From Desulfuromonas acetoxidans DSM 684 (GTDB lineage Bacteria; Desulfobacterota; Desulfuromonadia; Desulfuromonadales; Desulfuromonadaceae), in the NCBI RefSeq assembly GCF_000167355.1, contig NZ_AAEW02000006.1, positions 62,001-126,000 of the forward strand: 64,000 bases of DNA. Reading direction: 5' to 3'. Position numbers and translations under genes: made by a program. Under the pieces are notes generated by a model. The model was given only the letters and a program-made list of their open reading frames with translations, searched no databases and was not told where the DNA came from. Numbering within the stretch: the first letter of the stretch is position 1; every line of letters begins with the position of its first letter. Below, piece after piece: positions 1-64,000 of this stretch.

Positions 1-1130
1 TCGCGGGCTCGCTGCAGATAACTGACGTGCCCGGCATGAAGCAGGTCAAAACAACCATTGGTAAAAACGACTTTTTTGCCGTGATTTCGTGCGTGATTGA
101 GGATATCAGAGAGATCTTGTGCCGCTTGAATCTTGTTTTCTTCAGGAAGACCATTTTGAGAAACTGCCTGCATAATCTCCCGACAGCTGACCGTTGATGT
201 CCCAACTTTGCCAACAACAATCCCTGCAGCGATATTGGCGATGGTTGCGGCCTGTTTCAATGAGAGTTTGGCGGCAAGTCCAATCCCGACTAGGGCCAGA
301 ACCGTGTCGCCGGCACCGGACACATCAAACACTTCCTGGGCACGGGTCGGCAGGTCGATTTGATCTCCCTGGCGCAGGAACAACGACATCCCCTCTTCAC
401 TCCGTGTCAAAACAAGGGCATCGAGGTCTGCCAGTTCAAGAAGCGTCTTCCCTGCAGCGGCAAGGCTGGCAGAATCCTCAATTTTAACCCCGGAAGCTTC
501 GGAAGCTTCCGAGCGATTTGGCGTTAAGAGGGTGGCGCCCCGATAGCGACGATAATCGACCCCTTTCGGATCGACAACGACGGGAACACCGCGTTTTCTC
601 CCCGCCTGGAGAACACAACTCAAAACATGATCGGTAAGAACACCTTTGCCGTAATCGGATAGAAAGACAACATCGGCAGAGTCCAACCGTGCAACAATTT
701 CTGCAACAAGCTGCTTTTCCATCTCTTGACCAAGTGGCTGGCGACTCTCCCGGTCAATACGCAGCATCTGTTGATTACTGGCGAGAATACGTGTTTTGCG
801 ACTGGTCTTGCGGTCAACATCAAACAATGCGCCGTCAACATTAACACCGGCCTGTTCCAATTGTTGCAACAGATGACGCCCGTCCGCATCATCACCCAGA
901 ACCGAACAAACCTGCACCTGACAGCCCAAAGCACGCAGATTATTCACCACATTACCAGCACCACCCAGGCGCAGGTCATCCTGAGAAATATCAACGACCG
1001 GCACCGGAGCTTCTGGAGAAATTCGTCCAGTCTTCCCCCATAAGTATTCATCTAGCATCAAGTCGCCAACCACCAAGGTTCGCAATTGAGGCAACATTTC
1101 CATAAAATCCTGAATCTGATCTTCAGTCAT
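1..1130 (-). CDS. hldE: Bifunctional heptose-7-phosphate kinase / heptose-1-phosphate adenylyltransferase HldE (3' end cut by window)
   Basis: HldE phosphorylates D-glycero-D-manno-heptose 7-phosphate at C1 and later adenylylates heptose 1-phosphate, giving the ADP-heptose used by WaaC/WaaF. The visible 376 residues start at the ATG at 1130. They hold a ribokinase/PfkB domain with GGAGN near residues 56-60 and the second PfkB signature VSGAGDT near 268-276. The beginning of the nucleotidyltransferase domain follows, with [10 protein letters not shown] near 357-368; this is the HxGH-type nucleotide-binding loop, and the window edge cuts just after it. The full family length is about 480 residues, so about a quarter is missing. 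The gene is divergent from the epimerase gene at 1457. The heptose transferases that use its product are encoded at 17.6-19.8 kb. The assignment is secure from motifs and domain order. Confidence 0.95.
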
Positions 1131-1456
1131 CACAATCCTGTTTCATACCTTTAACTTAAAATATTTCAACAAAGGTCACAAAATATAACCCGTTTCCTAC
1201 ACCAACATCAAGCGGGAAAACGATCTTTCCCAATAATCGGTCAACAAAATTTACACACTAAAAAAACTTATCTAATCAACTAGATAGACATCCATAAGAA
1301 GACAATCAGACCGACAAAGTTTATTAAAGAACGTCATGCCACATTCATTCAAAACAACTAAGAGAGCGATATGATTTAAAATTTCAAATACAGCTCAATT
1401 CGTGTATCCTTTGTTACTCTTTCCCCACTATGTAATACCAACGGAGGACACATCGT
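1131..1456. other. AT-rich divergent intergenic region hldE / epimerase
   Basis: This 326-bp gap lies between divergently transcribed genes and is clearly more AT-rich than its surroundings. On the minus strand a sigma70-like pair can be read: TTGATG (1206-1211) and TATATT (1182-1187), spaced 18 bp, about 50 bp upstream of the hldE start. On the plus side only the ribosome-binding site GGAGGA just before 1457 is convincing. No conserved small ORF is apparent. Confidence 0.5.
1182..1211 (-). promoter_or_regulatory. Possible sigma70 promoter for hldE
   Basis: On the minus strand TTGATG (-35) and TATATT (-10) are separated by 18 bp and point at the hldE start at 1130. Both hexamers keep the most conserved positions. 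The region is AT-rich, so a chance match is possible. Confidence 0.4.
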
Positions 1457-2389
1457 ATGCACATTATCATTACCGGAGGTGCAGGCTTTATCGGGTCACA
1501 TCTGACTGAAATGCTTCTTGATCAGGGGCACAGTGTTACCGTCATTGATAATTTCTCCACAGGAAAACGATCCAACCTCCCGGGAAGCTCGAACCATTTA
1601 ACAGTACACGAGTTGGATATTTGCAATTTTGAGGGCGTTCTGAACCACACGAAAGGTGCAGATGCCATCGTCCACCTTGCCGCCATTGCTTCAGTTCAAG
1701 CCTCGGTTGAAGCGCCACGCGAAACACACGCCATCAACCTGGATGGAACAATCAATATGCTCGAAGTCGCAAGGATACACGACATTTCGACATTTGTCTT
1801 TGCCTCTTCCGCCGCTATTTACGGCAACAACCAACAGCTCCCCCTCAAAGAAGACACACCGCCGGCACCATTAACGCCTTACGCCGTCGACAAACTTGGT
1901 TCGGAATATTACATTGATTTTTACTGTCGCCAATTCAAACTGAAAACAACCACCTTCCGTTTTTTCAATGTGTACGGCCCCCGTCAGGACCCCAGCTCAC
2001 CCTATTCAGGCGTCATCAGCATTCTCATGGACCGTGCACAAAACAAACGCCCCTTTACCGTCTTTGGTGATGGCTTGCAGAGCCGGGATTTTATCTTTGT
2101 TAAAGACTTGGTTGAAATTCTCTGCAAAGCCGCCACCCAACAAGCACCATCCGGTAACACCATCAACCTGGGCAATGGAATACAAACAACACTTCTGGAA
2201 TTACTGAGCACGGTGGAATCCCTATCAAACCACAAGCTTGACACCTCTTTTGAGGAGCCACGACCTGGCGATATCAAACATTCCTGCGCGGACAATACTC
2301 GCCTCAGACAATTATTTTCCTATACACCAAAAACCAACATTGCCGAAGGCCTTAAACAGATTTGGGACTATGAGGAGCTAACTCCGTGA
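1457..2389 (+). CDS. NAD-dependent sugar-nucleotide epimerase/dehydratase (GalE-like extended SDR)
   Basis: This is a 310-residue extended short-chain dehydrogenase/reductase. The N-terminal dinucleotide motif GGAGFIG is at residues 7-13, the Ser-rich strand SSAAIYG at 117-123, and the catalytic pair Tyr142/Lys146 lies in PYAVDK. These features and the length fit UDP-hexose 4-epimerases (UDP-glucose or UDP-GlcNAc). The C-terminal half has the usual FNVYGPRQ and GDGLQSRDFIFVKD segments. The protein probably supplies an epimerised UDP-sugar to the surrounding LPS genes. A strong ribosome-binding site (GGAGGA) precedes the ATG. The exact substrate cannot be told from the sequence, so no gene symbol is given. 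Confidence 0.85.
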   Translation: MHIIITGGAGFIGSHLTEMLLDQGHSVTVIDNFSTGKRSNLPGSSNHLTVHELDICNFEGVLNHTKGADAIVHLAAIASVQASVEAPRETHAINLDGTINMLEVARIHDISTFVFASSAAIYGNNQQLPLKEDTPPAPLTPYAVDKLGSEYYIDFYCRQFKLKTTTFRFFNVYGPRQDPSSPYSGVISILMDRAQNKRPFTVFGDGLQSRDFIFVKDLVEILCKAATQQAPSGNTINLGNGIQTTLLELLSTVESLSNHKLDTSFEEPRPGDIKHSCADNTRLRQLFSYTPKTNIAEGLKQIWDYEELTP

Positions 2390-2716
2390 GTCTTTTGACC
2401 ACAGATATACACAGACCACTTCAGACAAAACCACAAACAGCCCAAAGCAATTTCACCACTGAGATGATTATATACCTCCCAATAATTTTGATTTCACCTT
2501 GCGACCTCTGTAACTCCAGGGCTCACAGATTTACGGATTTCATTCTGCCTATTCTGAACATCCCTGTTCATTCAGCCTTTGACGTTAAAACTCGTCCGCT
2601 CTTGTCCGTGGCTATAAAGAAAAACTTCAGTGGCTTGAAGAATTAACTCTGTGCTAACATAACTGACCGATTGATCGACACTTATCCAGTAAGGCTATTT
2701 TGCTCACAGGAGAACT
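2390..2716. other. Intergenic stretch with no supportable gene
   Basis: This region is about 330 bp between the epimerase and the short ORF at 2717. It contains degenerate phrases such as ACCACAGATATACACAGA and CTCACAGATTTACGGATTT, resembling the low-complexity CACAGA/CACGGA intergenic text common in several bacterial phyla. A similar phrase (CCACGGAGTCACCGAGACAC) occurs near 27500. An 86-codon GTG-initiated reading frame crosses it but has no recognisable protein character. No clear promoter or terminator was found. Confidence 0.5.
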
Positions 2717-2785
2717 ATGTCAATAATTCCCCACGCAAATAACATGCTTTCCCTCCAACGCCAGCCCAATAGTGATAAATCATGA
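2717..2785 (+). CDS. Candidate 22-residue leader ORF translationally coupled to the InaA-like gene
   Basis: A 22-codon frame starts with ATG at 2717 behind a good ribosome-binding site (AGGAGA, 5-6 bases upstream). It ends with a TGA at 2783-2785 that overlaps the ATG of the next gene (2782) as ATGA. The downstream gene has no clear ribosome-binding site of its own, so coupled translation is a reasonable inference. The peptide begins MSIIPHANNM, has no signal peptide or membrane segment, and matches no family I know. It could equally be a chance frame. Confidence 0.4.
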   Translation: MSIIPHANNMLSLQRQPNSDKS

Positions 2786-3576
2786 ATGAGACTTTGATTT
2801 ATCTCAATCCGGACTGGAAAAACATCCTTGAAGACAGCAACTTGGGGACGTTTGAACAACTCTGGAAACTGAAGCTTACCGCGGTAGACGAAGGCAATGT
2901 CGGACGAGGCAAAAACGGCTGGAGTAAAGTCTGTATTTTTTCCTTTAAAGACGACAAACAACAGCAACACACCGTAGTCATCAAACGTCAAAGCAACTAT
3001 CGCAGCCATACTTTGCGCCACCCACTTATTGGCGTTCCGACCTTTCTCAAGGAAATGGAGAGTATCCGCCGCTATGAACAGGCAGGCATCCCTGCCCTGA
3101 AGGCTGTTTACTGCGCAACCAGAAAAATCAACGGTGAACTTCAAGCGATTTTGATTACAGAATTTCTCAGCGGCTATCAGCCCCTTGAGCTCATCCTTGA
3201 AAACTGGCATGAGCAGGGTCGACCAAAGCGTCAGAATTGTATGGCCATCGCAAAAGCCTGCGGCTCACTGGTTGGGACACTGCACGAACAAGGGCTGGAA
3301 CATCGATGTTTGTTCCCCAAACACATCTTTATGCGAATTGATAAAGACTGTGTCGATGCTCGTTTAATTGATCTGGAAAAAACACGCTGGCGCCCCTGGT
3401 TTGAAGCCCGTCGGGTGCGCGACCTCACCGCACTCGCCCGGCGCAGTAAGCATGTTGCCAACCGCGAGCGGATGTTTTTTTTACACGCCTATTTCGGGAT
3501 AACTAAACTCGATGCTCGTGCCAAGCAGTTGTGGCGTGAGGTCGCGAAGCGTATCGACAAAAAACGGCGCGGATGA
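2782..3576 (+). CDS. InaA-family lipopolysaccharide kinase-like protein
   Basis: This 264-residue protein has the layout of the InaA/WaaP (PF06293-type) kinase-like family. A nucleotide-anchoring lysine is in VVIKRQ (K68), the loop HRCLFPKHIF at 174-183 takes the place of the HRD loop, and LIDLEK (D197) is the metal-binding segment. Cys replaces the usual catalytic Asp in HRD. I recall a Cys-Leu-x-Pro-Lys-His form as typical of the InaA subgroup rather than damage, so activity is uncertain. Its location among core-LPS and decoration genes suggests a role in phosphorylating, or chaperoning phosphorylation of, the inner core. Translation probably depends on the coupled short ORF at 2717. Confidence 0.75.
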   Translation: MNETLIYLNPDWKNILEDSNLGTFEQLWKLKLTAVDEGNVGRGKNGWSKVCIFSFKDDKQQQHTVVIKRQSNYRSHTLRHPLIGVPTFLKEMESIRRYEQAGIPALKAVYCATRKINGELQAILITEFLSGYQPLELILENWHEQGRPKRQNCMAIAKACGSLVGTLHEQGLEHRCLFPKHIFMRIDKDCVDARLIDLEKTRWRPWFEARRVRDLTALARRSKHVANRERMFFLHAYFGITKLDARAKQLWREVAKRIDKKRRG

Positions 3577-3610
3577 GTTTTTTTAAAAACCGTCTCTGGC
3601 ATTTTGCAAA

Positions 3611-3629
3611 CAACCCGAATAACGGGTTG
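3611..3629. other. Perfect 7-bp hairpin between two kinase-like genes
   Basis: CAACCCG and CGGGTTG flank a 5-base loop (AATAA). No T-run follows, so this is not a standard intrinsic terminator. It lies in the 152-bp gap between the InaA-like gene and the tandem-kinase gene. Confidence 0.3.
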
Positions 3630-3728
3630 AATACAGAGGTAGATTCACTGTTTAAGCTGTGTTAAAGTCGCGCCTCACTTTCGCCCCGACACAACCAGTG
3701 ACTGCATAAATAAACCAGACGGAAAGAG

Positions 3729-5144
3729 ATGACAGCCCTGCCCTACACCTGCCCGTTCTCCATCACCCTTGACCACGCCGATCACACTGAGATCGTTTGC
3801 CGGGAGGTCTTACGAGATTTACCGCAAAAACGTTGTGTGCTGCGCGGTGAATGGAATCAACGCCAAGTTCTGGTCAAACTGTTCCTTCATCCCGTGTCAG
3901 CCCATCGGCACTGGCTACGGGAAAAACAGGGCGTAGAACGACTCATCGATGCAGACCTGACAACACCGCCCCTTCTGTTTAGCGGCAAACTGACAGATCA
4001 AACCCCAGTACTGGTTTTTGAATTCATACCCCAGGCCTTTTCTGCTTTGCATCTATGGCCACACTGCAGCAACGATACGGAGCGCCTGACACTACTCAAT
4101 AACTTGACGATGGAAATCGCTCATCAGCATGCTCACGGCATCTGGCAGAAAGATCTCCACTTGGGCAACTTTCTCATCGCCGAAAAAACAATTTACACCA
4201 TTGATGGCGACGCCATTGACGGGAAGAGTGACAAAACGGCATTAGGCCCTGAACGGAGTGCAGACAACCTGGCTTTGTTCCAGGCTCAAATCGCGCCCCA
4301 CTTTGACCATCTTTTTTCATCCGTTGTACAACATTACATGGGGCAGCGTCAGTTCCCCGCACAATGGCAACACCAGTTTAACCAGCAAGTAGTTCGTCAG
4401 CGGCAAAAAAGGCGCCTTAAATACGTGGCCAAATCATTCCGCAGCTGCAGCGAATTTTTCCGCAGTCGGCACAATAACCTCGAAATGATTCAACGCCGTG
4501 ATGCTTCTGCCGCTTTTATCGATCAATTCAAGGCCCATCCTGACCAGATCGTTGCATCCGGCACACTATTGAAAGACGGCAACAGCGCCACCGTGGTTCG
4601 ACTGACAACACCCGACGGTGATTGGGTGATCAAGCGCTACAATATCAAAAATCTCTGGCATGGCCTCAAACGCTGCCTGCGGCGTACCCGCGCCTCTGTC
4701 TCATGGGGAAACGCCCACCGCTTGAAGATCAGCGGAATATCAACTCCTTCAGCCATTGCCATGGCCGAAAAACGGTTTGGCCCTTTGCGCCTAACAGGGT
4801 ATTATGTGTGCGACTTTGTTGAGGGCGAGGATGTTGCCGCTTATTTTGCCGACGGAAACGAACCAAGCGAATCGCAACTCGACACGGCAAACCGGCTGGT
4901 CGAGTTATTCCGCATCTTTCTCCAGCTCGGCATTGTTCACGGAGACTGTAAAGCCACCAATTTTCTGGTGACGGATCAGGGTATTGCCGTTATTGATCTT
5001 GATGCCATGTGGGAACCCAAATCCCACAACCGTTTTAACAAGCTATACCGGCGTGATCGCAACCGTTTTCTGCGCAACTGGAAAACAGACTCTGCATTGT
5101 ATCGCTGGTTTGACCGTCATCTACCACAGCCGGATGACATCTGA
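3729..5144 (+). CDS. Tandem-domain kinase-like protein of the LPS locus
   Basis: This 471-residue protein is about twice the length of a single LPS-kinase domain and contains two kinase-like modules. Module 1 has the lysine in VLVK (K50), a catalytic-loop-like segment KDLHLGNFLI (D142, N147) and TIDGD (D159). Module 2 has VIKRY (K302), HGDCKATNFLV (D406, N411) and VIDLD (D423). Both keep the Lys, loop Asp/Asn and metal Asp, so both could be active. A basic linker (about 215-255) joins them. No signal peptide or membrane segment is seen, so it should act on the cytoplasmic side. It lies between the InaA-like gene and the carbamoyltransferase, suggesting core-sugar phosphorylation. Pseudomonas core-LPS loci also combine several kinases with a carbamoyltransferase. 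Substrate unknown. Confidence 0.75.
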   Translation: MTALPYTCPFSITLDHADHTEIVCREVLRDLPQKRCVLRGEWNQRQVLVKLFLHPVSAHRHWLREKQGVERLIDADLTTPPLLFSGKLTDQTPVLVFEFIPQAFSALHLWPHCSNDTERLTLLNNLTMEIAHQHAHGIWQKDLHLGNFLIAEKTIYTIDGDAIDGKSDKTALGPERSADNLALFQAQIAPHFDHLFSSVVQHYMGQRQFPAQWQHQFNQQVVRQRQKRRLKYVAKSFRSCSEFFRSRHNNLEMIQRRDASAAFIDQFKAHPDQIVASGTLLKDGNSATVVRLTTPDGDWVIKRYNIKNLWHGLKRCLRRTRASVSWGNAHRLKISGISTPSAIAMAEKRFGPLRLTGYYVCDFVEGEDVAAYFADGNEPSESQLDTANRLVELFRIFLQLGIVHGDCKATNFLVTDQGIAVIDLDAMWEPKSHNRFNKLYRRDRNRFLRNWKTDSALYRWFDRHLPQPDDI

Positions 5145-5221
5145 GTTTTTTGCAAAAGCCTCAGAAGATATAAAATTAACACGGCACCGCTTACGCTGTC
5201 GTGACGATGGAGATAATACTC

Positions 5222-6949
5222 ATGCCCAAAGTAATTCTTGGACTCTCTGGAGCACTGACCCACGATCCCTCTGCAGCACTGTACATTGACGACAAATTGG
5301 TCGCAGCAGCGGAAGAGGAACGCTTTCTTCGCGATAAACACGCCAAAAACCGCATGCCCCTCGAAGCGACAAAATTCTGCCTCGACTTTGCCGGCATCAA
5401 ACCTGAGGACGTTGACATTGTCGCATTTCCGTTCAGTGAAATCGGTCTGGATCGCCCGGACCGCTGGCACTATGCCAAACGCTACTGGTATGCGCCCGAT
5501 CGCGCCCTGACGGCCCTGGTCAACGGTAACCGTCGTTACCATCGCAACATTGCCAATGTTAAAAACATGCTGCAACAGATCGGCATCCGCTGGGACGACA
5601 TTGAATTTGTTCCGGTTGAGCACCATCTGGCGCACGCCAGCAGTGCCTACCACTTGAGTGGCTTCAAAGGCAAAACCGCGATTCTCGGGATCGACGGCAA
5701 AGGGGAATACGCCACCACCTTTTTCGGTTATGGTGAAAACGGCAAGATTCACAAGATCAAGGAATTTTACGACCCCGACTCTCTCGGTGGTCTGTACGGT
5801 GCCATGACTGAATATCTTGGGTTTGAAATGCTCGACGGCGAGTTTAAAGTGATGGGCATGGCCCCTTACGGTGACCCAAAGAAATATGACTTCTCGCGGC
5901 TGGCCAAATTTGAAAACGGCGAATTAACTGTCAACACCGAACTGGTCAACACGGTGGGTTGGCGCCGCTACAAGGAAGACGGCAAAGGCTACTACTTCAG
6001 CCCCAAGCTGATCGACTGGCTCGGTCCCAAACGTCAAGGCGACAACGCCGATGAGCCTTACATCGACTATGCTGCCTGTATTCAGGGGCTGTTCGAGAAA
6101 CTGTCTCTGGAGATGATCGACTACTATTTGAAGGACATCCTTCAGGAGACCGGCCAGCTGTGTTTTGCCGGTGGCAGCGCACTCAATGTCAAGCTCAACC
6201 AGTACATCATGGATCTGCCTTATGTGAAGGAGCTGTTCGTCCAGCCTGCAGCCTCCGATGCCGGCACCGCTATCGGTGCGGCCTCTTATGCGGCACATCT
6301 GCATGGTATTCAGGTGGAGAAGCTCAAGCACGTTTATCTCGGCCCCCAGTACACCAACGAGGAATGTATTGCCGCCTGTGAAGCCCATCCCGAAAAGCCC
6401 CAATGGGAAAAAATCGACAACATTCCCGAAACCGTGGCCGAGATTCTGACACAGGGCCAACCCGTCGCCTGGTTCCAGGGCCGCATGGAATTTGGCCCGC
6501 GTGCACTGGGTTGCCGCAGCATTCTCGGCTGCCCGAGCGTACCCGGCGTGGCAGACCGCATCAACGAACAGATAAAGTACCGCGAGCGCTGGCGGCCCTT
6601 CTGCCCCAGTGTCCTCGACACTGTTGCCGAAGACCTGCTGCAAACCGACCATCCCGCGCCCTATATGACCTTTACCTTCAAGGTCAACCCGGCCTGGAAT
6701 GAGCGCATTCCCGAGGTTATTCACGAAGACGGGACATCACGTGCCCAGGTTGTGACGGAAGATACCAATCCCCGCTACTACGCCCTTCTCAAGGAGCTGG
6801 AAAAACGTACCGGAAATGGTGTTGCCCTCAATACCTCCCTCAACCGCCGTGGTGAGCCGATGGTATGTGCGCCAGAAGATGCGCTGAATATGTTTTACGG
6901 TTCAGATTTACCTTATCTTGTCATGGAAGACATTCTGGTGCGCAAATAA
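5222..6949 (+). CDS. NodU/TobZ-family O-carbamoyltransferase
   Basis: Family members transfer a carbamoyl group from carbamoyl phosphate, via carbamoyl-AMP, to a sugar hydroxyl. The 575 residues match the usual length. The N-terminal Kae1-like domain carries the metal site HHLAH (about 134-138). The C-terminal region has the characteristic [17 protein letters not shown] segment and, near the end, [13 protein letters not shown] chose the ATG at 5222 because GGAG sits 9 bases upstream; a GTG at 5201 in the same frame lacks this. In Pseudomonas aeruginosa the related WapO carbamoylates inner-core heptose. With LPS kinases immediately upstream and hldE nearby, a similar core decoration is the best inference here. 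O-chain carbamoylation is the alternative. Confidence 0.88.
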
Positions 6950-6990
6950 CAGCCTTACAAATAGGCATGTTTTTCGGAAGAAAAGAACGC

Positions 6991-8067
6991 ATGAAGCTAC
7001 TCATTACAGGCGGTGCCGGTTTTATCGGCTCCGCCGTTATTCGTCATATTATTCATTCAACTCACGACCACATTGTCAATGTTGACAAATTAACCTATGC
7101 GGGCAACCTTGAATCGTTACGTGAAGTTGACGGCAACGAACGTTACCAGTTTGAACAGGTTGACATCTGTGACAGGAAAGAGCTCGACCGTGTCTTTCAT
7201 CAGCACCAACCGGATGCAGTAATGCATCTGGCAGCAGAAAGCCATGTCGATCGCTCAATTGATGGCCCGGCAGCTTTTATTGAAACCAATATTGTCGGTA
7301 CCTACACCCTGCTGGAAGCCTCACGCGCCTACTGGAATAAACTTGATCCAGAGCACAAAAAGAATTTTCGTTTTCACCATATTTCAACGGATGAGGTCTA
7401 TGGCGATCTGCCCCACCCAAGCCAGGACCCGGAAGCCGAAAAGCATTTATTTACCGAGAAAGCCTCCTACGCTCCGAGTTCACCGTACAGTGCCAGCAAA
7501 GCCAGTTCGGATCATCTGGTTCGCGCCTGGCTGCGCACATATGGTTTACCCACTCTGGTCACCAACTGTTCCAACAATTACGGACCGTACCATTTCCCGG
7601 AGAAACTGATTCCACTGATGATCCTGAATGCCCTGGAAGGAAAATCTCTTCCCGTGTATGGCCAAGGAGATCAGATCCGTGACTGGTTGTATGTCGAAGA
7701 TCATGCCCGCGCTCTTTACAAAATCATTACTCAAGGCAAGATCGGCGAAACTTACAATATTGGTGGCCACAATGAACAACAAAATATTGAAGTGGTCACC
7801 TTGATCTGCGACCTTCTCGACGAACTGGCACCTTCAAAGCACAGCCCATATCGGTCACTCATCACCCATGTGCAGGATCGTCCGGGGCATGACAAACGAT
7901 ACGCTATCGACGCTGGCAAAATCGAACGGGAACTTGGCTGGAAACCTCAGGAAACATTTGCCTCGGGCATCCGCAAGACCATCCAGTGGTATCTCGATAA
8001 TCAGGCCTGGTGCCAGCACGTCCAGGACGGCAGCTATCAGCGGAAACGCTTGGGAACAGACCTCTAG
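6991..8067 (+). CDS. rmlB: dTDP-glucose 4,6-dehydratase
   Basis: RmlB converts dTDP-glucose to dTDP-4-keto-6-deoxyglucose. The 358-residue protein has GGAGFIG at residues 7-13, the [10 protein letters not shown] segment typical of RmlB, STDEVYGD near 130, the catalytic YSASK, and [18 protein letters not shown], which is diagnostic of the family. The start at 6991 is set by GGAAG 10-14 bases upstream and by alignment of the nucleotide-binding strand to the N-terminus; the frame is open further 5' inside the carbamoyltransferase gene. It is the first gene of the sugar-nucleotide operon continuing with rmlA, fdtA, fdtC and fdtB. Confidence 0.95.
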
Positions 8068-8220
8068 CAGGCTGTTGAAAAACAGCTTGTGGAGCCCATG
8101 GACGGGCGACAAAAATCAAGAACAGGTCTTCATGCTTGATTTTGTAAGCAAGACGGAAATCGCATTTTCGGCTTACGCCGTTGAAAAGTCCCCGGATGGG
8201 ACTTTTCAACATCCTTCTAG
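8064..8220. repeat. Small inverted-repeat element (MITE/REP-like) between rmlB and rmlA
   Basis: The 168-bp gap between rmlB and rmlA is nearly filled by an element whose ends are imperfect inverted repeats (CTAGCAGGCTGTTGAAAA at 8064-8081 against 8203-8220). Inside its right half is a perfect 13-bp hairpin, GTTGAAAAGTCCC (8180-8192) with GGGACTTTTCAAC (8198-8210), and a 5-base loop. The rmlB stop codon lies within the left end. A close match to the left end (17 of 19 bases) occurs on the minus strand at 23552-23570, and a GTTGAAAA/TTTTCAAC hairpin occurs at 20157-20188. This points to a dispersed repeat family. No T-run follows the hairpin. Confidence 0.65.
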
Positions 8221-8235
8221 AATAAAGGTTGAACC

Positions 8236-9102
<867 letters not shown>

Positions 9103-9103
9103 C

Positions 9104-9505
9104 ATGTCCTTGACACAGATCATCAAATTCCCCACTCACAGTGATGAGCGCGGTTCGTTAATTGCCCTGGAGGGCAACGACATGATTCCGTTCGACATCA
9201 AGAGAGTTTATTATATCTTTGGAACTCAGAGTGGCGTCAGCCGAGGCTTTCATGCCCACGTCCATTTAAAACAGGTTGCCGTGTGTGTTGCAGGAAAATG
9301 CAAAATGCGCCTGGACAATGGTCGGGAGCAAGAAGAGATCTGGTTGGACTCTCCAGACAAAGGTCTGTTGATTGAAGGCTTAATCTGGCGGGAGATGCAC
9401 GAATTCAGCCCGGATTGCGTGTTGATGGTTTTCGCCAGTGAGTCCTATGATGAGAGTGACTATATTCGCAACTACACTGAATTTCTACGTCAGGCAGGAC
9501 TATGA
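9104..9505 (+). CDS. fdtA: dTDP-4-keto-6-deoxyglucose 3,4-ketoisomerase (FdtA/QdtA family)
   Basis: This small cupin enzyme (133 residues) moves the keto group of dTDP-4-keto-6-deoxyglucose from C4 to C3, so that a 3-amino group can be added. The N-terminal segment [15 protein letters not shown] and the cupin core [20 protein letters not shown], with clustered histidines, are typical of the WxcM-like/FdtA family. The ATG at 9104 lies directly after the rmlA stop. Frame extension into rmlA is possible but would add residues not found in the family. FdtA gives the galacto and QdtA the gluco product; the sequence does not tell me which, so the symbol indicates family. Confidence 0.87.
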
Positions 9506-9966
9506 GCTTTATTCACAACACCGCTGACATCGCCCCCTGCTCAATCGGAGAAGGAACACGGGTCTGGCAGTTTGTCGTGATCCTCGAAGGAGCAACGATT
9601 GGCAAAAACTGCAACATCTGTGCGCAAACTCTGATTGAAGGTGATGTCGTGATCGGCGACAATGTTACGATCAAATCAGGCGTTCAACTCTGGGACGGCA
9701 CCCGCGTTGAAGACCATGCCTTTATCGGCCCAAACGCGACATTGACCAACGACCCATTCCCGCGCTCCAAAGAATATCCCGAAGTTTTTTCAGGGATCGT
9801 GATCAAGCATCACGCCAGTATTGGCGCGAATGCAACCCTGTTACCGGGAATCACCATTGGTGAATATGCCATGGTCGGGGCCGGAGCTGTCGTCACCAAA
9901 GATGTTCCAGCGCGCGCTGTTGTTGCGGGCAATCCAGCTCAAGTCATCAGGACGATTCCAGCATGA
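9502..9966 (+). CDS. fdtC: Left-handed beta-helix acetyltransferase for dTDP-3-amino-3,6-dideoxyhexose (FdtC/QdtC-like)
   Basis: A 154-residue hexapeptide-repeat protein, with repeats of the [LIV]-G-x4 type from about residue 16 to 145 (for example [38 protein letters not shown]). LTNDPFPRS near residues 75-83 is the loop seen in FdtC/QdtC-type N-acetyltransferases, with Asn and Asp at the active site. It would acetylate the 3-amino sugar using acetyl-CoA. The start ATG overlaps the fdtA stop (ATGA), and the end overlaps the fdtB start by 4 bases, indicating one translationally coupled unit. Confidence 0.85.
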
Positions 9967-11099
9967 TTCCATTTCTCGACCTCAAGTCCATCAATGCCCG
10001 TTACCGTGAAGAATTGATTGCAGCCGCATCACGCGTCATCGATTCGGGATGGTATATTCAGGGAGCGGAAGTTGACGCCTTTGAACAGGAATTTGCCGAC
10101 TATTGCGGAACTCAATTCTGCATTGGCGTTGCCAGCGGTCTTGATGCTCTAATCCTGACTCTGCGCGCATGGAAAGAACTGGGGAGACTCCAGCAGGGAG
10201 ACGAGATCATTGTCCCGGCCAACACCTATATCGCCAGCATTCTGGCGATCACGGAAAACGGCCTGAAACCGGTTCTGGTTGACCCGGATGAAACCACCTG
10301 CAACTTGAGTGTCGACAAAACCGCGGCAGCCATTACCCAAAACACCAAAGCCATTTTAGCGGTACATCTGTATGGTCAGTTGGCGCCTATGCCTCAGCTT
10401 ATGGCATTAGCAAAGCAGCACAACCTGCTGGTTCTGGAAGATGCCGCTCAGGCTCATGGCGCCAGTCTTAACGGGAAAAAATCCGGTAACTGGGGCCATG
10501 CCGCGGGATTCAGCTTTTATCCGGGGAAAAATCTCGGCGCACTGGGAGATGGCGGTGCCGTAACAACCAACGACGAAGTGCTGGCCCAAACGATCCGGGC
10601 CTTGGGTAATTACGGCAGTCACAAAAAATACGAGAATGACTATCAGGGGGTCAACAGCCGCCTTGATGAAATGCAGGCCGCGCTGCTGCGGGTGAAACTT
10701 CATTTTCTGGATCGGGATACGCGTCATCGGCAAAAAATCGCTCTGGCTTATGCAGCAGGCATTGACAATAACCGGATCGTGCAGCCAATAGCCGGTTCTG
10801 CCACCATTGAGGGAATGGCCAACCACGTTTTCCACCTCTACGTCGTCAGAACCAGCGATCGGCAGGCGCTGCAACAGCATCTTCTGGATGCCGGCATTCA
10901 GACGCTGATCCATTACCCGATTCCACCGCATCAGCAGAAAGCTTATTGTTCGTGGAACCAGCAGAAGTATCCGATCAGTGAACGTATTCATCAGCAGGTC
11001 TTGAGCTTGCCGATCAGCCCAGTTCAGAGCGATACGCAGACACAAGAAATCATAAATTCATGTAACCAGTATGGTATACGTGAGAAGATTGATTCCTGA
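9963..11099 (+). CDS. fdtB: PLP-dependent sugar 3-aminotransferase (FdtB/QdtB, DegT/DnrJ/EryC1 family)
   Basis: This enzyme aminates the 3-keto sugar made by FdtA. The 378-residue protein has fold-type I motifs: SGLDAL near 59-64, [11 protein letters not shown] near 82-92, the cofactor-stacking [10 protein letters not shown] (D160), and the Schiff-base lysine K189 in [28 protein letters not shown] further on is the family's substrate loop. With RmlA, RmlB, FdtA and FdtC it completes the route to dTDP-3-acetamido-3,6-dideoxyhexose (Fucp3NAc or Quip3NAc), a known O-antigen and S-layer glycan sugar. Confidence 0.9.
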
Positions 11100-11132
11100 C
11101 AGCTTACACAAAAATATCCCCCAGGAAAAACG

Positions 11133-12083
11133 ATGGAATCCAAAAACGGCGAAAACCCACGACCCTTAGTGTCATTCATCCTGATGGCGTATAACCAGCA
11201 AGACTATATTGCCGAAGCCGTCAACGCAGCCCTTGCGCAAGATTATGACAATCTGGAACTTATCATCTCTGATGATTGTTCACCGGACTCAACATTTGAC
11301 ATTATTTCAGCCATCACATCCGAGTATGAGGGCAAACATCGAATCGTGGTTAATCGAAACGATCACAACCTCGGCCTGGCTCGGCATTTCAACACTCTGA
11401 TGGCCATGGCTCAAGGCGAGATTATTGTTCTTGCCGCGGGAGACGATCTCTCCTTACCCGATCGTGTTTCCAACACAGTTAACGAACTGTCCAATGAGCC
11501 TGGTGCGATTTTTGTGTCCTTTGCAGACACAATCATTGATGCTCAGGGCCAGGTCATCAAATCGAAAACCGCTCAAACCGCAAAGACGAGACAAGTGATC
11601 ACCCTTGACGATTACCTGGAAGGTAACTACAGCGGCTTGAGCGGCGCGTCCAGAGGGTTCTACAAAAGCCTGTTTAGTCAGTTCGGTCCACTTGACGCGG
11701 CCTGTCCGACAGAGGACACCCCCTGTCTGTTGCGGGGATTATTACTCGGGTCAGGCATTGTTTCTCCACAACCGGCCATCAAGTATCGCAAACACGGCAA
11801 TAACTTATCGAGTTTCAACTCAATTAACCGCATGGACTTTAAGGTCATCACAGAGCAATACAGAAAAGATGTTGAGCGCGCTGAAAAAGAGGGAACTATC
11901 TCGGCTGCGACAGCGCAACGCACCAGACAATGGATAGACCTCAATTATCAGCGAAAATTTTTACGCCAAAAAGTATTCAGCGAGCCATTTAACCTTGGCT
12001 TATTTCTGAAGTTTCTCTGGTCGGACAAAAATTTCACCCTGAAAGAAAAATTGGGGATTCTGAGAAGAAAAATCCGTTCCTGA
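11133..12083 (+). CDS. Family 2 glycosyltransferase
   Basis: A 316-residue GT-A fold transferase. It begins with VSFILMAYNQQDYIAEAV (about 11-28). The nucleotide-binding LIISDDCSPDST follows near 46-57, and the metal-binding AAGDDLSLPD near 105-115. The C-terminal third is basic and helical, with no membrane segment, as in soluble O-antigen transferases. It follows fdtB after 33 bp, preceded by CAGGAAA, and probably transfers an O-chain residue, possibly the 3-acetamido sugar made by the upstream operon. Donor and linkage cannot be read from the sequence. Confidence 0.85.
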   Translation: MESKNGENPRPLVSFILMAYNQQDYIAEAVNAALAQDYDNLELIISDDCSPDSTFDIISAITSEYEGKHRIVVNRNDHNLGLARHFNTLMAMAQGEIIVLAAGDDLSLPDRVSNTVNELSNEPGAIFVSFADTIIDAQGQVIKSKTAQTAKTRQVITLDDYLEGNYSGLSGASRGFYKSLFSQFGPLDAACPTEDTPCLLRGLLLGSGIVSPQPAIKYRKHGNNLSSFNSINRMDFKVITEQYRKDVERAEKEGTISAATAQRTRQWIDLNYQRKFLRQKVFSEPFNLGLFLKFLWSDKNFTLKEKLGILRRKIRS

Positions 12084-12202
12084 CCGAGACGGCCACGGTT
12101 TAACCATTCTGCCAGCAGCAGGAATAAAAAGCGCTACAATTCCCCCCAGACCAATGTTAGACTGCCTCACATTTTCCACGTTATTTTCAAGAGGCTTCTG
12201 TT

Positions 12203-12982
12203 ATGCAACCATTGAAACTCTATTGGTCCTCCGGCCTGAAAAACGGCAAAAAGAACTTTGGTGATTGGCTGTCTCCAGCCTTGTGTGAAGCAATCTCGGG
12301 ACGCCCCATTGTTTATGCAAAACCAAAGGAATGTGATCTTGTAGCCGTTGGCAGCATCCTCCATCGACTGAAAAACCATTTCTGGACACATCGTGTTCAC
12401 GTATGGGGCAGTGGTCTGATTCAGGAACAGAGACCATTCAGCAGCCCGCATACATTTGATGCGGTACGGGGAAAATACACAGCAGCCCTGATTAAGAACA
12501 AAAGCCCAAAGGCTCTTGGCGACCCCGGCCTGCTCAGCGGCATTCTGTTACCTGAGAAACCGCGACAAAAACGCTACCGCGTCGGCATTGTTCCTCATTA
12601 TGTCGACCAAAAGCACCCTGCCGTTGTTGAATTCTGCAAACAACCCGGGGTTGCCTTCATCGACATTTTCTCCGAGACACTGGATTTTCTGGATCAGGTG
12701 TCCCGCTGCGAGATTATTCTTTCATCAAGTCTGCACGGATTGATTATTGCCGATGCCCTGAACATCCCCAATGCCTGGCTGAAGCTCTCTGAACGGGTCC
12801 GTGGCAAAGATTTCAAGTTTGCCGATTATTACTCGGTATTTGGTCTTGATGAGATGGAACCCCATCCATTCAATGAACAGACTAGGGTTAACCAGCTGGA
12901 TGAGATATACGACAACTATCAGCGCCCTGGGATTGACGAAGTAAAAAAACAGCTTTACGAGGCATTTCCTTTTCGCACGTAA
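12203..12982 (+). CDS. Polysaccharide pyruvyl transferase-like protein
   Basis: This 259-residue protein has the family's hallmarks. The N-terminal NFGDWLSPALCEAI (about 19-32) is followed by LVAVGSILHR (about 51-60), the WGSGLI strand, RGKYTAALI, a GDPGLLSG turn, and the donor-site motif ILSSSLHGLIIADAL (about 173-187), with the conserved SxHG. Members transfer pyruvyl groups from phosphoenolpyruvate, or in some branches sugars. The gene stands alone after a 119-bp gap with a fair ribosome-binding site (AGAGG). Its stop codon directly abuts the convergent stop of the next gene at 12983. Confidence 0.8.
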   Translation: MQPLKLYWSSGLKNGKKNFGDWLSPALCEAISGRPIVYAKPKECDLVAVGSILHRLKNHFWTHRVHVWGSGLIQEQRPFSSPHTFDAVRGKYTAALIKNKSPKALGDPGLLSGILLPEKPRQKRYRVGIVPHYVDQKHPAVVEFCKQPGVAFIDIFSETLDFLDQVSRCEIILSSSLHGLIIADALNIPNAWLKLSERVRGKDFKFADYYSVFGLDEMEPHPFNEQTRVNQLDEIYDNYQRPGIDEVKKQLYEAFPFRT

Positions 12983-14500
12983 TTAATTATCAGAGGAGCC
13001 TTTACGTTGTAAAAGAAGGACCGTCTTCTTATGTCCAGCAAAGGTCTTCAGAGGCTCAAATCCGTCGATGGCAGTATCTTCATTCTTTTTATTAGACACA
13101 TAGAGAGCAACGAGAGTAACGTCTTTTTTCTTTCTGGCATGGCGTTTCAACCATGCTAAATTTCTTATTCTGCGAACATCTTCAGCTCGGTTGGCATACA
13201 AAGGAAGGCGACGGTCATTGTACATGACGACCATCATTTCATTGCTATCATAATTCCTTAACCATTGGCCAGCCTCAACAACGGAATGATCCTGCTTTTC
13301 AGCGACAACACTGAGTGTTTTAGCCAAAGGCGCGCCAATGAACAATAGAAATAGCAGTAACAAAACTATCCGCTTTGCTTGATAACGGTGCCAACACACC
13401 ACAATTCCACAACCTACCCAGGGGAGCAGACTCGTTCCCGCCAGCCACAGGTAGCGTTCCGTCGTAAAGTTACGTTTCACACTGAAAACCAGGTTGAGCA
13501 TGATCGTCGCCACGCACAGGGCAACAAGAATCCAACGCTCCTTGGCTTTTGATCCTATCTTCTCCCAACGCTTCGCCCACAATGCCAGCAAAGATGTTGG
13601 AAAAATAATTTTCCCCAACATCTCCATCAGACCCAGCAGATAGATCAACGGAGCATAATGACGCACGGTTTCTATAAGATTATTATGGAGATCAGCGTGG
13701 GGCAGCGTCTCTTGAAAAACCTTCAGTTTTTCCATCAGCGCCTGATACCCCAAGAAAAATTTCTGCAAAGCAAGTTGTCGCCCCCAAACAACAACTTCAT
13801 TTAATCGGGAAAGAGAATCAATGCCTGCCAATTTCAACCCGGCAATGACGGCCACTAGAAAAAGCGGCACCAGCCCGACCATAATCAGAAAACGCCATAA
13901 AGACGTTTTTTTCGTACCGGATACAGATGGACGGAAGATAGGGATAAAAAGTACGGCTATCGCCGGGATCATCACCCCTTCAACGCGATTCAGAATCGCC
14001 AGAACGGAAAATAGAGCAAAAAACAACCACCAGCGCAAACGGCCATCCTGATAAGCGATAACAATAAACAGAACAGCAACAAGACTGAACAGGAGAAAAA
14101 GAGGATCTCGCTTAACGGAAGTTGCCGACGTATTAAATGCAGGCAAAACGGCAAACAACAATGAGGTCACGAAAGCAACCTGCTGATCAAAAAGACGCCG
14201 CGTCAGCTCATAAAGTGGCCACAAACAAAGCACCAACGGTACAATAGTCAACACCTGTCCGGCATAGATCCAGTTGGGAATCACAGCATGGACACCGGCC
14301 AACACCAGAGGATAAAACGGCATCCGATAATAGCGCAGCCCTTCGGTATAGAGACCTTGAGCATGTTTCTGGGCCGCTGCAATATAGGTGGCTGAATCCG
14401 GGTTAACCACTTCGCCCTGCCAGACAAATAACAGTTTCAGACCAAGAGACAGCGCCATAATAAGCAGCAGGGCACGATGTCGTGAAAGGAAATCAATCAT
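12983..14500 (-). CDS. GT39/ArnT-type membrane glycosyltransferase
   Basis: A 505-residue polytopic protein with about ten hydrophobic helices in the first 390 residues and a soluble C-terminal tail. The first extracytoplasmic loop holds NPDSATYIAAAQ (Asp near 34) and RYYRMPFYPLVLAG. This matches the catalytic-loop pattern of the PMT/ArnT superfamily, which uses polyprenyl-phosphate sugars on the periplasmic side. It overlaps the waaP stop by 8 bases and so belongs to the waa operon, suggesting it adds a lipid-linked sugar to core or lipid A. It is not identifiable as ArnT itself because no aminoarabinose genes are nearby. Confidence 0.8.
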   Translation of the reverse strand: MIDFLSRHRALLLIMALSLGLKLLFVWQGEVVNPDSATYIAAAQKHAQGLYTEGLRYYRMPFYPLVLAGVHAVIPNWIYAGQVLTIVPLVLCLWPLYELTRRLFDQQVAFVTSLLFAVLPAFNTSATSVKRDPLFLLFSLVAVLFIVIAYQDGRLRWWLFFALFSVLAILNRVEGVMIPAIAVLFIPIFRPSVSGTKKTSLWRFLIMVGLVPLFLVAVIAGLKLAGIDSLSRLNEVVVWGRQLALQKFFLGYQALMEKLKVFQETLPHADLHNNLIETVRHYAPLIYLLGLMEMLGKIIFPTSLLALWAKRWEKIGSKAKERWILVALCVATIMLNLVFSVKRNFTTERYLWLAGTSLLPWVGCGIVVCWHRYQAKRIVLLLLFLLFIGAPLAKTLSVVAEKQDHSVVEAGQWLRNYDSNEMMVVMYNDRRLPLYANRAEDVRRIRNLAWLKRHARKKKDVTLVALYVSNKKNEDTAIDGFEPLKTFAGHKKTVLLLQRKGSSDN

Positions 14501-15311
14501 TGGGACGATACTTTCGGTTATAGCGTTCCATCAACTGAGCGCTGCGCCGTTCGATCTGTTGCCATAAAGCAGCATGCTCTTGCAAGGCATGCCGGAGAGG
14601 CTTCCCTGTATAGATGGCAATAAAACGATAGAGATCGCGTCGGGTCAGACCAATTTCCATACTGGAAAAATACAGTGCCGCCAAGTCTTTCAGCCGCCAG
14701 CGTTGCGGTAAGCGGCGGCGGAACTGAACACGGTGCAGGTCAATCAGATAAAGAGTCAGGTTGTCAGAGCACAGATTCTCCCTGCCTACGGTAAGGTCGA
14801 GCAGAAAGTGACACAAATAGTAATCGCGGTGGTTGACTCCATGATCGTGGAGCTGCTTTGATATTTGGGCCAGTTTATCAATCAGGGCGCGCTTTAGAGT
14901 CACGGGAGGCGGATCACTCCCCCAGTTGCGGCAGAAATATTCCAGACTTTCCGTCGGTGTCAGCTCTTCGGTGATAATGAAAGATTGGCGGTGGGCCGGA
15001 TCACTGCCTTGCTCACCATAACCGACCAGAGTCATGGTATCGACATTCAGCTCTTCCAAACGGCGGATCGCGCGCCATTCATTGGCTGCCGTCAAAACGG
15101 GAGGACGTTTGAACGCCAACAGACTTTTGAAGATGCGCTTCCAGCCCAGTCCGGTATACACCTTGGCAAAATAGCCGCGCCCATCTTTTTCAAAGCGAAA
15201 AGTGCGGCGCCCATCCATATTGCGGTACTCTTCACCTTCCAGACCCAGCACCACCTCAAAATAATCACGACCATGCCACTGTTGCTGCCAGGAACGCGGT
15301 AGCACAATCAT
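14493..15311 (-). CDS. waaP: LPS core heptose(I) kinase WaaP/RfaP
   Basis: WaaP phosphorylates O-4 of inner-core heptose I, a modification important for outer-membrane stability. The 272-residue protein has GRRTFRFEKDGRGYFAKVY with the anchoring Lys, TAANEWRAIRRLEEL (conserved Glu), the catalytic loop VNHRDYYLCHFLLDL with intact Asp, and LIDLHRVQFRRR. This HRD-Y/C-YxCHFLL form is diagnostic of WaaP. The start overlaps the waaG stop (ATGA). It is the clearest active kinase among the kinase-like proteins in this window. Confidence 0.93.
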   Translation of the reverse strand: MIVLPRSWQQQWHGRDYFEVVLGLEGEEYRNMDGRRTFRFEKDGRGYFAKVYTGLGWKRIFKSLLAFKRPPVLTAANEWRAIRRLEELNVDTMTLVGYGEQGSDPAHRQSFIITEELTPTESLEYFCRNWGSDPPPVTLKRALIDKLAQISKQLHDHGVNHRDYYLCHFLLDLTVGRENLCSDNLTLYLIDLHRVQFRRRLPQRWRLKDLAALYFSSMEIGLTRRDLYRFIAIYTGKPLRHALQEHAALWQQIERRSAQLMERYNRKYRPND

Positions 15312-16420
15312 GCAACAACCTCCTCAATCACATTCGCGGCCGTTTCCGCCAAGCCAAAGATATCGGTCTGCGCAACATACTCAACAGCCGCTCGCTGCCA
15401 TGAACCTGTCTCTTCGCTCAGCATCTGTACCAATTCAGCCGCAAAACGATCACTGTCAAAAGGAGATTGGTGAACAATTCCCGCCTTGGAACGTTCAATA
15501 TGAAAGCTGTAACCGCAGGTATCGGTCACCAGTACCGGCAAGCGAGCGGCCACGGCTTCGAGCAAAACCATACCGGCCGATTCACGATAGGCAGGATGAA
15601 TAAGCAGATCAGCAGCAAACATAAAACTGGGAGCATCATCGCGCCCCCCCATAAAATGCACACGATCCTCGAGGCCAAGTTGACGAGCCATCCGTTCAAA
15701 CGGCGCTTGATTATCCCGTCCCAGAATCATCAGCTGTGTTTTACTTCGCAACGTCTCTGGCAATTGTTTCATAGCATTAAGAGCACGATCTACCCCTTTG
15801 ATCCGAAAACCGGAACCCACCATCAGCAGAAGTTTTTCATCGTCCTTCACCCCCAACTGCTGACGAAAGGCCTGTCGCCGTTGTTGATAATCGGCCCCGG
15901 CCAGACGATCCCGTGCAACGCCCGGTGGTAACAAATGAAAACGCGTATCGGAAGTGTCATAAATGTGTTTAATCTCGTTGATCTCAAGATCTGACAGCAA
16001 CAGGATGTGCGTTTTAGAGCCTCTTCCGTACACCGCCTGTTCCGCTCTGAGAAAACTTCTTGAACGGGGCAACCAGCGATACCAGTTGGAGCGATGTTGA
16101 CATTTGACGGCAAAACAGGGATCAGCACCAAAATAAACATCCAGCCCCGGCATACGGTTAAACCCGACAACACCATCGTAACCCTGCCGTTCAATTTCCT
16201 GATGAACCTTTTCGACAAACTGATCATAGCGATGATAATTACGCCAGGAATGCACAGATAGAACATGGACGTCCATCCCCTCAGGTTTCGGGCCACTCCA
16301 TTCAAGACAATAAAGAGAGACCGCATGACCACGTTTCCGGCATTCCACGGCAATCTTCATGCAATCACGCTGCAAGCCGCCGTAAGGAAAATATTTAAAC
16401 AAAACAAATGCCAGATTCAT
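15308..16420 (-). CDS. waaG: LPS core glucosyltransferase WaaG (GT4)
   Basis: WaaG adds the first outer-core hexose to heptose II. The 370-residue GT-B protein begins with FVLFKYFPYGGLQRDCMKIA, typical of RfaG. It has VGFNRMPGLDVYFGADPCF in the N-terminal domain, a donor-side GSGFRIKGVDRAL, and the GT4 ESAGMVLLEAVAARLPVL segment with the E-x7-E pair. Its ATG overlaps the stop of the preceding gene by one base. Order kinase-like/waaG/waaP next to waaC and waaF is the classic core cluster. Confidence 0.93.
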   Translation of the reverse strand: MNLAFVLFKYFPYGGLQRDCMKIAVECRKRGHAVSLYCLEWSGPKPEGMDVHVLSVHSWRNYHRYDQFVEKVHQEIERQGYDGVVGFNRMPGLDVYFGADPCFAVKCQHRSNWYRWLPRSRSFLRAEQAVYGRGSKTHILLLSDLEINEIKHIYDTSDTRFHLLPPGVARDRLAGADYQQRRQAFRQQLGVKDDEKLLLMVGSGFRIKGVDRALNAMKQLPETLRSKTQLMILGRDNQAPFERMARQLGLEDRVHFMGGRDDAPSFMFAADLLIHPAYRESAGMVLLEAVAARLPVLVTDTCGYSFHIERSKAGIVHQSPFDSDRFAAELVQMLSEETGSWQRAAVEYVAQTDIFGLAETAANVIEEVVA

Positions 16421-17085
16421 CAGGGGCGTCCTTTATCCTGACCGGACTCTGTCGCGGCCACAAGCCATTGACGACAGGTTTCATCAGCAAAGCCGCTGCG
16501 CTCGGCATAGCCTTGGCAGAACAGATCAATCAGTTCGAAAAACTGGCTGCGATCTTCTTTATAGCGCAAAAGATGGTGAAAGTTTCTCTGACGCTGCTTG
16601 ACACTCAACGCCCGTCGACCACAACGCAAATCGGCAATATCGATCAACCCGAATGCTCCATCCGGTTGAACAATGATATTCCCCCAGTGTAAAGAGCGGA
16701 ACAGCACGCCATTGTCATGGAGTGTCGCCACAAATGCCCCCAATTGTTCCATCAACGGCTCAAGGGATTGCTCACGTGCATAATCACGCAAGGTCTGCCC
16801 TTCAACCGGCTGATACCACACCAGGTCGCGAGCTGGATTTGGACAGTGGCCGCATTTCACCACGCGGATGGTCGGAATATCAAAAGCCCAGAGTTTGAGG
16901 GCATTGCGTGAAAAACGTTGTGCGTAAGGAAACAGGAGAGCACTGGAGAGAAAGCGCTTTCGCCGAAAAATTTTGATGATAATCCCGTCATGGCGACGCA
17001 GAACTTTTTCGCCATGGCCATCCTTTTCCAGAACCTGACAGGACCGGATGAGACGTTGAAACTCCTGAGGAGTGATTTTTTCCAT
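16420..17085 (-). CDS. Kinase-like LPS core protein with Ser in place of the catalytic Asp
   Basis: This 221-residue protein has the kinase-like layout of the LPS kinase clan: IIIKIF (K38), LVWYQPVEGQTL as hinge, catalytic-loop region VLFRSLHWGNIIV (127-139), and FGLIDIADLR (D149). In the loop the canonical HRD-L-H appears as FRSLH, so Ser131 stands where the catalytic Asp is expected, while Asn136 and Asp149 are kept. It may be a pseudokinase, or a subfamily with a different mechanism; I recall similar FRSLH loops in Pseudomonas relatives but could not check. The ATG at 17085 is 4 bases after the gmhA stop. A longer frame begins upstream inside gmhA. Confidence 0.75.
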   Translation of the reverse strand: MEKITPQEFQRLIRSCQVLEKDGHGEKVLRRHDGIIIKIFRRKRFLSSALLFPYAQRFSRNALKLWAFDIPTIRVVKCGHCPNPARDLVWYQPVEGQTLRDYAREQSLEPLMEQLGAFVATLHDNGVLFRSLHWGNIIVQPDGAFGLIDIADLRCGRRALSVKQRQRNFHHLLRYKEDRSQFFELIDLFCQGYAERSGFADETCRQWLVAATESGQDKGRP

Positions 17086-17089
17086 GGGA

Positions 17090-17662
17090 TCAGTCGTCAA
17101 AAAGCTCGCGTTCAACCAGATCACACAAGATATGGATCAAGGTCAGATGGGCTTCCTGGATGCGAGGGGTATCATCGACAGCAATGTTGAGAGGCAGGTC
17201 AACACCGTCGACCATTTTCCCGCCATTGCGCCCGGTCAAGGCGACGGTCACACACGCTTTATCGCGGGCAACCTGCAATCCAGCAAGCACATTCGGCGAA
17301 TTGCCACTGGTGGAAATGCCAATCACCACGTCACCGGGTTGGGCAAGTGCTTCCACCTGACGGCTGAATACGGTGTCATAACCAAAGTCATTGGCAACCG
17401 CCGTCAGAATCGAGGTGTCTGTGGTCAGGGCGATGGCAGGCAGAGCTGCACGGTTTTTCAGAAAACGACCAACCAGTTCCGCCGCCAGATGCTGGGAATC
17501 TGCGGCAGAGCCACCGTTACCCATCACCAGTACTTTATGGCCCTGTTTCAGGGCATTACACAGGGCTTGTGCCACAGCTTCAACCTGCGCAGACATGGGC
17601 AGCACAACCTGTTCAAAGACGTCAATATGACGACGCAGATGTTCGTCAATGATTTCCTGCAT
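17090..17662 (-). CDS. gmhA: Sedoheptulose-7-phosphate isomerase GmhA
   Basis: GmhA makes D-glycero-D-manno-heptose 7-phosphate, the substrate of HldE. The 190-residue protein contains VMGNGGSAADSQHLAAELVGRF (sugar-isomerase domain), LTTDTSILTAVANDFGYDTVFSRQVEAL and ISTSGNSPNVL, and ends with EAHLTLIHILCDLVERELF, all strongly conserved in GmhA. The start at 17662 has AGAGAG upstream and fits the usual N-terminus. The frame is open further 5' inside waaC. It overlaps waaC by 17 bases. Confidence 0.94.
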   Translation of the reverse strand: MQEIIDEHLRRHIDVFEQVVLPMSAQVEAVAQALCNALKQGHKVLVMGNGGSAADSQHLAAELVGRFLKNRAALPAIALTTDTSILTAVANDFGYDTVFSRQVEALAQPGDVVIGISTSGNSPNVLAGLQVARDKACVTVALTGRNGGKMVDGVDLPLNIAVDDTPRIQEAHLTLIHILCDLVERELFDD

Positions 17663-18734
17663 AGTTCTCTCTTTCATCAGCCAGGGGAAATCTGTTCTGC
17701 ATGGACAATAACTCGCCAATGGCGGTGACCACCTCATCCACGGAAATGGAACGCGAGCATTGTTCATCCTCATCGCATTGTTTGCGTAGACACATAGCAC
17801 AGGGCAAAGGGCTCTGCAAGCGGCGATGCCCTTCCCCCGCCGGTCCGTTTCGCTCGGCATCAGTCACCCGAAACAGGGAGACGGTTGATGTACCGACAGC
17901 GGCGGCCATATGAATAGGTCCGGTATCGCCACCAACAACCAGATCAGCCTGATCCAGAAGAGCTACCAATTCAGGCAACGTGCCGCGTGGCCAGATTACA
18001 GCGCGACCGGATGTCGCGTTATGGATCGCTTCGGCAGCCGTGCGCTCCTGTTCATTACCCCAGGTCAGCACAGGAGCAATACCAAACTCATCAAGCAGAC
18101 GACTCGCCAATTGCTGCCAGCACTCGACGTTCCACAACTTGGTGTCCCAGGTGGTACCATAATGGAAGATCACCAGGGGATGATTGATGTTATATTCGGC
18201 CAATTGCCCAACCACGTGCTGTCGCGCGACTTCGTCCACATGAAGCGGCCCCGCCTGGGGCACATCATCACCACCGGGAAACGCCGCACGAGCCAACGCC
18301 AGAGCACGTTGCGCAATGTGATGTTCGCCCGCGCCCAAAGCAATGCGTTGGTTCGTCGCCAGCAGGTTGGGCCATTCACGCACCTGATGACGATCAAAAC
18401 CGAATTTCTTATCAGCACGACTCACCAGGGTAAACAAACCACTCTTGCTGTTGCCCTGAAGATCCAACACCACATCATAATGATCACGCCGCAAACGCCG
18501 GATATATTTCAACGCCTTGCCGAGCATGGTCATGGTCGGCAAGGTACGCCAATACTTGGTGCGCACCGTGAGAATTTCGTGAAGATCCGGATGACCGGCC
18601 AGAACAGGGGCAAACGGATCTTCAACCACCCAATCAATTTCGGCATCAGGGTGAAGCTGATGAATATAGCGCAGCACCGGAAGCGCATGGATGACATCGC
18701 CCAGGGCGCTCATCTTAACGATAAGAATTTTCAT
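17646..18734 (-). CDS. waaC: LPS heptosyltransferase I
   Basis: A GT9 enzyme (362 residues) that transfers the first heptose from ADP-heptose to Kdo. MKILIVKMSALGDVIHALPVL at the N-terminus, with its SALGDV loop, is characteristic of WaaC. VLDLQGNSKSGLF, a FHYGTTWDTKLWN acceptor/donor segment and VVGGDTGPIHMAAAVGTSTVSLF follow. The C-terminus carries a Cys cluster (CAMCLRKQCDEDEQC), not seen in the enterobacterial enzyme but found in a similar form in the adjacent waaF. It lies 3 bp downstream of waaF. Confidence 0.92.
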   Translation of the reverse strand: MKILIVKMSALGDVIHALPVLRYIHQLHPDAEIDWVVEDPFAPVLAGHPDLHEILTVRTKYWRTLPTMTMLGKALKYIRRLRRDHYDVVLDLQGNSKSGLFTLVSRADKKFGFDRHQVREWPNLLATNQRIALGAGEHHIAQRALALARAAFPGGDDVPQAGPLHVDEVARQHVVGQLAEYNINHPLVIFHYGTTWDTKLWNVECWQQLASRLLDEFGIAPVLTWGNEQERTAAEAIHNATSGRAVIWPRGTLPELVALLDQADLVVGGDTGPIHMAAAVGTSTVSLFRVTDAERNGPAGEGHRRLQSPLPCAMCLRKQCDEDEQCSRSISVDEVVTAIGELLSMQNRFPLADERENYAGNH

Positions 18735-18737
18735 GGA

Positions 18738-19769
18738 TTACTTTTCCAGTAACTCGCAGGCGGCTTCAATCACATCCGAAGCTTCAATGGCGGTCATACA
18801 ACGATGATCGGTCGGACATTGACGCAACAGACATGGCGCACAATCGGTCTCCTTACGCACAATGCGCACCCGCTCGGAGGCTGGACAGGTGGTGGTATGG
18901 TCCGTGGAACCGAACACGGCTACAATCGGAATATCAAAGGCGGAAGCCACATGCATGGGACCGGAATCATTGGTCACCAGCAAACGGCTGTTGGCCAACA
19001 AAGCCATCACTTGACGCACCGTGGTCTGCCCCACCATATTAATCACATCGTGATTCATCGCAGCCGCGATATCCTGGCCAATCTCCGACTCTCCCGGACC
19101 ACCGGTCAGCAGAATACGGCTCTGATAGCGTGCGGCCAACTGATCCGCGACCTCGGCAAAGCGCTCCGGAATCCACCGTTTGGCCGAACCGTAAGCTGCA
19201 CCGGGGTTCACGGCAATCACCCGTTCATCCCCGAGAATCGATTCCGCCCAAGCCTGCTCTTGCTCATCAATCGTCAGACACAAACGGCCATCGCCACCTT
19301 CAATACCCAGGCGACCCAGCAGTTGCAGATAATAATCGGTATGGTGCAGCAATTTATCAGCAGCCGTCACAGTCACAGGTGCGTTAAGCAACAAGCGGCG
19401 ACCGTCGGTGGTGTAACCGGCCCGACAGGGAATGCGCGCGACAAACGCCAGCAATGCCGCTTCAATAGCATTCTGCAGCAACACGGCAAGATCAAACTTT
19501 TCGCGGCGCAACTCATTGGCCATGGTCAAAAAGCCACCGACACCCTTATGCCGCCCTTTACGGTCATAGACCATCACCCGGTCAATGGCCGGATGAACCC
19601 GAAACAGCTCCGCCACCAACGGATTGGCCAGCATGACAATTTCAGCCTCGGGATAACAGGCCCGCAACGCCGACAACGCCGGAGTTGTCATCACCGCATC
19701 GCCAATCCAGTTCGTCCCGCGAACGACAATGCGTTGCGGCTGTTGTGAAGTCAAACAGGTTTTGCTCAC
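18738..19769 (-). CDS. waaF: LPS heptosyltransferase II
   Basis: This 343-residue GT9 enzyme adds the second heptose. The N-terminal RIVVRGTNWIGDAVMTTPALSAL contains the WIGDAVM motif diagnostic of WaaF. VNPGAAYGSAKRWIPERFAEVA binds the nucleotide, and VTNDSGPMHVASAFDIPIVAVFGSTDHTTT lies at the C-terminal domain. A CAPCLLRQCPTDHRCM cluster near the end resembles the Cys-rich end of WaaC next door. The stop overlap with the upstream Trm112-like gene (4 bases) puts them in one operon. Confidence 0.94.
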   Translation of the reverse strand: MSKTCLTSQQPQRIVVRGTNWIGDAVMTTPALSALRACYPEAEIVMLANPLVAELFRVHPAIDRVMVYDRKGRHKGVGGFLTMANELRREKFDLAVLLQNAIEAALLAFVARIPCRAGYTTDGRRLLLNAPVTVTAADKLLHHTDYYLQLLGRLGIEGGDGRLCLTIDEQEQAWAESILGDERVIAVNPGAAYGSAKRWIPERFAEVADQLAARYQSRILLTGGPGESEIGQDIAAAMNHDVINMVGQTTVRQVMALLANSRLLVTNDSGPMHVASAFDIPIVAVFGSTDHTTTCPASERVRIVRKETDCAPCLLRQCPTDHRCMTAIEASDVIEAACELLEK

Positions 19770-19945
19770 GACGTTGCGGTCTCCACCTCTTCCGCTTCAT
19801 CAATCAACATCACCGGCAGTCCATCACGAACCGGATAACGCAACGAACACGCTTCACACACCAGTTTGTCATCGTTATCCAACTGCACGGCCCCTTTACA
19901 CTTGGGACAAACCAACCATTGTAATAATTCCTGATCTATACCCAT
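19766..19945 (-). CDS. Trm112-family zinc-ribbon protein
   Basis: A 59-residue protein with four zinc-ligand cysteines (C13, C16, C30, C33) in LVCPKCKG and LVCEACS, followed by LRYPVRDGLPVMLIDEA, the standard Trm112/YcaR ending. The start at 19945 has AGGAG upstream; an in-frame ATG further 5' has no such support. In proteobacteria YcaR-like genes often sit beside lpxK/kdsB. Here it is the first gene of the waaF-waaC-gmhA run. A near-identical domain is fused to the ELM1-like protein encoded at 28811-29914. Function in bacteria is not settled. Confidence 0.88.
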   Translation of the reverse strand: MGIDQELLQWLVCPKCKGAVQLDNDDKLVCEACSLRYPVRDGLPVMLIDEAEEVETATS

Positions 19946-20282
19946 TGAAATCTCCTGGGAAAATTTAAACATGGGACGTCAGCGACACCAGCTCTTCGTC
20001 GTGTCTTTTGCTGACAATCTTTGCCATGTCAGGTCTTGAAAAATACATCCAACACAAAAATCTAACTCGACCATCTCATCAAACGCTAATAGCTTAATGA
20101 CATGGTAACGGCGAAGCTGAAATAATGATGCCCACCGGTTTATTACCTAACAAGGCGTTGAAAAAGTTCTAAATAGACTATTTTCAACGACGGTAGCGAA
20201 AAAAGCAATCGTTGTTTTGCAAAAAGACGCAAATTATCACCACAGATCTCTGCGCTCAGTCCCTCAAAGCGTTACTCTCTAT
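19946..20282. other. Intergenic region with a GTTGAAAA-type hairpin
   Basis: This 337-bp gap separates the Trm112-like gene from the downstream end of the epimerase gene. It has no convincing ORF. It contains a short inverted repeat, GTTGAAAA (20157-20164) with TTTTCAAC (20181-20188), related to the hairpin of the element between rmlB and rmlA. ACCACAGATCTCTG phrases near 20240 recall the 2390-2716 gap. The transcription start of the waaF operon should be in this gap on the minus strand, but I see no clear promoter. Confidence 0.45.
20157..20188. repeat. GTTGAAAA...TTTTCAAC hairpin repeat
   Basis: An 8-bp perfect inverted repeat with a 16-base loop. The arm sequence equals the outer part of the 13-bp hairpin at 8180-8210. 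Probably a remnant or variant of the same repeat family. Confidence 0.4.
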
Positions 20283-21314
20283 TTAGCACCGTAATTTATG
20301 TCGCCCGTCATCAGCATCACGGCCCCCTGACAACCACGAGTCCTGATACCAGCGAACAAAGTGCTCAACACCCTGCTCAATGGACCTCTGCGGAGCGTAG
20401 CTAATCACCGCGTTTAATCGACTCGTATCGGCGTAGGTTTTCAGCACATCGCCGGGTTGCATATCCAGGTAGATTTTTTCAGCAGTTTTCCCACACGATT
20501 GTTCAATGGCAGCAATAAATCGTTTCAACTCAACCGGCTGATGATTACCAACATTATATATTTTATAGGGGGCCCTTGCCGTCCCCTCCTCCTGCCTTTG
20601 CCAGCCGGGAATCACGTTTTGAAGACGCGCCACACATTCCACCACATCGTCGATATAGGTAAAATCACGCGCCATCTCGCCATGGTTAAACACCTTAATG
20701 GGCTGATCGTTGACAATCGCTTCCGTAAACAGCCACGGCGCCATATCGGGCCGTCCGCCGGGGCCATACACGGTAAAAAACCGCAGTCCGGTGACCGGCA
20801 GGCCATACAGATGAGCATAGGAGTGGGCCATCAGTTCACAGGATTTTTTCGTCGCCGCATACAACGACACGGGATAATCGACGCTATCCGTCTCACTGAA
20901 TGGAATCGTACTGTTCATCCCGTAAACCGAACTGGACGAAGCAAACACCAGATGCTCTACCTGCTGATGGCGGCACCCTTCCAGAATCGTCATCATGCCA
21001 ACCAAATTGCTGTCAACATAATCAAACGGCGCTTTTAGAGAATGGCGCACTCCCGCTTGAGCGGCCAAATGGATGACCCGATCAAAATGTTCCCCCCGAA
21101 ATAACTCAGCAATGCCCTGACGATCGGTCAAATCCAGTTCAAGGAATGTAAAACGTTCGTAAGGGTTTAGCTGAGCCAGGCGATAGGTTTTCAATGCCGG
21201 ATCATAATAAGAATTCATGTTATCGAGGCCGACCACCTCGTGCCCCTCACGCAATAATCGCAATGAAACATGCAGACCGATAAAACCGGCGGTACCGGTA
21301 ACAAGATATTTCAT
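20283..21314 (-). CDS. UDP-glucuronate 4-epimerase-like SDR
   Basis: This 343-residue extended SDR fits UDP-glucuronate 4-epimerases (CapI/LspL type). GTAGFIG is at 7-13, GLDNMNSYYDPALKTYRL in the N-terminal third and HLAAQAGVRHSL near 82-93. FASSSSVYG and YAATKKSCE carry the catalytic Ser and Tyr/Lys. TGLRFFTVYGPGGRPDMA, and the MQPGDV with a nearby C-terminal arginine, follow. The NMNSYYDP and GRPDMA motifs separate it from plain GalE. The product UDP-galacturonate is used in LPS cores that lack some phosphates. It overlaps the waaL-like gene by 4 bases. Confidence 0.87.
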   Translation of the reverse strand: MKYLVTGTAGFIGLHVSLRLLREGHEVVGLDNMNSYYDPALKTYRLAQLNPYERFTFLELDLTDRQGIAELFRGEHFDRVIHLAAQAGVRHSLKAPFDYVDSNLVGMMTILEGCRHQQVEHLVFASSSSVYGMNSTIPFSETDSVDYPVSLYAATKKSCELMAHSYAHLYGLPVTGLRFFTVYGPGGRPDMAPWLFTEAIVNDQPIKVFNHGEMARDFTYIDDVVECVARLQNVIPGWQRQEEGTARAPYKIYNVGNHQPVELKRFIAAIEQSCGKTAEKIYLDMQPGDVLKTYADTSRLNAVISYAPQRSIEQGVEHFVRWYQDSWLSGGRDADDGRHKLRC

Positions 21315-22483
21315 CTACGCAACTCATGTAAGGGCTGAAAACTCAAAACCACAATTAAAGCAAAAACCCCTTGTGTTATTTCATTGCCGAAAAAAGACGA
21401 ATTAAAGAAACAATATAAACACAAAGCCAAGGCCATCGGCACCACCACGATCCGTTCCAGACAGATCAAACTCGCCTTATGAATCAGCCACACCAGGCCG
21501 GTGAACAGCGCTGCGACACCAACAATGCCGGATTGAACCAGAACAGACAGATACATATTATGAGGTCCGAATCCATGACCTCTGATGTGGATTTTCTGAC
21601 TGCAACTGATCGGTACACCCAAAAAAGGATGCTCGATAAACCGCTCAAGATACTGCGACCAGATCGTTAGACGGATGTCGCCCTGAACAGCATGAGCAAT
21701 CCGATGATTGAGCAGGTCCCAAGAAAAATTTGGCAATGCAGCAAGTATCGCCACCAACAGCATGGCAATGACACCACCACTGACAATCGATTTTACCGAC
21801 AACGAAGAGGTGCGCAAATAACGCCAGCTGAGGATTGCCATAGCAACAAACGCAACCAGCGTTCCAAGTAAGGCACTGCGACTTCCGGAAACAAGCAGAC
21901 CGGATAAGCCAACACCAGCGCCAACAACACCCAGGATACGCTCGGTATGACGGTATGCCGTCATGACCAGAAACACAGCCACCAGAGAGGTGATGGCCAT
22001 CAAAAAGCCAAACGGGTTGGGATTTGAAATAAAACCGGCCGCACGAGCACCAAAAGAGCGAATCATAGGAACATCATCAAAAAACACGCCACTCAGCCCG
22101 GCCAAACCATAAAAAACTCCCACACCGGTCAAAGCCAGGAGAATCTGGCGCGATGTGCAGTGGCAATAACGGCATACCGTGAGCAGAATTAGCGGGAAAA
22201 ACGCTAAACGCCAGAACGCCTCAAACGCGCCATCACTGAACGGGCATCCCCGCAACACAACTGCACGTAGTTCAGAGAGCAACAATGGCAGCGCAAAACA
22301 GAGACTCAGCACGGTAATCTGTCGGGCGTGTTGCCACAACAACTGACGCGTATCGCCGCAGGCCATAACCAGCAGTGGCAATAAATAAAGGCAGCCCTGA
22401 AACACAACACCTTTCGCGGGGAAAAAAGCGATCCACAAACCTGAGAGGACAAGCAAAAGCGACATTCTTTTCGTCAATGTCAT
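21311..22483 (-). CDS. waaL: O-antigen ligase / polymerase family protein (WaaL-like)
   Basis: A 390-residue polytopic inner-membrane protein of about 11-12 hydrophobic segments with one larger periplasmic loop (about 260-310). That loop carries GHGFGPHNMYLSVLVQSGIVG, the Wzy_C signature with the conserved His of O-antigen ligases. The SNPNPFGF segment and SGSRSALLGTLVAF match the family. WaaL ligases move O-chain from undecaprenyl diphosphate to lipid A-core; Wzy polymerases have the same architecture. The core-gene context favours ligase, but the symbol is an inference. Confidence 0.78.
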   Translation of the reverse strand: MTLTKRMSLLLVLSGLWIAFFPAKGVVFQGCLYLLPLLVMACGDTRQLLWQHARQITVLSLCFALPLLLSELRAVVLRGCPFSDGAFEAFWRLAFFPLILLTVCRYCHCTSRQILLALTGVGVFYGLAGLSGVFFDDVPMIRSFGARAAGFISNPNPFGFLMAITSLVAVFLVMTAYRHTERILGVVGAGVGLSGLLVSGSRSALLGTLVAFVAMAILSWRYLRTSSLSVKSIVSGGVIAMLLVAILAALPNFSWDLLNHRIAHAVQGDIRLTIWSQYLERFIEHPFLGVPISCSQKIHIRGHGFGPHNMYLSVLVQSGIVGVAALFTGLVWLIHKASLICLERIVVVPMALALCLYCFFNSSFFGNEITQGVFALIVVLSFQPLHELRR

Positions 22484-22546
22484 GTAAAAAACCTATGATC
22501 AAATACGGCACAAAATCCTGGAAAAACCATCACAAAATAATGTGTT

Positions 22547-23473
22547 TCAAAGAGGGTTCAACTCGAAAAGGGGATGATCTGCAGGATAAAGCGAGCCATA
22601 TTTGGCTTTATGATATTTTGAAGGTGTCTGTCCAAGATCGATCGCCTGGTAACCAGTGCGATAGAGATCATACGCCATGACGGTCGCAGTCGGGCCAAGG
22701 GCAATCAGGATTAACCAATCTTTGTCATACACCATCACCTGCTTCATCAGCTCGTCGTAAACACTGAACGCATCTTTGGCAGGGCCATAGACAAATTCGT
22801 GGCAGCGCAGATTATCAAACAGCTCCTTTTCGAAAAAAAACCGGCTGTTGCGACCAACCACAAAGACCACTTTTCTGTTGTGCCAGATCAATTTAAGCGC
22901 AGTGATATAATCCTCAAAAGAAGTGCTTTGTTGCGGAAACACCGTGGTGATTGTCGAGGAATCATACAACCGATTATGGTCGAGAAGTTTCAAAACTCGG
23001 TTTCCCCGACGCACAACAAATTTTTTCCAGATTTCGGTCAGATCGTGCTCTGCCTGAATGGTGTTAATGCCGACCAGAAAGTTCTCATCGGTGCTGTGTA
23101 GAACTTCTTTTAACCGAGCAACGAGAGTACTGTCATAGGTCTGAAATGATTTATGGCGGCCAATGCACATATTGAATTCACCGTCACCAAAACGTCCGAT
23201 ACTGGCACCGTTTTTAACAAGAGACGCAACGGTTTCCAGTTCACTCTTGACCGGCGGATACTGTTCAACAAAATGGGCGATTTTCCCGGCATTGCACGCG
23301 ATAATCCAGCGGTCCAAATTCTCCCGCGCCTGGTGCCGCCAGGCTTTGAACGGAATCAGAGCCATAAACACACTGACAAACCGCCGCATGATATTCCGCA
23401 AAATCCATAAATCACCACCAAACACTCGCTCCCAGGCACTGGCCCTGCACTGTGTTTTTAACGTGTTCACCAC
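22547..23473 (-). CDS. GT-D fold (DUF1792) glycosyltransferase
   Basis: This 308-residue soluble protein matches the GT-D/DUF1792 family first known from streptococcal glycoprotein synthesis. ASIGRFGDGEFNMCIGRHKSFQTYD (about 88-112) contains the DGE metal motif. VVFVVGRNSRFFFEKELFD follows in the centre. LILIALGPTATVMAYDLYRTGYQAIDLGQ occurs near the C-terminus. The start is GTG at 23473 with GAGGTG upstream. Its role here is presumably one sugar-transfer step in core or O-chain assembly. DUF1792 enzymes use UDP-glucose in the known case, but the donor is unknown here. Confidence 0.8.
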   Translation of the reverse strand: MVNTLKTQCRASAWERVFGGDLWILRNIMRRFVSVFMALIPFKAWRHQARENLDRWIIACNAGKIAHFVEQYPPVKSELETVASLVKNGASIGRFGDGEFNMCIGRHKSFQTYDSTLVARLKEVLHSTDENFLVGINTIQAEHDLTEIWKKFVVRRGNRVLKLLDHNRLYDSSTITTVFPQQSTSFEDYITALKLIWHNRKVVFVVGRNSRFFFEKELFDNLRCHEFVYGPAKDAFSVYDELMKQVMVYDKDWLILIALGPTATVMAYDLYRTGYQAIDLGQTPSKYHKAKYGSLYPADHPLFELNPL

Positions 23474-23551
23474 AATGACACCTCACAAAAGCGGCGTATA
23501 AAACTCTGGTCTGTCAAAAAGCATCTCCCGACAACATTGCTTATCCCACAG

Positions 23552-23570
23552 ACTGTTCTTCAACAGCCTG
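23552..23570 (-). repeat. Single end of the CAGGCTGTTGAAAA repeat family
   Basis: On the minus strand this reads CAGGCTGTTGAAGAACAGT and differs at two of 19 positions from the left end of the element at 8064. It lies between two glycosyltransferase genes, just after the stop of the upstream one. No second end is seen close by. Confidence 0.4.
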
Positions 23571-23584
23571 GCGATGGAGGTAAA

Positions 23585-24619
23585 TTACATAAGCGACTGA
23601 TAGAACTGATGATATTTGTCAACGATAACGCGCTGAGCGTAGTGCCGCTGATAATGGTCGGCCGCCTGTTCAACAAGTCGTCCTCGCGCAGTCGAATCAA
23701 CCAGCAACCCACAGATCGCTTCAGCAAGCGGTTGGGGCTGATCCACCGGCACCACCAAACCTGTCACCCCATCCTCAATCACTTCCCCCGGCCCCTGAGA
23801 GTTGGTCGCCACAATCGGGCACTGATGTGCCCATGATTCCATAACAATCGACCCCAGCCCCTCATGGCGTGACGGACACACAAACAGATCGGCGGTACGC
23901 ATCAAAGCCGTGACATCATTGCGCCAGCCAAGAAATCGCACCCGGTCATCCAGACCAAGCTCATGACATAACTTTTTCAGGGCCTGCTCTTCCGGTCCTG
24001 CTCCAGCCAGCCACAACATGGCATCGGGAATGGTCACCAGCGCCTGCAACAACGTGTCGAATCCTTTGTTGATATGCAAACGCCCAGCGGCCAACAACAA
24101 CGGACGATCCGTCGGGGTATTAAAGCTATCGCGCGGCAAAGCACAGACCGGTGTTTCATCGGCAAAATTCGGAATATGCACCACCCGCTTGGCCGACATG
24201 CCGCCCCGCACCAGGTGATCGCAGATCCCCTTAGATATTCCCACCCAGTAATCGGCGTGGCGGTAATATTTGAGATTGTAATAATGGCCGAGACGACAAA
24301 CCAGTTGATAGGACCCCCGTGGAGTCAGGCCACTGGCCCGATTCATCCAAGTCATGACAATGTCGGGATCAAAGCTTTCAAGGGCACGGACAAAGCGAAG
24401 ACGATCAAAAACATGCAAAGGACCACCAAAACGAAACCCGTCAACGCTCACGCCAAAGTCGCGCAACGCCTCGACACGCTCGGGATGGTTGCGGATAAAC
24501 GCCTTTTGCTCAAGGGCATGAATATCGTGTAACCCCTGCACCAGCCGCACATAAAAATTTTCCGCCCCGCCCTGCTCAGCTCCGGCAAGTACCTGGGCAA
24601 CCCTGGGATGACTCATCAT
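23585..24619 (-). CDS. GT4 glycosyltransferase
   Basis: A 344-residue GT-B transferase. The glycine-rich acceptor loop AGAEQGGAENF is near 12-22. IVMTWMNRASGLTPRG follows. The donor domain has LAAGRLHINKGFDTLLQAL, FLGWRNDVTALMRTADLFVCPSRHEGLGSIVMESWAHQCPIVAT (with E-x7-E), then GPGEVIEDGVTGLVVP. Its N-terminal halves and the TW(M/V)NRAS motif are shared with the gene immediately upstream (24616-25668), so the two look like a tandem duplication. The start overlaps that gene's stop by 4 bases. Sugar and linkage unknown. Confidence 0.87.
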   Translation of the reverse strand: MMSHPRVAQVLAGAEQGGAENFYVRLVQGLHDIHALEQKAFIRNHPERVEALRDFGVSVDGFRFGGPLHVFDRLRFVRALESFDPDIVMTWMNRASGLTPRGSYQLVCRLGHYYNLKYYRHADYWVGISKGICDHLVRGGMSAKRVVHIPNFADETPVCALPRDSFNTPTDRPLLLAAGRLHINKGFDTLLQALVTIPDAMLWLAGAGPEEQALKKLCHELGLDDRVRFLGWRNDVTALMRTADLFVCPSRHEGLGSIVMESWAHQCPIVATNSQGPGEVIEDGVTGLVVPVDQPQPLAEAICGLLVDSTARGRLVEQAADHYQRHYAQRVIVDKYHQFYQSLM

Positions 24620-25668
24620 ACCGTCCTACCGCAAGCCTGCTTAGCTATAAGATCCTTAAAAAGGGCTTTGTAACGGCCAATGATCACCTCCATGCTGAAC
24701 TCCTGAGAAAACGTCCGACGTCCCTGCTCAACCAGGCGCTCGGCAAATTGGCCATCTGCCAGTAAGCGATTAACCTGAGCTGCACACTGAATGACATTGT
24801 CCACGTCAAACAACAACCCGTTGCAACCGTCTTCAATCAACCAGGAAGGCCCCTGACTGGCCGCAGCGACAATGGGTGTTCCAGTTGCCCAAGCCTCCAG
24901 AACCACATTGCCGAGGGGTTCAAAACGGGACGGAAACACACAGATATCAGCCAGAGCAAACAACGCACGAACATCCTTGCGCAAGCCAAGAAGATGAACC
25001 CGATCAGCAACACCCAACGATGCGGCCAAATCAACCAAAGAGGATTTCAATTCACCGTCACCGGCAATCAGCAGGGTGGCCTGTGGAATATCGGGGAGCG
25101 CGCGAATCAGAACATCCTGAGCTTTTTTTTCATGCAGTCGCCCTAAGGACAGTAAAACCCGATGACCATCAGGAATTGATGGCAAGGATTCCGGAACGTC
25201 CAGACTTTCCAGTAGTTCACCAAAATTGGAGATCATACTGACGTCGTGTTGCGGCCAGTCATGGCGGGTGACATGACGCACCAGATCCGGCGTATTGACA
25301 ATCAGATGATCACATTTGCGATAATTGGTGATGTCGTAATAGCCACCAAGACGTCCAACCACCACGGCTGAGGTCGACGGGCACTTGCGTGATGCCCGGT
25401 TGACCCAGGTCAAAATCAGATCAGGGTCAAACTCGTCCACCTCTCGCTTCAGGCGCTGATTGTAAAAAAGCGGCTTGGTAATACGGCCCATGGGCAAGGT
25501 GCGAAAATCAACCTCCGCTTGGTGCAGCCGCACTTCTCGAGACGGCTGCGCCTCAATGATCAGGCGCTGTTCAATCACATCATCTTTGGCAAAGGCGGCA
25601 GCAACCTTTTCAAAATAGGTCTCGGCACCGGCCTCAGACTGGGACAAAAGAATCTGCATCAACTTCAT
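24616..25668 (-). CDS. GT4 glycosyltransferase (paralogue of its neighbour)
   Basis: This 350-residue GT-B enzyme has QSEAGAETYFEKVA near the start, DLILTWVNRASRKCP near 82-96, LSLGRLHEKKAQDVLIRAL, and CVFPSRFEPLGNVVLEAWATGTPIVAAASQGPSWLIEDGCNGLLF. The latter carries the family E-x7-E. It shares layout and several unusual motifs with the gene at 23585-24619. It follows the YrbL-like kinase gene after 7 bp. Likely an LPS core or O-chain transferase of unknown specificity. Confidence 0.87.
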   Translation of the reverse strand: MKLMQILLSQSEAGAETYFEKVAAAFAKDDVIEQRLIIEAQPSREVRLHQAEVDFRTLPMGRITKPLFYNQRLKREVDEFDPDLILTWVNRASRKCPSTSAVVVGRLGGYYDITNYRKCDHLIVNTPDLVRHVTRHDWPQHDVSMISNFGELLESLDVPESLPSIPDGHRVLLSLGRLHEKKAQDVLIRALPDIPQATLLIAGDGELKSSLVDLAASLGVADRVHLLGLRKDVRALFALADICVFPSRFEPLGNVVLEAWATGTPIVAAASQGPSWLIEDGCNGLLFDVDNVIQCAAQVNRLLADGQFAERLVEQGRRTFSQEFSMEVIIGRYKALFKDLIAKQACGRTV

Positions 25669-25675
25669 AGAAAGA

Positions 25676-26416
25676 TCAGTCCTTTGCTACGGATGTCTGG
25701 GTGGTCGTCGTAGCTGATCTGCTTTGGTCGTTTTCGACGCCACGGTGCTGCAACATACCAACCCGACTTGGTTCATGACCACTGTCGCAACGACGGACAA
25801 ATTGTCTAATTCGTTTATGCAACCGTCGGACGCGCTGGCTCACCTTGTGGCGGCGAACCGTTTTCGGCAACCAGGCAAACGGAAACACGTAAGGAGATCC
25901 CAGTCCGTCGATCACCACCAATCGGCGAATCTCATCATGTGCACCGCGTTGAACCACAATATTGTGGGTTAACACCTCCCGTGACGGCACAAGGTGTTCC
26001 AACCAGAAGTCCGCCAAAACCTCAACAGCCCGGCGGGTTGCTGCGGGGTAGCCGCGCTCCCATAAGTCCTGTTTCAGGGAGACGGAAATCCGCCCATCGG
26101 CATCGCGCACCAGCTCGGTCATCAGCCCCGGCCCCAAATCCGTCTCAACAAAACCGTCACAGCGATAAATGTGGTGATGAATCGTCTCTCCTCGGCTTTT
26201 TTGCAGCGCCTTGATCACAGCAGCTTCTTCACGATTATCATCAAAACTGGAGAGCGGCCGGAGATTGCGCGGAAAGCCCTTCTTACGCCGACAGTCTGCC
26301 AGGGTAAAATCCGGACGGCGCACCTTCACGCAGCAATCGGGATTGTCGGGATGGACGTAACACAGTCGATTGCCTCCCCGGGCAAACGGTTCGATGTGCG
26401 CCAGTTGCAGCCTCAC
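25676..26416 (-). CDS. YrbL-like kinase-fold protein
   Basis: This 246-residue protein resembles the PhoP-network protein YrbL. FARGGNRLCYVHPDNPDCCVKVRR (about 11-34) forms the ATP-anchoring strand. DDNREEAAVIKAL carries the helix-C-like Glu. TDLGPGLMTELVRDADG, LTHNIVVQ and RLVVIDGLGSPYVFP form the rest of the YrbL core. The C-terminal 60 residues are very basic (KTVRRHKVSQRVRRLHKRIRQ). YrbL is kinase-like with unproven substrate. The position inside the glycosyltransferase run suggests LPS phosphorylation, making this the fifth kinase-like protein of the locus. Overlaps the next gene by 4 bases. Confidence 0.78.
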   Translation of the reverse strand: MRLQLAHIEPFARGGNRLCYVHPDNPDCCVKVRRPDFTLADCRRKKGFPRNLRPLSSFDDNREEAAVIKALQKSRGETIHHHIYRCDGFVETDLGPGLMTELVRDADGRISVSLKQDLWERGYPAATRRAVEVLADFWLEHLVPSREVLTHNIVVQRGAHDEIRRLVVIDGLGSPYVFPFAWLPKTVRRHKVSQRVRRLHKRIRQFVRRCDSGHEPSRVGMLQHRGVENDQSRSATTTTQTSVAKD

Positions 26417-27453
26417 TTCAACGTACCATCCAGATGAATATCCTCTGCCCAGACATAGTCATGGCTGAACGGTTGCAGCAAGGACGCCTCAAGGATATAT
26501 TGCGCATACAGGGTATTGTTCATCTCCTGCTGGAAGAAAGCTCGCGCTTGCTCCGCCCAGGCACAACGCATGGCGTCATCACCATGAAACAAACGAATCT
26601 TTTTGAGCAGATCATCTTCATCGTTGAAATACACCACCGACTCCGGGGGCAATAACTCGTCAAACTGTGGGCCAGAATGGGTAAACTGCAGAATGCCATT
26701 GCCGGCAAGTTGGGCCATACGCGCTGAGGAATACCAGTAATGCCCCTCCTGGCGATTAAGGTTCAACCCCATCTTGGTCTCGGCCAAAGCCCGGTCATAG
26801 TCACGGCCCCACACCGGAGATTCTCCAAAGCTGCCAAAAGTTTTGAAATTCATCTCGTCAGCGAGGCTGTCCCTGAGTGAGCCGACCATTTGCAAACGTT
26901 TGGTAAAATCGTTGCTGTTGCTGCAAAACAGCAGGTCGATATCCAAATTGGTTCGCCGGGCGTTATTGAGCGTTTCCACCGCCGGATCCACCGGATTGGG
27001 CATGTGATACAGGCGCGCATTATCGCCCTGAAACAAGGACAACTCGCGCCGTCCGGTCGACACAAAAATCGCATCAACCACCTCGGCGCGATGTTTGATC
27101 TTCTCAACATTCTCCGGCACGAACAGCGGATCATTATTGCAATGCGCCACAACAACGCCCGGCTGCAACCGCTTGATCTGCTGCAATGTCGCGTTGGTGA
27201 TGATGTCACAATGGCCGGCAATTACCAGGTCCGGCTCAAAGGCTTCGACCATCTCCAGCAGACGTTTATTGGCCTTGCCGCACCCCAGATCCCGCCAGCC
27301 GAACGGTGCTTCAAACGCCGCCACATCGCGGTCACTGAACACCTGAACACAATGATCATTTTTAATCAGACCGCTGGTCAGTTTTTGCGCCCAACTCACC
27401 CGGGTCTTGCCGTAACGCCGCAGTTGTTGATACGCAATATGTAATACGCGCAT
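26413..27453 (-). CDS. CgeB-like glycosyltransferase (GT-B fold)
   Basis: A 346-residue protein with MRVLHIAYQQLRRYGKTRVSW at its N-terminus. AGHCDIITNATLQQIKR and VVAHCNNDPLF mark the first domain. The C-terminal half has TKMGLNLNRQEGHYWYSSARMAQLAGNGILQFTHSGPQFDELL, which matches the spore-maturation CgeB / DUF3880-type glycosyltransferases. I prefer the ATG at 27453 because AGGA lies about 8-9 bases upstream; an ATG three codons earlier is too close to it. Donor and acceptor unknown. Confidence 0.75.
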   Translation of the reverse strand: MRVLHIAYQQLRRYGKTRVSWAQKLTSGLIKNDHCVQVFSDRDVAAFEAPFGWRDLGCGKANKRLLEMVEAFEPDLVIAGHCDIITNATLQQIKRLQPGVVVAHCNNDPLFVPENVEKIKHRAEVVDAIFVSTGRRELSLFQGDNARLYHMPNPVDPAVETLNNARRTNLDIDLLFCSNSNDFTKRLQMVGSLRDSLADEMNFKTFGSFGESPVWGRDYDRALAETKMGLNLNRQEGHYWYSSARMAQLAGNGILQFTHSGPQFDELLPPESVVYFNDEDDLLKKIRLFHGDDAMRCAWAEQARAFFQQEMNNTLYAQYILEASLLQPFSHDYVWAEDIHLDGTLK

Positions 27454-27663
27454 TGAGTTCATCCTATCTTCGAATAATCAACCAAAAGCCACCTTGACCA
27501 CGGAGTCACCGAGACACGGAGAAGGTCAAAATTCTGTGTGATGTAAGGGTTTATCGAGGCCTTTATCTTGAAAATAAAATCTTTGGCTCTTTTGTCTCGC
27601 CCCGTCTGATTGGTCGGTGGCTACCCGATCTTTCCAATAGACACAGCGTCACCGCCATTGTCC
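27454..27663. other. Intergenic gap with CACGGAG-type low-complexity text
   Basis: This 210-bp break in an otherwise tightly packed operon contains CCACGGAGTCACCGAGACAC near 27500. That is a phrase of the dispersed ACCACAGAG/CACGGAG intergenic type, also hinted at in 2390-2716. No gene or clear promoter was seen. Confidence 0.4.
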
Positions 27664-28785
27664 TCATCGCCGCACCACCTTTTCATAGCAGTTCCACTCC
27701 GCCTGACACATGCGGTCGATGGTATAATGCTCTGCCACCCATTGCCGGCCACGCGCGCCAACGGCACGCAGATCATCGTTGCCTGTCAAAACCCGCCTCA
27801 AGGTTGCCGCAAGGTCATCGGCATCGCCGGGTTTAAACAGCCAGCCGGTCTCACCATCGCGCACTGTTTCCAGCGCGCCACCATGGGCCGAGGCAATGAC
27901 CGGGCAGCCCATGGCTTGGGCTTCTACGGCCACCCGACCGAACGCCTCCGGTTCCGTCGAGGCCGACACCACCAGGTCGCTAAGCTGGTAATACAAAGCG
28001 ATATCCGCCTGTGTACCGACAAAGCGCACCCGGTCAGCAATCTGATAACGTGCCGCCAGGTTTTGTAGTTCAAGTAGGTAAGCGGCTTTTTTCTCTTCAC
28101 CACCAATAAACATCACCTGCCACGACAGATCCTTGATCTGATTGAGAGCTTCAAGCAAGACCACCTGTCCTTTCCAACGTGTCAGTCGCCCAGGCAACGA
28201 AATTACCGGCACACCTTCGGACAACTCCAAATGTTGCTGCAGCGGACGAATACACGCGACATCAACCAAATCCGGATTGAATACATCAGGATCATAGCCA
28301 CGAGGTGCCAGGTCGATACGTGCCTCATCCACGGCGTAATGGGTCATCACATGGGTTTTGATAAAACCACTGATGGCTATCACCCGCTGACCACGCACCA
28401 TGATGCTGTTGTAAAACCTCTTCAGCCGATTCTGAATGCGGTGAGTGCCGTGAAACGTGGTTAGAAACGGCACTCCGGTCCACCGACAGGCCAGATAAGC
28501 CGCCCAAGCCGGTGCCCGTGAACGTGCATGCACCAAACTGACTTTTTCCTGTTGAATGATGCGACGCAGCTTGAACGCGTTGGACAAAATAATCCACGGA
28601 GTCCGTCGCGCCAGGGGAAGTTGCAGATGCCGCGAACCTTGAGCTTCCAGCTCCTCGACCAGACGCCCCCCTTGAGAGGCCACCAGACTTTGTCCGCCTT
28701 GAGCGACAATGTATGCCGCCATTTCAACGGTCCCCCGTTCAACACCACCCTGCTGTAGAGCTGCCGTAATCTGAAGGATTTTCAT
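27664..28785 (-). CDS. GT4 glycosyltransferase
   Basis: A 373-residue GT-B transferase of the Lgt/WaaG-like GT4 type. The N-terminal ITAALQQGGVERGTVEMAAYI has the acceptor Gly-rich loop, then LVHARSRAPAWAAYLA and FHGTHRIQNRLKRFYNSIMVRGQRVIAIS. The donor domain contains SLPGRLTRWKGQVVLLEAL and VVSASTEPEAFGRVAVEAQAMGCPVIASAHGGALETV with the E-x7-E pair. The gene lies 25 bp after the Trm112-ELM1 fusion gene, so both may be co-transcribed. Likely transfers one core sugar. Confidence 0.87.
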   Translation of the reverse strand: MKILQITAALQQGGVERGTVEMAAYIVAQGGQSLVASQGGRLVEELEAQGSRHLQLPLARRTPWIILSNAFKLRRIIQQEKVSLVHARSRAPAWAAYLACRWTGVPFLTTFHGTHRIQNRLKRFYNSIMVRGQRVIAISGFIKTHVMTHYAVDEARIDLAPRGYDPDVFNPDLVDVACIRPLQQHLELSEGVPVISLPGRLTRWKGQVVLLEALNQIKDLSWQVMFIGGEEKKAAYLLELQNLAARYQIADRVRFVGTQADIALYYQLSDLVVSASTEPEAFGRVAVEAQAMGCPVIASAHGGALETVRDGETGWLFKPGDADDLAATLRRVLTGNDDLRAVGARGRQWVAEHYTIDRMCQAEWNCYEKVVRR

Positions 28786-28810
28786 AATAGCGCGGGATTA
28801 TCCGTGTGAA

Positions 28811-29914
28811 TTATTTGGGTTTGTTGAGGATAAAGCACAAATCGACCTTTTTTTTGCAACTGCGGCAGGAACCATCAAACACATGCAGGCAGTCCATGGT
28901 TTCCAGGCGGGACAACAGGCGGAAAAATTTTCCACGAGTGGGCATCGGCACAGACAGGGGGAGCACCTCGACACAGGCATTGCCGAAGCTGACCGCTTCA
29001 CTGATCATGGAGCTTGAATCCGCGGTCACAAAAACATAATCGGCACCATGGAGATAATCAGAGATCGGATTGACGGGATTTTCCGAATACCAGATGGGGT
29101 CAGTGAACGGATAATCACGCAACATCTGTTCGGCAGCAACAGGCGTACGCCGCGATGTGGTCAGCCACACCTTGTGCTCGGGAAACAACGGCATGATCTT
29201 TTCAACCTGCTGACGCAGCAGATCAACATCCAGTTTTTGCTGAGCACTGTCGCCACCAACGATCAGAGCAATGTAGCGTTCAGCCGTCACAGGTGTCACA
29301 ACACCCTGAGGCTGGGAAAAACTCAGATTGATGGGAACGGAAACAATATTGGCTTGCGCTGGTGGGTTATCATGCTGTTGGGCAACGATCAAATCGAAAT
29401 CAAGTCGATAGCTTTTTGGCATCATGATGGCGACGGATTTACAGCCTAAGCAACGTGACAAGGTTCGGTTGGCGTAATAGGTTTCCGAACCGGCCGAGAC
29501 CACAGCGTCATAATGATCGGTGGGTATATCCGCCATAAAAAAGCGCGGCGAATAAAAGCCGAACCGATCCGCGACGTAGGAGAATCCTTTTGAAGTGCGG
29601 TATTTAAAACCGACATCAAGCAACCGATAGTCGCGATTGAGTAATTTTGCAAAGGCAAGGGATTGGTTGACATGGCCGGGTTTGCCATCATTGAGGATCA
29701 ATAGCGGGCCGCTGCCAGGAAGCAAACTTTTGTGAGGTGTTGCCTCATTCGGCTTGCCGTCATTCCGATAAACCAGCATGGCCGGGATACCGTCTCGCAC
29801 CGGAAAACGGCTGTGACAGGAGCAACAGTGTACCGCTTCATCTCCGGACATCTCGACAGGCTGCTTACATTGGGGACAAGCGAGTAATTCGAGCAGTTCC
29901 GGCTGCAGTGACAT
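28811..29914 (-). CDS. Fusion: Trm112-like zinc ribbon plus ELM1-family glycosyltransferase-like domain
   Basis: This 367-residue protein has two parts. Residues 1-50 are a Trm112-like zinc ribbon (LACPQCKQ, HCCSCHSRFPVRDGIPAML; C13, C16, C30/31, C33), closely similar to the free protein encoded at 19766-19945. From about 65 onward it is ELM1-like: ILNDGKPGHVNQSLAFAKLL, DAVVSAGSETYYANRTLSR, YIALIVGGDSAQQKLD, VWLTTSRRTPVAAEQML and DYVFVTADSSSMISEAVSFGNACVEVLPL. The ELM1 family has a GT-B-like fold and occurs in proteobacterial envelope loci; function unproven. A second Cys cluster (CRSCKKKVDLC) ends the protein. It sits between lpxK and a GT4 gene, so a role in lipid A-core glycosylation is plausible. 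Confidence 0.8.
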   Translation of the reverse strand: MSLQPELLELLACPQCKQPVEMSGDEAVHCCSCHSRFPVRDGIPAMLVYRNDGKPNEATPHKSLLPGSGPLLILNDGKPGHVNQSLAFAKLLNRDYRLLDVGFKYRTSKGFSYVADRFGFYSPRFFMADIPTDHYDAVVSAGSETYYANRTLSRCLGCKSVAIMMPKSYRLDFDLIVAQQHDNPPAQANIVSVPINLSFSQPQGVVTPVTAERYIALIVGGDSAQQKLDVDLLRQQVEKIMPLFPEHKVWLTTSRRTPVAAEQMLRDYPFTDPIWYSENPVNPISDYLHGADYVFVTADSSSMISEAVSFGNACVEVLPLSVPMPTRGKFFRLLSRLETMDCLHVFDGSCRSCKKKVDLCFILNKPK

Positions 29915-29921
29915 AGTTAAC

Positions 29922-30983
29922 TCAGATCAGGGTACATAATTGATGGCCAAAGGCCTCACAATCTCCAATCTCTAGTGTTAACGGAATGTAATAGCAGGGG
30001 ATGTTAAACATGTTAGCAGTCAGTTTGACGGCGTCTTTTTCGGTGGTGATGAGAAGATCGGCTCCCGCAGCAGCCTGAGTGAGTTTTTCCACAACCGCAG
30101 GCGAATACTTAACATGATCTGCAAGGGGAATCTGCTGAGACAATGTCAGTCCCAAAGAAGACAGAGAACTGAAAAATGCCTGGGGATTGGCAATCCCGGC
30201 AAAGGCCACGATTTTTTTACCGCGAAGCTGATCCACGCAAGCCACCGAACCATTGAGATCGGTGACTTCATTGGCCAGAACATGGCGACTTGAAAAGGTC
30301 GGCTTGCCGGCAATGGCCTCGTGATGTTCCTGCTGTCCACGTGTCAGCAACAACAGATCCGCCCGTCGCAAAGCACAGGGGAATTCGCGCAAATTACCGA
30401 GCGGCAATGGCCAGCCATTGCCGAAGGGCCGATGCGCATCCAGTAGCACCAGATCAATGGATCGGCCAACTTGACGGTGTTGAAAGGCATCATCCAGCAC
30501 AACCAGATCGACATCAAAAGTGCGCTCCAGTTCCTGAATTGCGACCACCCGTTTGCGGGCAATCAACACCGGCACATGAGGATTACGGCGCGCCAGCAGC
30601 ACCGGTTCATCACCGGCAACACGCGCCTCCATCAGCAACTGACCATCGCCAGCAGACACGACACCGAGGTCACCGGCAAAGCTCCCTCCATAACCACGGC
30701 TGACAATCGCCACCCGTTTACCCTGACGAGAAAAATAGTTCACCAACCAGTCAACAACCGGTGTCTTGCCGAGTCCGCCAACCGCCAGATTGCCCACAGA
30801 AATAATCGGTAATGAGGAATGATAGGTCGACAACCAGCCGCGATTATAACAAAACCCCCGCAGCCAGTTGATGAAACCGTATAACAGGGCGACAGGAACG
30901 AGCAGGGCAAACAGCACTTTTTCGGACCATGTCTGTGCCCCCTGTGTCACCAGCCGGCGATGTAGAGAGACGAAATTCGCCAT
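29922..30983 (-). CDS. lpxK: Tetraacyldisaccharide 4'-kinase LpxK
   Basis: LpxK phosphorylates the 4' position of the lipid A disaccharide at the inner membrane. The 353-residue protein has an N-terminal hydrophobic segment (FALLVPVALLYGFINWL, about 25-41), the P-loop ISVGNLAVGGLGKTPVVDWL (about 60-79), VSRGYGG, VLDDAFQHRQVGRSIDLVLLDA and LLITTEKDAVKL, all family motifs. The start is 2 bp beyond the waaA stop. The chain waaA-lpxK matches many proteobacterial operons. Confidence 0.95.
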   Translation of the reverse strand: MANFVSLHRRLVTQGAQTWSEKVLFALLVPVALLYGFINWLRGFCYNRGWLSTYHSSLPIISVGNLAVGGLGKTPVVDWLVNYFSRQGKRVAIVSRGYGGSFAGDLGVVSAGDGQLLMEARVAGDEPVLLARRNPHVPVLIARKRVVAIQELERTFDVDLVVLDDAFQHRQVGRSIDLVLLDAHRPFGNGWPLPLGNLREFPCALRRADLLLLTRGQQEHHEAIAGKPTFSSRHVLANEVTDLNGSVACVDQLRGKKIVAFAGIANPQAFFSSLSSLGLTLSQQIPLADHVKYSPAVVEKLTQAAAGADLLITTEKDAVKLTANMFNIPCYYIPLTLEIGDCEAFGHQLCTLI

Positions 30984-30985
30984 GG

Positions 30986-32272
30986 CTAGGGCTTTAAACG
31001 CAGGACATGGTGAAGGGTTTGCAACGTGGCACCGGAATTTTTCTGCAGCAGGACCGAGCCTTTTTCGCCCATGGACAGACAGGCCTGCGGATCGTCAAGC
31101 AGGCGCTCCAACTCACGGCGCAGAGCATCACTGTCTTCAATCCGACCGCCCCCCTGAGCCTGCTCAATCATCGCGGCGATCTCACGAAAATTGTGCATAT
31201 AGGGACCAAAAAGAACCGGCTTCTTTAACAACGACGCTTCAAGAACGTTATGGCCACCAACAGGGACCAAGCTCCCCCCTACAAAGATCACTTGAGCCAA
31301 CTGGTAAAATTTGAGCATTTCACCAATGGTATCTACCAGCAGCACCTGGCCGCAGGCAAGGGGCTGGTCCGCCAACTGTGAGCGACGTTGCCACTGCAGA
31401 CGGGCATCCGTCAGCCATTCCGCCACCTGGTCACACCGCTCGGGATGACGCGGGACCAGAATCAGCAACAGGTCATCAAAGCGCTTGCGCAACTGCTGAT
31501 AAACGGTGATGACCAACTCCTCTTCACCACTATGGGTACTCCCGGCCACCAGCACCCGACAGGTTTCCGGCACATGGAACTCCTGTCGCAGTTGTTCATT
31601 GCTGACATCGGCGGGCAAGCTCGATTCCATATCAAACTTGATGTTGCCGGTAACAACGATTTTATCCAGCGGTGCTCCAAGCTGTTCGACACGATCGGCA
31701 TCCGTTTGTGACTGCATACAGAAACTGTTGAGCAAGCCCAACAGCGGCTGCAATAACTTTTTAAACCGCAGATAGCGCGGAAAAGAACGATCCGAAATAC
31801 GACCATTGACTAAATGGACGGGAATACCAAAACGATGACAGGTGCGGATAAAGTTGGGCCACAGCTCTGTTTCGACAATGATCACCTGATCGGGACGCAC
31901 ACGTTGTACCACCCGTTGCACCACCCAGGAGGCGTCCAGGGGGAAAAACAAACACTCATCGACCACCTGAATACCGCGCGCAATTTCATGGCCGGTTTCA
32001 GTAACGTTGGACAACACCAGAACGGCATCGGGATGGTTTTTGCGTAATGCCTTGATCAGGGGAATGGCCGCGCGGGTTTCGCCAACAGACACCGCGTGAA
32101 TCCAGAACACCTGGCGTGACGTGTCGTAATTAAATCGCTCAGGCTCAAAAAAACCGAGACGTTCGCGCAGACCACGACGCACCTTGCCCTGAATCACCCC
32201 CCGGATCAGATAGCAAGGCACCAGAAACAGGGCGATCAACCAGACGATAATGTCATACAGCAGATAAACCAT
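30986..32272 (-). CDS. waaA: Kdo transferase WaaA (KdtA)
   Basis: WaaA adds Kdo from CMP-Kdo to the lipid A precursor. The 428-residue GT30 protein has an N-terminal membrane anchor (about 4-24), FWIHAVSVGETRAAIPLIKAL with the catalytic-domain Glu (about 56-76), FVETELWPNFI-type motif as IVETELWPNF, LVNGRISDRSF, VVTGNIKFD, VAGSTHSGEEE and FVGGSLVPVGGHNVLEA. These are all diagnostic. It overlaps the DUF374 acyltransferase gene by 20 bases. Whether it adds one or two Kdo residues cannot be told. Confidence 0.95.
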   Translation of the reverse strand: MVYLLYDIIVWLIALFLVPCYLIRGVIQGKVRRGLRERLGFFEPERFNYDTSRQVFWIHAVSVGETRAAIPLIKALRKNHPDAVLVLSNVTETGHEIARGIQVVDECLFFPLDASWVVQRVVQRVRPDQVIIVETELWPNFIRTCHRFGIPVHLVNGRISDRSFPRYLRFKKLLQPLLGLLNSFCMQSQTDADRVEQLGAPLDKIVVTGNIKFDMESSLPADVSNEQLRQEFHVPETCRVLVAGSTHSGEEELVITVYQQLRKRFDDLLLILVPRHPERCDQVAEWLTDARLQWQRRSQLADQPLACGQVLLVDTIGEMLKFYQLAQVIFVGGSLVPVGGHNVLEASLLKKPVLFGPYMHNFREIAAMIEQAQGGGRIEDSDALRRELERLLDDPQACLSMGEKGSVLLQKNSGATLQTLHHVLRLKP

Positions 32273-32921
32273 AACTCTCCAACCGCTGCTCAGCTTTGAG
32301 CTGCGTCTGCATCATCGCCTGCTCCAGACGCTGGCGAAACTGTTGCGGGTCGTCCTCTTTGTCACAATACTGGGGCGTGCCATAGGCATACACCAGCCGT
32401 CCAAAAGGATAGGGTAGTAAAAACCGGTCCCAGGAGGCAAAACGGTGACCACGGCTGGCAACCAGTGCCATCGGAACCACCGGCCGTCCCGATAAACGGG
32501 CCAATTGCACCACCCCTTCTTTTAACTCATGGCGCGGGCCACGCGGGCCATCCGGCGTAATCACCAGATCTTTGGCTTCGCGCGCCAAACGCAATAATTG
32601 TTTGAAGGCAGACCGGCCACCGCGACTGGATGAGCCGCGTACCGCATGTTGTCCAAGATGGTGCATGGTACGGGCAATCAGCTCGCCATCCTTAGAGGCG
32701 CTGATCAAAATCTGCGAGCCCGGCCCCTGATACCCTTGCGCCATCAGCAAAAGTTGATCGTGCCAGAAGGACAAGATCACCGGCTGGTCCTGCTGCCACA
32801 ATTGATCCACGTCTTCAGCACCGACAATCTCTTTACGTGACGTCACCGCCAGCAGGCGAATGATCTGCGCAGCCAACCACGGTGCGACATTCATCAGCAA
32901 CCAGTCGCCAATCCGTTTCAT
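32253..32921 (-). CDS. DUF374 lysophospholipid/lipid A acyltransferase-like protein
   Basis: A 222-residue protein with the acyltransferase HX4D-like ILSFWHDQLLLMAQGY (about 49-64). SSRGGRSAFKQLLRLAREAKDLVITPDGPRGPRHELKEGVVQLARLSGRPVVPMAL matches the DUF374 signature TPDGPRGP. The N-terminus has one hydrophobic stretch. DUF374 proteins are placed in LPS clusters of delta- and epsilonproteobacteria and are suspected of secondary acylation of lipid A. No separate LpxL/LpxM gene is seen here, so this may fill that role (inference). Start overlaps msbA stop (ATGA). Confidence 0.82.
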   Translation of the reverse strand: MKRIGDWLLMNVAPWLAAQIIRLLAVTSRKEIVGAEDVDQLWQQDQPVILSFWHDQLLLMAQGYQGPGSQILISASKDGELIARTMHHLGQHAVRGSSSRGGRSAFKQLLRLAREAKDLVITPDGPRGPRHELKEGVVQLARLSGRPVVPMALVASRGHRFASWDRFLLPYPFGRLVYAYGTPQYCDKEDDPQQFRQRLEQAMMQTQLKAEQRLESYGLSAV

Positions 32922-34657
32922 CGCCGGTCCTCAAACTGCATGTCGTGCAGGCGACGATATACGCCACCGGCAGCAAGCAACTCATCATGACGCCCCTGCT
33001 CAACCAGCACACCTTCACTCAACACCAGAATTTCATCGGCATGCATGATGGTCGACAAACGATGCGCGATAACAAAGGTGGTGCGCTCCTTCATCAGGTT
33101 GGCCAACGCCTTCTGCACCACGGTTTCGCTCTCTGTATCCAAAGCACTGGTGGCTTCATCCAGCAACAGAATGGGTGCATCACGCAAAATAGCCCGAGCA
33201 ATGCAGATGCGCTGGCGCTGCCCACCGGACAAACGCACACCGCGATCACCGATCACCGTTTCATAGCCCTGCGGCATTTCACGGATAAACTCGTCGGCAA
33301 ACGCCAGTTGAGCAGCCTCTTCCACCTCGGCATCGGTCGCATTCACGTTAGAGTAGCGAATATTATTATACAGCGTATCGTGGAACAAAAATGTCTCCTG
33401 ATCCACCAAGGCAATCTGGTTTTTGAGGCTGCTCTGAGTCACAGAGGCAATATCGTAGCCATCGATCAAAATCTGCCCGGCCACAGGATCATAGAACCGC
33501 GCCAGCAAGCCGATCAAGGTCGACTTGCCAGCACCACTGGCTCCGACCACGGCAATCATTTTACCCGGCGGTACATCAGCACTAAAACCACGCAGAACCG
33601 GCTCATCTTCATAGGCAAAATCAACCTTATTAAACACAACATGGCCACGACAGCGCGGTAGTTCAATTGCATCATCACGATCAGTCAGGTCGGGCTTCAG
33701 ATCAAGCATTTCAAACACACGCTCAGCAGCACCAACCGCTTTTTGGATAACATTGTTGGTTTTGATCAGCCGTTTCATAGGGCCGTACATCATGCCCATA
33801 GCGGCAATGAACGACAGCAATTCCCCCTGAGTGATCGCCCCTTCCATAACCCGTTGAATACCGTACCACAGCACACCGGCGGCTCCAAAGGATGCCAACA
33901 CCTCCATAATAGGGGCTGTCGCCGAATCGTAGCGAATCACTTTGCGCATGCGCAGATAGAAATTCCAATTTTCGCGATTAAATTTCTCTTTTTCCGCCGT
34001 TTCCGTGCCGAAAGCTTTAACGACCTTAATACCACTGAACGATTCCTGGAGGATACCGGTCAAAGTGCTCATATTGGTCAGACTCTTGCGCACATACTTC
34101 TTGATGCGCCGGCCGATCTGCGATGCCGGGACAACAGCCACCGGCAGGACAGTAAACGCCACAATCGCCAGTCGCCAGTCATTGTAAAACAACAGACCGA
34201 CCAAGCCGATCAACGTAAGACCTTCGCGTACAACCGTCACCAGTTCGTCGGCAGCAGATTTTTGCAACATGTTGACATCGTTAAGTATTCTTGAAACCAT
34301 ACTGCCAACGGAGTTCTTTGAATAATAACGCATCGACAGATCAAGAGAGTGACAATACAAACTGTTGCGCAGATCCTGAACCACCATCTGACCGGCGGTT
34401 TTCATAAAATATTCCTGAATATATCGCGACACGCCCTTGATCGTTGCTAAACCGATGACCACCAGCGGAACCAGATTGACCAGTGTCATATTTTGGGCAG
34501 CGAGAACATAATCCACCAGAGGTTGGACCAATTTGGCAATGGCTACATCAGTTCCAGCAACGCCTAAGGAAGCGATCATGGCCAATGCAATGCGGCGTAC
34601 ATACGGCCGTGAATAATTCAATAGCCGCCGATAAACCTGCATATTATGCCCTGCCAT
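32918..34657 (-). CDS. msbA: Lipid A-core flippase MsbA (ABC exporter)
   Basis: This 579-residue half-transporter has six transmembrane helices in the first 320 residues, then an ATPase with Walker A GASGAGKST (about 374-382), signature LSGGQRQR, Walker B ILLLDEATSALD, and the His switch FVIAHRLSTIM. It moves lipid A-core across the inner membrane. The start at 34657 has GGGAG upstream; the frame extends seven codons further 5'. It overlaps lpxB by 14 bases. The lpx/waa context supports MsbA rather than a drug exporter. Confidence 0.93.
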   Translation of the reverse strand: MAGHNMQVYRRLLNYSRPYVRRIALAMIASLGVAGTDVAIAKLVQPLVDYVLAAQNMTLVNLVPLVVIGLATIKGVSRYIQEYFMKTAGQMVVQDLRNSLYCHSLDLSMRYYSKNSVGSMVSRILNDVNMLQKSAADELVTVVREGLTLIGLVGLLFYNDWRLAIVAFTVLPVAVVPASQIGRRIKKYVRKSLTNMSTLTGILQESFSGIKVVKAFGTETAEKEKFNRENWNFYLRMRKVIRYDSATAPIMEVLASFGAAGVLWYGIQRVMEGAITQGELLSFIAAMGMMYGPMKRLIKTNNVIQKAVGAAERVFEMLDLKPDLTDRDDAIELPRCRGHVVFNKVDFAYEDEPVLRGFSADVPPGKMIAVVGASGAGKSTLIGLLARFYDPVAGQILIDGYDIASVTQSSLKNQIALVDQETFLFHDTLYNNIRYSNVNATDAEVEEAAQLAFADEFIREMPQGYETVIGDRGVRLSGGQRQRICIARAILRDAPILLLDEATSALDTESETVVQKALANLMKERTTFVIAHRLSTIMHADEILVLSEGVLVEQGRHDELLAAGGVYRRLHDMQFEDRR

Positions 34658-35840
34658 GTGAACTCCCTTGTTGCGCATGTTCGCAACTTAATTCAATTGC
34701 CATCTCAGCGACCCGCCCTGAACAACCGGGCTCTCCCATGCGATGTCGCACTTCAGCCAGGTGTTGTTTCATTGTCTGGTGATACGCTTCATCATCGAGA
34801 ATCCGTCTGATCTCATCAGACAGGGCCTGCGGGTGGGCATCATCCTGAATAAATTCCCGCACCACCGATTTACCGGCAACGATATTGGGCAGGCCGATAA
34901 ACTCGACCGACACCAGATGTTTTCCGATCGCATAGGTCACAGGCGCGGCTTTATACAAAATCGCCATGGGCGTTTCCGCCAGAGCCACCTGCAGTGTCAC
35001 CGTTCCCGATACACACAGCACCACATCACAGACTGCGGCCGTGTCGTAGATGCTATCACGAACAAAGGTGGCATTGACACCGGCAGTTTCCAGTTGCGGA
35101 CGAAGTTGCTCTTCAGTCACGCCCGGTGCCAGAGGAAGGACAAAGTCCGCTTCAGGATAGGCCTGGGCCAGTTTGGCAGCGGTTTCGACAATGGTTGGAA
35201 AAGAATAGGTCAATTCATTCTGACGACTGCCCGGAAACAAACCGATGGTCGGTCCCTGACCAGTAAGTTGATAGCGTTGCCGTATCGCCTCAACATCATC
35301 ACTGACTCCAGCTTCGTCCAGCAAAGGATGACCGACATAGCGCACATCAATGGGGTAGCCCCGGTAACAGTCCGGTTCAAACGGGAAGATGGCGGCCAGA
35401 CGGTCCACCACAGCGGAAATCCCTTTGACACGGCCTTTACGCCACGCCCACACCTGTGGGCTGACATAATAGAGCACCGGGATGCCGGCTTTTTTGGCCT
35501 GCTTGGCCAGACGCAGATTAAAATCGGGGGAATCGATCAGAATCACTACATCAGGAGCCTGCGGACTGAATAACAACTGCTTGAGCTGCTGAAAAACCCG
35601 CCAGATTCGTGGCAGATGGCGCACCACTTCCACCAGGCCCATCACAGAAAGTTCAGAGCTGGGGACGAGGATCTCACAGCCCGCCGCCGCCATCTTTTCA
35701 CCACCAACCCCGCAAAATGCCAAGTCAGGGTCCAGGTGGTGAGCGGCTTTGATCAAATTGGCACCATGCAGGTCACCAGAGGCTTCTCCGGTGACAATCA
35801 GAGCGCGTCGCGATCCGAGGCATTGGGATGATATCGTCAT
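34644..35840 (-). CDS. lpxB: Lipid-A-disaccharide synthase LpxB
   Basis: LpxB condenses UDP-diacylglucosamine with lipid X. The 398-residue GT19 protein shows ALIVTGEASGDLHGANLIKA (about 13-32), FCGVGGEKMAAAG, the DSPDFNLRLA motif, YYVSPQVWAWRKGRVK, FPFEPDCYRG, VGHPLLDE, LFPGSRQNEL and VLCVSGTVTLQVAL. All are canonical. AAGGAACG precedes the ATG. In related genomes lpxI and a Gfo/Idh-like gene often lie between lpxA and lpxB; here the gap is only 85 bp. Confidence 0.96.
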   Translation of the reverse strand: MTISSQCLGSRRALIVTGEASGDLHGANLIKAAHHLDPDLAFCGVGGEKMAAAGCEILVPSSELSVMGLVEVVRHLPRIWRVFQQLKQLLFSPQAPDVVILIDSPDFNLRLAKQAKKAGIPVLYYVSPQVWAWRKGRVKGISAVVDRLAAIFPFEPDCYRGYPIDVRYVGHPLLDEAGVSDDVEAIRQRYQLTGQGPTIGLFPGSRQNELTYSFPTIVETAAKLAQAYPEADFVLPLAPGVTEEQLRPQLETAGVNATFVRDSIYDTAAVCDVVLCVSGTVTLQVALAETPMAILYKAAPVTYAIGKHLVSVEFIGLPNIVAGKSVVREFIQDDAHPQALSDEIRRILDDEAYHQTMKQHLAEVRHRMGEPGCSGRVAEMAIELSCEHAQQGSSHGRA

Positions 35841-35925
35841 GCGCGTCGTTCCTTGATGAAAGTCGCAAGAGTGACATCAAAGGACTTTTTTGCAAAGCCC
35901 TCCTCAGTTACTGTAGAGCAGCAGC

Positions 35926-36696
35926 CTAACGAGCCACGCCCCGTTCACTGGTGCGGATAAAATCGGTAAAGGCGCGCACCTCAGGACAATCATCCACCGT
36001 GTCGGCAATCTGTTGCAGAGCTTCTTCCTGACGCAATCCGGAACGGAACACCAGTTTATAGGCTTTTTTCAACGCGGACAGCGATTCAGAGCTAAAGCCG
36101 CGCCGTTTGAGACCAATCAGATTCAAACCAATGGTTTTTGCACGGTCACCCTGAGCAATGACAAACGGGGGAACATCCTGGGCAATCATTGAACCACCGC
36201 TGGCCATGACGTGAGCTCCAACCCGGGTAAACTGATGAACAGCCGACATACCACCGAGAATGGCGTAATCATCCACTTCGACATGCCCGGCCAGTGTGGC
36301 ATTGTTCGCCAAAATAACATGGTTGCCGACAATGCAATCATGAGCGACATGGGTATAAGCCATAAACAGGTTATCGCTACCGATCACGGTCTTACCACCA
36401 CCATCTTCTGTTCCCAGATGCATCGTGGTAAATTCACGGATTTTGTTCCGATCACCAATGGTCAGGGTCGATTTTTCACCATGGAATTTAAGATCCTGTG
36501 GGATGGCACCAATGGATGCAAATTGAAAAATTTCGTTGTCGCAGCCAATCGTGGTGCGTCCTTCAATCACAACATGGGGACCAACAACGGTGCGGTCGCC
36601 AAGAACAACATGCTCACGAATAATGGAGTAGGCACCAACCTGAACATCTTTGCCCAGTTGCGCTCCCGGCTCGATAATTGCGGTGGGGTGTATCAT
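35926..36696 (-). CDS. lpxA: UDP-N-acetylglucosamine acyltransferase LpxA
   Basis: This first-step enzyme attaches a 3-hydroxyacyl chain to UDP-GlcNAc. The 256-residue protein is a left-handed beta-helix: MIHPTAIIEPGAQLGKDVQVGAYSII at the N-terminus, RNKIREFTTMHLGTEDGGGKTVIG in the middle, and AYTHVAHDCIVGNHVILANNATLAGHVEVDD carrying the catalytic His of VAHDC (about 122-126). The C-terminal helices follow from about 190. It lies 3 bp after fabZ and is clearly co-transcribed. Confidence 0.96.
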   Translation of the reverse strand: MIHPTAIIEPGAQLGKDVQVGAYSIIREHVVLGDRTVVGPHVVIEGRTTIGCDNEIFQFASIGAIPQDLKFHGEKSTLTIGDRNKIREFTTMHLGTEDGGGKTVIGSDNLFMAYTHVAHDCIVGNHVILANNATLAGHVEVDDYAILGGMSAVHQFTRVGAHVMASGGSMIAQDVPPFVIAQGDRAKTIGLNLIGLKRRGFSSESLSALKKAYKLVFRSGLRQEEALQQIADTVDDCPEVRAFTDFIRTSERGVAR

Positions 36697-36699
36697 GAA

Positions 36700-37140
36700 T
36701 TAGCCTTCCCGATCAACAAAAGTTGCTTTGAGTTCCGCTTCAGTGACCAGTGTTTCGCCGACATAGGCTTTTCCGGAAAACTGATAAATGCCGCGACGAC
36801 ATTTCAACAGATTCAGCTCCATACGCAGCACATCACCGGGAACCACCGGCTTACGGAATTTAACTTTGTCGATTCCGGTAAAATAGGTCACTTTGTCTTC
36901 ACCGATCTCGTCATTGAGACTAGCGAACAGCCCACCAACCTGGGCCATGGCTTCAACAATCAGCACACCCGGCATGATCGGATGACCGGGGAAATGCCCT
37001 TGAAAAAACGGTTCGTTAATGGTGACGTTTTTGATACCGACAATCGACTCATTTTCTGTAAAGGATTCGATGCCATCAACCAGCAGAAAAGGATAACGAT
37101 GCGGCAAACGCTTCATCACTTCCGTTGCATTCATCAACAT
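36700..37140 (-). CDS. fabZ: 3-hydroxyacyl-ACP dehydratase FabZ
   Basis: A 146-residue hotdog-fold dehydratase that competes with LpxA/LpxD for 3-hydroxyacyl-ACP and feeds phospholipid synthesis. HRYPFLLVDGIESF (about 14-27) is followed by the catalytic segment FFQGHFPGHPIMPGVLIVEAMAQVGG (about 45-70), with His in GHFPGHP and Glu in VEA. PVVPGDVLRMEL follows. The order lpxD-fabZ-lpxA is classical. Confidence 0.96.
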   Translation of the reverse strand: MLMNATEVMKRLPHRYPFLLVDGIESFTENESIVGIKNVTINEPFFQGHFPGHPIMPGVLIVEAMAQVGGLFASLNDEIGEDKVTYFTGIDKVKFRKPVVPGDVLRMELNLLKCRRGIYQFSGKAYVGETLVTEAELKATFVDREG

Positions 37141-37145
37141 AGCTT

Positions 37146-38177
37146 CTATTCTTTCTCAATTTTGGCCTGTAACGCCTCAAGCTGACGTTTCAGGGCGGTA
37201 ATCTCTTTTTTCATCTGCGGCAACTTCGGGAACACCATGGAAGACTTCAACCACTCCTTATGAGGGATGGCCGGGATACCCGACACCACCTGATTCCCGT
37301 CTATGTTGCCGGCAATACCACCACGGCCGCCGAGAGTGACATTATCGCCCACCGTGATATGACCTGTAATCGCCGATTGACCACCAAACGTGCAATGGCG
37401 TCCCACTTTTGCGCTACCGGCAATGCCGGACTGGGATGCCATCACCGTGTGCGGCCCCACCGTCACATTGTGAGCGACCTGGACCATGTTATCCAGTTTA
37501 CAACCCTCGCCAATGCGGGTGACGCCCATCGCGGCGCGATCAATGCAGGAACCGGCACCAATTTCAACATCGTCCTCAATAACAACAATGCCAACCTGGG
37601 GAATTTTGTAGTAGACCTCTCCATCAGGAGCAAAGCCGAAACCGTCTGATCCGATGACGGCATTAGGCTGAACGATAACCCGGTCGCCAACAACACACCC
37701 TTCACGAACCACGCTGCCGGCGTGGATCTGGCAGTCGCAACCAATTTTAACCTGATCGTAGACAACCACATTGGGATAAAGGATCGATCCGTCACCAATT
37801 TGCACACCTTCGCCGATAACGGCGCCGGGATACACGGTAATCCCCTTTCCCAGTACGGCTGATGGGGCGACCTGGGCTCCAGGCAGCACCCCCAGAGGCT
37901 CCGGACGCTGGACATTCAAATGCGTCAGGACTTTGGCAAAAGCCAAATATGGATTTTTACAGACCAAATAAGCAATATCTTCCCGGTCCAGAGGACGATC
38001 AACAAGAATCGCCGATGCGGCAGTCTTGCTTACAAAGGGAAGATACTTGGGATTGGCAATAAAGGTAATATCACCGGGCCCGGCCCCGTCAATCGGGGCC
38101 AGACGCGTGATCTCTACACTGTCGTCACCGATGATGTCACCATCAATCAGTGCCGCCAGCTCTTTTAATGTCGCCAT
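37146..38177 (-). CDS. lpxD: UDP-3-O-acylglucosamine N-acyltransferase LpxD
   Basis: LpxD adds the N-linked hydroxyacyl chain to UDP-3-O-acyl-GlcN. The 343 residues comprise a uridine-binding N-terminal domain (MATLKELAALIDGDIIGDD, ITFIANPKYLPFV), a long hexapeptide beta-helix (about 105-300), the catalytic His in VQVAHNVTVGPHTVMASQSGIAGS, and a C-terminal coiled helix (PQMKKEITALKRQLEALQAKIEKE). I chose the ATG at 38177 because AGAGGAA precedes it; the frame is open upstream to 38225 without support. Confidence 0.95.
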   Translation of the reverse strand: MATLKELAALIDGDIIGDDSVEITRLAPIDGAGPGDITFIANPKYLPFVSKTAASAILVDRPLDREDIAYLVCKNPYLAFAKVLTHLNVQRPEPLGVLPGAQVAPSAVLGKGITVYPGAVIGEGVQIGDGSILYPNVVVYDQVKIGCDCQIHAGSVVREGCVVGDRVIVQPNAVIGSDGFGFAPDGEVYYKIPQVGIVVIEDDVEIGAGSCIDRAAMGVTRIGEGCKLDNMVQVAHNVTVGPHTVMASQSGIAGSAKVGRHCTFGGQSAITGHITVGDNVTLGGRGGIAGNIDGNQVVSGIPAIPHKEWLKSSMVFPKLPQMKKEITALKRQLEALQAKIEKE

Positions 38178-38193
38178 CAGGGGTTCCTCTGAA

Positions 38194-38712
38194 TTACTTA
38201 TGACTGTCTTTATAGACGGCATCATACGCTTTGATCAGCGCATCGGTATAATCAATGGCATCAATGGCATACACCAACTGACTCTTTTCAAACATCATGG
38301 TGATCCCTTTGTCCTGGCTCAGGGTCACAACTTGAGCGCCAAGATCACGCAGGATCTGTTGCGTGTAGGTCATCTCTTTGCCGCGCATCTCTTCCTGCTT
38401 GTCTTTAACAAAACGCTGGTGGTCTTTGACCTGTTGTTTGAAATCGAGTTCTTTTTCCTGGCGGGCTTCAGCACTAAGCAAAGCCGCTTGTTTTTGCAGA
38501 GATTCCTGCAGTGCACGCAGATCAGTCTCACGTTTTTTAACATCATCCTCAATGGTCTTGATCTCGCTGTCCATTTTGGCTTTGGCTGCCTGGCCCGCCG
38601 CTGACATCGTCAGAGCTTTTTGCAGATCAACGTAGCCCAGCTTTACATCCGCAGCACTTGCGGTGGCAACCAGACTCAGACACATCAGGACAGCAATAAC
38701 AATACGCTTCAT
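38194..38712 (-). CDS. skp: Periplasmic chaperone Skp/OmpH family
   Basis: This 172-residue secreted protein has a signal peptide (MKRIVIAVLMCLSLVATASA, cleavage about residue 20/21). A mature N-terminus VKLGYVDLQKALTMSAAGQAAK is typical of Skp, followed by a long charged coiled coil (about 45-125), the tentacle of the jellyfish-like trimer. Skp carries unfolded outer-membrane proteins to BamA, encoded just upstream. AAGGAG precedes the start. It ends 17 bp before the lpxD start. Confidence 0.9.
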   Translation of the reverse strand: MKRIVIAVLMCLSLVATASAADVKLGYVDLQKALTMSAAGQAAKAKMDSEIKTIEDDVKKRETDLRALQESLQKQAALLSAEARQEKELDFKQQVKDHQRFVKDKQEEMRGKEMTYTQQILRDLGAQVVTLSQDKGITMMFEKSQLVYAIDAIDYTDALIKAYDAVYKDSHK

Positions 38713-38741
38713 GTTGAACTCCTTAACACCATGTTAAAAGG

Positions 38742-41096
38742 TTAGAAAAATTTACCAATCGAGAAATCAAACTGAGAATTGTCCTCGTACTCCTCGGGAT
38801 CGAGGTTGTAGCCCCATTCCAGGCGCAGCGGCCCCAATGGGCTGTTCCAACGGATACCGACACCGGTGCTGTAACGCAGATCAGACATAAACTCTTCGCC
38901 CTGATCCCAGGTATTACCGATATCAAAGAAGACCACCCCTTTGAGCCCGGCATCTTTCAGCAGCGGGAAGATCAGCTCCAGGTTGCAAAATGCTTCTTTG
39001 ACCCCGCCGATAAAGTCACGCTCGGTCGTGGAATCAACATAACCAAGGGGAACCGTGCCATTAGGATCATAAATGTCGCCATTTTCATCAAGAAGTTCAC
39101 CAGCTTCATTACGTGCATAATCTCGCCCCCATTCCCAGGGGCCCACTTCGCGATTTTCAAAGCCGCGCATGGTATTGATGCCGCCGAGATAGAACCGCTC
39201 ATCCACCGGAATCTCTTCGCCCCCCACTTTATGGACAAAACCAACCTGGCCATGAGCAGAAAAGACAATGCCCCACTTGATCGGAACGAAGTGGCGATGG
39301 TCAAGAATGGTTTTGACAAATTTCTCCGATCCACCGAGACCGGCAAATTCGACGGACACCTCCGACATGTAGCCGCTGGTGGGATCGGGGCGGTAATCGG
39401 TGGTATTGGTTGAAATTGAAGCATAGATGGACGACAGCGTCGAACTCCCTTCCTGCTCACGGATATAGTAGGACGCCAGGTTATCGACGTCGTAAATATC
39501 TTTTTGCTCAAACTTATAGATGAAAAAGGTTCGAGTGGCATAGGTAATGGGAATCCCCAGCTTGATTTTACCCTCGGTGGCCTCGCGGGAATATTCATCC
39601 CACTCGCGGTCCGTGCGATACACGTCAAAACCAAGGGCCAGATTTTTATCCATGAAATAAGGATCAAGCAGACCCAGTTGGTAGGTGGTCGAATCGCCAC
39701 CGAAGGAACCGGCCAGATTCAAACGCCACGCTTTGCCGAGGAAATTATCCTGACTGATCGAGCCCTGTCCGATAAAACCGTCGACGGAGGAATAACCGAA
39801 ACCAACACTGAAGGTTCCGGTGGATTGCTCTTTGACATCGACCTGAACATCCATGATCTCTTCGGCACCCGCTTCAACGGTATCGACATTGACTTCACTG
39901 AAAAAGCCGAGGTTGTTGACCCGCTTGCGACTCGCTTCAAGACGGGAGGCACTGTACAGATCACCCTCGACGAGCACCATTTCACGACGGATGACTTTAT
40001 CACGGGTTTTGGTGTTGCCGCCGATATTGATGCGCCCGATGTGCACCTGAACGCCCTGCTCAATCTCAAAGGTGACATCGACGGTGCGTTGTTCGTTGTT
40101 GATCAGCGTCACTGGAGAGACGTTGACATAAGCATAACCATGGTCCGCATAGTAATCGTTGAGGCGTTTGATATCCTTGCGCAGTTGTTCACGACTGAAC
40201 ACATCGCCGGCCTTAAATTTCAACAGACCCAGCAGAGTGGACTCGTCTTCGAGCAGATCCCCTTTAACCGCCATATCGCCGAGATAGTATTGCTGGCCTT
40301 CATCGATCTCGATATGGATATCCATCTCTTCGCGATCATCCGACAGCGTGATCAACGGCGGTTTGACCCGGACACGGATATACCCTTCGTTAAAATAGGC
40401 ATCTTTGATCAATTCACGATCATTTTCCAGCATCGCTTCATTATAGGTCCCCCCACTGGTGAGCCATGAGAACAACCACCACTCCTTGGTCTGCATGAAG
40501 CCGCGCAACTTGCGACTGGAAAAGACCTCATTGCCTTCAAAAGTAATATCATCGATGGCGACTTTAGTTCCCTCAGTGATATCGAAGTAAACCGTTGCTT
40601 CATTGCGGGAGTTGGTGTCAACACGCGAACTGACTTCAGCAGCGTAATAGCCTTCATCAATATAGGTCTGCCGAATCGCCGACGTGCTCTCCTGAAGTGT
40701 TTTCGGATGCAGGATGCTCGGTGTGCGCATGGTCAGAGCGCCGCGCACTTTGGAACGTTTGAGTTCTTTGATGCCGTTGAGTTTGATGGAACGCACCAGC
40801 GGCCGTTCCGTCACCCGGTACACCAGGGTCACAACCTCGCCCTGCTGTTCAACAGAAGCCTCAACATCCTTGAAATGCCCTAAGGCGTAAATGGCGCGGA
40901 GATCTTCATCAACACGATCTTCATCCAGAGACTGCCCGGCCTTGATGGACAACGCCGCCTCAACGCTGGCGACATCCACCCGATTGATTCCGTCAATCCT
41001 CACGTCCGACACAGTGCGAACGCCATCAGCCGCAATCGCTGAACCGGCCCACAGGCAGAACACTACCGCCAAACATACAACAGCCCTTTTGAGCAT
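38742..41096 (-). CDS. bamA: Outer-membrane assembly factor BamA
   Basis: BamA inserts beta-barrel proteins into the outer membrane. From the ATG at 41096 the protein has 784 residues: a signal peptide (MLKRAVVCLAVVFCLWAGSAIA), five POTRA-like repeats (about 30-440; for example VRSIKLNGIKELKRSKVRGAL, IDDITFEGNEVFSSRKLRGF), then a 16-strand barrel with VGFGYSSVDGFIGQGSI and the lid-lock type motif region. It finishes FDFSIGKFF with the expected C-terminal Phe. GAGGAG lies upstream. A longer frame to 41186 would put residues before the signal peptide and is unlikely. A strong promoter lies about 125 bp upstream. Confidence 0.95.
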   Translation of the reverse strand: MLKRAVVCLAVVFCLWAGSAIAADGVRTVSDVRIDGINRVDVASVEAALSIKAGQSLDEDRVDEDLRAIYALGHFKDVEASVEQQGEVVTLVYRVTERPLVRSIKLNGIKELKRSKVRGALTMRTPSILHPKTLQESTSAIRQTYIDEGYYAAEVSSRVDTNSRNEATVYFDITEGTKVAIDDITFEGNEVFSSRKLRGFMQTKEWWLFSWLTSGGTYNEAMLENDRELIKDAYFNEGYIRVRVKPPLITLSDDREEMDIHIEIDEGQQYYLGDMAVKGDLLEDESTLLGLLKFKAGDVFSREQLRKDIKRLNDYYADHGYAYVNVSPVTLINNEQRTVDVTFEIEQGVQVHIGRINIGGNTKTRDKVIRREMVLVEGDLYSASRLEASRKRVNNLGFFSEVNVDTVEAGAEEIMDVQVDVKEQSTGTFSVGFGYSSVDGFIGQGSISQDNFLGKAWRLNLAGSFGGDSTTYQLGLLDPYFMDKNLALGFDVYRTDREWDEYSREATEGKIKLGIPITYATRTFFIYKFEQKDIYDVDNLASYYIREQEGSSTLSSIYASISTNTTDYRPDPTSGYMSEVSVEFAGLGGSEKFVKTILDHRHFVPIKWGIVFSAHGQVGFVHKVGGEEIPVDERFYLGGINTMRGFENREVGPWEWGRDYARNEAGELLDENGDIYDPNGTVPLGYVDSTTERDFIGGVKEAFCNLELIFPLLKDAGLKGVVFFDIGNTWDQGEEFMSDLRYSTGVGIRWNSPLGPLRLEWGYNLDPEEYEDNSQFDFSIGKFF

Positions 41097-41227
41097 AAAA
41101 TCCGATCTCCTCAAATCTCGATCTATCCGGATTGTTCTGTGCGCTGCATCCGCATGGAACAACGCCATCTGAAGCAGCCTGATCACCAGTTTTCAGTAAT
41201 CGACACACACACTTAACAAAGTCGTTC

Positions 41228-41256
41228 ATTATAGGAAAAGCCCTGACGGGTGTAAA
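41228..41256 (-). promoter_or_regulatory. Sigma70-type promoter upstream of bamA
   Basis: On the minus strand TTTACA (41256-41251) and a perfect TATAAT (41233-41228) are exactly 17 bp apart, in the 242-bp gap between lolD and bamA. Transcription would start near 41221, leaving a leader of about 125 nt. This is the best promoter match in the window and should give bamA-skp-lpx its own start independent of upstream genes. Confidence 0.7.
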
Positions 41257-41338
41257 CCTAAAACCTGTAACAGTGCCCTCATCCGACACGATTGAAACAC
41301 AGGGTTACTGTTTACGACTCAAGCCTCTTTTCCCCTTA

Positions 41339-42016
41339 TCAGGAACTGAGCAGCTCACCATCACGGATATGGACCGTCCGATCCATCCGTGACGCCAGCT
41401 CGCGGTTATGGGTGACCATCACCAACGTCAATTGATGATCCTGATGCAATTGTTCCAGCAACGCATAAATCTCTTCCGATGTCGCCGAATCAAGATTACC
41501 TGTCGGTTCATCGGCAATCAACAGTTGCGGTTTCTGCACCAGCGCCCGAGCAATTGCCACCCGTTGCTGTTCACCGCCGGAAAGCTGACCGGGCTTGTGA
41601 TGCAAACGATGATGCAATCCCACTTGGCCGAGTAAATCTTCGGCACTCTGTTGTGCACAGCTACGCTTTTCACCATGGATCAATGCCGGCATCATGACAT
41701 TCTCCAGCGCACTGAATTCCGGCAATAGCTGGTGAAACTGAAATACAAAACCGAGCGTTGCATTACGAAATGCATCCAAATGAGCCGCTGACAAAGAAAA
41801 CAGATCGACGCCGTCAAAAAAGCACTGGCCATCGCTGGGACGATCCAAGGTGCCGAGAATATGCATCAGGGTTGTTTTTCCTGACCCGGAGGCACCAACC
41901 ACAGCTACACGCTCCTGGGTGACAATCGACAGGTTAACGTCCCGCAGCACCGTCAAAGTTCCCTGCCCGGTATCAAACGATTTGCGAATATGTCGTGCTT
42001 CCAGTAACACGTCCAC
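41339..42016 (-). CDS. lolD: Lipoprotein-releasing ABC transporter ATPase LolD
   Basis: LolD powers release of outer-membrane lipoproteins to LolA. The 225-residue ATPase has Walker [10 protein letters not shown] (about 40-48), [23 protein letters not shown] (the Lol-type Q-loop region), [15 protein letters not shown] and [19 protein letters not shown]. It starts with GTG at 42016, supported by GGAGGA 5 bases upstream. It is 27 bp after lolC/E. LolA itself is not in the window. Confidence 0.92.
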
Positions 42017-42043
42017 CGTGTCCTCCCTGCAAAATCCTTACCG

Positions 42044-43297
42044 TCATTCGTAACGCAACGATTCCGCCGGATCGAGCCGAGCTGCCCGCAACGCCGGATA
42101 GACCGTTGCCACCAGACAAATCGCCATGGCAACCACGACAACGGCAATCACATCCGCCGATTCAACCTGAGACGGGAAGTGGTCCATTCCATAGACAGTT
42201 TTGTCAAAAATCGTCACATGGAGTTTGCGCTCCAGCCAACTGATCATGGCGTCTGCATTGAGGGCCAGCGTCAAACCAAGTCCGGTGCCTAGAGCGGTTC
42301 CCGAAGTTCCGATCAGCAAACCTTCGAACACAAAAATCTTCAGGATACTCCGCGATGTCGCTCCCATAGACCGCAAAATGGCGATATCTTTATGCTTCTC
42401 CATCACCACCATAATCAGCGTGGTGGCAATATTGAATGCTGCCACCAGCACGATGATTCCCAGCACAATGAACAGACCGAGTTTTTCCAACTTCAACGCC
42501 GCTAGAAATGAGCCAAACATCTCCTGCCATGAGCGGATACTGTAGGGATAACCAAGATCGGCCCGCAACGCCTCGGCTAACGGCTGGGCATCGTCAAAGC
42601 GTGCGACTTCCACTTCAATGCCACTGACCTTATCGACCTCGCCAATAAAATGTTGCGCCTGCTCCAGAGAGATATAGGCATAATAGGTATCGAGAAAACC
42701 ACCGCGCGTCCGGGCGATCCCCACCACATCAAACGGTTTGATTTTAGGGATCAGGCCAAAAGGCGTCAGAGTGAAATCCGGCGGGATGACATTGATGCGA
42801 TCCCCCAGAGACACACCGAGAAGTGCCGCCGTGTCCGCGGCAATGACGATGCCGGGCTGAGTGCGAGTTGCGTTAAACAACACGCTGTTAATCGGCTGAT
42901 TATCTTCAGTGAAAAACTCCTGGGACAACACACGATTGTCGGAGGAAACCCCTTTAAGGTTGGCTGCTGCCACATTGCCATGAGCCAGCAACATGGCTTC
43001 CTTAACCACATAGGGTTCGGCAGAAACCACCGAAGAGGATGTCGATTGAATTGTTGCGACCAGTTGCGGCCAGTCACTCACAGTGCCGCCCTGACTTTGC
43101 ACTGTCACATGTGGGACATTACCGAGAATCTGCTGACGGACACCGTCATGAAACCCGGTCATGATGGCCAACACCAGAATCAACGCCGCCACGCCGAGAG
43201 TAACGCCAGTGACGGAGATAAAGGAGATAACTGAAATGAAGGTTTGCTTGCGCCGCGCACGGAGATAGCGCAAGCTGATAAACCATTCATAGCCCAT
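42044..43297 (-). CDS. lolC: Lipoprotein-releasing system permease LolC/LolE
   Basis: A 417-residue permease: MGYEWFISLRYLRARRKQTFISVISFISVTGVTLGVAALILVLAIMTGF (first helix) is diagnostic of LolC/E. A large periplasmic domain (about 45-265) and three C-terminal helices follow. ILRSMGATSRSILKIFVFEGLLIGTSG is the LolC/E/FtsX motif. Only one permease gene is present, so it probably works as a homodimer (LolF-like), which is common outside the gammaproteobacteria. Start at 43297 is preceded by AAAGG. Confidence 0.9.
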   Translation of the reverse strand: MGYEWFISLRYLRARRKQTFISVISFISVTGVTLGVAALILVLAIMTGFHDGVRQQILGNVPHVTVQSQGGTVSDWPQLVATIQSTSSSVVSAEPYVVKEAMLLAHGNVAAANLKGVSSDNRVLSQEFFTEDNQPINSVLFNATRTQPGIVIAADTAALLGVSLGDRINVIPPDFTLTPFGLIPKIKPFDVVGIARTRGGFLDTYYAYISLEQAQHFIGEVDKVSGIEVEVARFDDAQPLAEALRADLGYPYSIRSWQEMFGSFLAALKLEKLGLFIVLGIIVLVAAFNIATTLIMVVMEKHKDIAILRSMGATSRSILKIFVFEGLLIGTSGTALGTGLGLTLALNADAMISWLERKLHVTIFDKTVYGMDHFPSQVESADVIAVVVVAMAICLVATVYPALRAARLDPAESLRYE

Positions 43298-43360
43298 AAA
43301 AAGTTGCCTTTCAGATGGATGCTGAAAGAACTGGCGCAACAGGTCTGTTGCGCCAGAAAA

Positions 43361-44845
43361 TTAACGGGTCTCTTTACGCAATTGCGGGAACAGGATCACG
43401 TCGCGAATCGATGCGGAATCGGTCAGCAGCATGACCAGACGGTCAATACCAATGCCTTCGCCGGCGGTCGGCGGCAGGCCGTATTCCAGAGCACGGATAT
43501 AATCTTCATCCATGGCGTGGGCTTCATCGTCACCGGCTTCTTTCTCAACCAGTTGCTGCTCAAAACGGCCCTTCTGGTCCACCGGATCGTTGAGCTCGGA
43601 AAAGGCATTAGCCAGTTCGCGGCCGACAACAAACAGCTCAAAACGGTCCACCACTTCCGGGCGTTCATCATTGCGTCGAGACAACGGAGAAACTTCGGTC
43701 GGATACTCGGTGACAAAGGTGGGATTCCACAACTTCGGTTCCGCCACTTCGTCAAACAGTTCGGTCAATAACTTGCCGTAACCGATAGTGCCTTCAAACT
43801 CCAACCCGATCGAATTGGCGTAGGCCAGTGCCTTGTCAGGATCTTCCAGATCTTCCAGGCTGATATCGCCGTATTTGACGATGGCCTCCTTGACCGTGAG
43901 ACGATCCCAGGGCGCAGTAAGATCAACATCCTTGCCGCCATAACTGATCACCCGGCTACCACAGACCTTTTCGGCAATCGAACCGATCATCTCTTCGGTC
44001 ATATCCATCAGATCGTGATACGTGGCATAGGCCTGGTAGAACTCCATCATGGTAAATTCGGGGTTATGCTGGATGGAGATCCCCTCGTTACGGAAGTTAC
44101 GATTGATCTCAAACACCCGCTCAAAACCGCCAACCACCAGACGCTTGAGGTACAGCTCCGGAGCAATGCGCAGGAACAGATCCATTTTCAGGGTATTGTG
44201 ATGGGTGACAAACGGCTTGGCTGTCGCACCACCGGCCACCGGCTGCATCATCGGTGTTTCCACCTCGAGGTAGTCGCGCTCCTGCATAAACGCACGCATC
44301 AGGCTGATGATTTGGCTGCGCTTTTTGAACACGTCACCCACTTCCGGGTTGACGATCAGGTCCAGATAGCGCTGCCGATAGCGGGTTTCGACGTCGGTCA
44401 GACCATGCCATTTCTCCGGCAGAGGCTGCAATGATTTGGTCAGCAGAGTCAGGCTTTCGGCACGCAGCGAAAGCTCATCGGTTTTGGTGCGAAACGGTTT
44501 ACCGCTGATGCCGACGATATCGCCGACGTCCAGCTTGCCGAACACGGCAAACTGCTCATCGCCGATCTTGTTCTTACCGACATAGATTTGCAGACGGCCG
44601 GTGCGATCCTGCACCTGAATAAAAGCTGCCTTACCGAAATCGCGACGGGCCATAATGCGCCCGGCAATCACATACTCCTGTTCACAACCTTCCAGGGCTG
44701 CAGCATCGTCCTCGACATGGGCTGCATGAATCTGCGCGTTCTGGTGGCTGACAACAAACCCATTGGCATAAGGATTGGTGCCCTGCTCACGCAGATCATC
44801 GGCTTTGGCCATGCGCTGGGCCACTAAATCATTGATCTCTTCCAT
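43361..44845 (-). CDS. lysS: Lysyl-tRNA synthetase (class II)
   Basis: This 494-residue enzyme has an N-terminal OB-fold anticodon domain (VIAGRIMARRDFGKAAFIQVQDRTGRLQIYV, about 60-90). The class II catalytic domain follows: motif 1 around SLMRAFMQERDYLEVETPMMQPVAGGATAKPF, motif 2 FRNEGISIQHNPEFTMMEFYQAY, and motif 3 GIGIDRLVMLLTDSASIRDVILFPQ. It starts at ATG 44845; an upstream in-frame TTG at 44851 is closer to the AGGA and might be used instead. It lies between prfB and lolC as in many deltaproteobacteria. Confidence 0.96.
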   Translation of the reverse strand: MEEINDLVAQRMAKADDLREQGTNPYANGFVVSHQNAQIHAAHVEDDAAALEGCEQEYVIAGRIMARRDFGKAAFIQVQDRTGRLQIYVGKNKIGDEQFAVFGKLDVGDIVGISGKPFRTKTDELSLRAESLTLLTKSLQPLPEKWHGLTDVETRYRQRYLDLIVNPEVGDVFKKRSQIISLMRAFMQERDYLEVETPMMQPVAGGATAKPFVTHHNTLKMDLFLRIAPELYLKRLVVGGFERVFEINRNFRNEGISIQHNPEFTMMEFYQAYATYHDLMDMTEEMIGSIAEKVCGSRVISYGGKDVDLTAPWDRLTVKEAIVKYGDISLEDLEDPDKALAYANSIGLEFEGTIGYGKLLTELFDEVAEPKLWNPTFVTEYPTEVSPLSRRNDERPEVVDRFELFVVGRELANAFSELNDPVDQKGRFEQQLVEKEAGDDEAHAMDEDYIRALEYGLPPTAGEGIGIDRLVMLLTDSASIRDVILFPQLRKETR

Positions 44846-44915
44846 TGACAACGTTGTCCTTTCTATTGATACCCGTTTACCTCACAACCGTGTGCAAACG
44901 CTTGCTATTTTTAAC

Positions 44916-46014
44916 CTATTGGCTGTTGGCCAATAGATAAGCTTCGATAAATCCTTCGATATGGCCGTCGAGCACGGAATCCGCGTTCCCCACTTCAAAA
45001 CCGGTACGATGGTCCTTGACCATCCGGTATGGATGCAACACATACGAGCGAATCTGGCTGCCCCAGCCAATCTCTTTCTTGTCACCGGACAAGGCATTGG
45101 CTTCTTCCTCTTTTTTCTGCCGTTCCAGCTCATAAAGACGGGCCTTAAGCTGACGGATGGCCTCGGCCTTGTTGTTGTGCTGCGAGCGTTGATCCTGACA
45201 AGCCACGACAATGCCACTGGGGATATGGGTGATACGGATGGCCGAATCGGTTTTATTAATATGCTGCCCACCGGCACCACTGGCACGAAACGTATCGATC
45301 TTCATGTCCTTGTCGAGCAGTTCCACCTCAATACTGTCGTCCAGTTCGGGGAAAACAAACACCGAACAAAACGACGTATGGCGCTTGGATGCCGCATCAA
45401 ACGGTGAAATGCGCACCAGACGGTGGATGCCCATTTCTGGACGCAGCCAGCCATAGGCGTAATCGCCCTCAACGGTAAAGGTGACACTTTTCACTCCGGC
45501 ATCGTCACCCGGCTGATAATCGGTAATCTTGGTTTTAAACCCTTTGATATCACAGAAACGCAGGTACATGCGCAACAGCATATCCGCCCAATCCTGGGCT
45601 TCAGTGCCACCGGCACCGGCGTTAATACTTAAAATGGCATTGCTGCTGTCATGCTCGCCGGACAACATACGAGCGAACTCCATCTTGTCCACCTGCCGCT
45701 CCAGCTCAGGCAGCAATTCGCGCACTTCATCACGGGTAGCCTCGTCCTCGCTTTCGGCACCCAATTCGACCAACACTTCCAGATCTTCAACGGTTTGTGC
45801 TGCAGAGGTCCAACCATCCACCAGTTTCTGCAGAGCTGTGCGCTCTTTTAACAACTCTTGAGCGCGATCCCCTTGATTCCAAAAATCGGGATCGGCAATG
45901 TCAGCTTCTAATTCGCTGATCCGCTCTTGTTTGGTCGGGATGTCAAAGATACCCCCTCAGCTCGGTGAGCTTTTCGGAAACCTGATTTATCCGTTCTATT
46001 TCTTCGCGAAACAT
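44916..46014 (-). CDS. prfB: Peptide chain release factor 2, with programmed +1 frameshift
   Basis: RF2 terminates translation at UGA and UAA. The gene is in two frames: 23 codons from ATG 46014, ending in the classical site with a Shine-Dalgarno-like AGGGGG, then TAT CTT and an in-frame TGA at 45945-45943 followed by C. A +1 shift at CTT skips one T and continues as DIPTKQERISELEADIADPDFW. The product is 365 residues, the E. coli length. The specificity tripeptide SPF (in RISPFDAASKRHTSF) and the catalytic GGQ (in GAGGQHINKTDSAIR) are intact. Annotation from the second frame alone would lose the N-terminus. Confidence 0.97.
45941..45957 (-). promoter_or_regulatory. RF2 autoregulatory +1 frameshift site
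   Basis: On the minus strand the site reads AGGGGGTATCTTTGAC, the same arrangement as in E. coli prfB: internal Shine-Dalgarno-like stimulator, slippery CTT, and TGA followed by C. Low RF2 lets the ribosome pause at TGA and slip +1, so RF2 controls its own level. Confidence 0.95.
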
Positions 46015-46043
46015 GCGTTCTCCTTGCGACAACAAAACCTGTT

Positions 46044-46099
46044 GAGCCCTTTGATGGGCTCACGTGCAATAACTCGTAAGAGTACCTGTCTTGACAGGT
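46044..46099. other. Two short perfect hairpins in the lnt-prfB gap
   Basis: GAGCCC/GGGCTC (46044-46061, 6-base loop) and ACCTGTC/GACAGGT (46084-46099, 2-base centre) lie in the 88-bp gap between lnt and prfB. The first is followed on the minus strand, after six bases, by TTTTGTTG, so it could act as a weak terminator or attenuator after lnt. Confidence 0.35.
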
Positions 46100-46102
46100 G
46101 AA

Positions 46103-47605
46103 TCACAGCTTTTTTTTACGCGACTGCCACAGCCATACCAACACGACAATGCCGAGTAAACGCGGTAGACTATCACCTGTGTGGGTATAAAGGCTACCCC
46201 CCTGTTTAAAATAGGCCGTTCCCTCCACCAGAGCCGGCTCAAACAAGCGCGATTGTGCCACCACCCGACCAAACGGATCAATCAGGGCACTCACACCGGT
46301 ATTGGCACTGCGCAATAACCAGACTTTATTCTCTATTGCCCGCATCCGTGCCATGTCCAGGTGCTGCCACGGTGCGGAAGAATCACCAAACCAGGCATCG
46401 TTGGTAATATTCACCAAAACCTGAGCACCTCGTGACACCAGCTTCTGCGCCAGCTCGGGAAAAATCGCTTCATAACAGATCAACACGCCAAGCTGATGGC
46501 CATTGAGTGAGAGCGGCTGCAACTGACCAGGGACAAAATCGCCAATCCCCTCGGCCAGTTTTTCAACCAAACCAAACATCCCCCACAACGGAACATACTC
46601 ACCGAATGGGACCAGATGAACCTTGTCACTGCGCCCCAACAATTGTGCCTGAGGAGAAAGCAGATAGGCGCTGTTGAGATAAGCAACCTCGTCATCAGCC
46701 TCCTGCCGTGCATAGCTGGGACTACCAAACAACAGATAGGCACGTTGCTCACGGGCGACGGAACGCACCTGATACGCACGCTCGCCGCCATTCTGGTAGA
46801 AGAACGGCGTGGCACTTTCCGGCCACACCAGCAGTTCCGGGTCTTGCGCCTGGGCACTGAGCTGACGGTAACGCTCCAGGGTACGCTGCAAATGGGCCGG
46901 ATCCCATTTAACCGCCTGATCAATACTGCCCTGCACCAACCCGACCTGTAGGGCATCCCGGTCAGGCTCCGCAGCGGCAAGACGCCAGTACCCATAGCCC
47001 AACTGACCGACCAGCACCAAGCCAACAATCAGGGCGCTGCGCCACGGCAAGGTTTCACCGGCCACGCGGCGGCGAACTCCATCGGCGAGCAAACCATTGA
47101 CCAGCAACAGCATCAATGCCAGGCCATAAACGCCGAACAGATCGGCACTTTGCACCAGCCACAGAGCATTAATCTGCGAGTAACCGATATTCCCCCAGGG
47201 AAAACCGGTAAACAGCCAGTTCCGCACATACTCAAGGGCCACCCAACACACTGCGGTTACCAGCGGCAGGGGCACATGAAGAGCGCGATGAATGCGCATG
47301 CTGCACCAGCAGGTCGCGGCCCAGAACAACGCCAGGTACGTCGCCAGTAACAGGTAAGCCACAATGGCCAACACCCACGGCATCTGGCCATAAACCGTCA
47401 TCACCAGATTCAACCAGTAGAGCGTCACCGCAAAAAAAACAACCCCGGCGCTGAATCCTGAGCGCCAGGGCCGAGAAGGCATCACGACAAGCAGCGGCAC
47501 CAGCGCCAGCCAGGCCAGCCACCCCTGCCCGGCCAACGGAAAAGCCAGGGCCATCAACAGGCCGGAAAAAGGTGGTGCCAAACGCTGCAGCCAGCGATCA
47601 GTCAT
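46103..47605 (-). CDS. lnt: Apolipoprotein N-acyltransferase Lnt
   Basis: Lnt adds the third acyl chain to lipoproteins on the periplasmic face of the inner membrane. The 500-residue protein has about six to seven N-terminal helices, including FTGFPWGNIGYSQ near 115-127. A nitrilase-type domain follows with the catalytic Glu in LVWPESATPFF (about 260), Lys in DKVHLVPFGEYVP, and Cys in GVLICYEAIFPE (about 376). A final membrane helix (LLGIVVLVWLW) precedes the basic C-terminus. It overlaps the corC-like gene by 8 bases. Confidence 0.95.
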   Translation of the reverse strand: MTDRWLQRLAPPFSGLLMALAFPLAGQGWLAWLALVPLLVVMPSRPWRSGFSAGVVFFAVTLYWLNLVMTVYGQMPWVLAIVAYLLLATYLALFWAATCWCSMRIHRALHVPLPLVTAVCWVALEYVRNWLFTGFPWGNIGYSQINALWLVQSADLFGVYGLALMLLLVNGLLADGVRRRVAGETLPWRSALIVGLVLVGQLGYGYWRLAAAEPDRDALQVGLVQGSIDQAVKWDPAHLQRTLERYRQLSAQAQDPELLVWPESATPFFYQNGGERAYQVRSVAREQRAYLLFGSPSYARQEADDEVAYLNSAYLLSPQAQLLGRSDKVHLVPFGEYVPLWGMFGLVEKLAEGIGDFVPGQLQPLSLNGHQLGVLICYEAIFPELAQKLVSRGAQVLVNITNDAWFGDSSAPWQHLDMARMRAIENKVWLLRSANTGVSALIDPFGRVVAQSRLFEPALVEGTAYFKQGGSLYTHTGDSLPRLLGIVVLVWLWQSRKKKL

Positions 47606-48446
47606 CCAACGGTTCCTCCGGGGACTCTTCGCGAATTACCCGAATTCGGTGGATCATCCGTTCGTCACTTTGCAACACCACCATTTTAAGCGGCTCAACA
47701 ACCACCTCTTCTCCCGGCTTGGGGACATAACCAAGTCGATGCAACAGCAACCCCCCCACCGAATCAAACTGATCACGCTCAAATTCGGGCAAGTCGTAAT
47801 GGTCTTCGAGTTCGTCCAAACTCAACCGCGCATCAACGACAATGGTTCCGGGAGTCTCCTCGATCAACTGGTTATCATCGAAATCATATTCGTCTTTGAT
47901 ATCGCCGATAATCTCTTCAATAAGATCTTCCAGCGTGATCAAACCGGAGGTGCCTCCGTATTCGTCAATGGCAATGGCAATATGCATCCGCTGGGTACGA
48001 AACTCCTGCAGCAACTCTTCAATACGCTTGGTCTCAGGGACGAAATAGGGCTTGCGCATCAAATCACGCAACGAAATCTCGTGGGAAGGCTGGCCCCAAA
48101 ATTTGAGCAGATCTTTGGCATAGACCAGACCAACAATACGGTCAATGGTCTCTTCGTAAACCGGAATGCGCGAGTGGCCAAACTTCAACACCATCTCAAT
48201 GAAGGTATCAAGGCTGGCATCCACCGGGCAGCTGCGCATTTCTGTGCGCGGAATCATCACCTCGCGGACAATGGTTTCACCGAATTCGAAGATGGAACTA
48301 AACATTTCGCCTTCTTCGGCGTTGATAATGCCCCCCTCTTCCGAAGCATGAATCAATTCCTGAAGATGCTCCTCCGAGGTAACATGATGGGTGATGCCGA
48401 GCAATCGCTGTAACCAGCTACGGCGGGTTTCCGGTGTGGTGTCCAT
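47598..48446 (-). CDS. CorC/HlyC-type CBS-domain protein (YbeX-like)
   Basis: This 282-residue soluble protein has a Glu-rich N-terminus (EEGGIINAEEGEMFSSIFEFGETIVREVMIPRTEM). Two CBS domains follow (about 60-180; SRIPVYEETIDRIVGLVYAKDLL and IAIAIDEYGGTSGLITLEDLIEEIIGDI), then a C-terminal transporter-associated domain (DARLSLDELEDHYDLP... SVGGLLLHRLGYVPKPGEEV). It lacks the DUF21 membrane domain, matching CorC/YbeX. The cluster ybeZ(phoH)-ybeY-ybeX-lnt is conserved from E. coli. YbeX has been linked to ribosome metabolism and Mg2+/Co2+ efflux. Confidence 0.92.
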   Translation of the reverse strand: MDTTPETRRSWLQRLLGITHHVTSEEHLQELIHASEEGGIINAEEGEMFSSIFEFGETIVREVMIPRTEMRSCPVDASLDTFIEMVLKFGHSRIPVYEETIDRIVGLVYAKDLLKFWGQPSHEISLRDLMRKPYFVPETKRIEELLQEFRTQRMHIAIAIDEYGGTSGLITLEDLIEEIIGDIKDEYDFDDNQLIEETPGTIVVDARLSLDELEDHYDLPEFERDQFDSVGGLLLHRLGYVPKPGEEVVVEPLKMVVLQSDERMIHRIRVIREESPEEPLDD

Positions 48447-48455
48447 GGCCTGTCC

Positions 48456-48929
48456 CTATTTACTCCCCTCAGTTATCAATTCGGGAAACGCCTGTTTGAG
48501 TACGGCAAACAGTTCCCGTTCCTTAGCTTCCATCTCCGTAGCCTGCTCTTCAGTGCCTCGCTCATGGTCATAACCGAGCAGATGAAGAATACCGTGGATA
48601 AGTAAAAAACTCATTTCACTGAAAAACGGCACACCAGCTTCGGCAGCATCACGTGCCGCCGTATCCGCAGAGATCACCACGTCGCCAAGCAGCTCCGGAC
48701 AAATGCCGGCTCCTTCGCCCTCTTGCTGGGCAAAAGAGATGACATTGGTCGGATTATCGCGTTGCAGATAATCGCGATTGATCTCCTGAATCTGGTCGTC
48801 GTCAACGATCACTACCGACAACTCGGTGTCGTCAGGACATTCCAAGGCGTTTAAGATCGTCTTGGCTGCCGTTTTGAACGTTGTTATCGGGATGTCGTGG
48901 TTCTGCTGCTGATTCTCGATGTAGATCAT
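48456..48929 (-). CDS. ybeY: Endoribonuclease YbeY (16S rRNA maturation)
   Basis: The 157-residue metalloprotein contains the zinc motif HGILHLLGYDHERGTEE with three His, and NVISFAQQEG and LGDVVISADTA, all typical of YbeY. YbeY matures the 3' end of 16S rRNA and takes part in ribosome quality control. The ATG at 48929 gives the usual N-terminus and has AGAGGA upstream. This creates a 98-bp overlap with the 3' end of the upstream pgpH-like gene. A longer frame to 48995 exists but adds a basic tail atypical of the family. Confidence 0.93.
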   Translation of the reverse strand: MIYIENQQQNHDIPITTFKTAAKTILNALECPDDTELSVVIVDDDQIQEINRDYLQRDNPTNVISFAQQEGEGAGICPELLGDVVISADTAARDAAEAGVPFFSEMSFLLIHGILHLLGYDHERGTEEQATEMEAKERELFAVLKQAFPELITEGSK

Positions 48930-51252
48930 CGTTGTTAATCCTCTTAATCTCTTTATCTTTTTCCCGCTCTTTATACGCAGGTTCTGGATACTCAATACGC
49001 TGGTGGAAAATTCCCGACAGCATGCGGTTGAAACTCTTGGCTATCTCGTGCAAGTCTTTGAGCGTCAATTCACATTCATCAAGTTGACCGTCAATAAAAA
49101 TCTTGTTGATAATTTTCTGCACCATGCCCTGAATACGCGCCGGAGTTGGATCCATCAAGGTACGGCCTGCCGCTTCCACAGCATCGGCCAGCATAATCAA
49201 TGCCGCCTCACGGGTCTGCGGTTTCGGGCCGGGATAACGGTAATCCTGCTCGTTGACCTGACCGTCCTTTTCACGCTGCTGCGCCTTGTCGTAGAAAAAT
49301 TTGATCAGGGCGGTGCCATGGTGCTGGCGGATAATCTCAATCAAATCATGGCCGAGCTTGTGTTCTTTGGCCAGTTCAACCCCGTCCTTGACATGGGAGA
49401 TGAGGATCAAAGCGCTCATCGACGGCGCCAATTTGTCGTGGCGATTTTCCGGCGGATGCATGTTTTCGGCAAAGTAGAGCGGCTTCTTGATCTTGCCAAT
49501 ATCGTGATAATATGCCGCCACCCGCGCCAACAGCGGGTTAGCACCAATAGCCTCGGCGGCATTTTCCACCAGATTGCCGACCACGATGGAGTGGTGGTAA
49601 GTGCCCGGTGCCTGAATCATCAATTCACGCAGAATCGGTGTATTCATATTGGCCAGTTCCATCAGCTTGAAATCTGTAGTGTATTTAAACAGCGACTCCA
49701 CCAGTGGAATGGTGCCGTTAACCACCATGGCACAACCGAACGCACCGACAAAGGCAAAGCCGAGTCGGTACAACACCTGCTCGTTGAACGGATTGTCCGA
49801 CAGCGCATAAATGGCCAGCACCATGGCCATATTCACCAGCGCCAGATACCAGCCAGCCCGATACAGGTTGCTGCGTGCCTGACTGTGACGGACCCAATGG
49901 GCGGCCGTCACACTGCCAACCAGCACATACAAGGAGATATACAGGTTATTGCCGAACAACATCCCCATCAGCAAGGCCAACAGGGTTGAGAACACATAAG
50001 CCACTTCGGAATTGAGGACAATCCGTACCAACATGGCTCCGGCGGCAAACGGCAGCAGGTAATAATAGCAGGCCGAATCAATGTAGGGAAAAGCGCTCTG
50101 CAAGGCCATGGAGATAAAAATCCCCACCTTGGCAATAACGAACAAACCGACAAAGACCGAAACCAGAAACAGCAGATCGCGCTGCTGCGGATGGTACTTA
50201 CGAATATTCATCTTGGCAAAACGATGCAGCACATAAAACAACAACATAATGCCCAGCATCAGACCCGCGGCATTGCGTGCCATCTTGAAGCCATCCACCG
50301 AAGACTGCAGCGCCTGCAATTTGCGAACCTGCTCGGCAGTAACACGCTCGCCTTCACGGACAATCATTTCACCACGTTTGACCTGTAACAGCACCGGCAG
50401 TACCGACTCCGCTGCCGCCCGCTTGCGAACTTCCGTCTCACTCTGATTAAAGGTCAGATTGGGGCGCACCATTTTCTGCAAAACAGCCATCACCTCAACC
50501 GCTTCAGCAGTAACGTTCTGATCGCCGAACAACTGCTGTCTCAGATCCCTGAGCACCTCATTGAGGCCAAGCACCGACTGCTTATCCTCAACAATCGTTT
50601 CTTTATCATTGGCCAGATCACGGATAAGGATGGAACCATGCCAGTTGTTCTGAAACAACTCCAAATTGCCGACAATTTTGCGATTCAACCCGTGACGGAT
50701 ATCGCGACTGAACTTTGGCACCAAAACATCATCTCGAGCCAACAGACGTAACGATTTCGTCTGTGCTTCCGTCAGTTGCAGATCAAGGATGGCGGATGGG
50801 TTCACCGCAGGCAAGGGCTTCACCCCAGCTTCGACAATCGCTTCGGCAGCCGCCTCACTGGTCGTTTTATCCGGAGAGGCGGGTGAGGCCTCTTCAACCG
50901 TCACGTCATCATGACGATGAAGTTCCGCGTTAAGCTGGCTAAGAACGTCGGAAAATTTCTGCGCCACAGCCTTACTCGGACGCGGATCATAGTCGTAAAT
51001 CGGGATCACCGCCTGTGCGGCATCCTGTTTCTTCTTCTCGGTCAGTTCCGGTTCAGGCACCAGAAAATCGCGCGGCGTTTTAATATCGCGCGATGCGATG
51101 TCACCCGGTTTGTAATAATCGGGGACAAAACCGCCTTTAGGAATGATGATGATGGTCAGAAGAGCCGCCAACACCACCAACAGCAACCGTTTGGTCGCCG
51201 ACGGCGTTAAAGCAAAACGTTTCTTCTGAATCTGTTTATGTTTGGGCGTCAT
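48832..51252 (-). CDS. 7TM-HD family phosphohydrolase (PgpH/YqfF-like)
   Basis: An 806-residue membrane protein: one N-terminal helix (about 22-40, LLLVVLAALLTIIIIPKGG), a large extracytoplasmic domain (about 60-320, 7TMR-HDED type), about seven helices (about 325-530), then a cytoplasmic HD domain. The HD domain has ARVAAYYHDIGKIKKPLYFAENM (HD near 580), NRHDKLAPSMSALILISHVKDG, IIRQHHGTALIKFFY and LIMLADAVEAAGRTL. In Firmicutes PgpH hydrolyses c-di-AMP. Whether the deltaproteobacterial relatives do so is not established. The acidic/basic C-terminal tail (from about 760) overlaps ybeY in another frame. Confidence 0.88.
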   Translation of the reverse strand: MTPKHKQIQKKRFALTPSATKRLLLVVLAALLTIIIIPKGGFVPDYYKPGDIASRDIKTPRDFLVPEPELTEKKKQDAAQAVIPIYDYDPRPSKAVAQKFSDVLSQLNAELHRHDDVTVEEASPASPDKTTSEAAAEAIVEAGVKPLPAVNPSAILDLQLTEAQTKSLRLLARDDVLVPKFSRDIRHGLNRKIVGNLELFQNNWHGSILIRDLANDKETIVEDKQSVLGLNEVLRDLRQQLFGDQNVTAEAVEVMAVLQKMVRPNLTFNQSETEVRKRAAAESVLPVLLQVKRGEMIVREGERVTAEQVRKLQALQSSVDGFKMARNAAGLMLGIMLLFYVLHRFAKMNIRKYHPQQRDLLFLVSVFVGLFVIAKVGIFISMALQSAFPYIDSACYYYLLPFAAGAMLVRIVLNSEVAYVFSTLLALLMGMLFGNNLYISLYVLVGSVTAAHWVRHSQARSNLYRAGWYLALVNMAMVLAIYALSDNPFNEQVLYRLGFAFVGAFGCAMVVNGTIPLVESLFKYTTDFKLMELANMNTPILRELMIQAPGTYHHSIVVGNLVENAAEAIGANPLLARVAAYYHDIGKIKKPLYFAENMHPPENRHDKLAPSMSALILISHVKDGVELAKEHKLGHDLIEIIRQHHGTALIKFFYDKAQQREKDGQVNEQDYRYPGPKPQTREAALIMLADAVEAAGRTLMDPTPARIQGMVQKIINKIFIDGQLDECELTLKDLHEIAKSFNRMLSGIFHQRIEYPEPAYKEREKDKEIKRINNDDLHRESAAEPRHPDNNVQNGSQDDLKRLGMS

Positions 51253-51254
51253 AA

Positions 51255-52256
51255 CTACGCTTTCTCGTAAGCCTGGACAATCCGCTGAACAATCGGATGG
51301 CGCACCACATCAATCTGGCTGAAACGGCGAATGGCAATGCCATCAAGACCATCAAGGATACGCAGGGCGTCCAGCAACCCTGAAGGGCGGCCACTGGGCA
51401 AATCGATCTGGGTGACATCACCGGTGACCACAGCTTTACTGCCAAATCCCAACCGGGTTAAAAACATTTTCATCTGTTCTCGGGTGGTATTCTGCGCTTC
51501 ATCAAGGATGATAAAGGAATCGTTCAATGTCCGTCCGCGCATAAACGCCAGCGGCGCCACCTCAACAATCCCCTCTTCAATCATCTCCTGGCCTTTGCTG
51601 CGCTCGACCATATCAAACAGCGCATCATACAGCGGCTGCAAATAGGGGTTGACCTTCTCGGCAATATCGCCGGGTAGAAATCCGAGTTTTTCACCAGCCT
51701 CGACCGCCGGACGCACCAGCACAATGCGATTAACCTGCTTTTTCTGCCAGGCCGCCACAGCCAGCGCCATGGCCAGATAGGTTTTCCCGGTACCGGCCGG
51801 ACCAACACCGAACACCACATCGTTCTGACGAATGGCGTCAATGTACTCTTTTTGGGCAAGGCTCTTCGGGGCAATGTATTTGTTGCGGGCGGATACCAGA
51901 ACGGTATCAAAGAAAATATCCGTCAGATTAATGGAGGAGTTGCTACGCAGGATGTTGACAGCGTAATCAATATCCGGAGGATACAGCGGATAGCCTTTTT
52001 GCAACAAGGCCACCAACTGATTCAAAACCAGCTCAGTCAGTTCGACATCCAGTTTTGCGCCACTGATCTGTATATCGTTGCCTCGCGAACCAAGGCGAAC
52101 ACCCAACAGGTTTTCAAGTTGATGCAGGTGGCTGTTATGCTGCCCAAGCAGGGCATGCACCATCATGGGGTCCGTAATGGTGAAACAACATCGATAAGGG
52201 TCTTCGTTCACAGAAACTCGACTATGCGCAAACAGTTCTCCGGATGTGATGCCCAT
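51255..52256 (-). CDS. PhoH-like ATPase (YbeZ)
   Basis: This 333-residue P-loop ATPase has the PhoH core: SLAQKEYIDAIRQNDVVFGVGPAGTGKTYLAMALAV (Walker A about 142-149), RPAVEAGEKLGFLPGDIAEKVNPYLQPLYDAL, FMRGRTLNDSFIILDEAQNTTREQMKMFLTRLG (Walker B) and VVTGDVTQIDLP. An N-terminal KH-like domain (about 20-95) precedes it. It heads the conserved phoH-ybeY-corC-lnt group and probably acts with YbeY in RNA metabolism. The start is uncertain: ATG 52256 has its GGAGG too close. An in-frame GTG at 52211 is an alternative. Confidence 0.9.
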   Translation of the reverse strand: MGITSGELFAHSRVSVNEDPYRCCFTITDPMMVHALLGQHNSHLHQLENLLGVRLGSRGNDIQISGAKLDVELTELVLNQLVALLQKGYPLYPPDIDYAVNILRSNSSINLTDIFFDTVLVSARNKYIAPKSLAQKEYIDAIRQNDVVFGVGPAGTGKTYLAMALAVAAWQKKQVNRIVLVRPAVEAGEKLGFLPGDIAEKVNPYLQPLYDALFDMVERSKGQEMIEEGIVEVAPLAFMRGRTLNDSFIILDEAQNTTREQMKMFLTRLGFGSKAVVTGDVTQIDLPSGRPSGLLDALRILDGLDGIAIRRFSQIDVVRHPIVQRIVQAYEKA

Positions 52257-52572
52257 GCCCTCCAAAGGACCATGGCGGCAGACGTCAACCCGGCTTCTGA
52301 CACGACCAAAAGCCGCCGACAGAAACCACCACTTCAAGATCGCTCAGATTATCACTATTACCCAAGCAGATCAACAGCGATTTACCACCAACTCAACACC
52401 ACATAACCACCTGAACTTGCGCAATAAAATACATCACAGCAACTCAACACCATCGCAGTTGCTGCACCGGTCAAACACGTCAAACAGCTTTCACTCAAAT
52501 GAAGTTGAAAATTGCCTTTAAATTTTTTCGCCCTGTGATATAAATACAGCGCCGGAAACACACGTTGTTTTA
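52257..52572. other. Divergent intergenic region phoH-like / eno (promoter side)
   Basis: This region, AT-rich towards eno, separates the minus-strand phoH-like gene from eno. A TATAAA at 52539-52544 could be the eno -10 element, but the nearest good -35 (TTGCCT, 52512-52517) is 21 bp away, so the promoter is not secure. No ORF of note. Confidence 0.4.
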
Positions 52573-52675
52573 AAATGGCCCGTCATTTCGGCGGACCCAC
52601 CGTTAATACGCAGGGCCGGAGTTCGATGACGACTAACATTCCGACCAAGTCGTTGTTGAGCAACACGGCCCATTT
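52573..52675 (+). promoter_or_regulatory. Predicted structured leader of eno mRNA
   Basis: The 5' region can fold into a branched shape by eye. Helix 1 is AAATGG (52573-52578) with CCATTT (52670-52675). Helix 2 is CGTCATTTCGGC (52581-52592) with GCCGGA...ATGACG (52616-52631, 5-base bulge, one G-U). Helix 3 is GACT (52631-52634) with AGTC (52648-52651), sharing one base with helix 2. Helix 4 is a small TGTT/AACA hairpin at 52654-52665. An alternative pairing GGGCCG (52613-52618) with CGGCCC (52666-52671) would exclude helix 1 and part of helix 2. It matches no riboswitch class I can name. Confidence 0.4.
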
Positions 52676-52703
52676 CATTTATTTATTTCACTTAAGAACA
52701 TAG

Positions 52704-54008
<1,305 letters not shown>

Positions 54009-54032
54009 TTCGCGTCATCTGATTTAGATTGG

Positions 54033-54069
54033 AAAAGCCCTGCTGCATTTTTTGCGGCAGGGCTTTTTT
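54033..54069 (+). terminator. Intrinsic terminator after eno
   Basis: A 15-bp stem (54033-54047 with 54053-54067; one G-U pair) has a T5 loop and ends in a run of six T. The stem core is GCCCTGC/GCAGGGC. It lies 24 bp after the eno stop. Confidence 0.92.
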
Positions 54070-54485
54070 GTTTTGTGGTACTTGATGCGGAGTCTATTGA
54101 TCTGGCGAACTTCATCCGTTCTCATGGTTGGTGTCCACGTGACGCGGGCTGCCGCGCCCGCACGTCATTGCACCCTTCGGGTTCCCTCTCTCCATTCTCT
54201 TACACCGCAATATCGGCAAAACTCGCTGACGTTCATTGCGTTCGGTGCTGCTGAATAACACACGAATGCAGGGCGGGCACCGTCCCGCCCGGTTAATTGG
54301 TGCCACGAAAAAAATAGAGAACGGCGTCAAACTGTTGTCAACATTTTACGCCAGAGATGATGCGTTGCACGATTCGCCGACCTAAAGGGCGGCGAGCCGA
54401 ATCTGTGAAGCACAACGGAAACAGACTCAGTGTCGGTTAATCTGAGGGTCAGGAGGTGTTCAGCCGGTTTTTGCATCTGTAGTGG

Positions 54486-55391
54486 TCAACTATTTTTGGA
54501 CACAGATATAAGTTCTTTTTCCGCTACAGCCGGAGCCATTCCTTTATTTCTTTGATGAGGTCTGCTCCAGTTGTAATAGTTCATAAAATAGTGCTCTATG
54601 TCGAGCTGTGCTTCTGCAAACGTTTGATAGCCACCTTTTGGCATCCATTCGCTTTTGTAACTGCGAAACAAACGCTCCATTGGTGCATTATCCCAGCAAT
54701 TTCCTCGCCGACTCATGCTCTGTTTCATCTGATAGCATCGAAGCTGGAGACAGAACAAATCACTGCCATATTGTTGTCCCTGGTCTGTGTGAACCAAAAC
54801 CCCAGTTGGCTTTTTCCTTGTCCGATAAGCGCTTTTGATAGCGTTAACTGCAAGTTGTGCGTCACAGTTTTCTGATAAGCTCAACCCAACAACACGCCGA
54901 GTGTAAAGATCTAATACCGCAGCGACATAAATCCACCGTTTTCCAACTCGAACATAGGTAATATCACTACACCATGTCTGGTTTTTCCTCTTCGCATCAA
55001 AATCCCGATTCAACAGGTTCGGAATCTTTGGATGTTCTACTTTGGCAATTCTGTACAAACGTGGTTTAGGTTGTTTACTGAATAAGCTCGCCTCACGCAT
55101 CAGACGACGTACTCTGAAACGTCCTATGGTGATACCTTCACTGCGTAACATGTTGGTAAGACTGCGGCTTCCAGCTGAATAACGACTTTTATTGAACAAC
55201 TCCTTGATCCGAATACGTAACTTGATGCGTTCAGTATCTGGATGAGCTCGACGATTCAAATAGGCATAGTAGCTAGAACGCGAAACATCAAAAAGACGGC
55301 AAAGGACACAAACGCAGTCATGCTCTCTCAATGTACTGATCAACTCAAACGAAGCTTGTCTTCCGACATTAAGAGAGCGGTAGCCTTTTTT
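54486..55391 (-). CDS. IS3-family transposase OrfB (DDE integrase), made by -1 frameshift
   Basis: About 300 residues follow the frameshift point: an HTH_21-like region (DVSRSSYYAYLNRRAHPD, SRSLTNMLRSEGITIGRFRVRRLMREASL), then the rve integrase core. The catalytic residues are Asp in TWCSDITYV, Asp in VLVHTDQGQQYGSD and Glu in NCWDNAPMERLFRSYK, the D-D-35-E spacing of IS3. It ends with FMNYYNWSRPHQRNKGMAP. The same frame stays open upstream to 55604, but that part is orfA DNA read out of frame. No defects were seen, so the element may be active. Confidence 0.92.
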   Translation of the reverse strand, partial: KKGYRSLNVGRQASFELISTLREHDCVCVLCRLFDVSRSSYYAYLNRRAHPDTERIKLRIRIKELFNKSRYSAGSRSLTNMLRSEGITIGRFRVRRLMREASLFSKQPKPRLYRIAKVEHPKIPNLLNRDFDAKRKNQTWCSDITYVRVGKRWIYVAAVLDLYTRRVVGLSLSENCDAQLAVNAIKSAYRTRKKPTGVLVHTDQGQQYGSDLFCLQLRCYQMKQSMSRRGNCWDNAPMERLFRSYKSEWMPKGGYQTFAEAQLDIEHYFMNYYNWSRPHQRNKGMAPAVAEKELISVSKNS

Positions 55392-55642
55392 AGGATTTGC
55401 TTCTCTTTCTCCAGACGACGAATATGGGCTTCGAGTTCCTGGATACGCTTTTTGTCCTCTGTAAGGGCTGGAGTTTCCGGTGTCGTCCCAGCTCGTTCCT
55501 GTTTGAGCTGCTTTACCCAACGACGCATGGCCGTTTCTCCAACATCCATAACTCGGGCAGCATCTGGGACACTGTATCCCTGATCCAAAACAAGGCTGGC
55601 ACATTCTACCTTGAATTCATTTGTGAATATTTTTCTTCCCAT
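55340..55642 (-). CDS. IS3-family transposase OrfA (HTH protein)
   Basis: This 100-residue protein begins MGRKIFTNEFKVECASLVLD. It has a helix-turn-helix (YSVPDAARVMDVGETAMRRWVKQLK, about 23-47) and a heptad-leucine region (RIQELEAHIRRLEKEKQILKKA), as in IS3-family OrfA. Near the end, the slippery A-AAA-AAG heptamer at 55391-55385 (minus strand) allows a -1 shift into orfB to make the OrfAB transposase. Confidence 0.92.
   Translation of the reverse strand: MGRKIFTNEFKVECASLVLDQGYSVPDAARVMDVGETAMRRWVKQLKQERAGTTPETPALTEDKKRIQELEAHIRRLEKEKQILKKATALLMSEDKLRLS
55385..55391 (-). other. -1 frameshift slippery site of the IS
   Basis: On the minus strand the heptamer is AAAAAAG, positioned so that the orfA frame (CTA AAA AAG) slips back one base into the orfB frame, giving KKGYRSLNVG at the junction. 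Confidence 0.8.
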
Positions 55643-55804
55643 AGTCCTTAGACCCCTTTCTCGTTTAGGTGGATGTTACCACCTTTGTGGGTGTCCAAGT
55701 TTAGTAGACCACTACAATCCTTTTGAGCGGCCAGTCAAAAGGATGTCGGCTGCCGGGACGAAACCCGGCGACCTTGACTTTGACATTCAGTGGTTCGTCA
55801 TCCG

Positions 55805-56380
55805 AAACTGATCGCTCTGGCGAACTTCATCCGTTCGCAAAGGTGGTACCCACGTGACGCGGGCTGCCGCGCCCGCACGTCGGGGCACTTTTGCGTCGAC
55901 AAAAGTACCGCAAAATCGACTCCCGTCATTGCGCCCTTACGGGTTCCCTCTCTGCGTTCACTTACACCACGATGTCGGCAAAACTCGCTGACGCTCAGAC
56001 AGGTTGCCGACGACCATCGCGGTGACCGTTCTCTTCGTTCGGCGCTGCTGAACGGGAGGGCTTGGCTGCTCAATGACAGACGAACAAAGGGCGGGCACCG
56101 TCCCGCCCGTTTGATCGGTGCCACACCAGAGATAGAGCGCGACATCATATTGTTATCAACGTTTTACGCCAAAGATGATGAGTTGCACGATTTGCCGAGC
56201 TAAAGGGAGGCAAGCCGAATCCGTGAAGCATCACGGAAACAGACACAGTGCCGGTTGATCAAGGTTCAGGAGGTGTTCAAGCCGGCTTTTGCATCCTTTT
56301 GAGCGGCCAGTCAAAAGTATGTCGGCTGCCGGGACGAAACCCGGCGACCTTGACTTTGACATTCAGTGGTTCGTCATCCG
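55805..56380. repeat. Long hairpin-rich direct repeat, copy B (576 bp)
   Basis: This unit recurs directly after itself with a period of 576 bp. It contains at least four strong inverted repeats: GCGGGC/GCCCGC (55859-55876), ACTTTTG/CAAAAGT (55887-55906), GGGCGGG/CCCGCCC (56089-56108) and CCGGG/CCCGG (56329-56344). CCTTTTGA/TCAAAAG (about 56295-56317) is one base degenerate here compared with copy A. Several short frames cross it, but none has protein-family character. Near-identity with copy C implies recent duplication or homogenisation. Confidence 0.88.
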
Positions 56381-56935
56381 AAGCTGATCGCTCTGGCGAA
56401 CTTCATCCGTTCGCGAAGGTGGTACCCACGTGACGCGGGCTGCCGCGCCCGCACGTCGGGGCACTTTTGCGTCGACAAAAGTACCGCAAAATCGACTCCC
56501 GTCATTGCGCCCTTACGGGTTCCCTCTCTGCGTTCACTTACACCGCGATGTCGGCAAAACTCGCTGACGCTCAAACAGGTTGCCGACGACCATCGCGATG
56601 ACCGTTCTCTTCGTTCGGCGCTGCTGAACGGGAGGGCTCAGGTGCTAAATTACACACGACCGTAGGGCGGGCTCCGTCCCGCCCGTTTGATCGGTGCCAC
56701 ACTGGAGATAGAGTAAGACGAAAGAGCGTTATCAAGGTTTTACACCAAAGATGATGAATTGCACAATTTGCCGAGCTAAAGGGAGGCAAGCCGAATCCGT
56801 GAAGCATCACGGAAACAGACACAGTGCCGGTTGATCAAGGTTCAGGAGGTGTTCAAGCCGGCTTTTGCATCCTTTTGAGCGGCCAGTCAAAAGTATGTCG
56901 GCTGCCGGGACGAAACCCGGCGACCTTGACTTTGA
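56381..56935. repeat. Long hairpin-rich direct repeat, copy C
   Basis: This copy is nearly identical to copy B up to ACCTTGACTTTGA, where it diverges. A few differences cluster in the middle (for example CACCGT to CTCCGT in the loop of the GGGCGGG hairpin, leaving the stem intact). It ends next to the 17-bp-arm hairpin that follows the aldo/keto reductase gene. Confidence 0.86.
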
Positions 56936-56945
56936 TCTTAAATTT

Positions 56946-56990
56946 CTGTGGTTCGTACAAGGAAGGAACGCAACCTTGCACGAACCACAG
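56946..56990. other. Long hairpin at the junction of repeat array and aldo/keto reductase gene
   Basis: Arms of 17 bases (56946-56962 and 56974-56990, one mismatch), core GTGGTTCGT/ACGAACCAC, loop 11. It begins 6 bp beyond the reductase stop codon. No T-run follows on either strand. The arm resembles the CAGTGGTTCGTCATCC end of the repeat units, so it may derive from them, or serve as a transcript 3'-end structure. Confidence 0.55.
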
Positions 56991-56996
56991 CCATTT

Positions 56997-57998
56997 CTAT
57001 TTCCGTGCCGGTGGCGCCATAAACTCCGGCCCAACCGGGTCGGTAATCGTCGCATTAACAATCGCGGCGATCTCATCGCGATCCGCCTCCGACAACGACC
57101 AACCAAATACCTGCTGCACCCGATCCAACTGCTGCGGATGCCGCGCCCCCCACAGGGCAATGGCACCCTGATCAATCACCCAGCGCACCGCCAGTTCCAA
57201 CACGCCGCGCTGAAAACGCTCCTGGGCAAACGCATCCAGCTTGGCCACCGCATCAAGATAAGCCGTATAGCGCGGCGCTTTAAACTTCGGATCGTATTGG
57301 CGAATATCATCGCCCTCAAACGTTGGCTCAGCCGTCATCTTGCCGGACAACAAACCGCGGCAAATAGCACCATAGGCAAGGATCGCCAAACCATGTTGCT
57401 GGGCATAAGGCCGCACATCCGCATCAATCTGCCGCTCAAACAGATTGTAGGGCGGTTGCACACTGTGCAATGGCGCCACCGAGCGGAAGCGGTCCATCTG
57501 CTCCGGGTTGTAGTTACTCACGCCAATGGCCCGAATCTTACCGCTGGCGAGCAGCCCGGCCATCACCTCGGCGGTCTCCTCAATGGGTACCAGCGGATCA
57601 GGCCAGTGAATCTGGTAAAGATCGATATAATCGGTCTGCAAGCGCTGCAACGAATCATCAATCTCCTGCAACAACCGCTCGCGGGTACAATTGCGTGTTA
57701 CCTTGCCATCATCACTCCATTGCAATCCGGCCTTGGTGGCCAGCACCACTTTATCCCGCGCCACATGCCCTTTCCATGCCTGCCCAACCAGAGATTCAGA
57801 ATGGCCAAAACCATACACCGCAGCCGTATCGATAAAAGTAATCCCCTGATCCAGAGCCGCTCGAATGGTGGCAATGCACTGGCTGTCGTCACTGCCACCC
57901 CACAGCCAGCCACCAATGGCCCAGGTCCCCAGGCACACCTGGCTGACATCAATATCCGTGGCCCCAAGTTTCGTGGTTTCAATCCTCAAAGAAGACAT
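56997..57998 (-). CDS. Aldo/keto reductase
   Basis: This 333-residue NADPH-dependent TIM-barrel oxidoreductase has the catalytic tetrad: Asp/Tyr in FIDTAAVYGFGHSE, Lys in VVLATKAGLQW, and His in LYQIHWPDP. IRAIGVSNYNPEQMDRF and LAILAYGAICRGLLSGK are also typical. Start at 57998 has AAGGTG upstream and the usual N-terminus; a frame to 58034 is open but unsupported. Substrate unknown. A perfect 16-bp palindrome about 70 bp upstream suggests control by a TetR-type repressor not encoded in the window. Confidence 0.92.
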   Translation of the reverse strand: MSSLRIETTKLGATDIDVSQVCLGTWAIGGWLWGGSDDSQCIATIRAALDQGITFIDTAAVYGFGHSESLVGQAWKGHVARDKVVLATKAGLQWSDDGKVTRNCTRERLLQEIDDSLQRLQTDYIDLYQIHWPDPLVPIEETAEVMAGLLASGKIRAIGVSNYNPEQMDRFRSVAPLHSVQPPYNLFERQIDADVRPYAQQHGLAILAYGAICRGLLSGKMTAEPTFEGDDIRQYDPKFKAPRYTAYLDAVAKLDAFAQERFQRGVLELAVRWVIDQGAIALWGARHPQQLDRVQQVFGWSLSEADRDEIAAIVNATITDPVGPEFMAPPARK

Positions 57999-58067
57999 CT
58001 CAAACACACCTTTCTGCACATCATGAAGTAACATGCGATGGGAGTTTCACGTTATATTCAATTCAGC

Positions 58068-58083
58068 GTGACCGATCGGTCAC
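58068..58083. promoter_or_regulatory. Perfect palindrome GTGACCGATCGGTCAC, likely TetR-type operator
   Basis: A 16-bp perfect inverted repeat lies between the YitT-like gene (its stop is 3 bp away) and the aldo/keto reductase start (70 bp). On the minus strand TATAAC, 18 bp or so downstream, could be a -10 element, so the palindrome would cover the -35 region. TGACCG-CGGTCA half-sites are common TetR-family operators. No regulator gene is adjacent. Confidence 0.6.
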
Positions 58084-58086
58084 TCA

Positions 58087-58938
58087 TCAATAAATTTTGC
58101 GCCGCGAAAACGTTGAACCAATCACGTTAAAGGTATTTTCAACGATAAACAAACTGTGCGGATCAATGGTAAACGCAACCTGTTCAAGTCGTTTAAGCTG
58201 AATATTGTTGGTCACCACCATCAAAACGCGGCGGGTTTCATTTTTGTAGGCGCCAACTCCTTCAAGAAAGGTCGCCCCGATCTTCATGCTATGCATCACC
58301 TTCTGGGCGATCTCTTCGTTGTGTTTGGAAATAATCAGACACAGCTTGCGCTGACTGAACATGGACAGGCTGTAATCCATGCACACCGAGGCGACAAACG
58401 CCGCGATCAGTGAAGCAATGACCAAATCGTTATCCAAACTGAGAAAACTGACCGAATACAGGGCCAGATTGAACATAAAGTACGTTTTACCAATACCGAC
58501 GTTGAAACGCTGATTGGCAATCACCGCCACCACATCGAGTCCACCGTTGGATCCTAATGTGCGCAACACCAGACCGGCGCCACCACCGCTGATCACGCCA
58601 AAACACACGGCGGCGTAAAGTTGGTTCTGTATATGAACAACCAGATCAAGGCTGCTGTAAGCCAGAGAAACCGTGACCATGGAGACAAAACTGTACGCCA
58701 GAAAACGGCGACTGATAAACAGATAGCCGAGGACAAACATCGGCACGTTGAGCATCAGATACCAGACACCGGCATCAAGAATCGATGTTTTATACTCTAT
58801 CAGTGTTGCCAGGCCGAATAATCCGCTGGGAACAAAGCCATGGACCGTGGCAATGCCCTTGAAACCAACCGCCTGAATCACCGACCCTAAGACAATCAAC
58901 ATCAGATTCCAGGGAACGGAATAACTGTAATCCCGCAT
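58087..58938 (-). CDS. YitT family membrane protein (DUF161/DUF2179)
   Basis: A 283-residue protein with five to six hydrophobic helices (about 10-195; WNLMLIVLGSVIQAVGFKGIATVHGFVPSGLFGLATLI, GGGAGLVLRTLGSNGGLDVVAVI). A soluble C-terminal DUF2179 domain follows (LCLIISKHNEEIAQKVMHSMKIGATFLEGVGAYKNETRRVLMVVTNNIQLKRL). This is the YitT layout; function unknown, possibly transport. GGAGGAG lies 12 bases before the ATG at 58938. A TTG at 58947 is closer to it and may be the real start. Confidence 0.88.
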   Translation of the reverse strand: MRDYSYSVPWNLMLIVLGSVIQAVGFKGIATVHGFVPSGLFGLATLIEYKTSILDAGVWYLMLNVPMFVLGYLFISRRFLAYSFVSMVTVSLAYSSLDLVVHIQNQLYAAVCFGVISGGGAGLVLRTLGSNGGLDVVAVIANQRFNVGIGKTYFMFNLALYSVSFLSLDNDLVIASLIAAFVASVCMDYSLSMFSQRKLCLIISKHNEEIAQKVMHSMKIGATFLEGVGAYKNETRRVLMVVTNNIQLKRLEQVAFTIDPHSLFIVENTFNVIGSTFSRRKIY

Positions 58939-59033
58939 TTGAGACAAAGGCTCCTCCTTTCGCAATCAGGTGTACAAAAACAATTTTTGGGCAGCCTAAC
59001 ATCACCATTGTCAAGAGACAATGGGCTCGTCAT

Positions 59034-59429
59034 TTAATCCAATCGGTAAAAATACGCGCAAAGCCGAGGCAGCACCAGTGAAACCAGCAACACAACGAAA
59101 AAAAAATCCCCTTTCCAGAACGCCAGCACCTGAATCAAATCATCCCACGACCGGCCGAGACCCCAATGACCAAAGCCAACCTCAAACGCAAAGGTCAGCA
59201 ACATCCATCCCCAACCAACCGCCCAGTAGCGCCCGGGTTGACGTTGCGACACCCAGGGGAAAAGGATAAAACATAACAGCGCAATCCAACAACACAACAG
59301 CAGCCCGCTAACCGGTAACACCACAGACACCGGCAACCATATTTCCAACCACTGCTGACGCAGCAGACCATTGCCAAAGGCAACAACCACAAACAGCAAC
59401 CAGATTAACGTACTGCGTAAAATAAGCAT
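59034..59429 (-). CDS. Small membrane protein of unknown function
   Basis: This 131-residue, Trp-rich protein has four hydrophobic helices (about 3-20, 30-55, 70-90, 100-125) and few charges. ATG 59429 is preceded by GGGGTG and starts directly with the first helix; a frame open to 59489 adds no clear feature. Motifs GWGWMLLTFAFEVGFGHWGLGRSWDDL suggest a conserved family of proteobacterial four-helix proteins, but I cannot name it. It ends about 95 bp from the YitT-like gene start. Confidence 0.65.
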   Translation of the reverse strand: MLILRSTLIWLLFVVVAFGNGLLRQQWLEIWLPVSVVLPVSGLLLCCWIALLCFILFPWVSQRQPGRYWAVGWGWMLLTFAFEVGFGHWGLGRSWDDLIQVLAFWKGDFFFVVLLVSLVLPRLCAYFYRLD

Positions 59430-59565
59430 GAAATCACCCCATTCAAGAACGATTAAAACAGCACCATAATTTGCCAGTCGCCAGTTCATACGTCATGCTT
59501 AAACAAAACCCCTTCCCCCCCACCACAAAACGCGATAAGTTATTTTATACCAAGGGAGGTTTATC

Positions 59566-60048
59566 ATGGATGTTTCCACCTGCATGCGTAAAACCGTAGT
59601 TCTGGCCGAGCCGGACTGTGATTTTGTCTGCCTGCTGCATAAGATTGCCGCACCAACGCCTCGCCTGGCCTACATTGTTGATGAAAACCGCACCCTGATT
59701 GGCGTGGTTTCGGCCCGCGACCTGCTCAAAGAGGTGATGCCGTCTTACATGAATGCCCACCTCGCCCGCTCGATCAGTGATGGTGCCGACTACCTCAAAC
59801 GGCAGGCTGAGAAAGCCCGCCATCGTTGCGCCCGCGACATCATGGTGAAAAAGGTGATCTCCCTGCACCCTCATCATCAACTGCTACAGGCGGATGCGAT
59901 TTTTGCCGAGCGCGGGTTCAATACTCTGCCCGTTGTCGATGAACACAACAAAATTGTTGGTGAGATCACCCGGGTCGATATTCTGGTTCATCTCATCGGC
60001 GACCCGTTTACCTATGATTTCGACGGTGTTGTCGAGCTGACTGAATAA
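59566..60048 (+). CDS. CBS-domain pair protein
   Basis: This 160-residue soluble protein is made of two CBS motifs: about 1-60 (MDVSTCMRKTVVLAEPD, PTPRLAYIVDENRTLIGVVSARDLLKE) and about 85-150 (CARDIMVKKVISLHPHHQLLQADAIFAERGFNTLPVVDEHNKIVGEITRVDIL). CBS pairs bind adenine nucleotides and often gate transporters. The gene directly precedes the ArsB/NhaD-type transporter gene (45 bp), so a regulatory partnership is a reasonable inference. GGGAGG precedes the ATG. Confidence 0.88.
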   Translation: MDVSTCMRKTVVLAEPDCDFVCLLHKIAAPTPRLAYIVDENRTLIGVVSARDLLKEVMPSYMNAHLARSISDGADYLKRQAEKARHRCARDIMVKKVISLHPHHQLLQADAIFAERGFNTLPVVDEHNKIVGEITRVDILVHLIGDPFTYDFDGVVELTE

Positions 60049-60055
60049 CCTGATC

Positions 60056-60081
60056 ACGGCCCCATTTCCGGGGCCATTTTT
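60056..60081 (+). terminator. Terminator-like hairpin between CBS and transporter genes
   Basis: GGCCCC (60058-60063) and GGGGCC (60070-60075) flank a 6-base loop and are followed by ATTTTT. It is short but GC-rich. It lies between the CBS stop and the transporter ribosome-binding site, so it may terminate or attenuate read-through. Confidence 0.6.
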
Positions 60082-60093
60082 CGGAGTTTTTTT

Positions 60094-61422
60094 ATGTATT
60101 GGTTTGCCACCGGCATTTTTATTCTTGCTTACGCCCTGATCATCTCTGAAAAAATCCATAAAACCAAGGTGGCCCTGTTCGGTGCCGCCATCACCCTGAT
60201 TGGCAAAATTCTCGACCAGAACGAAGCGTTTCACAATTTGGAACTCGGCGTTGACTGGAATGTTGTCTTCCTGCTGATCTCCATGATGGTGATGATCAAC
60301 ATCATGACCAAGACCGGTGTCTTTCAATATGTCGCCATTAAATGCGCCAAAATTGCCAAAGGTGAGCCGTTTCGTATCATGACCCTGTTTGCCGTCATTA
60401 CAGCCATGGGCTCCGCCTTTCTCGACAATGTCACCACAGTACTGCTGCTAGCTCCGGTGACACTGTTGATTGCTGAACAATTGGAGATCAACCCGATCCC
60501 CTACCTGATCACCGAAGCGTTGGCCTCCAACATCGGCGGCACCGCCACCCTGATCGGTGATCCGCCCAATATCATGATCGCCTCAAAGGCTGGACTCAAC
60601 TTCATGGACTTCATCGTCCACCTGACTCCGGCGATCATCATCATTTTTCTGTTCTGGATGCTTGCGTGGAAAATCGTCTTCGGTAAAAGCCTGACGGTTA
60701 AGGAAGAGCTGAAGCGGCGCATTATGACCATGAATGAACGCGAACAGATTCGAGATCCGGCGCTACTGAAAAAATCCTTGCTCATCCTCGGCCTGACCAT
60801 CCTCGGCTTTATGCTGCACGGTTTTTTCCATTATGAACCAGCCACCGTCGCCCTGATGGGTGCTGCGACTCTGTTTATGCTCTCTGACGAAGAACCGACG
60901 GAGATCCTCGCCGAAGTGGAGTGGCCAACCATCTTCTTTTTTATTGGTTTGTTTATCATTATCGGCGGCATCGTCAAAGTGGGACTGGTGGAAGATCTAT
61001 CCCGCGCCATGATTGCCGTCACTCATCCCAAACCGGATGATATGGCCGTTTTGGCCATGGTGATGTTGTGGTTTTCGGCGGTCAGCTCAGCCATTGTCGA
61101 CAACATTCCGTTCGTCGCTACCATGAACCCAATTCTCATCGACCTGTCCAATCAAGTGTTCGGCTCCGCACCAACCACCGTTGCACACGCAAGAACCATT
61201 GATCCGGTGTGGTGGGCTCTGGCTCTCGGCGCCTGTCTCGGCGGCAACGGGTCACCCATCGGCGCTTCGGCCAATGTCATTGTCATCGGTCTGAGCGAAA
61301 AAGCCGGCTACAGAATCAGCTTTGGTCAATTTCTTAAATACGGTATCCCAACCACCTTTTTAACCATCTTTCTGGCGATGATATATCTCTATCTGCGCTA
61401 CTACGTCCTACAGTGGTTTTAA
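60094..61422 (+). CDS. ArsB/NhaD-family ion transporter
   Basis: A 442-residue protein with about 11-12 membrane helices. The two inverted halves carry the family's hairpin motifs: SAFLDNVTTVLLLAPVTLLIAEQL (about 110-133) with NIGGTATLIGDPPNIMIAS (about 150-168), and SSAIVDNIPFVATMNPIL (about 328-345) with ACLGGNGSPIGASANVIVIGLSEKAG (about 380-405). Members export arsenite or exchange Na+/H+, or are P-protein-like. No arsenic genes are nearby, so Na+/H+ or anion transport is more likely. The Mg/CBS-type partner upstream may regulate it. Confidence 0.87.
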   Translation: MYWFATGIFILAYALIISEKIHKTKVALFGAAITLIGKILDQNEAFHNLELGVDWNVVFLLISMMVMINIMTKTGVFQYVAIKCAKIAKGEPFRIMTLFAVITAMGSAFLDNVTTVLLLAPVTLLIAEQLEINPIPYLITEALASNIGGTATLIGDPPNIMIASKAGLNFMDFIVHLTPAIIIIFLFWMLAWKIVFGKSLTVKEELKRRIMTMNEREQIRDPALLKKSLLILGLTILGFMLHGFFHYEPATVALMGAATLFMLSDEEPTEILAEVEWPTIFFFIGLFIIIGGIVKVGLVEDLSRAMIAVTHPKPDDMAVLAMVMLWFSAVSSAIVDNIPFVATMNPILIDLSNQVFGSAPTTVAHARTIDPVWWALALGACLGGNGSPIGASANVIVIGLSEKAGYRISFGQFLKYGIPTTFLTIFLAMIYLYLRYYVLQWF

Positions 61423-61430
61423 CCCGGCCG

Positions 61431-62741
61431 TTATTCCACATCGGGCAAGCGACGCGCCATGAACATGCCGGCACCGCCCATCAGTGACAGCAGCAGGATC
61501 AGGCTACTCAAACCGACAAAAGAGGTCAGTGCACCACTGAAGCCAAGCAGTAGCAGAACAACACCAATTAACGTATTGCTGACCGCCACATAATCGGTGC
61601 GTTGATTGCCTTTGCCCAGATTCACGACATAGGTTTTGCGACCGATGCGCACTCCCTGGTGAGCAATGCTGAGCAGAAAATAGCAGCCGGGCAAGAGCCA
61701 CAAACTTGCCAGCCACTGCGGAGCAACCCGATCAACGAAAAACACCACCATTCCCAGCACCAGGGTCATGCCCGCACCCGCCATCATCACCCGCCGGCTG
61801 GAATGATCTGAAAAACGTCCCCAGATCGGCGAGGACACCAAGCTGGCTGACCCGCTGGCCAGGATGAATAGCCCAAGCAGTTGCGGTTGGGTGCCATACG
61901 CCTTCTGGGCGAGAATCACATAATAAGGCGCGGTCAGGGCCGAACACAGCAACAACGCCCGGGTGATGACAAAATGGCGAAACGGGCGATCACGTCCCAA
62001 GAGGGCTAAACGCTGCCACGACTCTTTGATCGGGTGGATTTCAGCGGTTTCTGCCTCACCGGGAAACTCATGCAGCCGCGAAAAGGCCAGTGCGGCCAAC
62101 GACCATAAAATAACGGCTGCACCAAGCAAGATGGCGACAGAAGCCGCCGTCAACTCCTCTCCTCCGACAGCCACAAAGCCGCCTCCCAACACCAGAGTGA
62201 CCAGACCGGCGCTGCTCGCCGACCAGCCATTGGTTTGGCCTCGTGCGCTTTTGGCAATGGTTTTTCCGGTGACATCTTTGGAAGCCACCGAGCAAAACCC
62301 CCGCGCCAAGCTAAAAACAACCAGCAACAGCAGGATGCTCCATCCGGCCACCGCGCCCTGCCCCAGCCAAGCCACCAGAGCGACGCCTGTCATGGCAAGC
62401 ACTTCCACCAGCTTTCCTACAACCCACACCCATTTACGGATGGTCAATCGACGCACATAACCGGCAATCACCACCTGGGGAATCAATGATCCCGACTCGC
62501 GAATCGGCACCAGAAAACCCAACAGATACAACGGTGCATGGACCGTTTCCATCACCCACGGCAGGACAATCTTGGGATTGGACAAGGCATCGGCCAATTT
62601 GGAAAAAAAACGGCTGACCAGCATAAGAACAAAATTATCTGCCACATAGCGGCGGGCATTTTCTGACAGCTCGGGACACTGCTGACTGGATGTCACAATG
62701 AGACGACGATAGAGACGTTGTACCCATGAGAGTGTCGGCAT
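61431..62741 (-). CDS. MFS transporter
   Basis: A 436-residue major facilitator-type protein with about 12 hydrophobic helices. An N-terminal soluble lead (MPTLSWVQRLYRRLIVTSSQQCPELSENARRYVADN) precedes helix 1. LLGFLVPIRESGSLIPQV, GFCSVASKDVTGKTIAKSARGQTNGW and SSPIWGRFSDHSSRRVMMAG (the MFS loop 8-9 motif) are visible. ATG 62741 has GGGGAG upstream; the frame remains open further 5' across the terminator at 62848-62882 and should not be used. Substrate unknown. It is convergent with the transporter gene, 8 bp apart. Confidence 0.83.
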   Translation of the reverse strand: MPTLSWVQRLYRRLIVTSSQQCPELSENARRYVADNFVLMLVSRFFSKLADALSNPKIVLPWVMETVHAPLYLLGFLVPIRESGSLIPQVVIAGYVRRLTIRKWVWVVGKLVEVLAMTGVALVAWLGQGAVAGWSILLLLVVFSLARGFCSVASKDVTGKTIAKSARGQTNGWSASSAGLVTLVLGGGFVAVGGEELTAASVAILLGAAVILWSLAALAFSRLHEFPGEAETAEIHPIKESWQRLALLGRDRPFRHFVITRALLLCSALTAPYYVILAQKAYGTQPQLLGLFILASGSASLVSSPIWGRFSDHSSRRVMMAGAGMTLVLGMVVFFVDRVAPQWLASLWLLPGCYFLLSIAHQGVRIGRKTYVVNLGKGNQRTDYVAVSNTLIGVVLLLLGFSGALTSFVGLSSLILLLSLMGGAGMFMARRLPDVE

Positions 62742-62847
62742 ATGATCTCCCCATGATGAGAGCAATTTTTGACAAGAATTACTGGCATAAGGGTAGCAAA
62801 CTGACACCCGGTTGGCCAGCACGCGGCCAGAAGATACATCGTTGAAC

Positions 62848-62882
62848 AAAAAAAGCCGAACGGTCAAAGACAGTCCGGCTTT
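62848..62882 (-). terminator. Intrinsic terminator of the sigma factor operon
   Basis: On the minus strand a 10-bp stem (62882-62873 with 62861-62852, one G-U pair; core AAAGCCG/CGGCTTT) is followed by a run of seven T. It lies about 33 bp after the stop of the Spy-like gene. Confidence 0.88.
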
Positions 62883-62914
62883 CAGGAGGTTACCCGTGGA
62901 TAAATCGCGGATAA

Positions 62915-63325
62915 CTACATCTTTTCAGCATCTATCTGTTGGCTCAAATGCTCTTGCCAGCGTTCGCGAAACGGCTGAATAAAAGCATCGAACTCCTGTT
63001 GTTGCGCCGGGCTCAGGTCGGTCCGAATCTCCTCAACGGTCTGCCGTATCAAAACTTGAACTTCAGGGCGAATTTGACGGCGAAGCTGTGCCAGTTGTTG
63101 CTGGGTACTGTTGAGAATTTCCGTCACCTGCTGCTCCTGATCAGACGATAAGTCCAAACGCCCACTAAGTCGTTGTACGAGAAGTTGAGAGATGGCCGGT
63201 GCCCCTTGCTCTACCACAGTCGTCACCTTATGGCGCAGGAACAACCCTGTCCCACCGACACCGACACAGATCCCGGCCACAAAGACCACGACCATGACGA
63301 TCCACAATTTCCATCTTGTCATCAT
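62915..63325 (-). CDS. Membrane-anchored Spy/CpxP/ZraP-like periplasmic protein
   Basis: This 136-residue protein has an N-terminal membrane anchor or signal (LWIVMVVVFVAGICVGVGGTGLFL, about 7-30). A helical periplasmic part follows: LSGRLDLSSDQEQQVTEILNSTQQQLAQLRRQIRPEVQVLIRQTVEEIRTDLSPAQQQEFDAFIQPFRERW. Two LT/S-xx-Q-type motifs (LDLSSDQ and LSPAQ) and an antiparallel helix pair match the LTxxQ/heavy-metal-sensor family, chaperone-like stress sensors. Third gene of the sigma-factor operon. It may be sensor or effector of envelope stress. Confidence 0.75.
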   Translation of the reverse strand: MMTRWKLWIVMVVVFVAGICVGVGGTGLFLRHKVTTVVEQGAPAISQLLVQRLSGRLDLSSDQEQQVTEILNSTQQQLAQLRRQIRPEVQVLIRQTVEEIRTDLSPAQQQEFDAFIQPFRERWQEHLSQQIDAEKM

Positions 63326-63345
63326 GACTCACACCCTTCCCACAG

Positions 63346-63696
63346 TTATAAAGTCAGCAACGCCAGCGTTTCAAACACCGGATCTTCGACAATCATGGCG
63401 AACATGTCGTAATCCATGCCGGCAGAGGAATAAAACGCCACAGCACCCACAACAACCGCACACAGTGTGCACACGGTCGCGAATCCCCACACCTGCTGCG
63501 GTGACACATCGAACAGGTTGCCGGCTCCGCTGAACAGAGCCGGCAGCGAAAAAGGTTCCGGCTTCTCTATCGTCTCTACGGCAATTTTTTTCATCACCTG
63601 CTGCTGCCAGCCGTCACCAGGATGAACCGGTGAATCGGACTGAAGGTAGGCACGCCGCAAACCGTCCTCAAGTTTTTCCAGATTTTTATCCGTCAT
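63346..63696 (-). CDS. Small single-pass membrane protein next to ECF sigma factor (possible anti-sigma)
   Basis: A 116-residue protein. The first 70 residues are soluble (MTDKNLEKLEDGLRRAYLQSD, then PGDGWQQQVMKKI). A membrane helix follows (VWGFATVCTLCAVVVGAVAFYSS, about 68-90), and a short tail. It overlaps the sigma gene by 11 bases and is preceded by GGGAGGG. Gene position and topology are what one expects for an anti-sigma factor, but there is no ZAS (HxxxCxxC) motif and I cannot place it in a known family. Confidence 0.7.
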   Translation of the reverse strand: MTDKNLEKLEDGLRRAYLQSDSPVHPGDGWQQQVMKKIAVETIEKPEPFSLPALFSGAGNLFDVSPQQVWGFATVCTLCAVVVGAVAFYSSAGMDYDMFAMIVEDPVFETLALLTL

Positions 63697-64000
63697 TTCT
63701 TCCCTCCCCACGAACTAAAGGGGCCAGTTTCTGCCGCATTTTTTCTCTTGAACGATGAGTGCGCACCCGCACATTGATTGCACTCCAACCAAGAACTTTT
63801 GCAGCCTCCTTCACCGTCAGCCCCTCCAGATGAACCAGAGTCAAGGCAATCCGATCCTTTTCCGATAATTCGGCCAGAGCATACTTAAGTAATTCACGGG
63901 CTTCATCTCTGGCCTCACCACGGTTAAACTGTTCCGTGGCATGATGTGAAATCACCCCGTCGATCCAGTCCTGGTGGTCCGGTGTCAAAGAACTCAGCGG
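63686..64000 (-). CDS. ECF-type RNA polymerase sigma factor (5' end beyond window)
   Basis: The visible 104 residues are the C-terminal part. About 15-40 is linker. Then sigma region 4 follows: ALAELSEKDRIALTLVHLEGLTVKEAAKVLGWSAINVRVRTHRSREKMRQKLAPLV, with the helix-turn-helix (LTVKEAAKVLGWSAINVRVRTHRSR). The frame is open to the window edge, so region 2 is outside. It is likely the first gene of an operon with the small membrane protein and the Spy-like protein, suggesting envelope-stress control. Confidence 0.88.
   Translation of the reverse strand, partial: PLSSLTPDHQDWIDGVISHHATEQFNRGEARDEARELLKYALAELSEKDRIALTLVHLEGLTVKEAAKVLGWSAINVRVRTHRSREKMRQKLAPLVRGEGRNDG

Follow-up and report, generated by a model that had tools for sequence, protein, structure and literature searches.

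A 576-bp repeat array downstream of eno is built from inverted pairs of a large folded element found across the order

Directly past the eno terminator, the window analyzed here (a 64,000-nt stretch of the Desulfuromonas acetoxidans DSM 684 genome) carries an array of 576-bp direct repeats, in which each unit is an inverted, head-to-head pair of diverged copies of one element, module M1 on the minus strand and module M2 on the plus strand. We refer to the element, as it is seen at ~210 nt in other families of the order, as E. With somewhat more confidence than doubt, we interpret the array as a BIME/REP-like intergenic mosaic of this large folded element, which would spread via its folded single strand while array size would change by recombination. 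A first-pass annotation of the same DNA had offered three options, namely structured RNAs in tandem, a mobile unit of the non-autonomous kind, or a site of recombination or condensation; the first two gain support from the present results, so that this interpretation is upheld in part. The inverted-pair unit, the insertion sequence inside the first copy and the order-wide family had been missed.

Anatomy of the array and its insertion sequence

As initially described, near-identical repeats are accompanied by a diverged third: two units with exact spacing (55717-56292 and 56293-56868) share 95-98% identity, the array closes with a partial copy that runs to 56935, and the diverged copy A, the first of the three units in the window, starts at ~54075 and is interrupted by an IS3-family element (Table 1). 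The other end of the array adjoins the 3' end of the convergent aldo/keto reductase gene. The PhoH, 7TM-HD, YbeY, CorC gene order adjoining eno (window 47598-51252) is one known from Desulfuromonadota. TRF, which detects periods of up to 500, did not pick up the array. The strong hairpins named in the annotation are all present in the units, and the loop change between copies B and C with conserved stem is real (GGGCGGGC-A/T-CCGTCCCGCCC), yet another stem does differ between the two copies (CCTTTTGA..TCAAAAGG to CCTTTTGA..TCAAAAGT).

Each unit consists of M1 (about u95-350) and M2 (about u321-71). Weaker relatives in other families of the order surfaced via a covariance model of the M1 core, and E as seen there begins sharply at its 5' end (CCCGTGTGACGC) and has a GC hairpin at its 3' end, after which comes GACCTT. 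In this genome, a profile made only from the E copies of other families gave 77 matches to M1, every one on the opposite strand, and 95 to M2, every one on the same strand. Similarly, R2, a covariance model of E with 44 rows, one of which is a canonical E copy from this genome, gave five matches in the window, all inside the array, two on '-' and three on '+', the '-' matches falling on both intact M1 and the '+' matches on the M2 copies. The canonical copy, which is of the other-family type (L084, 2787-3002), lies inverted beside an M1 in a region bordered by branched-chain amino-acid transport and oxidoreductase genes.

Inverted pairing extends to other families, where all 30 adjacent pairs of E copies less than 150 nt apart are inverted (17 head-to-head, 13 tail-to-tail, 0 tandem), where one locus forms an alternating -,+,-,+ array with a ~510-bp period (L211), and where two E subtypes, distinguished by their 3' hairpin, recur as partners. 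Palindromic modules are therefore found in alternating orientation, as in BIME/REP arrays.

Table 1. Features of the array in the window (window coordinates; CM R2, match of covariance model R2)
Feature	Position	Strand	Evidence or detail
Copy A M1, diverged, with internal deletion, E-family	54075..54255	-	nhmmer module match 54096-54255; BLAST u74-165 and u208 onward
Copy A 5' part of M2, E-family, cut by IS	54246..54477	+	module match, M2 positions 29-260
IS3-family insertion sequence, complete, 1,239 bp, splits copy A	54478-55716	-	Pfam rve, HTH_21, HTH_Tnp_1; terminal repeats
IS3-family ORFs	54486-55604 and 55340-55642	both -	
Copy A remainder of M2 (3'), including the terminal hairpin and the hexamer tail	55717..55786	+	module match, M2 positions 258-327; CM R2 55571-55775
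Copy B M1	55811..56078	-	module match; CM R2 55855-56056 on '-', E 3e-15
Copy B M2	56036..56362	+	module match; CM R2 56220-56351 on '+', E 9e-9
Copy C M1	56387..56654	-	module match; CM R2 56431-56632 on '-', E 5.6e-16
Copy C M2	56612..56939	+	module match; CM R2 56682-56927 on '+', E 3.8e-9
Copy C M1 3'-terminal GC-rich hairpin GACGCGGGC..GCCCGCACGTC	56432..56457	-	C-G/T-A switch, 16:16
Copy C M1 putative pseudoknot/third-strand region	56460..56496	-	covariation in alignment A1
Copy C M1 pseudoknot stem	56460-56469/56476-56485	-	
Copy C M1 pseudoknot, loop pairing with upstream bases	56471-56475 with 56492-56496	-	
Copy C M1 putative third strand	56488-56491	-	TTTT on '-'
Copy C M2 stem CATCCTTTTGA/TCAAAAGTATG, positional homologue of the S2 stem of E	56868..56897	+	covariation A-U/C-G, A-U/G-C
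Copy C M2 3'-terminal hairpin GCCGGGACGAAACCCGGC	56904..56921	+	
Hexamer tail GACCTT-GACTTT-GATCTT, 3' of terminal hairpin	56922..56939	+	

The annotation had seen no ORF of family character in the repeats, which applies to the other ORFs of the unit, none with a Pfam match, but overlooks the complete IS3-family element within copy A. This element has imperfect 26-bp terminal repeats and a 3-bp target duplication (ATC at 54475-54477 and 55717-55719). Its insertion point, GCATC^ATCCTTTTGAG in the 5' arm of the M2 stem CATCCTTTTGA/TCAAAAGTATG, is the same in the window and at two further loci of the genome, one of them in the opposite orientation (L051, 6559-7797; the other L056, 9737-10975), and the IS copies at this M2 base are 99.4-100% identical. 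In a congener, a further, split copy has one end at the same M2 site (L155, 3184-3628). Since at least two independent insertions occurred at one base, the element has a target preference; M2 is specifically hit in both orientations, in the genome and in a congener, which is a property of REP/BIME sequences as well, for which specific IS elements have been reported (PMC1525189), with IS1397 as the classical REP-specific example (cited in PMC2817692). A scan of genome contigs with the IS transposase gave distant matches only.

Fold, covariation and third strand

The single-strand fold predicted for E comprises a long multi-position helix, hairpins, a pseudoknot with a third strand and the 3' GC hairpin, and is held by covariation across the families of the order. 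In alignment A3 (44 E copies), a hand-set structure of 51 pairs has 88.4% of cells paired (71.5% when shuffled, 45-49% when slid), 41 of the 51 pairs change on both sides, with 380 such cells against 113 in shuffled alignments, and covariation reaches 0.472 against 0.176, none of 500 shuffles attaining any of these measures; because kinship among the copies inflates the counts they are not probabilities, but despite this inflation the changes are spread over many columns and both subtypes. Within the 13-pair stem of E, 12 pairs carry double-sided changes, and the pseudoknot, formed by loop-to-upstream pairing, is among the covarying helices. Covarying helices on one strand, as in structured RNA, are thus present in E, and the stem covariation that the annotation had asked for, alongside transcripts, as a sign of RNA is strong. 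G-U exceeds A-C on the E strand by 99 to 12 in an earlier fold, with the reverse on the other strand, and by a smaller margin, 103 to 59, in the A3 structure. Single-sequence folding, a weak test here, gave z values of -1.6 and -2.3.

Ahead of the pseudoknot stem, a run of six pyrimidines is positioned as a candidate third strand, parallel to the purine strand of the stem. Triplex-compatible combinations (T with A or C with G) occupy 263 of 264 cells, compared to a shuffled mean of 81.5%; none of 2000 shuffles equals the observed value and every slide remains at or below 63%. Four matched combinations (TTTTCT/AAAAGA, TCTTTT/AGAAAA, TTCTTT/AAGAAA and TTTTTT/AAAAAA) occur in both subtypes. At the level of sequence, this pattern is that of a T.A-T / C.G-C triple, and a third strand matching the purine strand of a hairpin is also what characterizes intrastrand triplex motifs. 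M1 retains the stem, a TTTT/AAAA third strand and the pseudoknot, the last in both an A-T and a T-A version; M2 retains the stem, with compensatory changes.

Dispersal, site history and competing explanations

Many dispersed copies, proposed beforehand as the sign of a mobile element, were found when the unit was searched against its own genome (3.82 Mb, 51 contigs): 136 BLAST matches are spread over about 40 scored places; the 68 sites of a 24-base stem motif, some in additional loci, compare with 0 for the reversed control. From 48 extracted regions, about 70 arrays were resolved, none within a predicted gene; the modules are thus dispersed, intergenic and of high copy number, as BIME/REP sequences are. 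The number of arrays and the 24-mer count against its control exclude chance as the origin of the array. Array ends lie mostly at module boundaries and in this genus are ragged at both starts and ends, and the inverted pair has hairpins at both ends and no exact TIR with which to compare it to a MITE of a DDE transposon. The terminal hairpin of M2 is followed by GACCTT-type hexamers, the same tail in all 111 detected cases, of 3-27 units (mostly 3 or 4, once 25, once 27). At one site in two species (L052 3140-3302 and L154 3978-4128), the tail has grown to 27 and 25 units (GGTTTT/GGTCCT/GGTCTT), a possible hypervariable locus. In about 19 places M1 carries, always at the same point, an insert of ~160 bp whose ends are GGGGTTGT/ACAACCCC (among them L041 3712-3873, L044, L046, L056, L064, L076 and L081); it is far better conserved than the surrounding M1 and is possibly a MITE in its own right.

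Across the order, R2 detected E in 127 of 136 genomes, as opposed to 6 of 141 other genomes of the class; scoring was limited to 8 candidates in each genome, which makes the copy numbers lower bounds. Neither E nor the unit matches Rfam 15, whether at the gathering score or at E 5 / E 1. Outside the class, three genomes (L214, L215 and L221) carry a TGTTTGAG..CGAGTTTTTG hairpin with variable yet complementary tips and different flanks, which may represent a more distant family of repeats. Plasmid and phage collections contain no match to the unit, and spread by these vehicles was rejected for E also, which gives one 33-bp plasmid match only, its pattern matches in viral contigs being unrelated sequence.

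Four congeners carry the same repeats past the same eno terminator, in other module numbers, and in three of them the eno/aldo-keto gap holds other inserted genes too. These accessory genes, beside the arrays, differ per congener (L123 2018-3792, L125 1961-3318 and L126 2068-3942: a secreted protein with a coiled coil, a TIR-like protein together with its small partner, and a set of BrnT-like genes), and the gap is a possible insertion hot spot. A gene-cassette system, to which the genes lying between arrays at this locus in the congeners had pointed, was rejected, since arrays lie mostly between core operon genes. At loci with matchable flanks, nearly all comparisons showed an occupied site with a different module string, such as a single M2 here where G008 has M1.M2.M1.M2.M1.M2; shorter, unoccupied gaps were seen at several sites in G009 and one in G002. 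The sites are therefore old and the unit number labile, which would fit recombination between direct repeats. Because no clean recent pair of empty and occupied sites was found among those compared, mobility itself is something we infer.

These observations suggest a model in which the folded single strand, RNA or ssDNA, would be the selected form of the repeat and would be recognised by a trans-acting enzyme when copies are made or moved, usually as the inverted pair, the putative spreading unit. After a pair has become established, 576-bp units may be gained or lost by recombination or slippage between direct repeats, and homologous exchange may mix modules. The pair that lies past eno in the window, common to five congeners, would have grown to three units in this strain and then been struck by the target-specific IS3 element. 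Near-universal presence and shared sites also fit a function maintained by the host.

Gene context was evaluated with home-made gene calls, by which array-bearing gaps are convergent in 33 cases, codirectional in 29 and divergent in 2. A circular chromosome necessarily has as many convergent as divergent gaps, so that 33 against 2 is a real skew. Arrays are located at gene 3' ends and avoid divergent promoters, and promoter avoidance suffices for the skew. No replication-strand bias was clear by eye in the match positions of one complete congener with an assumed origin. Orthologous copies diverge faster than the adjacent genes, and their stems are slightly more conserved than the rest, e.g. 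0.914 against 0.849 with an automatic, noisy hairpin set.

The same context would be expected if E acted in cis within the 3' regions of mRNAs, its third-strand pseudoknot stabilising or terminating transcripts and the inverted pair providing each of two convergent genes with a sense copy. The excess of G-U over A-C on the E strand points in this direction, as do the triple helices by which some transcripts and transposon RNAs are protected at their 3' ends (PMC11411715, PMC12501189). Against this, solitary copies in other families are oriented either way with respect to the upstream gene, with no preference (12 '+', 10 '-', a small sample on home-made gene calls), copies occur in both orientations within operons, promoter avoidance alone would yield this context, and orthologous copies diverge faster than the genes beside them. 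We regard this explanation as possible but unlikely.

A more far-reaching extension of the element's own spread, which we rate as a long shot, would make E a new order-wide folded single-stranded element, most likely an RNA with a telomerase/ENE-type third-strand pseudoknot, copying itself in inverted alpha/beta pairs, possibly by reverse transcription onto the hexamer tail, and a bacterial counterpart of SINEs.

We consider it quite unlikely that the arrays are protein-binding chromosome sites (for gyrase, IHF/HU or a nucleoid protein) that organise or relax DNA between transcription units. Intergenic, inverted arrays with convergent enrichment in ~70 places would suit this role, similar ones have been suggested for BIMEs (PMC2817692), and putative IHF/HU sites have been suggested for multicopy sequences in Geobacter (PMC2700814), but duplex binding alone leaves the pair-by-pair covariation, the pseudoknot and the third strand unexplained.

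Improbable, too, is a SINE-like retroposon, with E RNA copied by a target-primed reverse transcriptase, the 3' hairpin and hexamer tail as recognised end and ragged 5' ends as truncations. The tail of 3-27 units after the terminal hairpin is a 3' repeat of the kind expected, and array starts are ragged; however, ends as well as starts are ragged in this genus and both cluster at module boundaries, the 3' end of M1 has no hexamer tail, and plain slippage can grow a tail. Finally, there is next to no likelihood that the unit is a decayed protein-coding gene or a fragment of a known IS or intron, the finding named in advance as refuting a repeat of this kind: ORFs of 99-137 aa exist in the unit, but they have no Pfam match, Rfam is negative, the covariation lies in non-coding helices and plasmids and phages yield no match.

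Taken together, these results favor the BIME-like mosaic.

Relation to known repeat systems

An ordinary-looking repeat array has thus led to a structured element that nearly every genome of the order carries and that Rfam lacks, and to a target-specific IS3 element whose target is a stem of its fold. The covariation-supported pseudoknot and third strand make direct structural and functional tests possible. Repeats of this kind also pose the question of the enzyme behind their copying, and of whether it is as RNA or as single-stranded DNA that they fold. E repeats further account for many short 'hypothetical' ORFs as spurious. No description of the E family was found in the open-access literature, the multicopy sets of PMC2700814 being compared by their description only.

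The array works like a BIME. Similar to BIME and REP sequences (PMC2817692), it consists of intergenic, dispersed palindromic modules in strictly alternating orientation, in clusters of varied length, with complementary stem changes and as a target of specific ISs. REPs are single hairpins of 20-40 bp (PMC2817692), whereas E has ~210 nt, several helices and a predicted third-strand pseudoknot. As with REPINs and the GTAG/CGTC repeats (PMC3116915, PMC3733652), the inverted (hetero)dimer is the usual unit, and like the CGTC repeats E occurs without linked transposase; unlike REPINs, it is much larger and, at the loci examined, does not flank RAYT genes. Y1 transposase genes are common in the order, but none of the 28 loci examined carries E, M1, M2 or a GTAG-headed REP-like motif, and for this reason we do not present E as a demonstrated RAYT system. 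Since both the size definition and the RAYT link fail, E is not filed as a REP; it widens the range of BIME-like repeats, which now includes, beside the single short hairpin, a fold of 200 nt that comes in obligate inverted pairs.

With the bacterial intrastrand triplex motifs, which are tied to local instability (PMC4666352), E shares a repeated intergenic hairpin and a third strand within one strand, but its third strand is pyrimidine and its stem A/T-rich, in contrast to the main 37-nt G/C-rich purine motif, and it is tied to a loop-upstream pseudoknot within a longer conserved fold. MALAT1 and transposon ENE (PMC11411715, PMC12501189) likewise place a U-rich strand against an A-U stem near a 3' end; these are eukaryotic RNAs, while E is known from DNA alone. 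The multicopy sequences of Geobacter metallireducens, whose order we read as the same as, or near, that of the E hosts, are by their description (PMC2700814) also multicopy, intergenic and often paired on opposite strands, and it is by this description only that their short tandem 5-8-mer sites are set apart from E.
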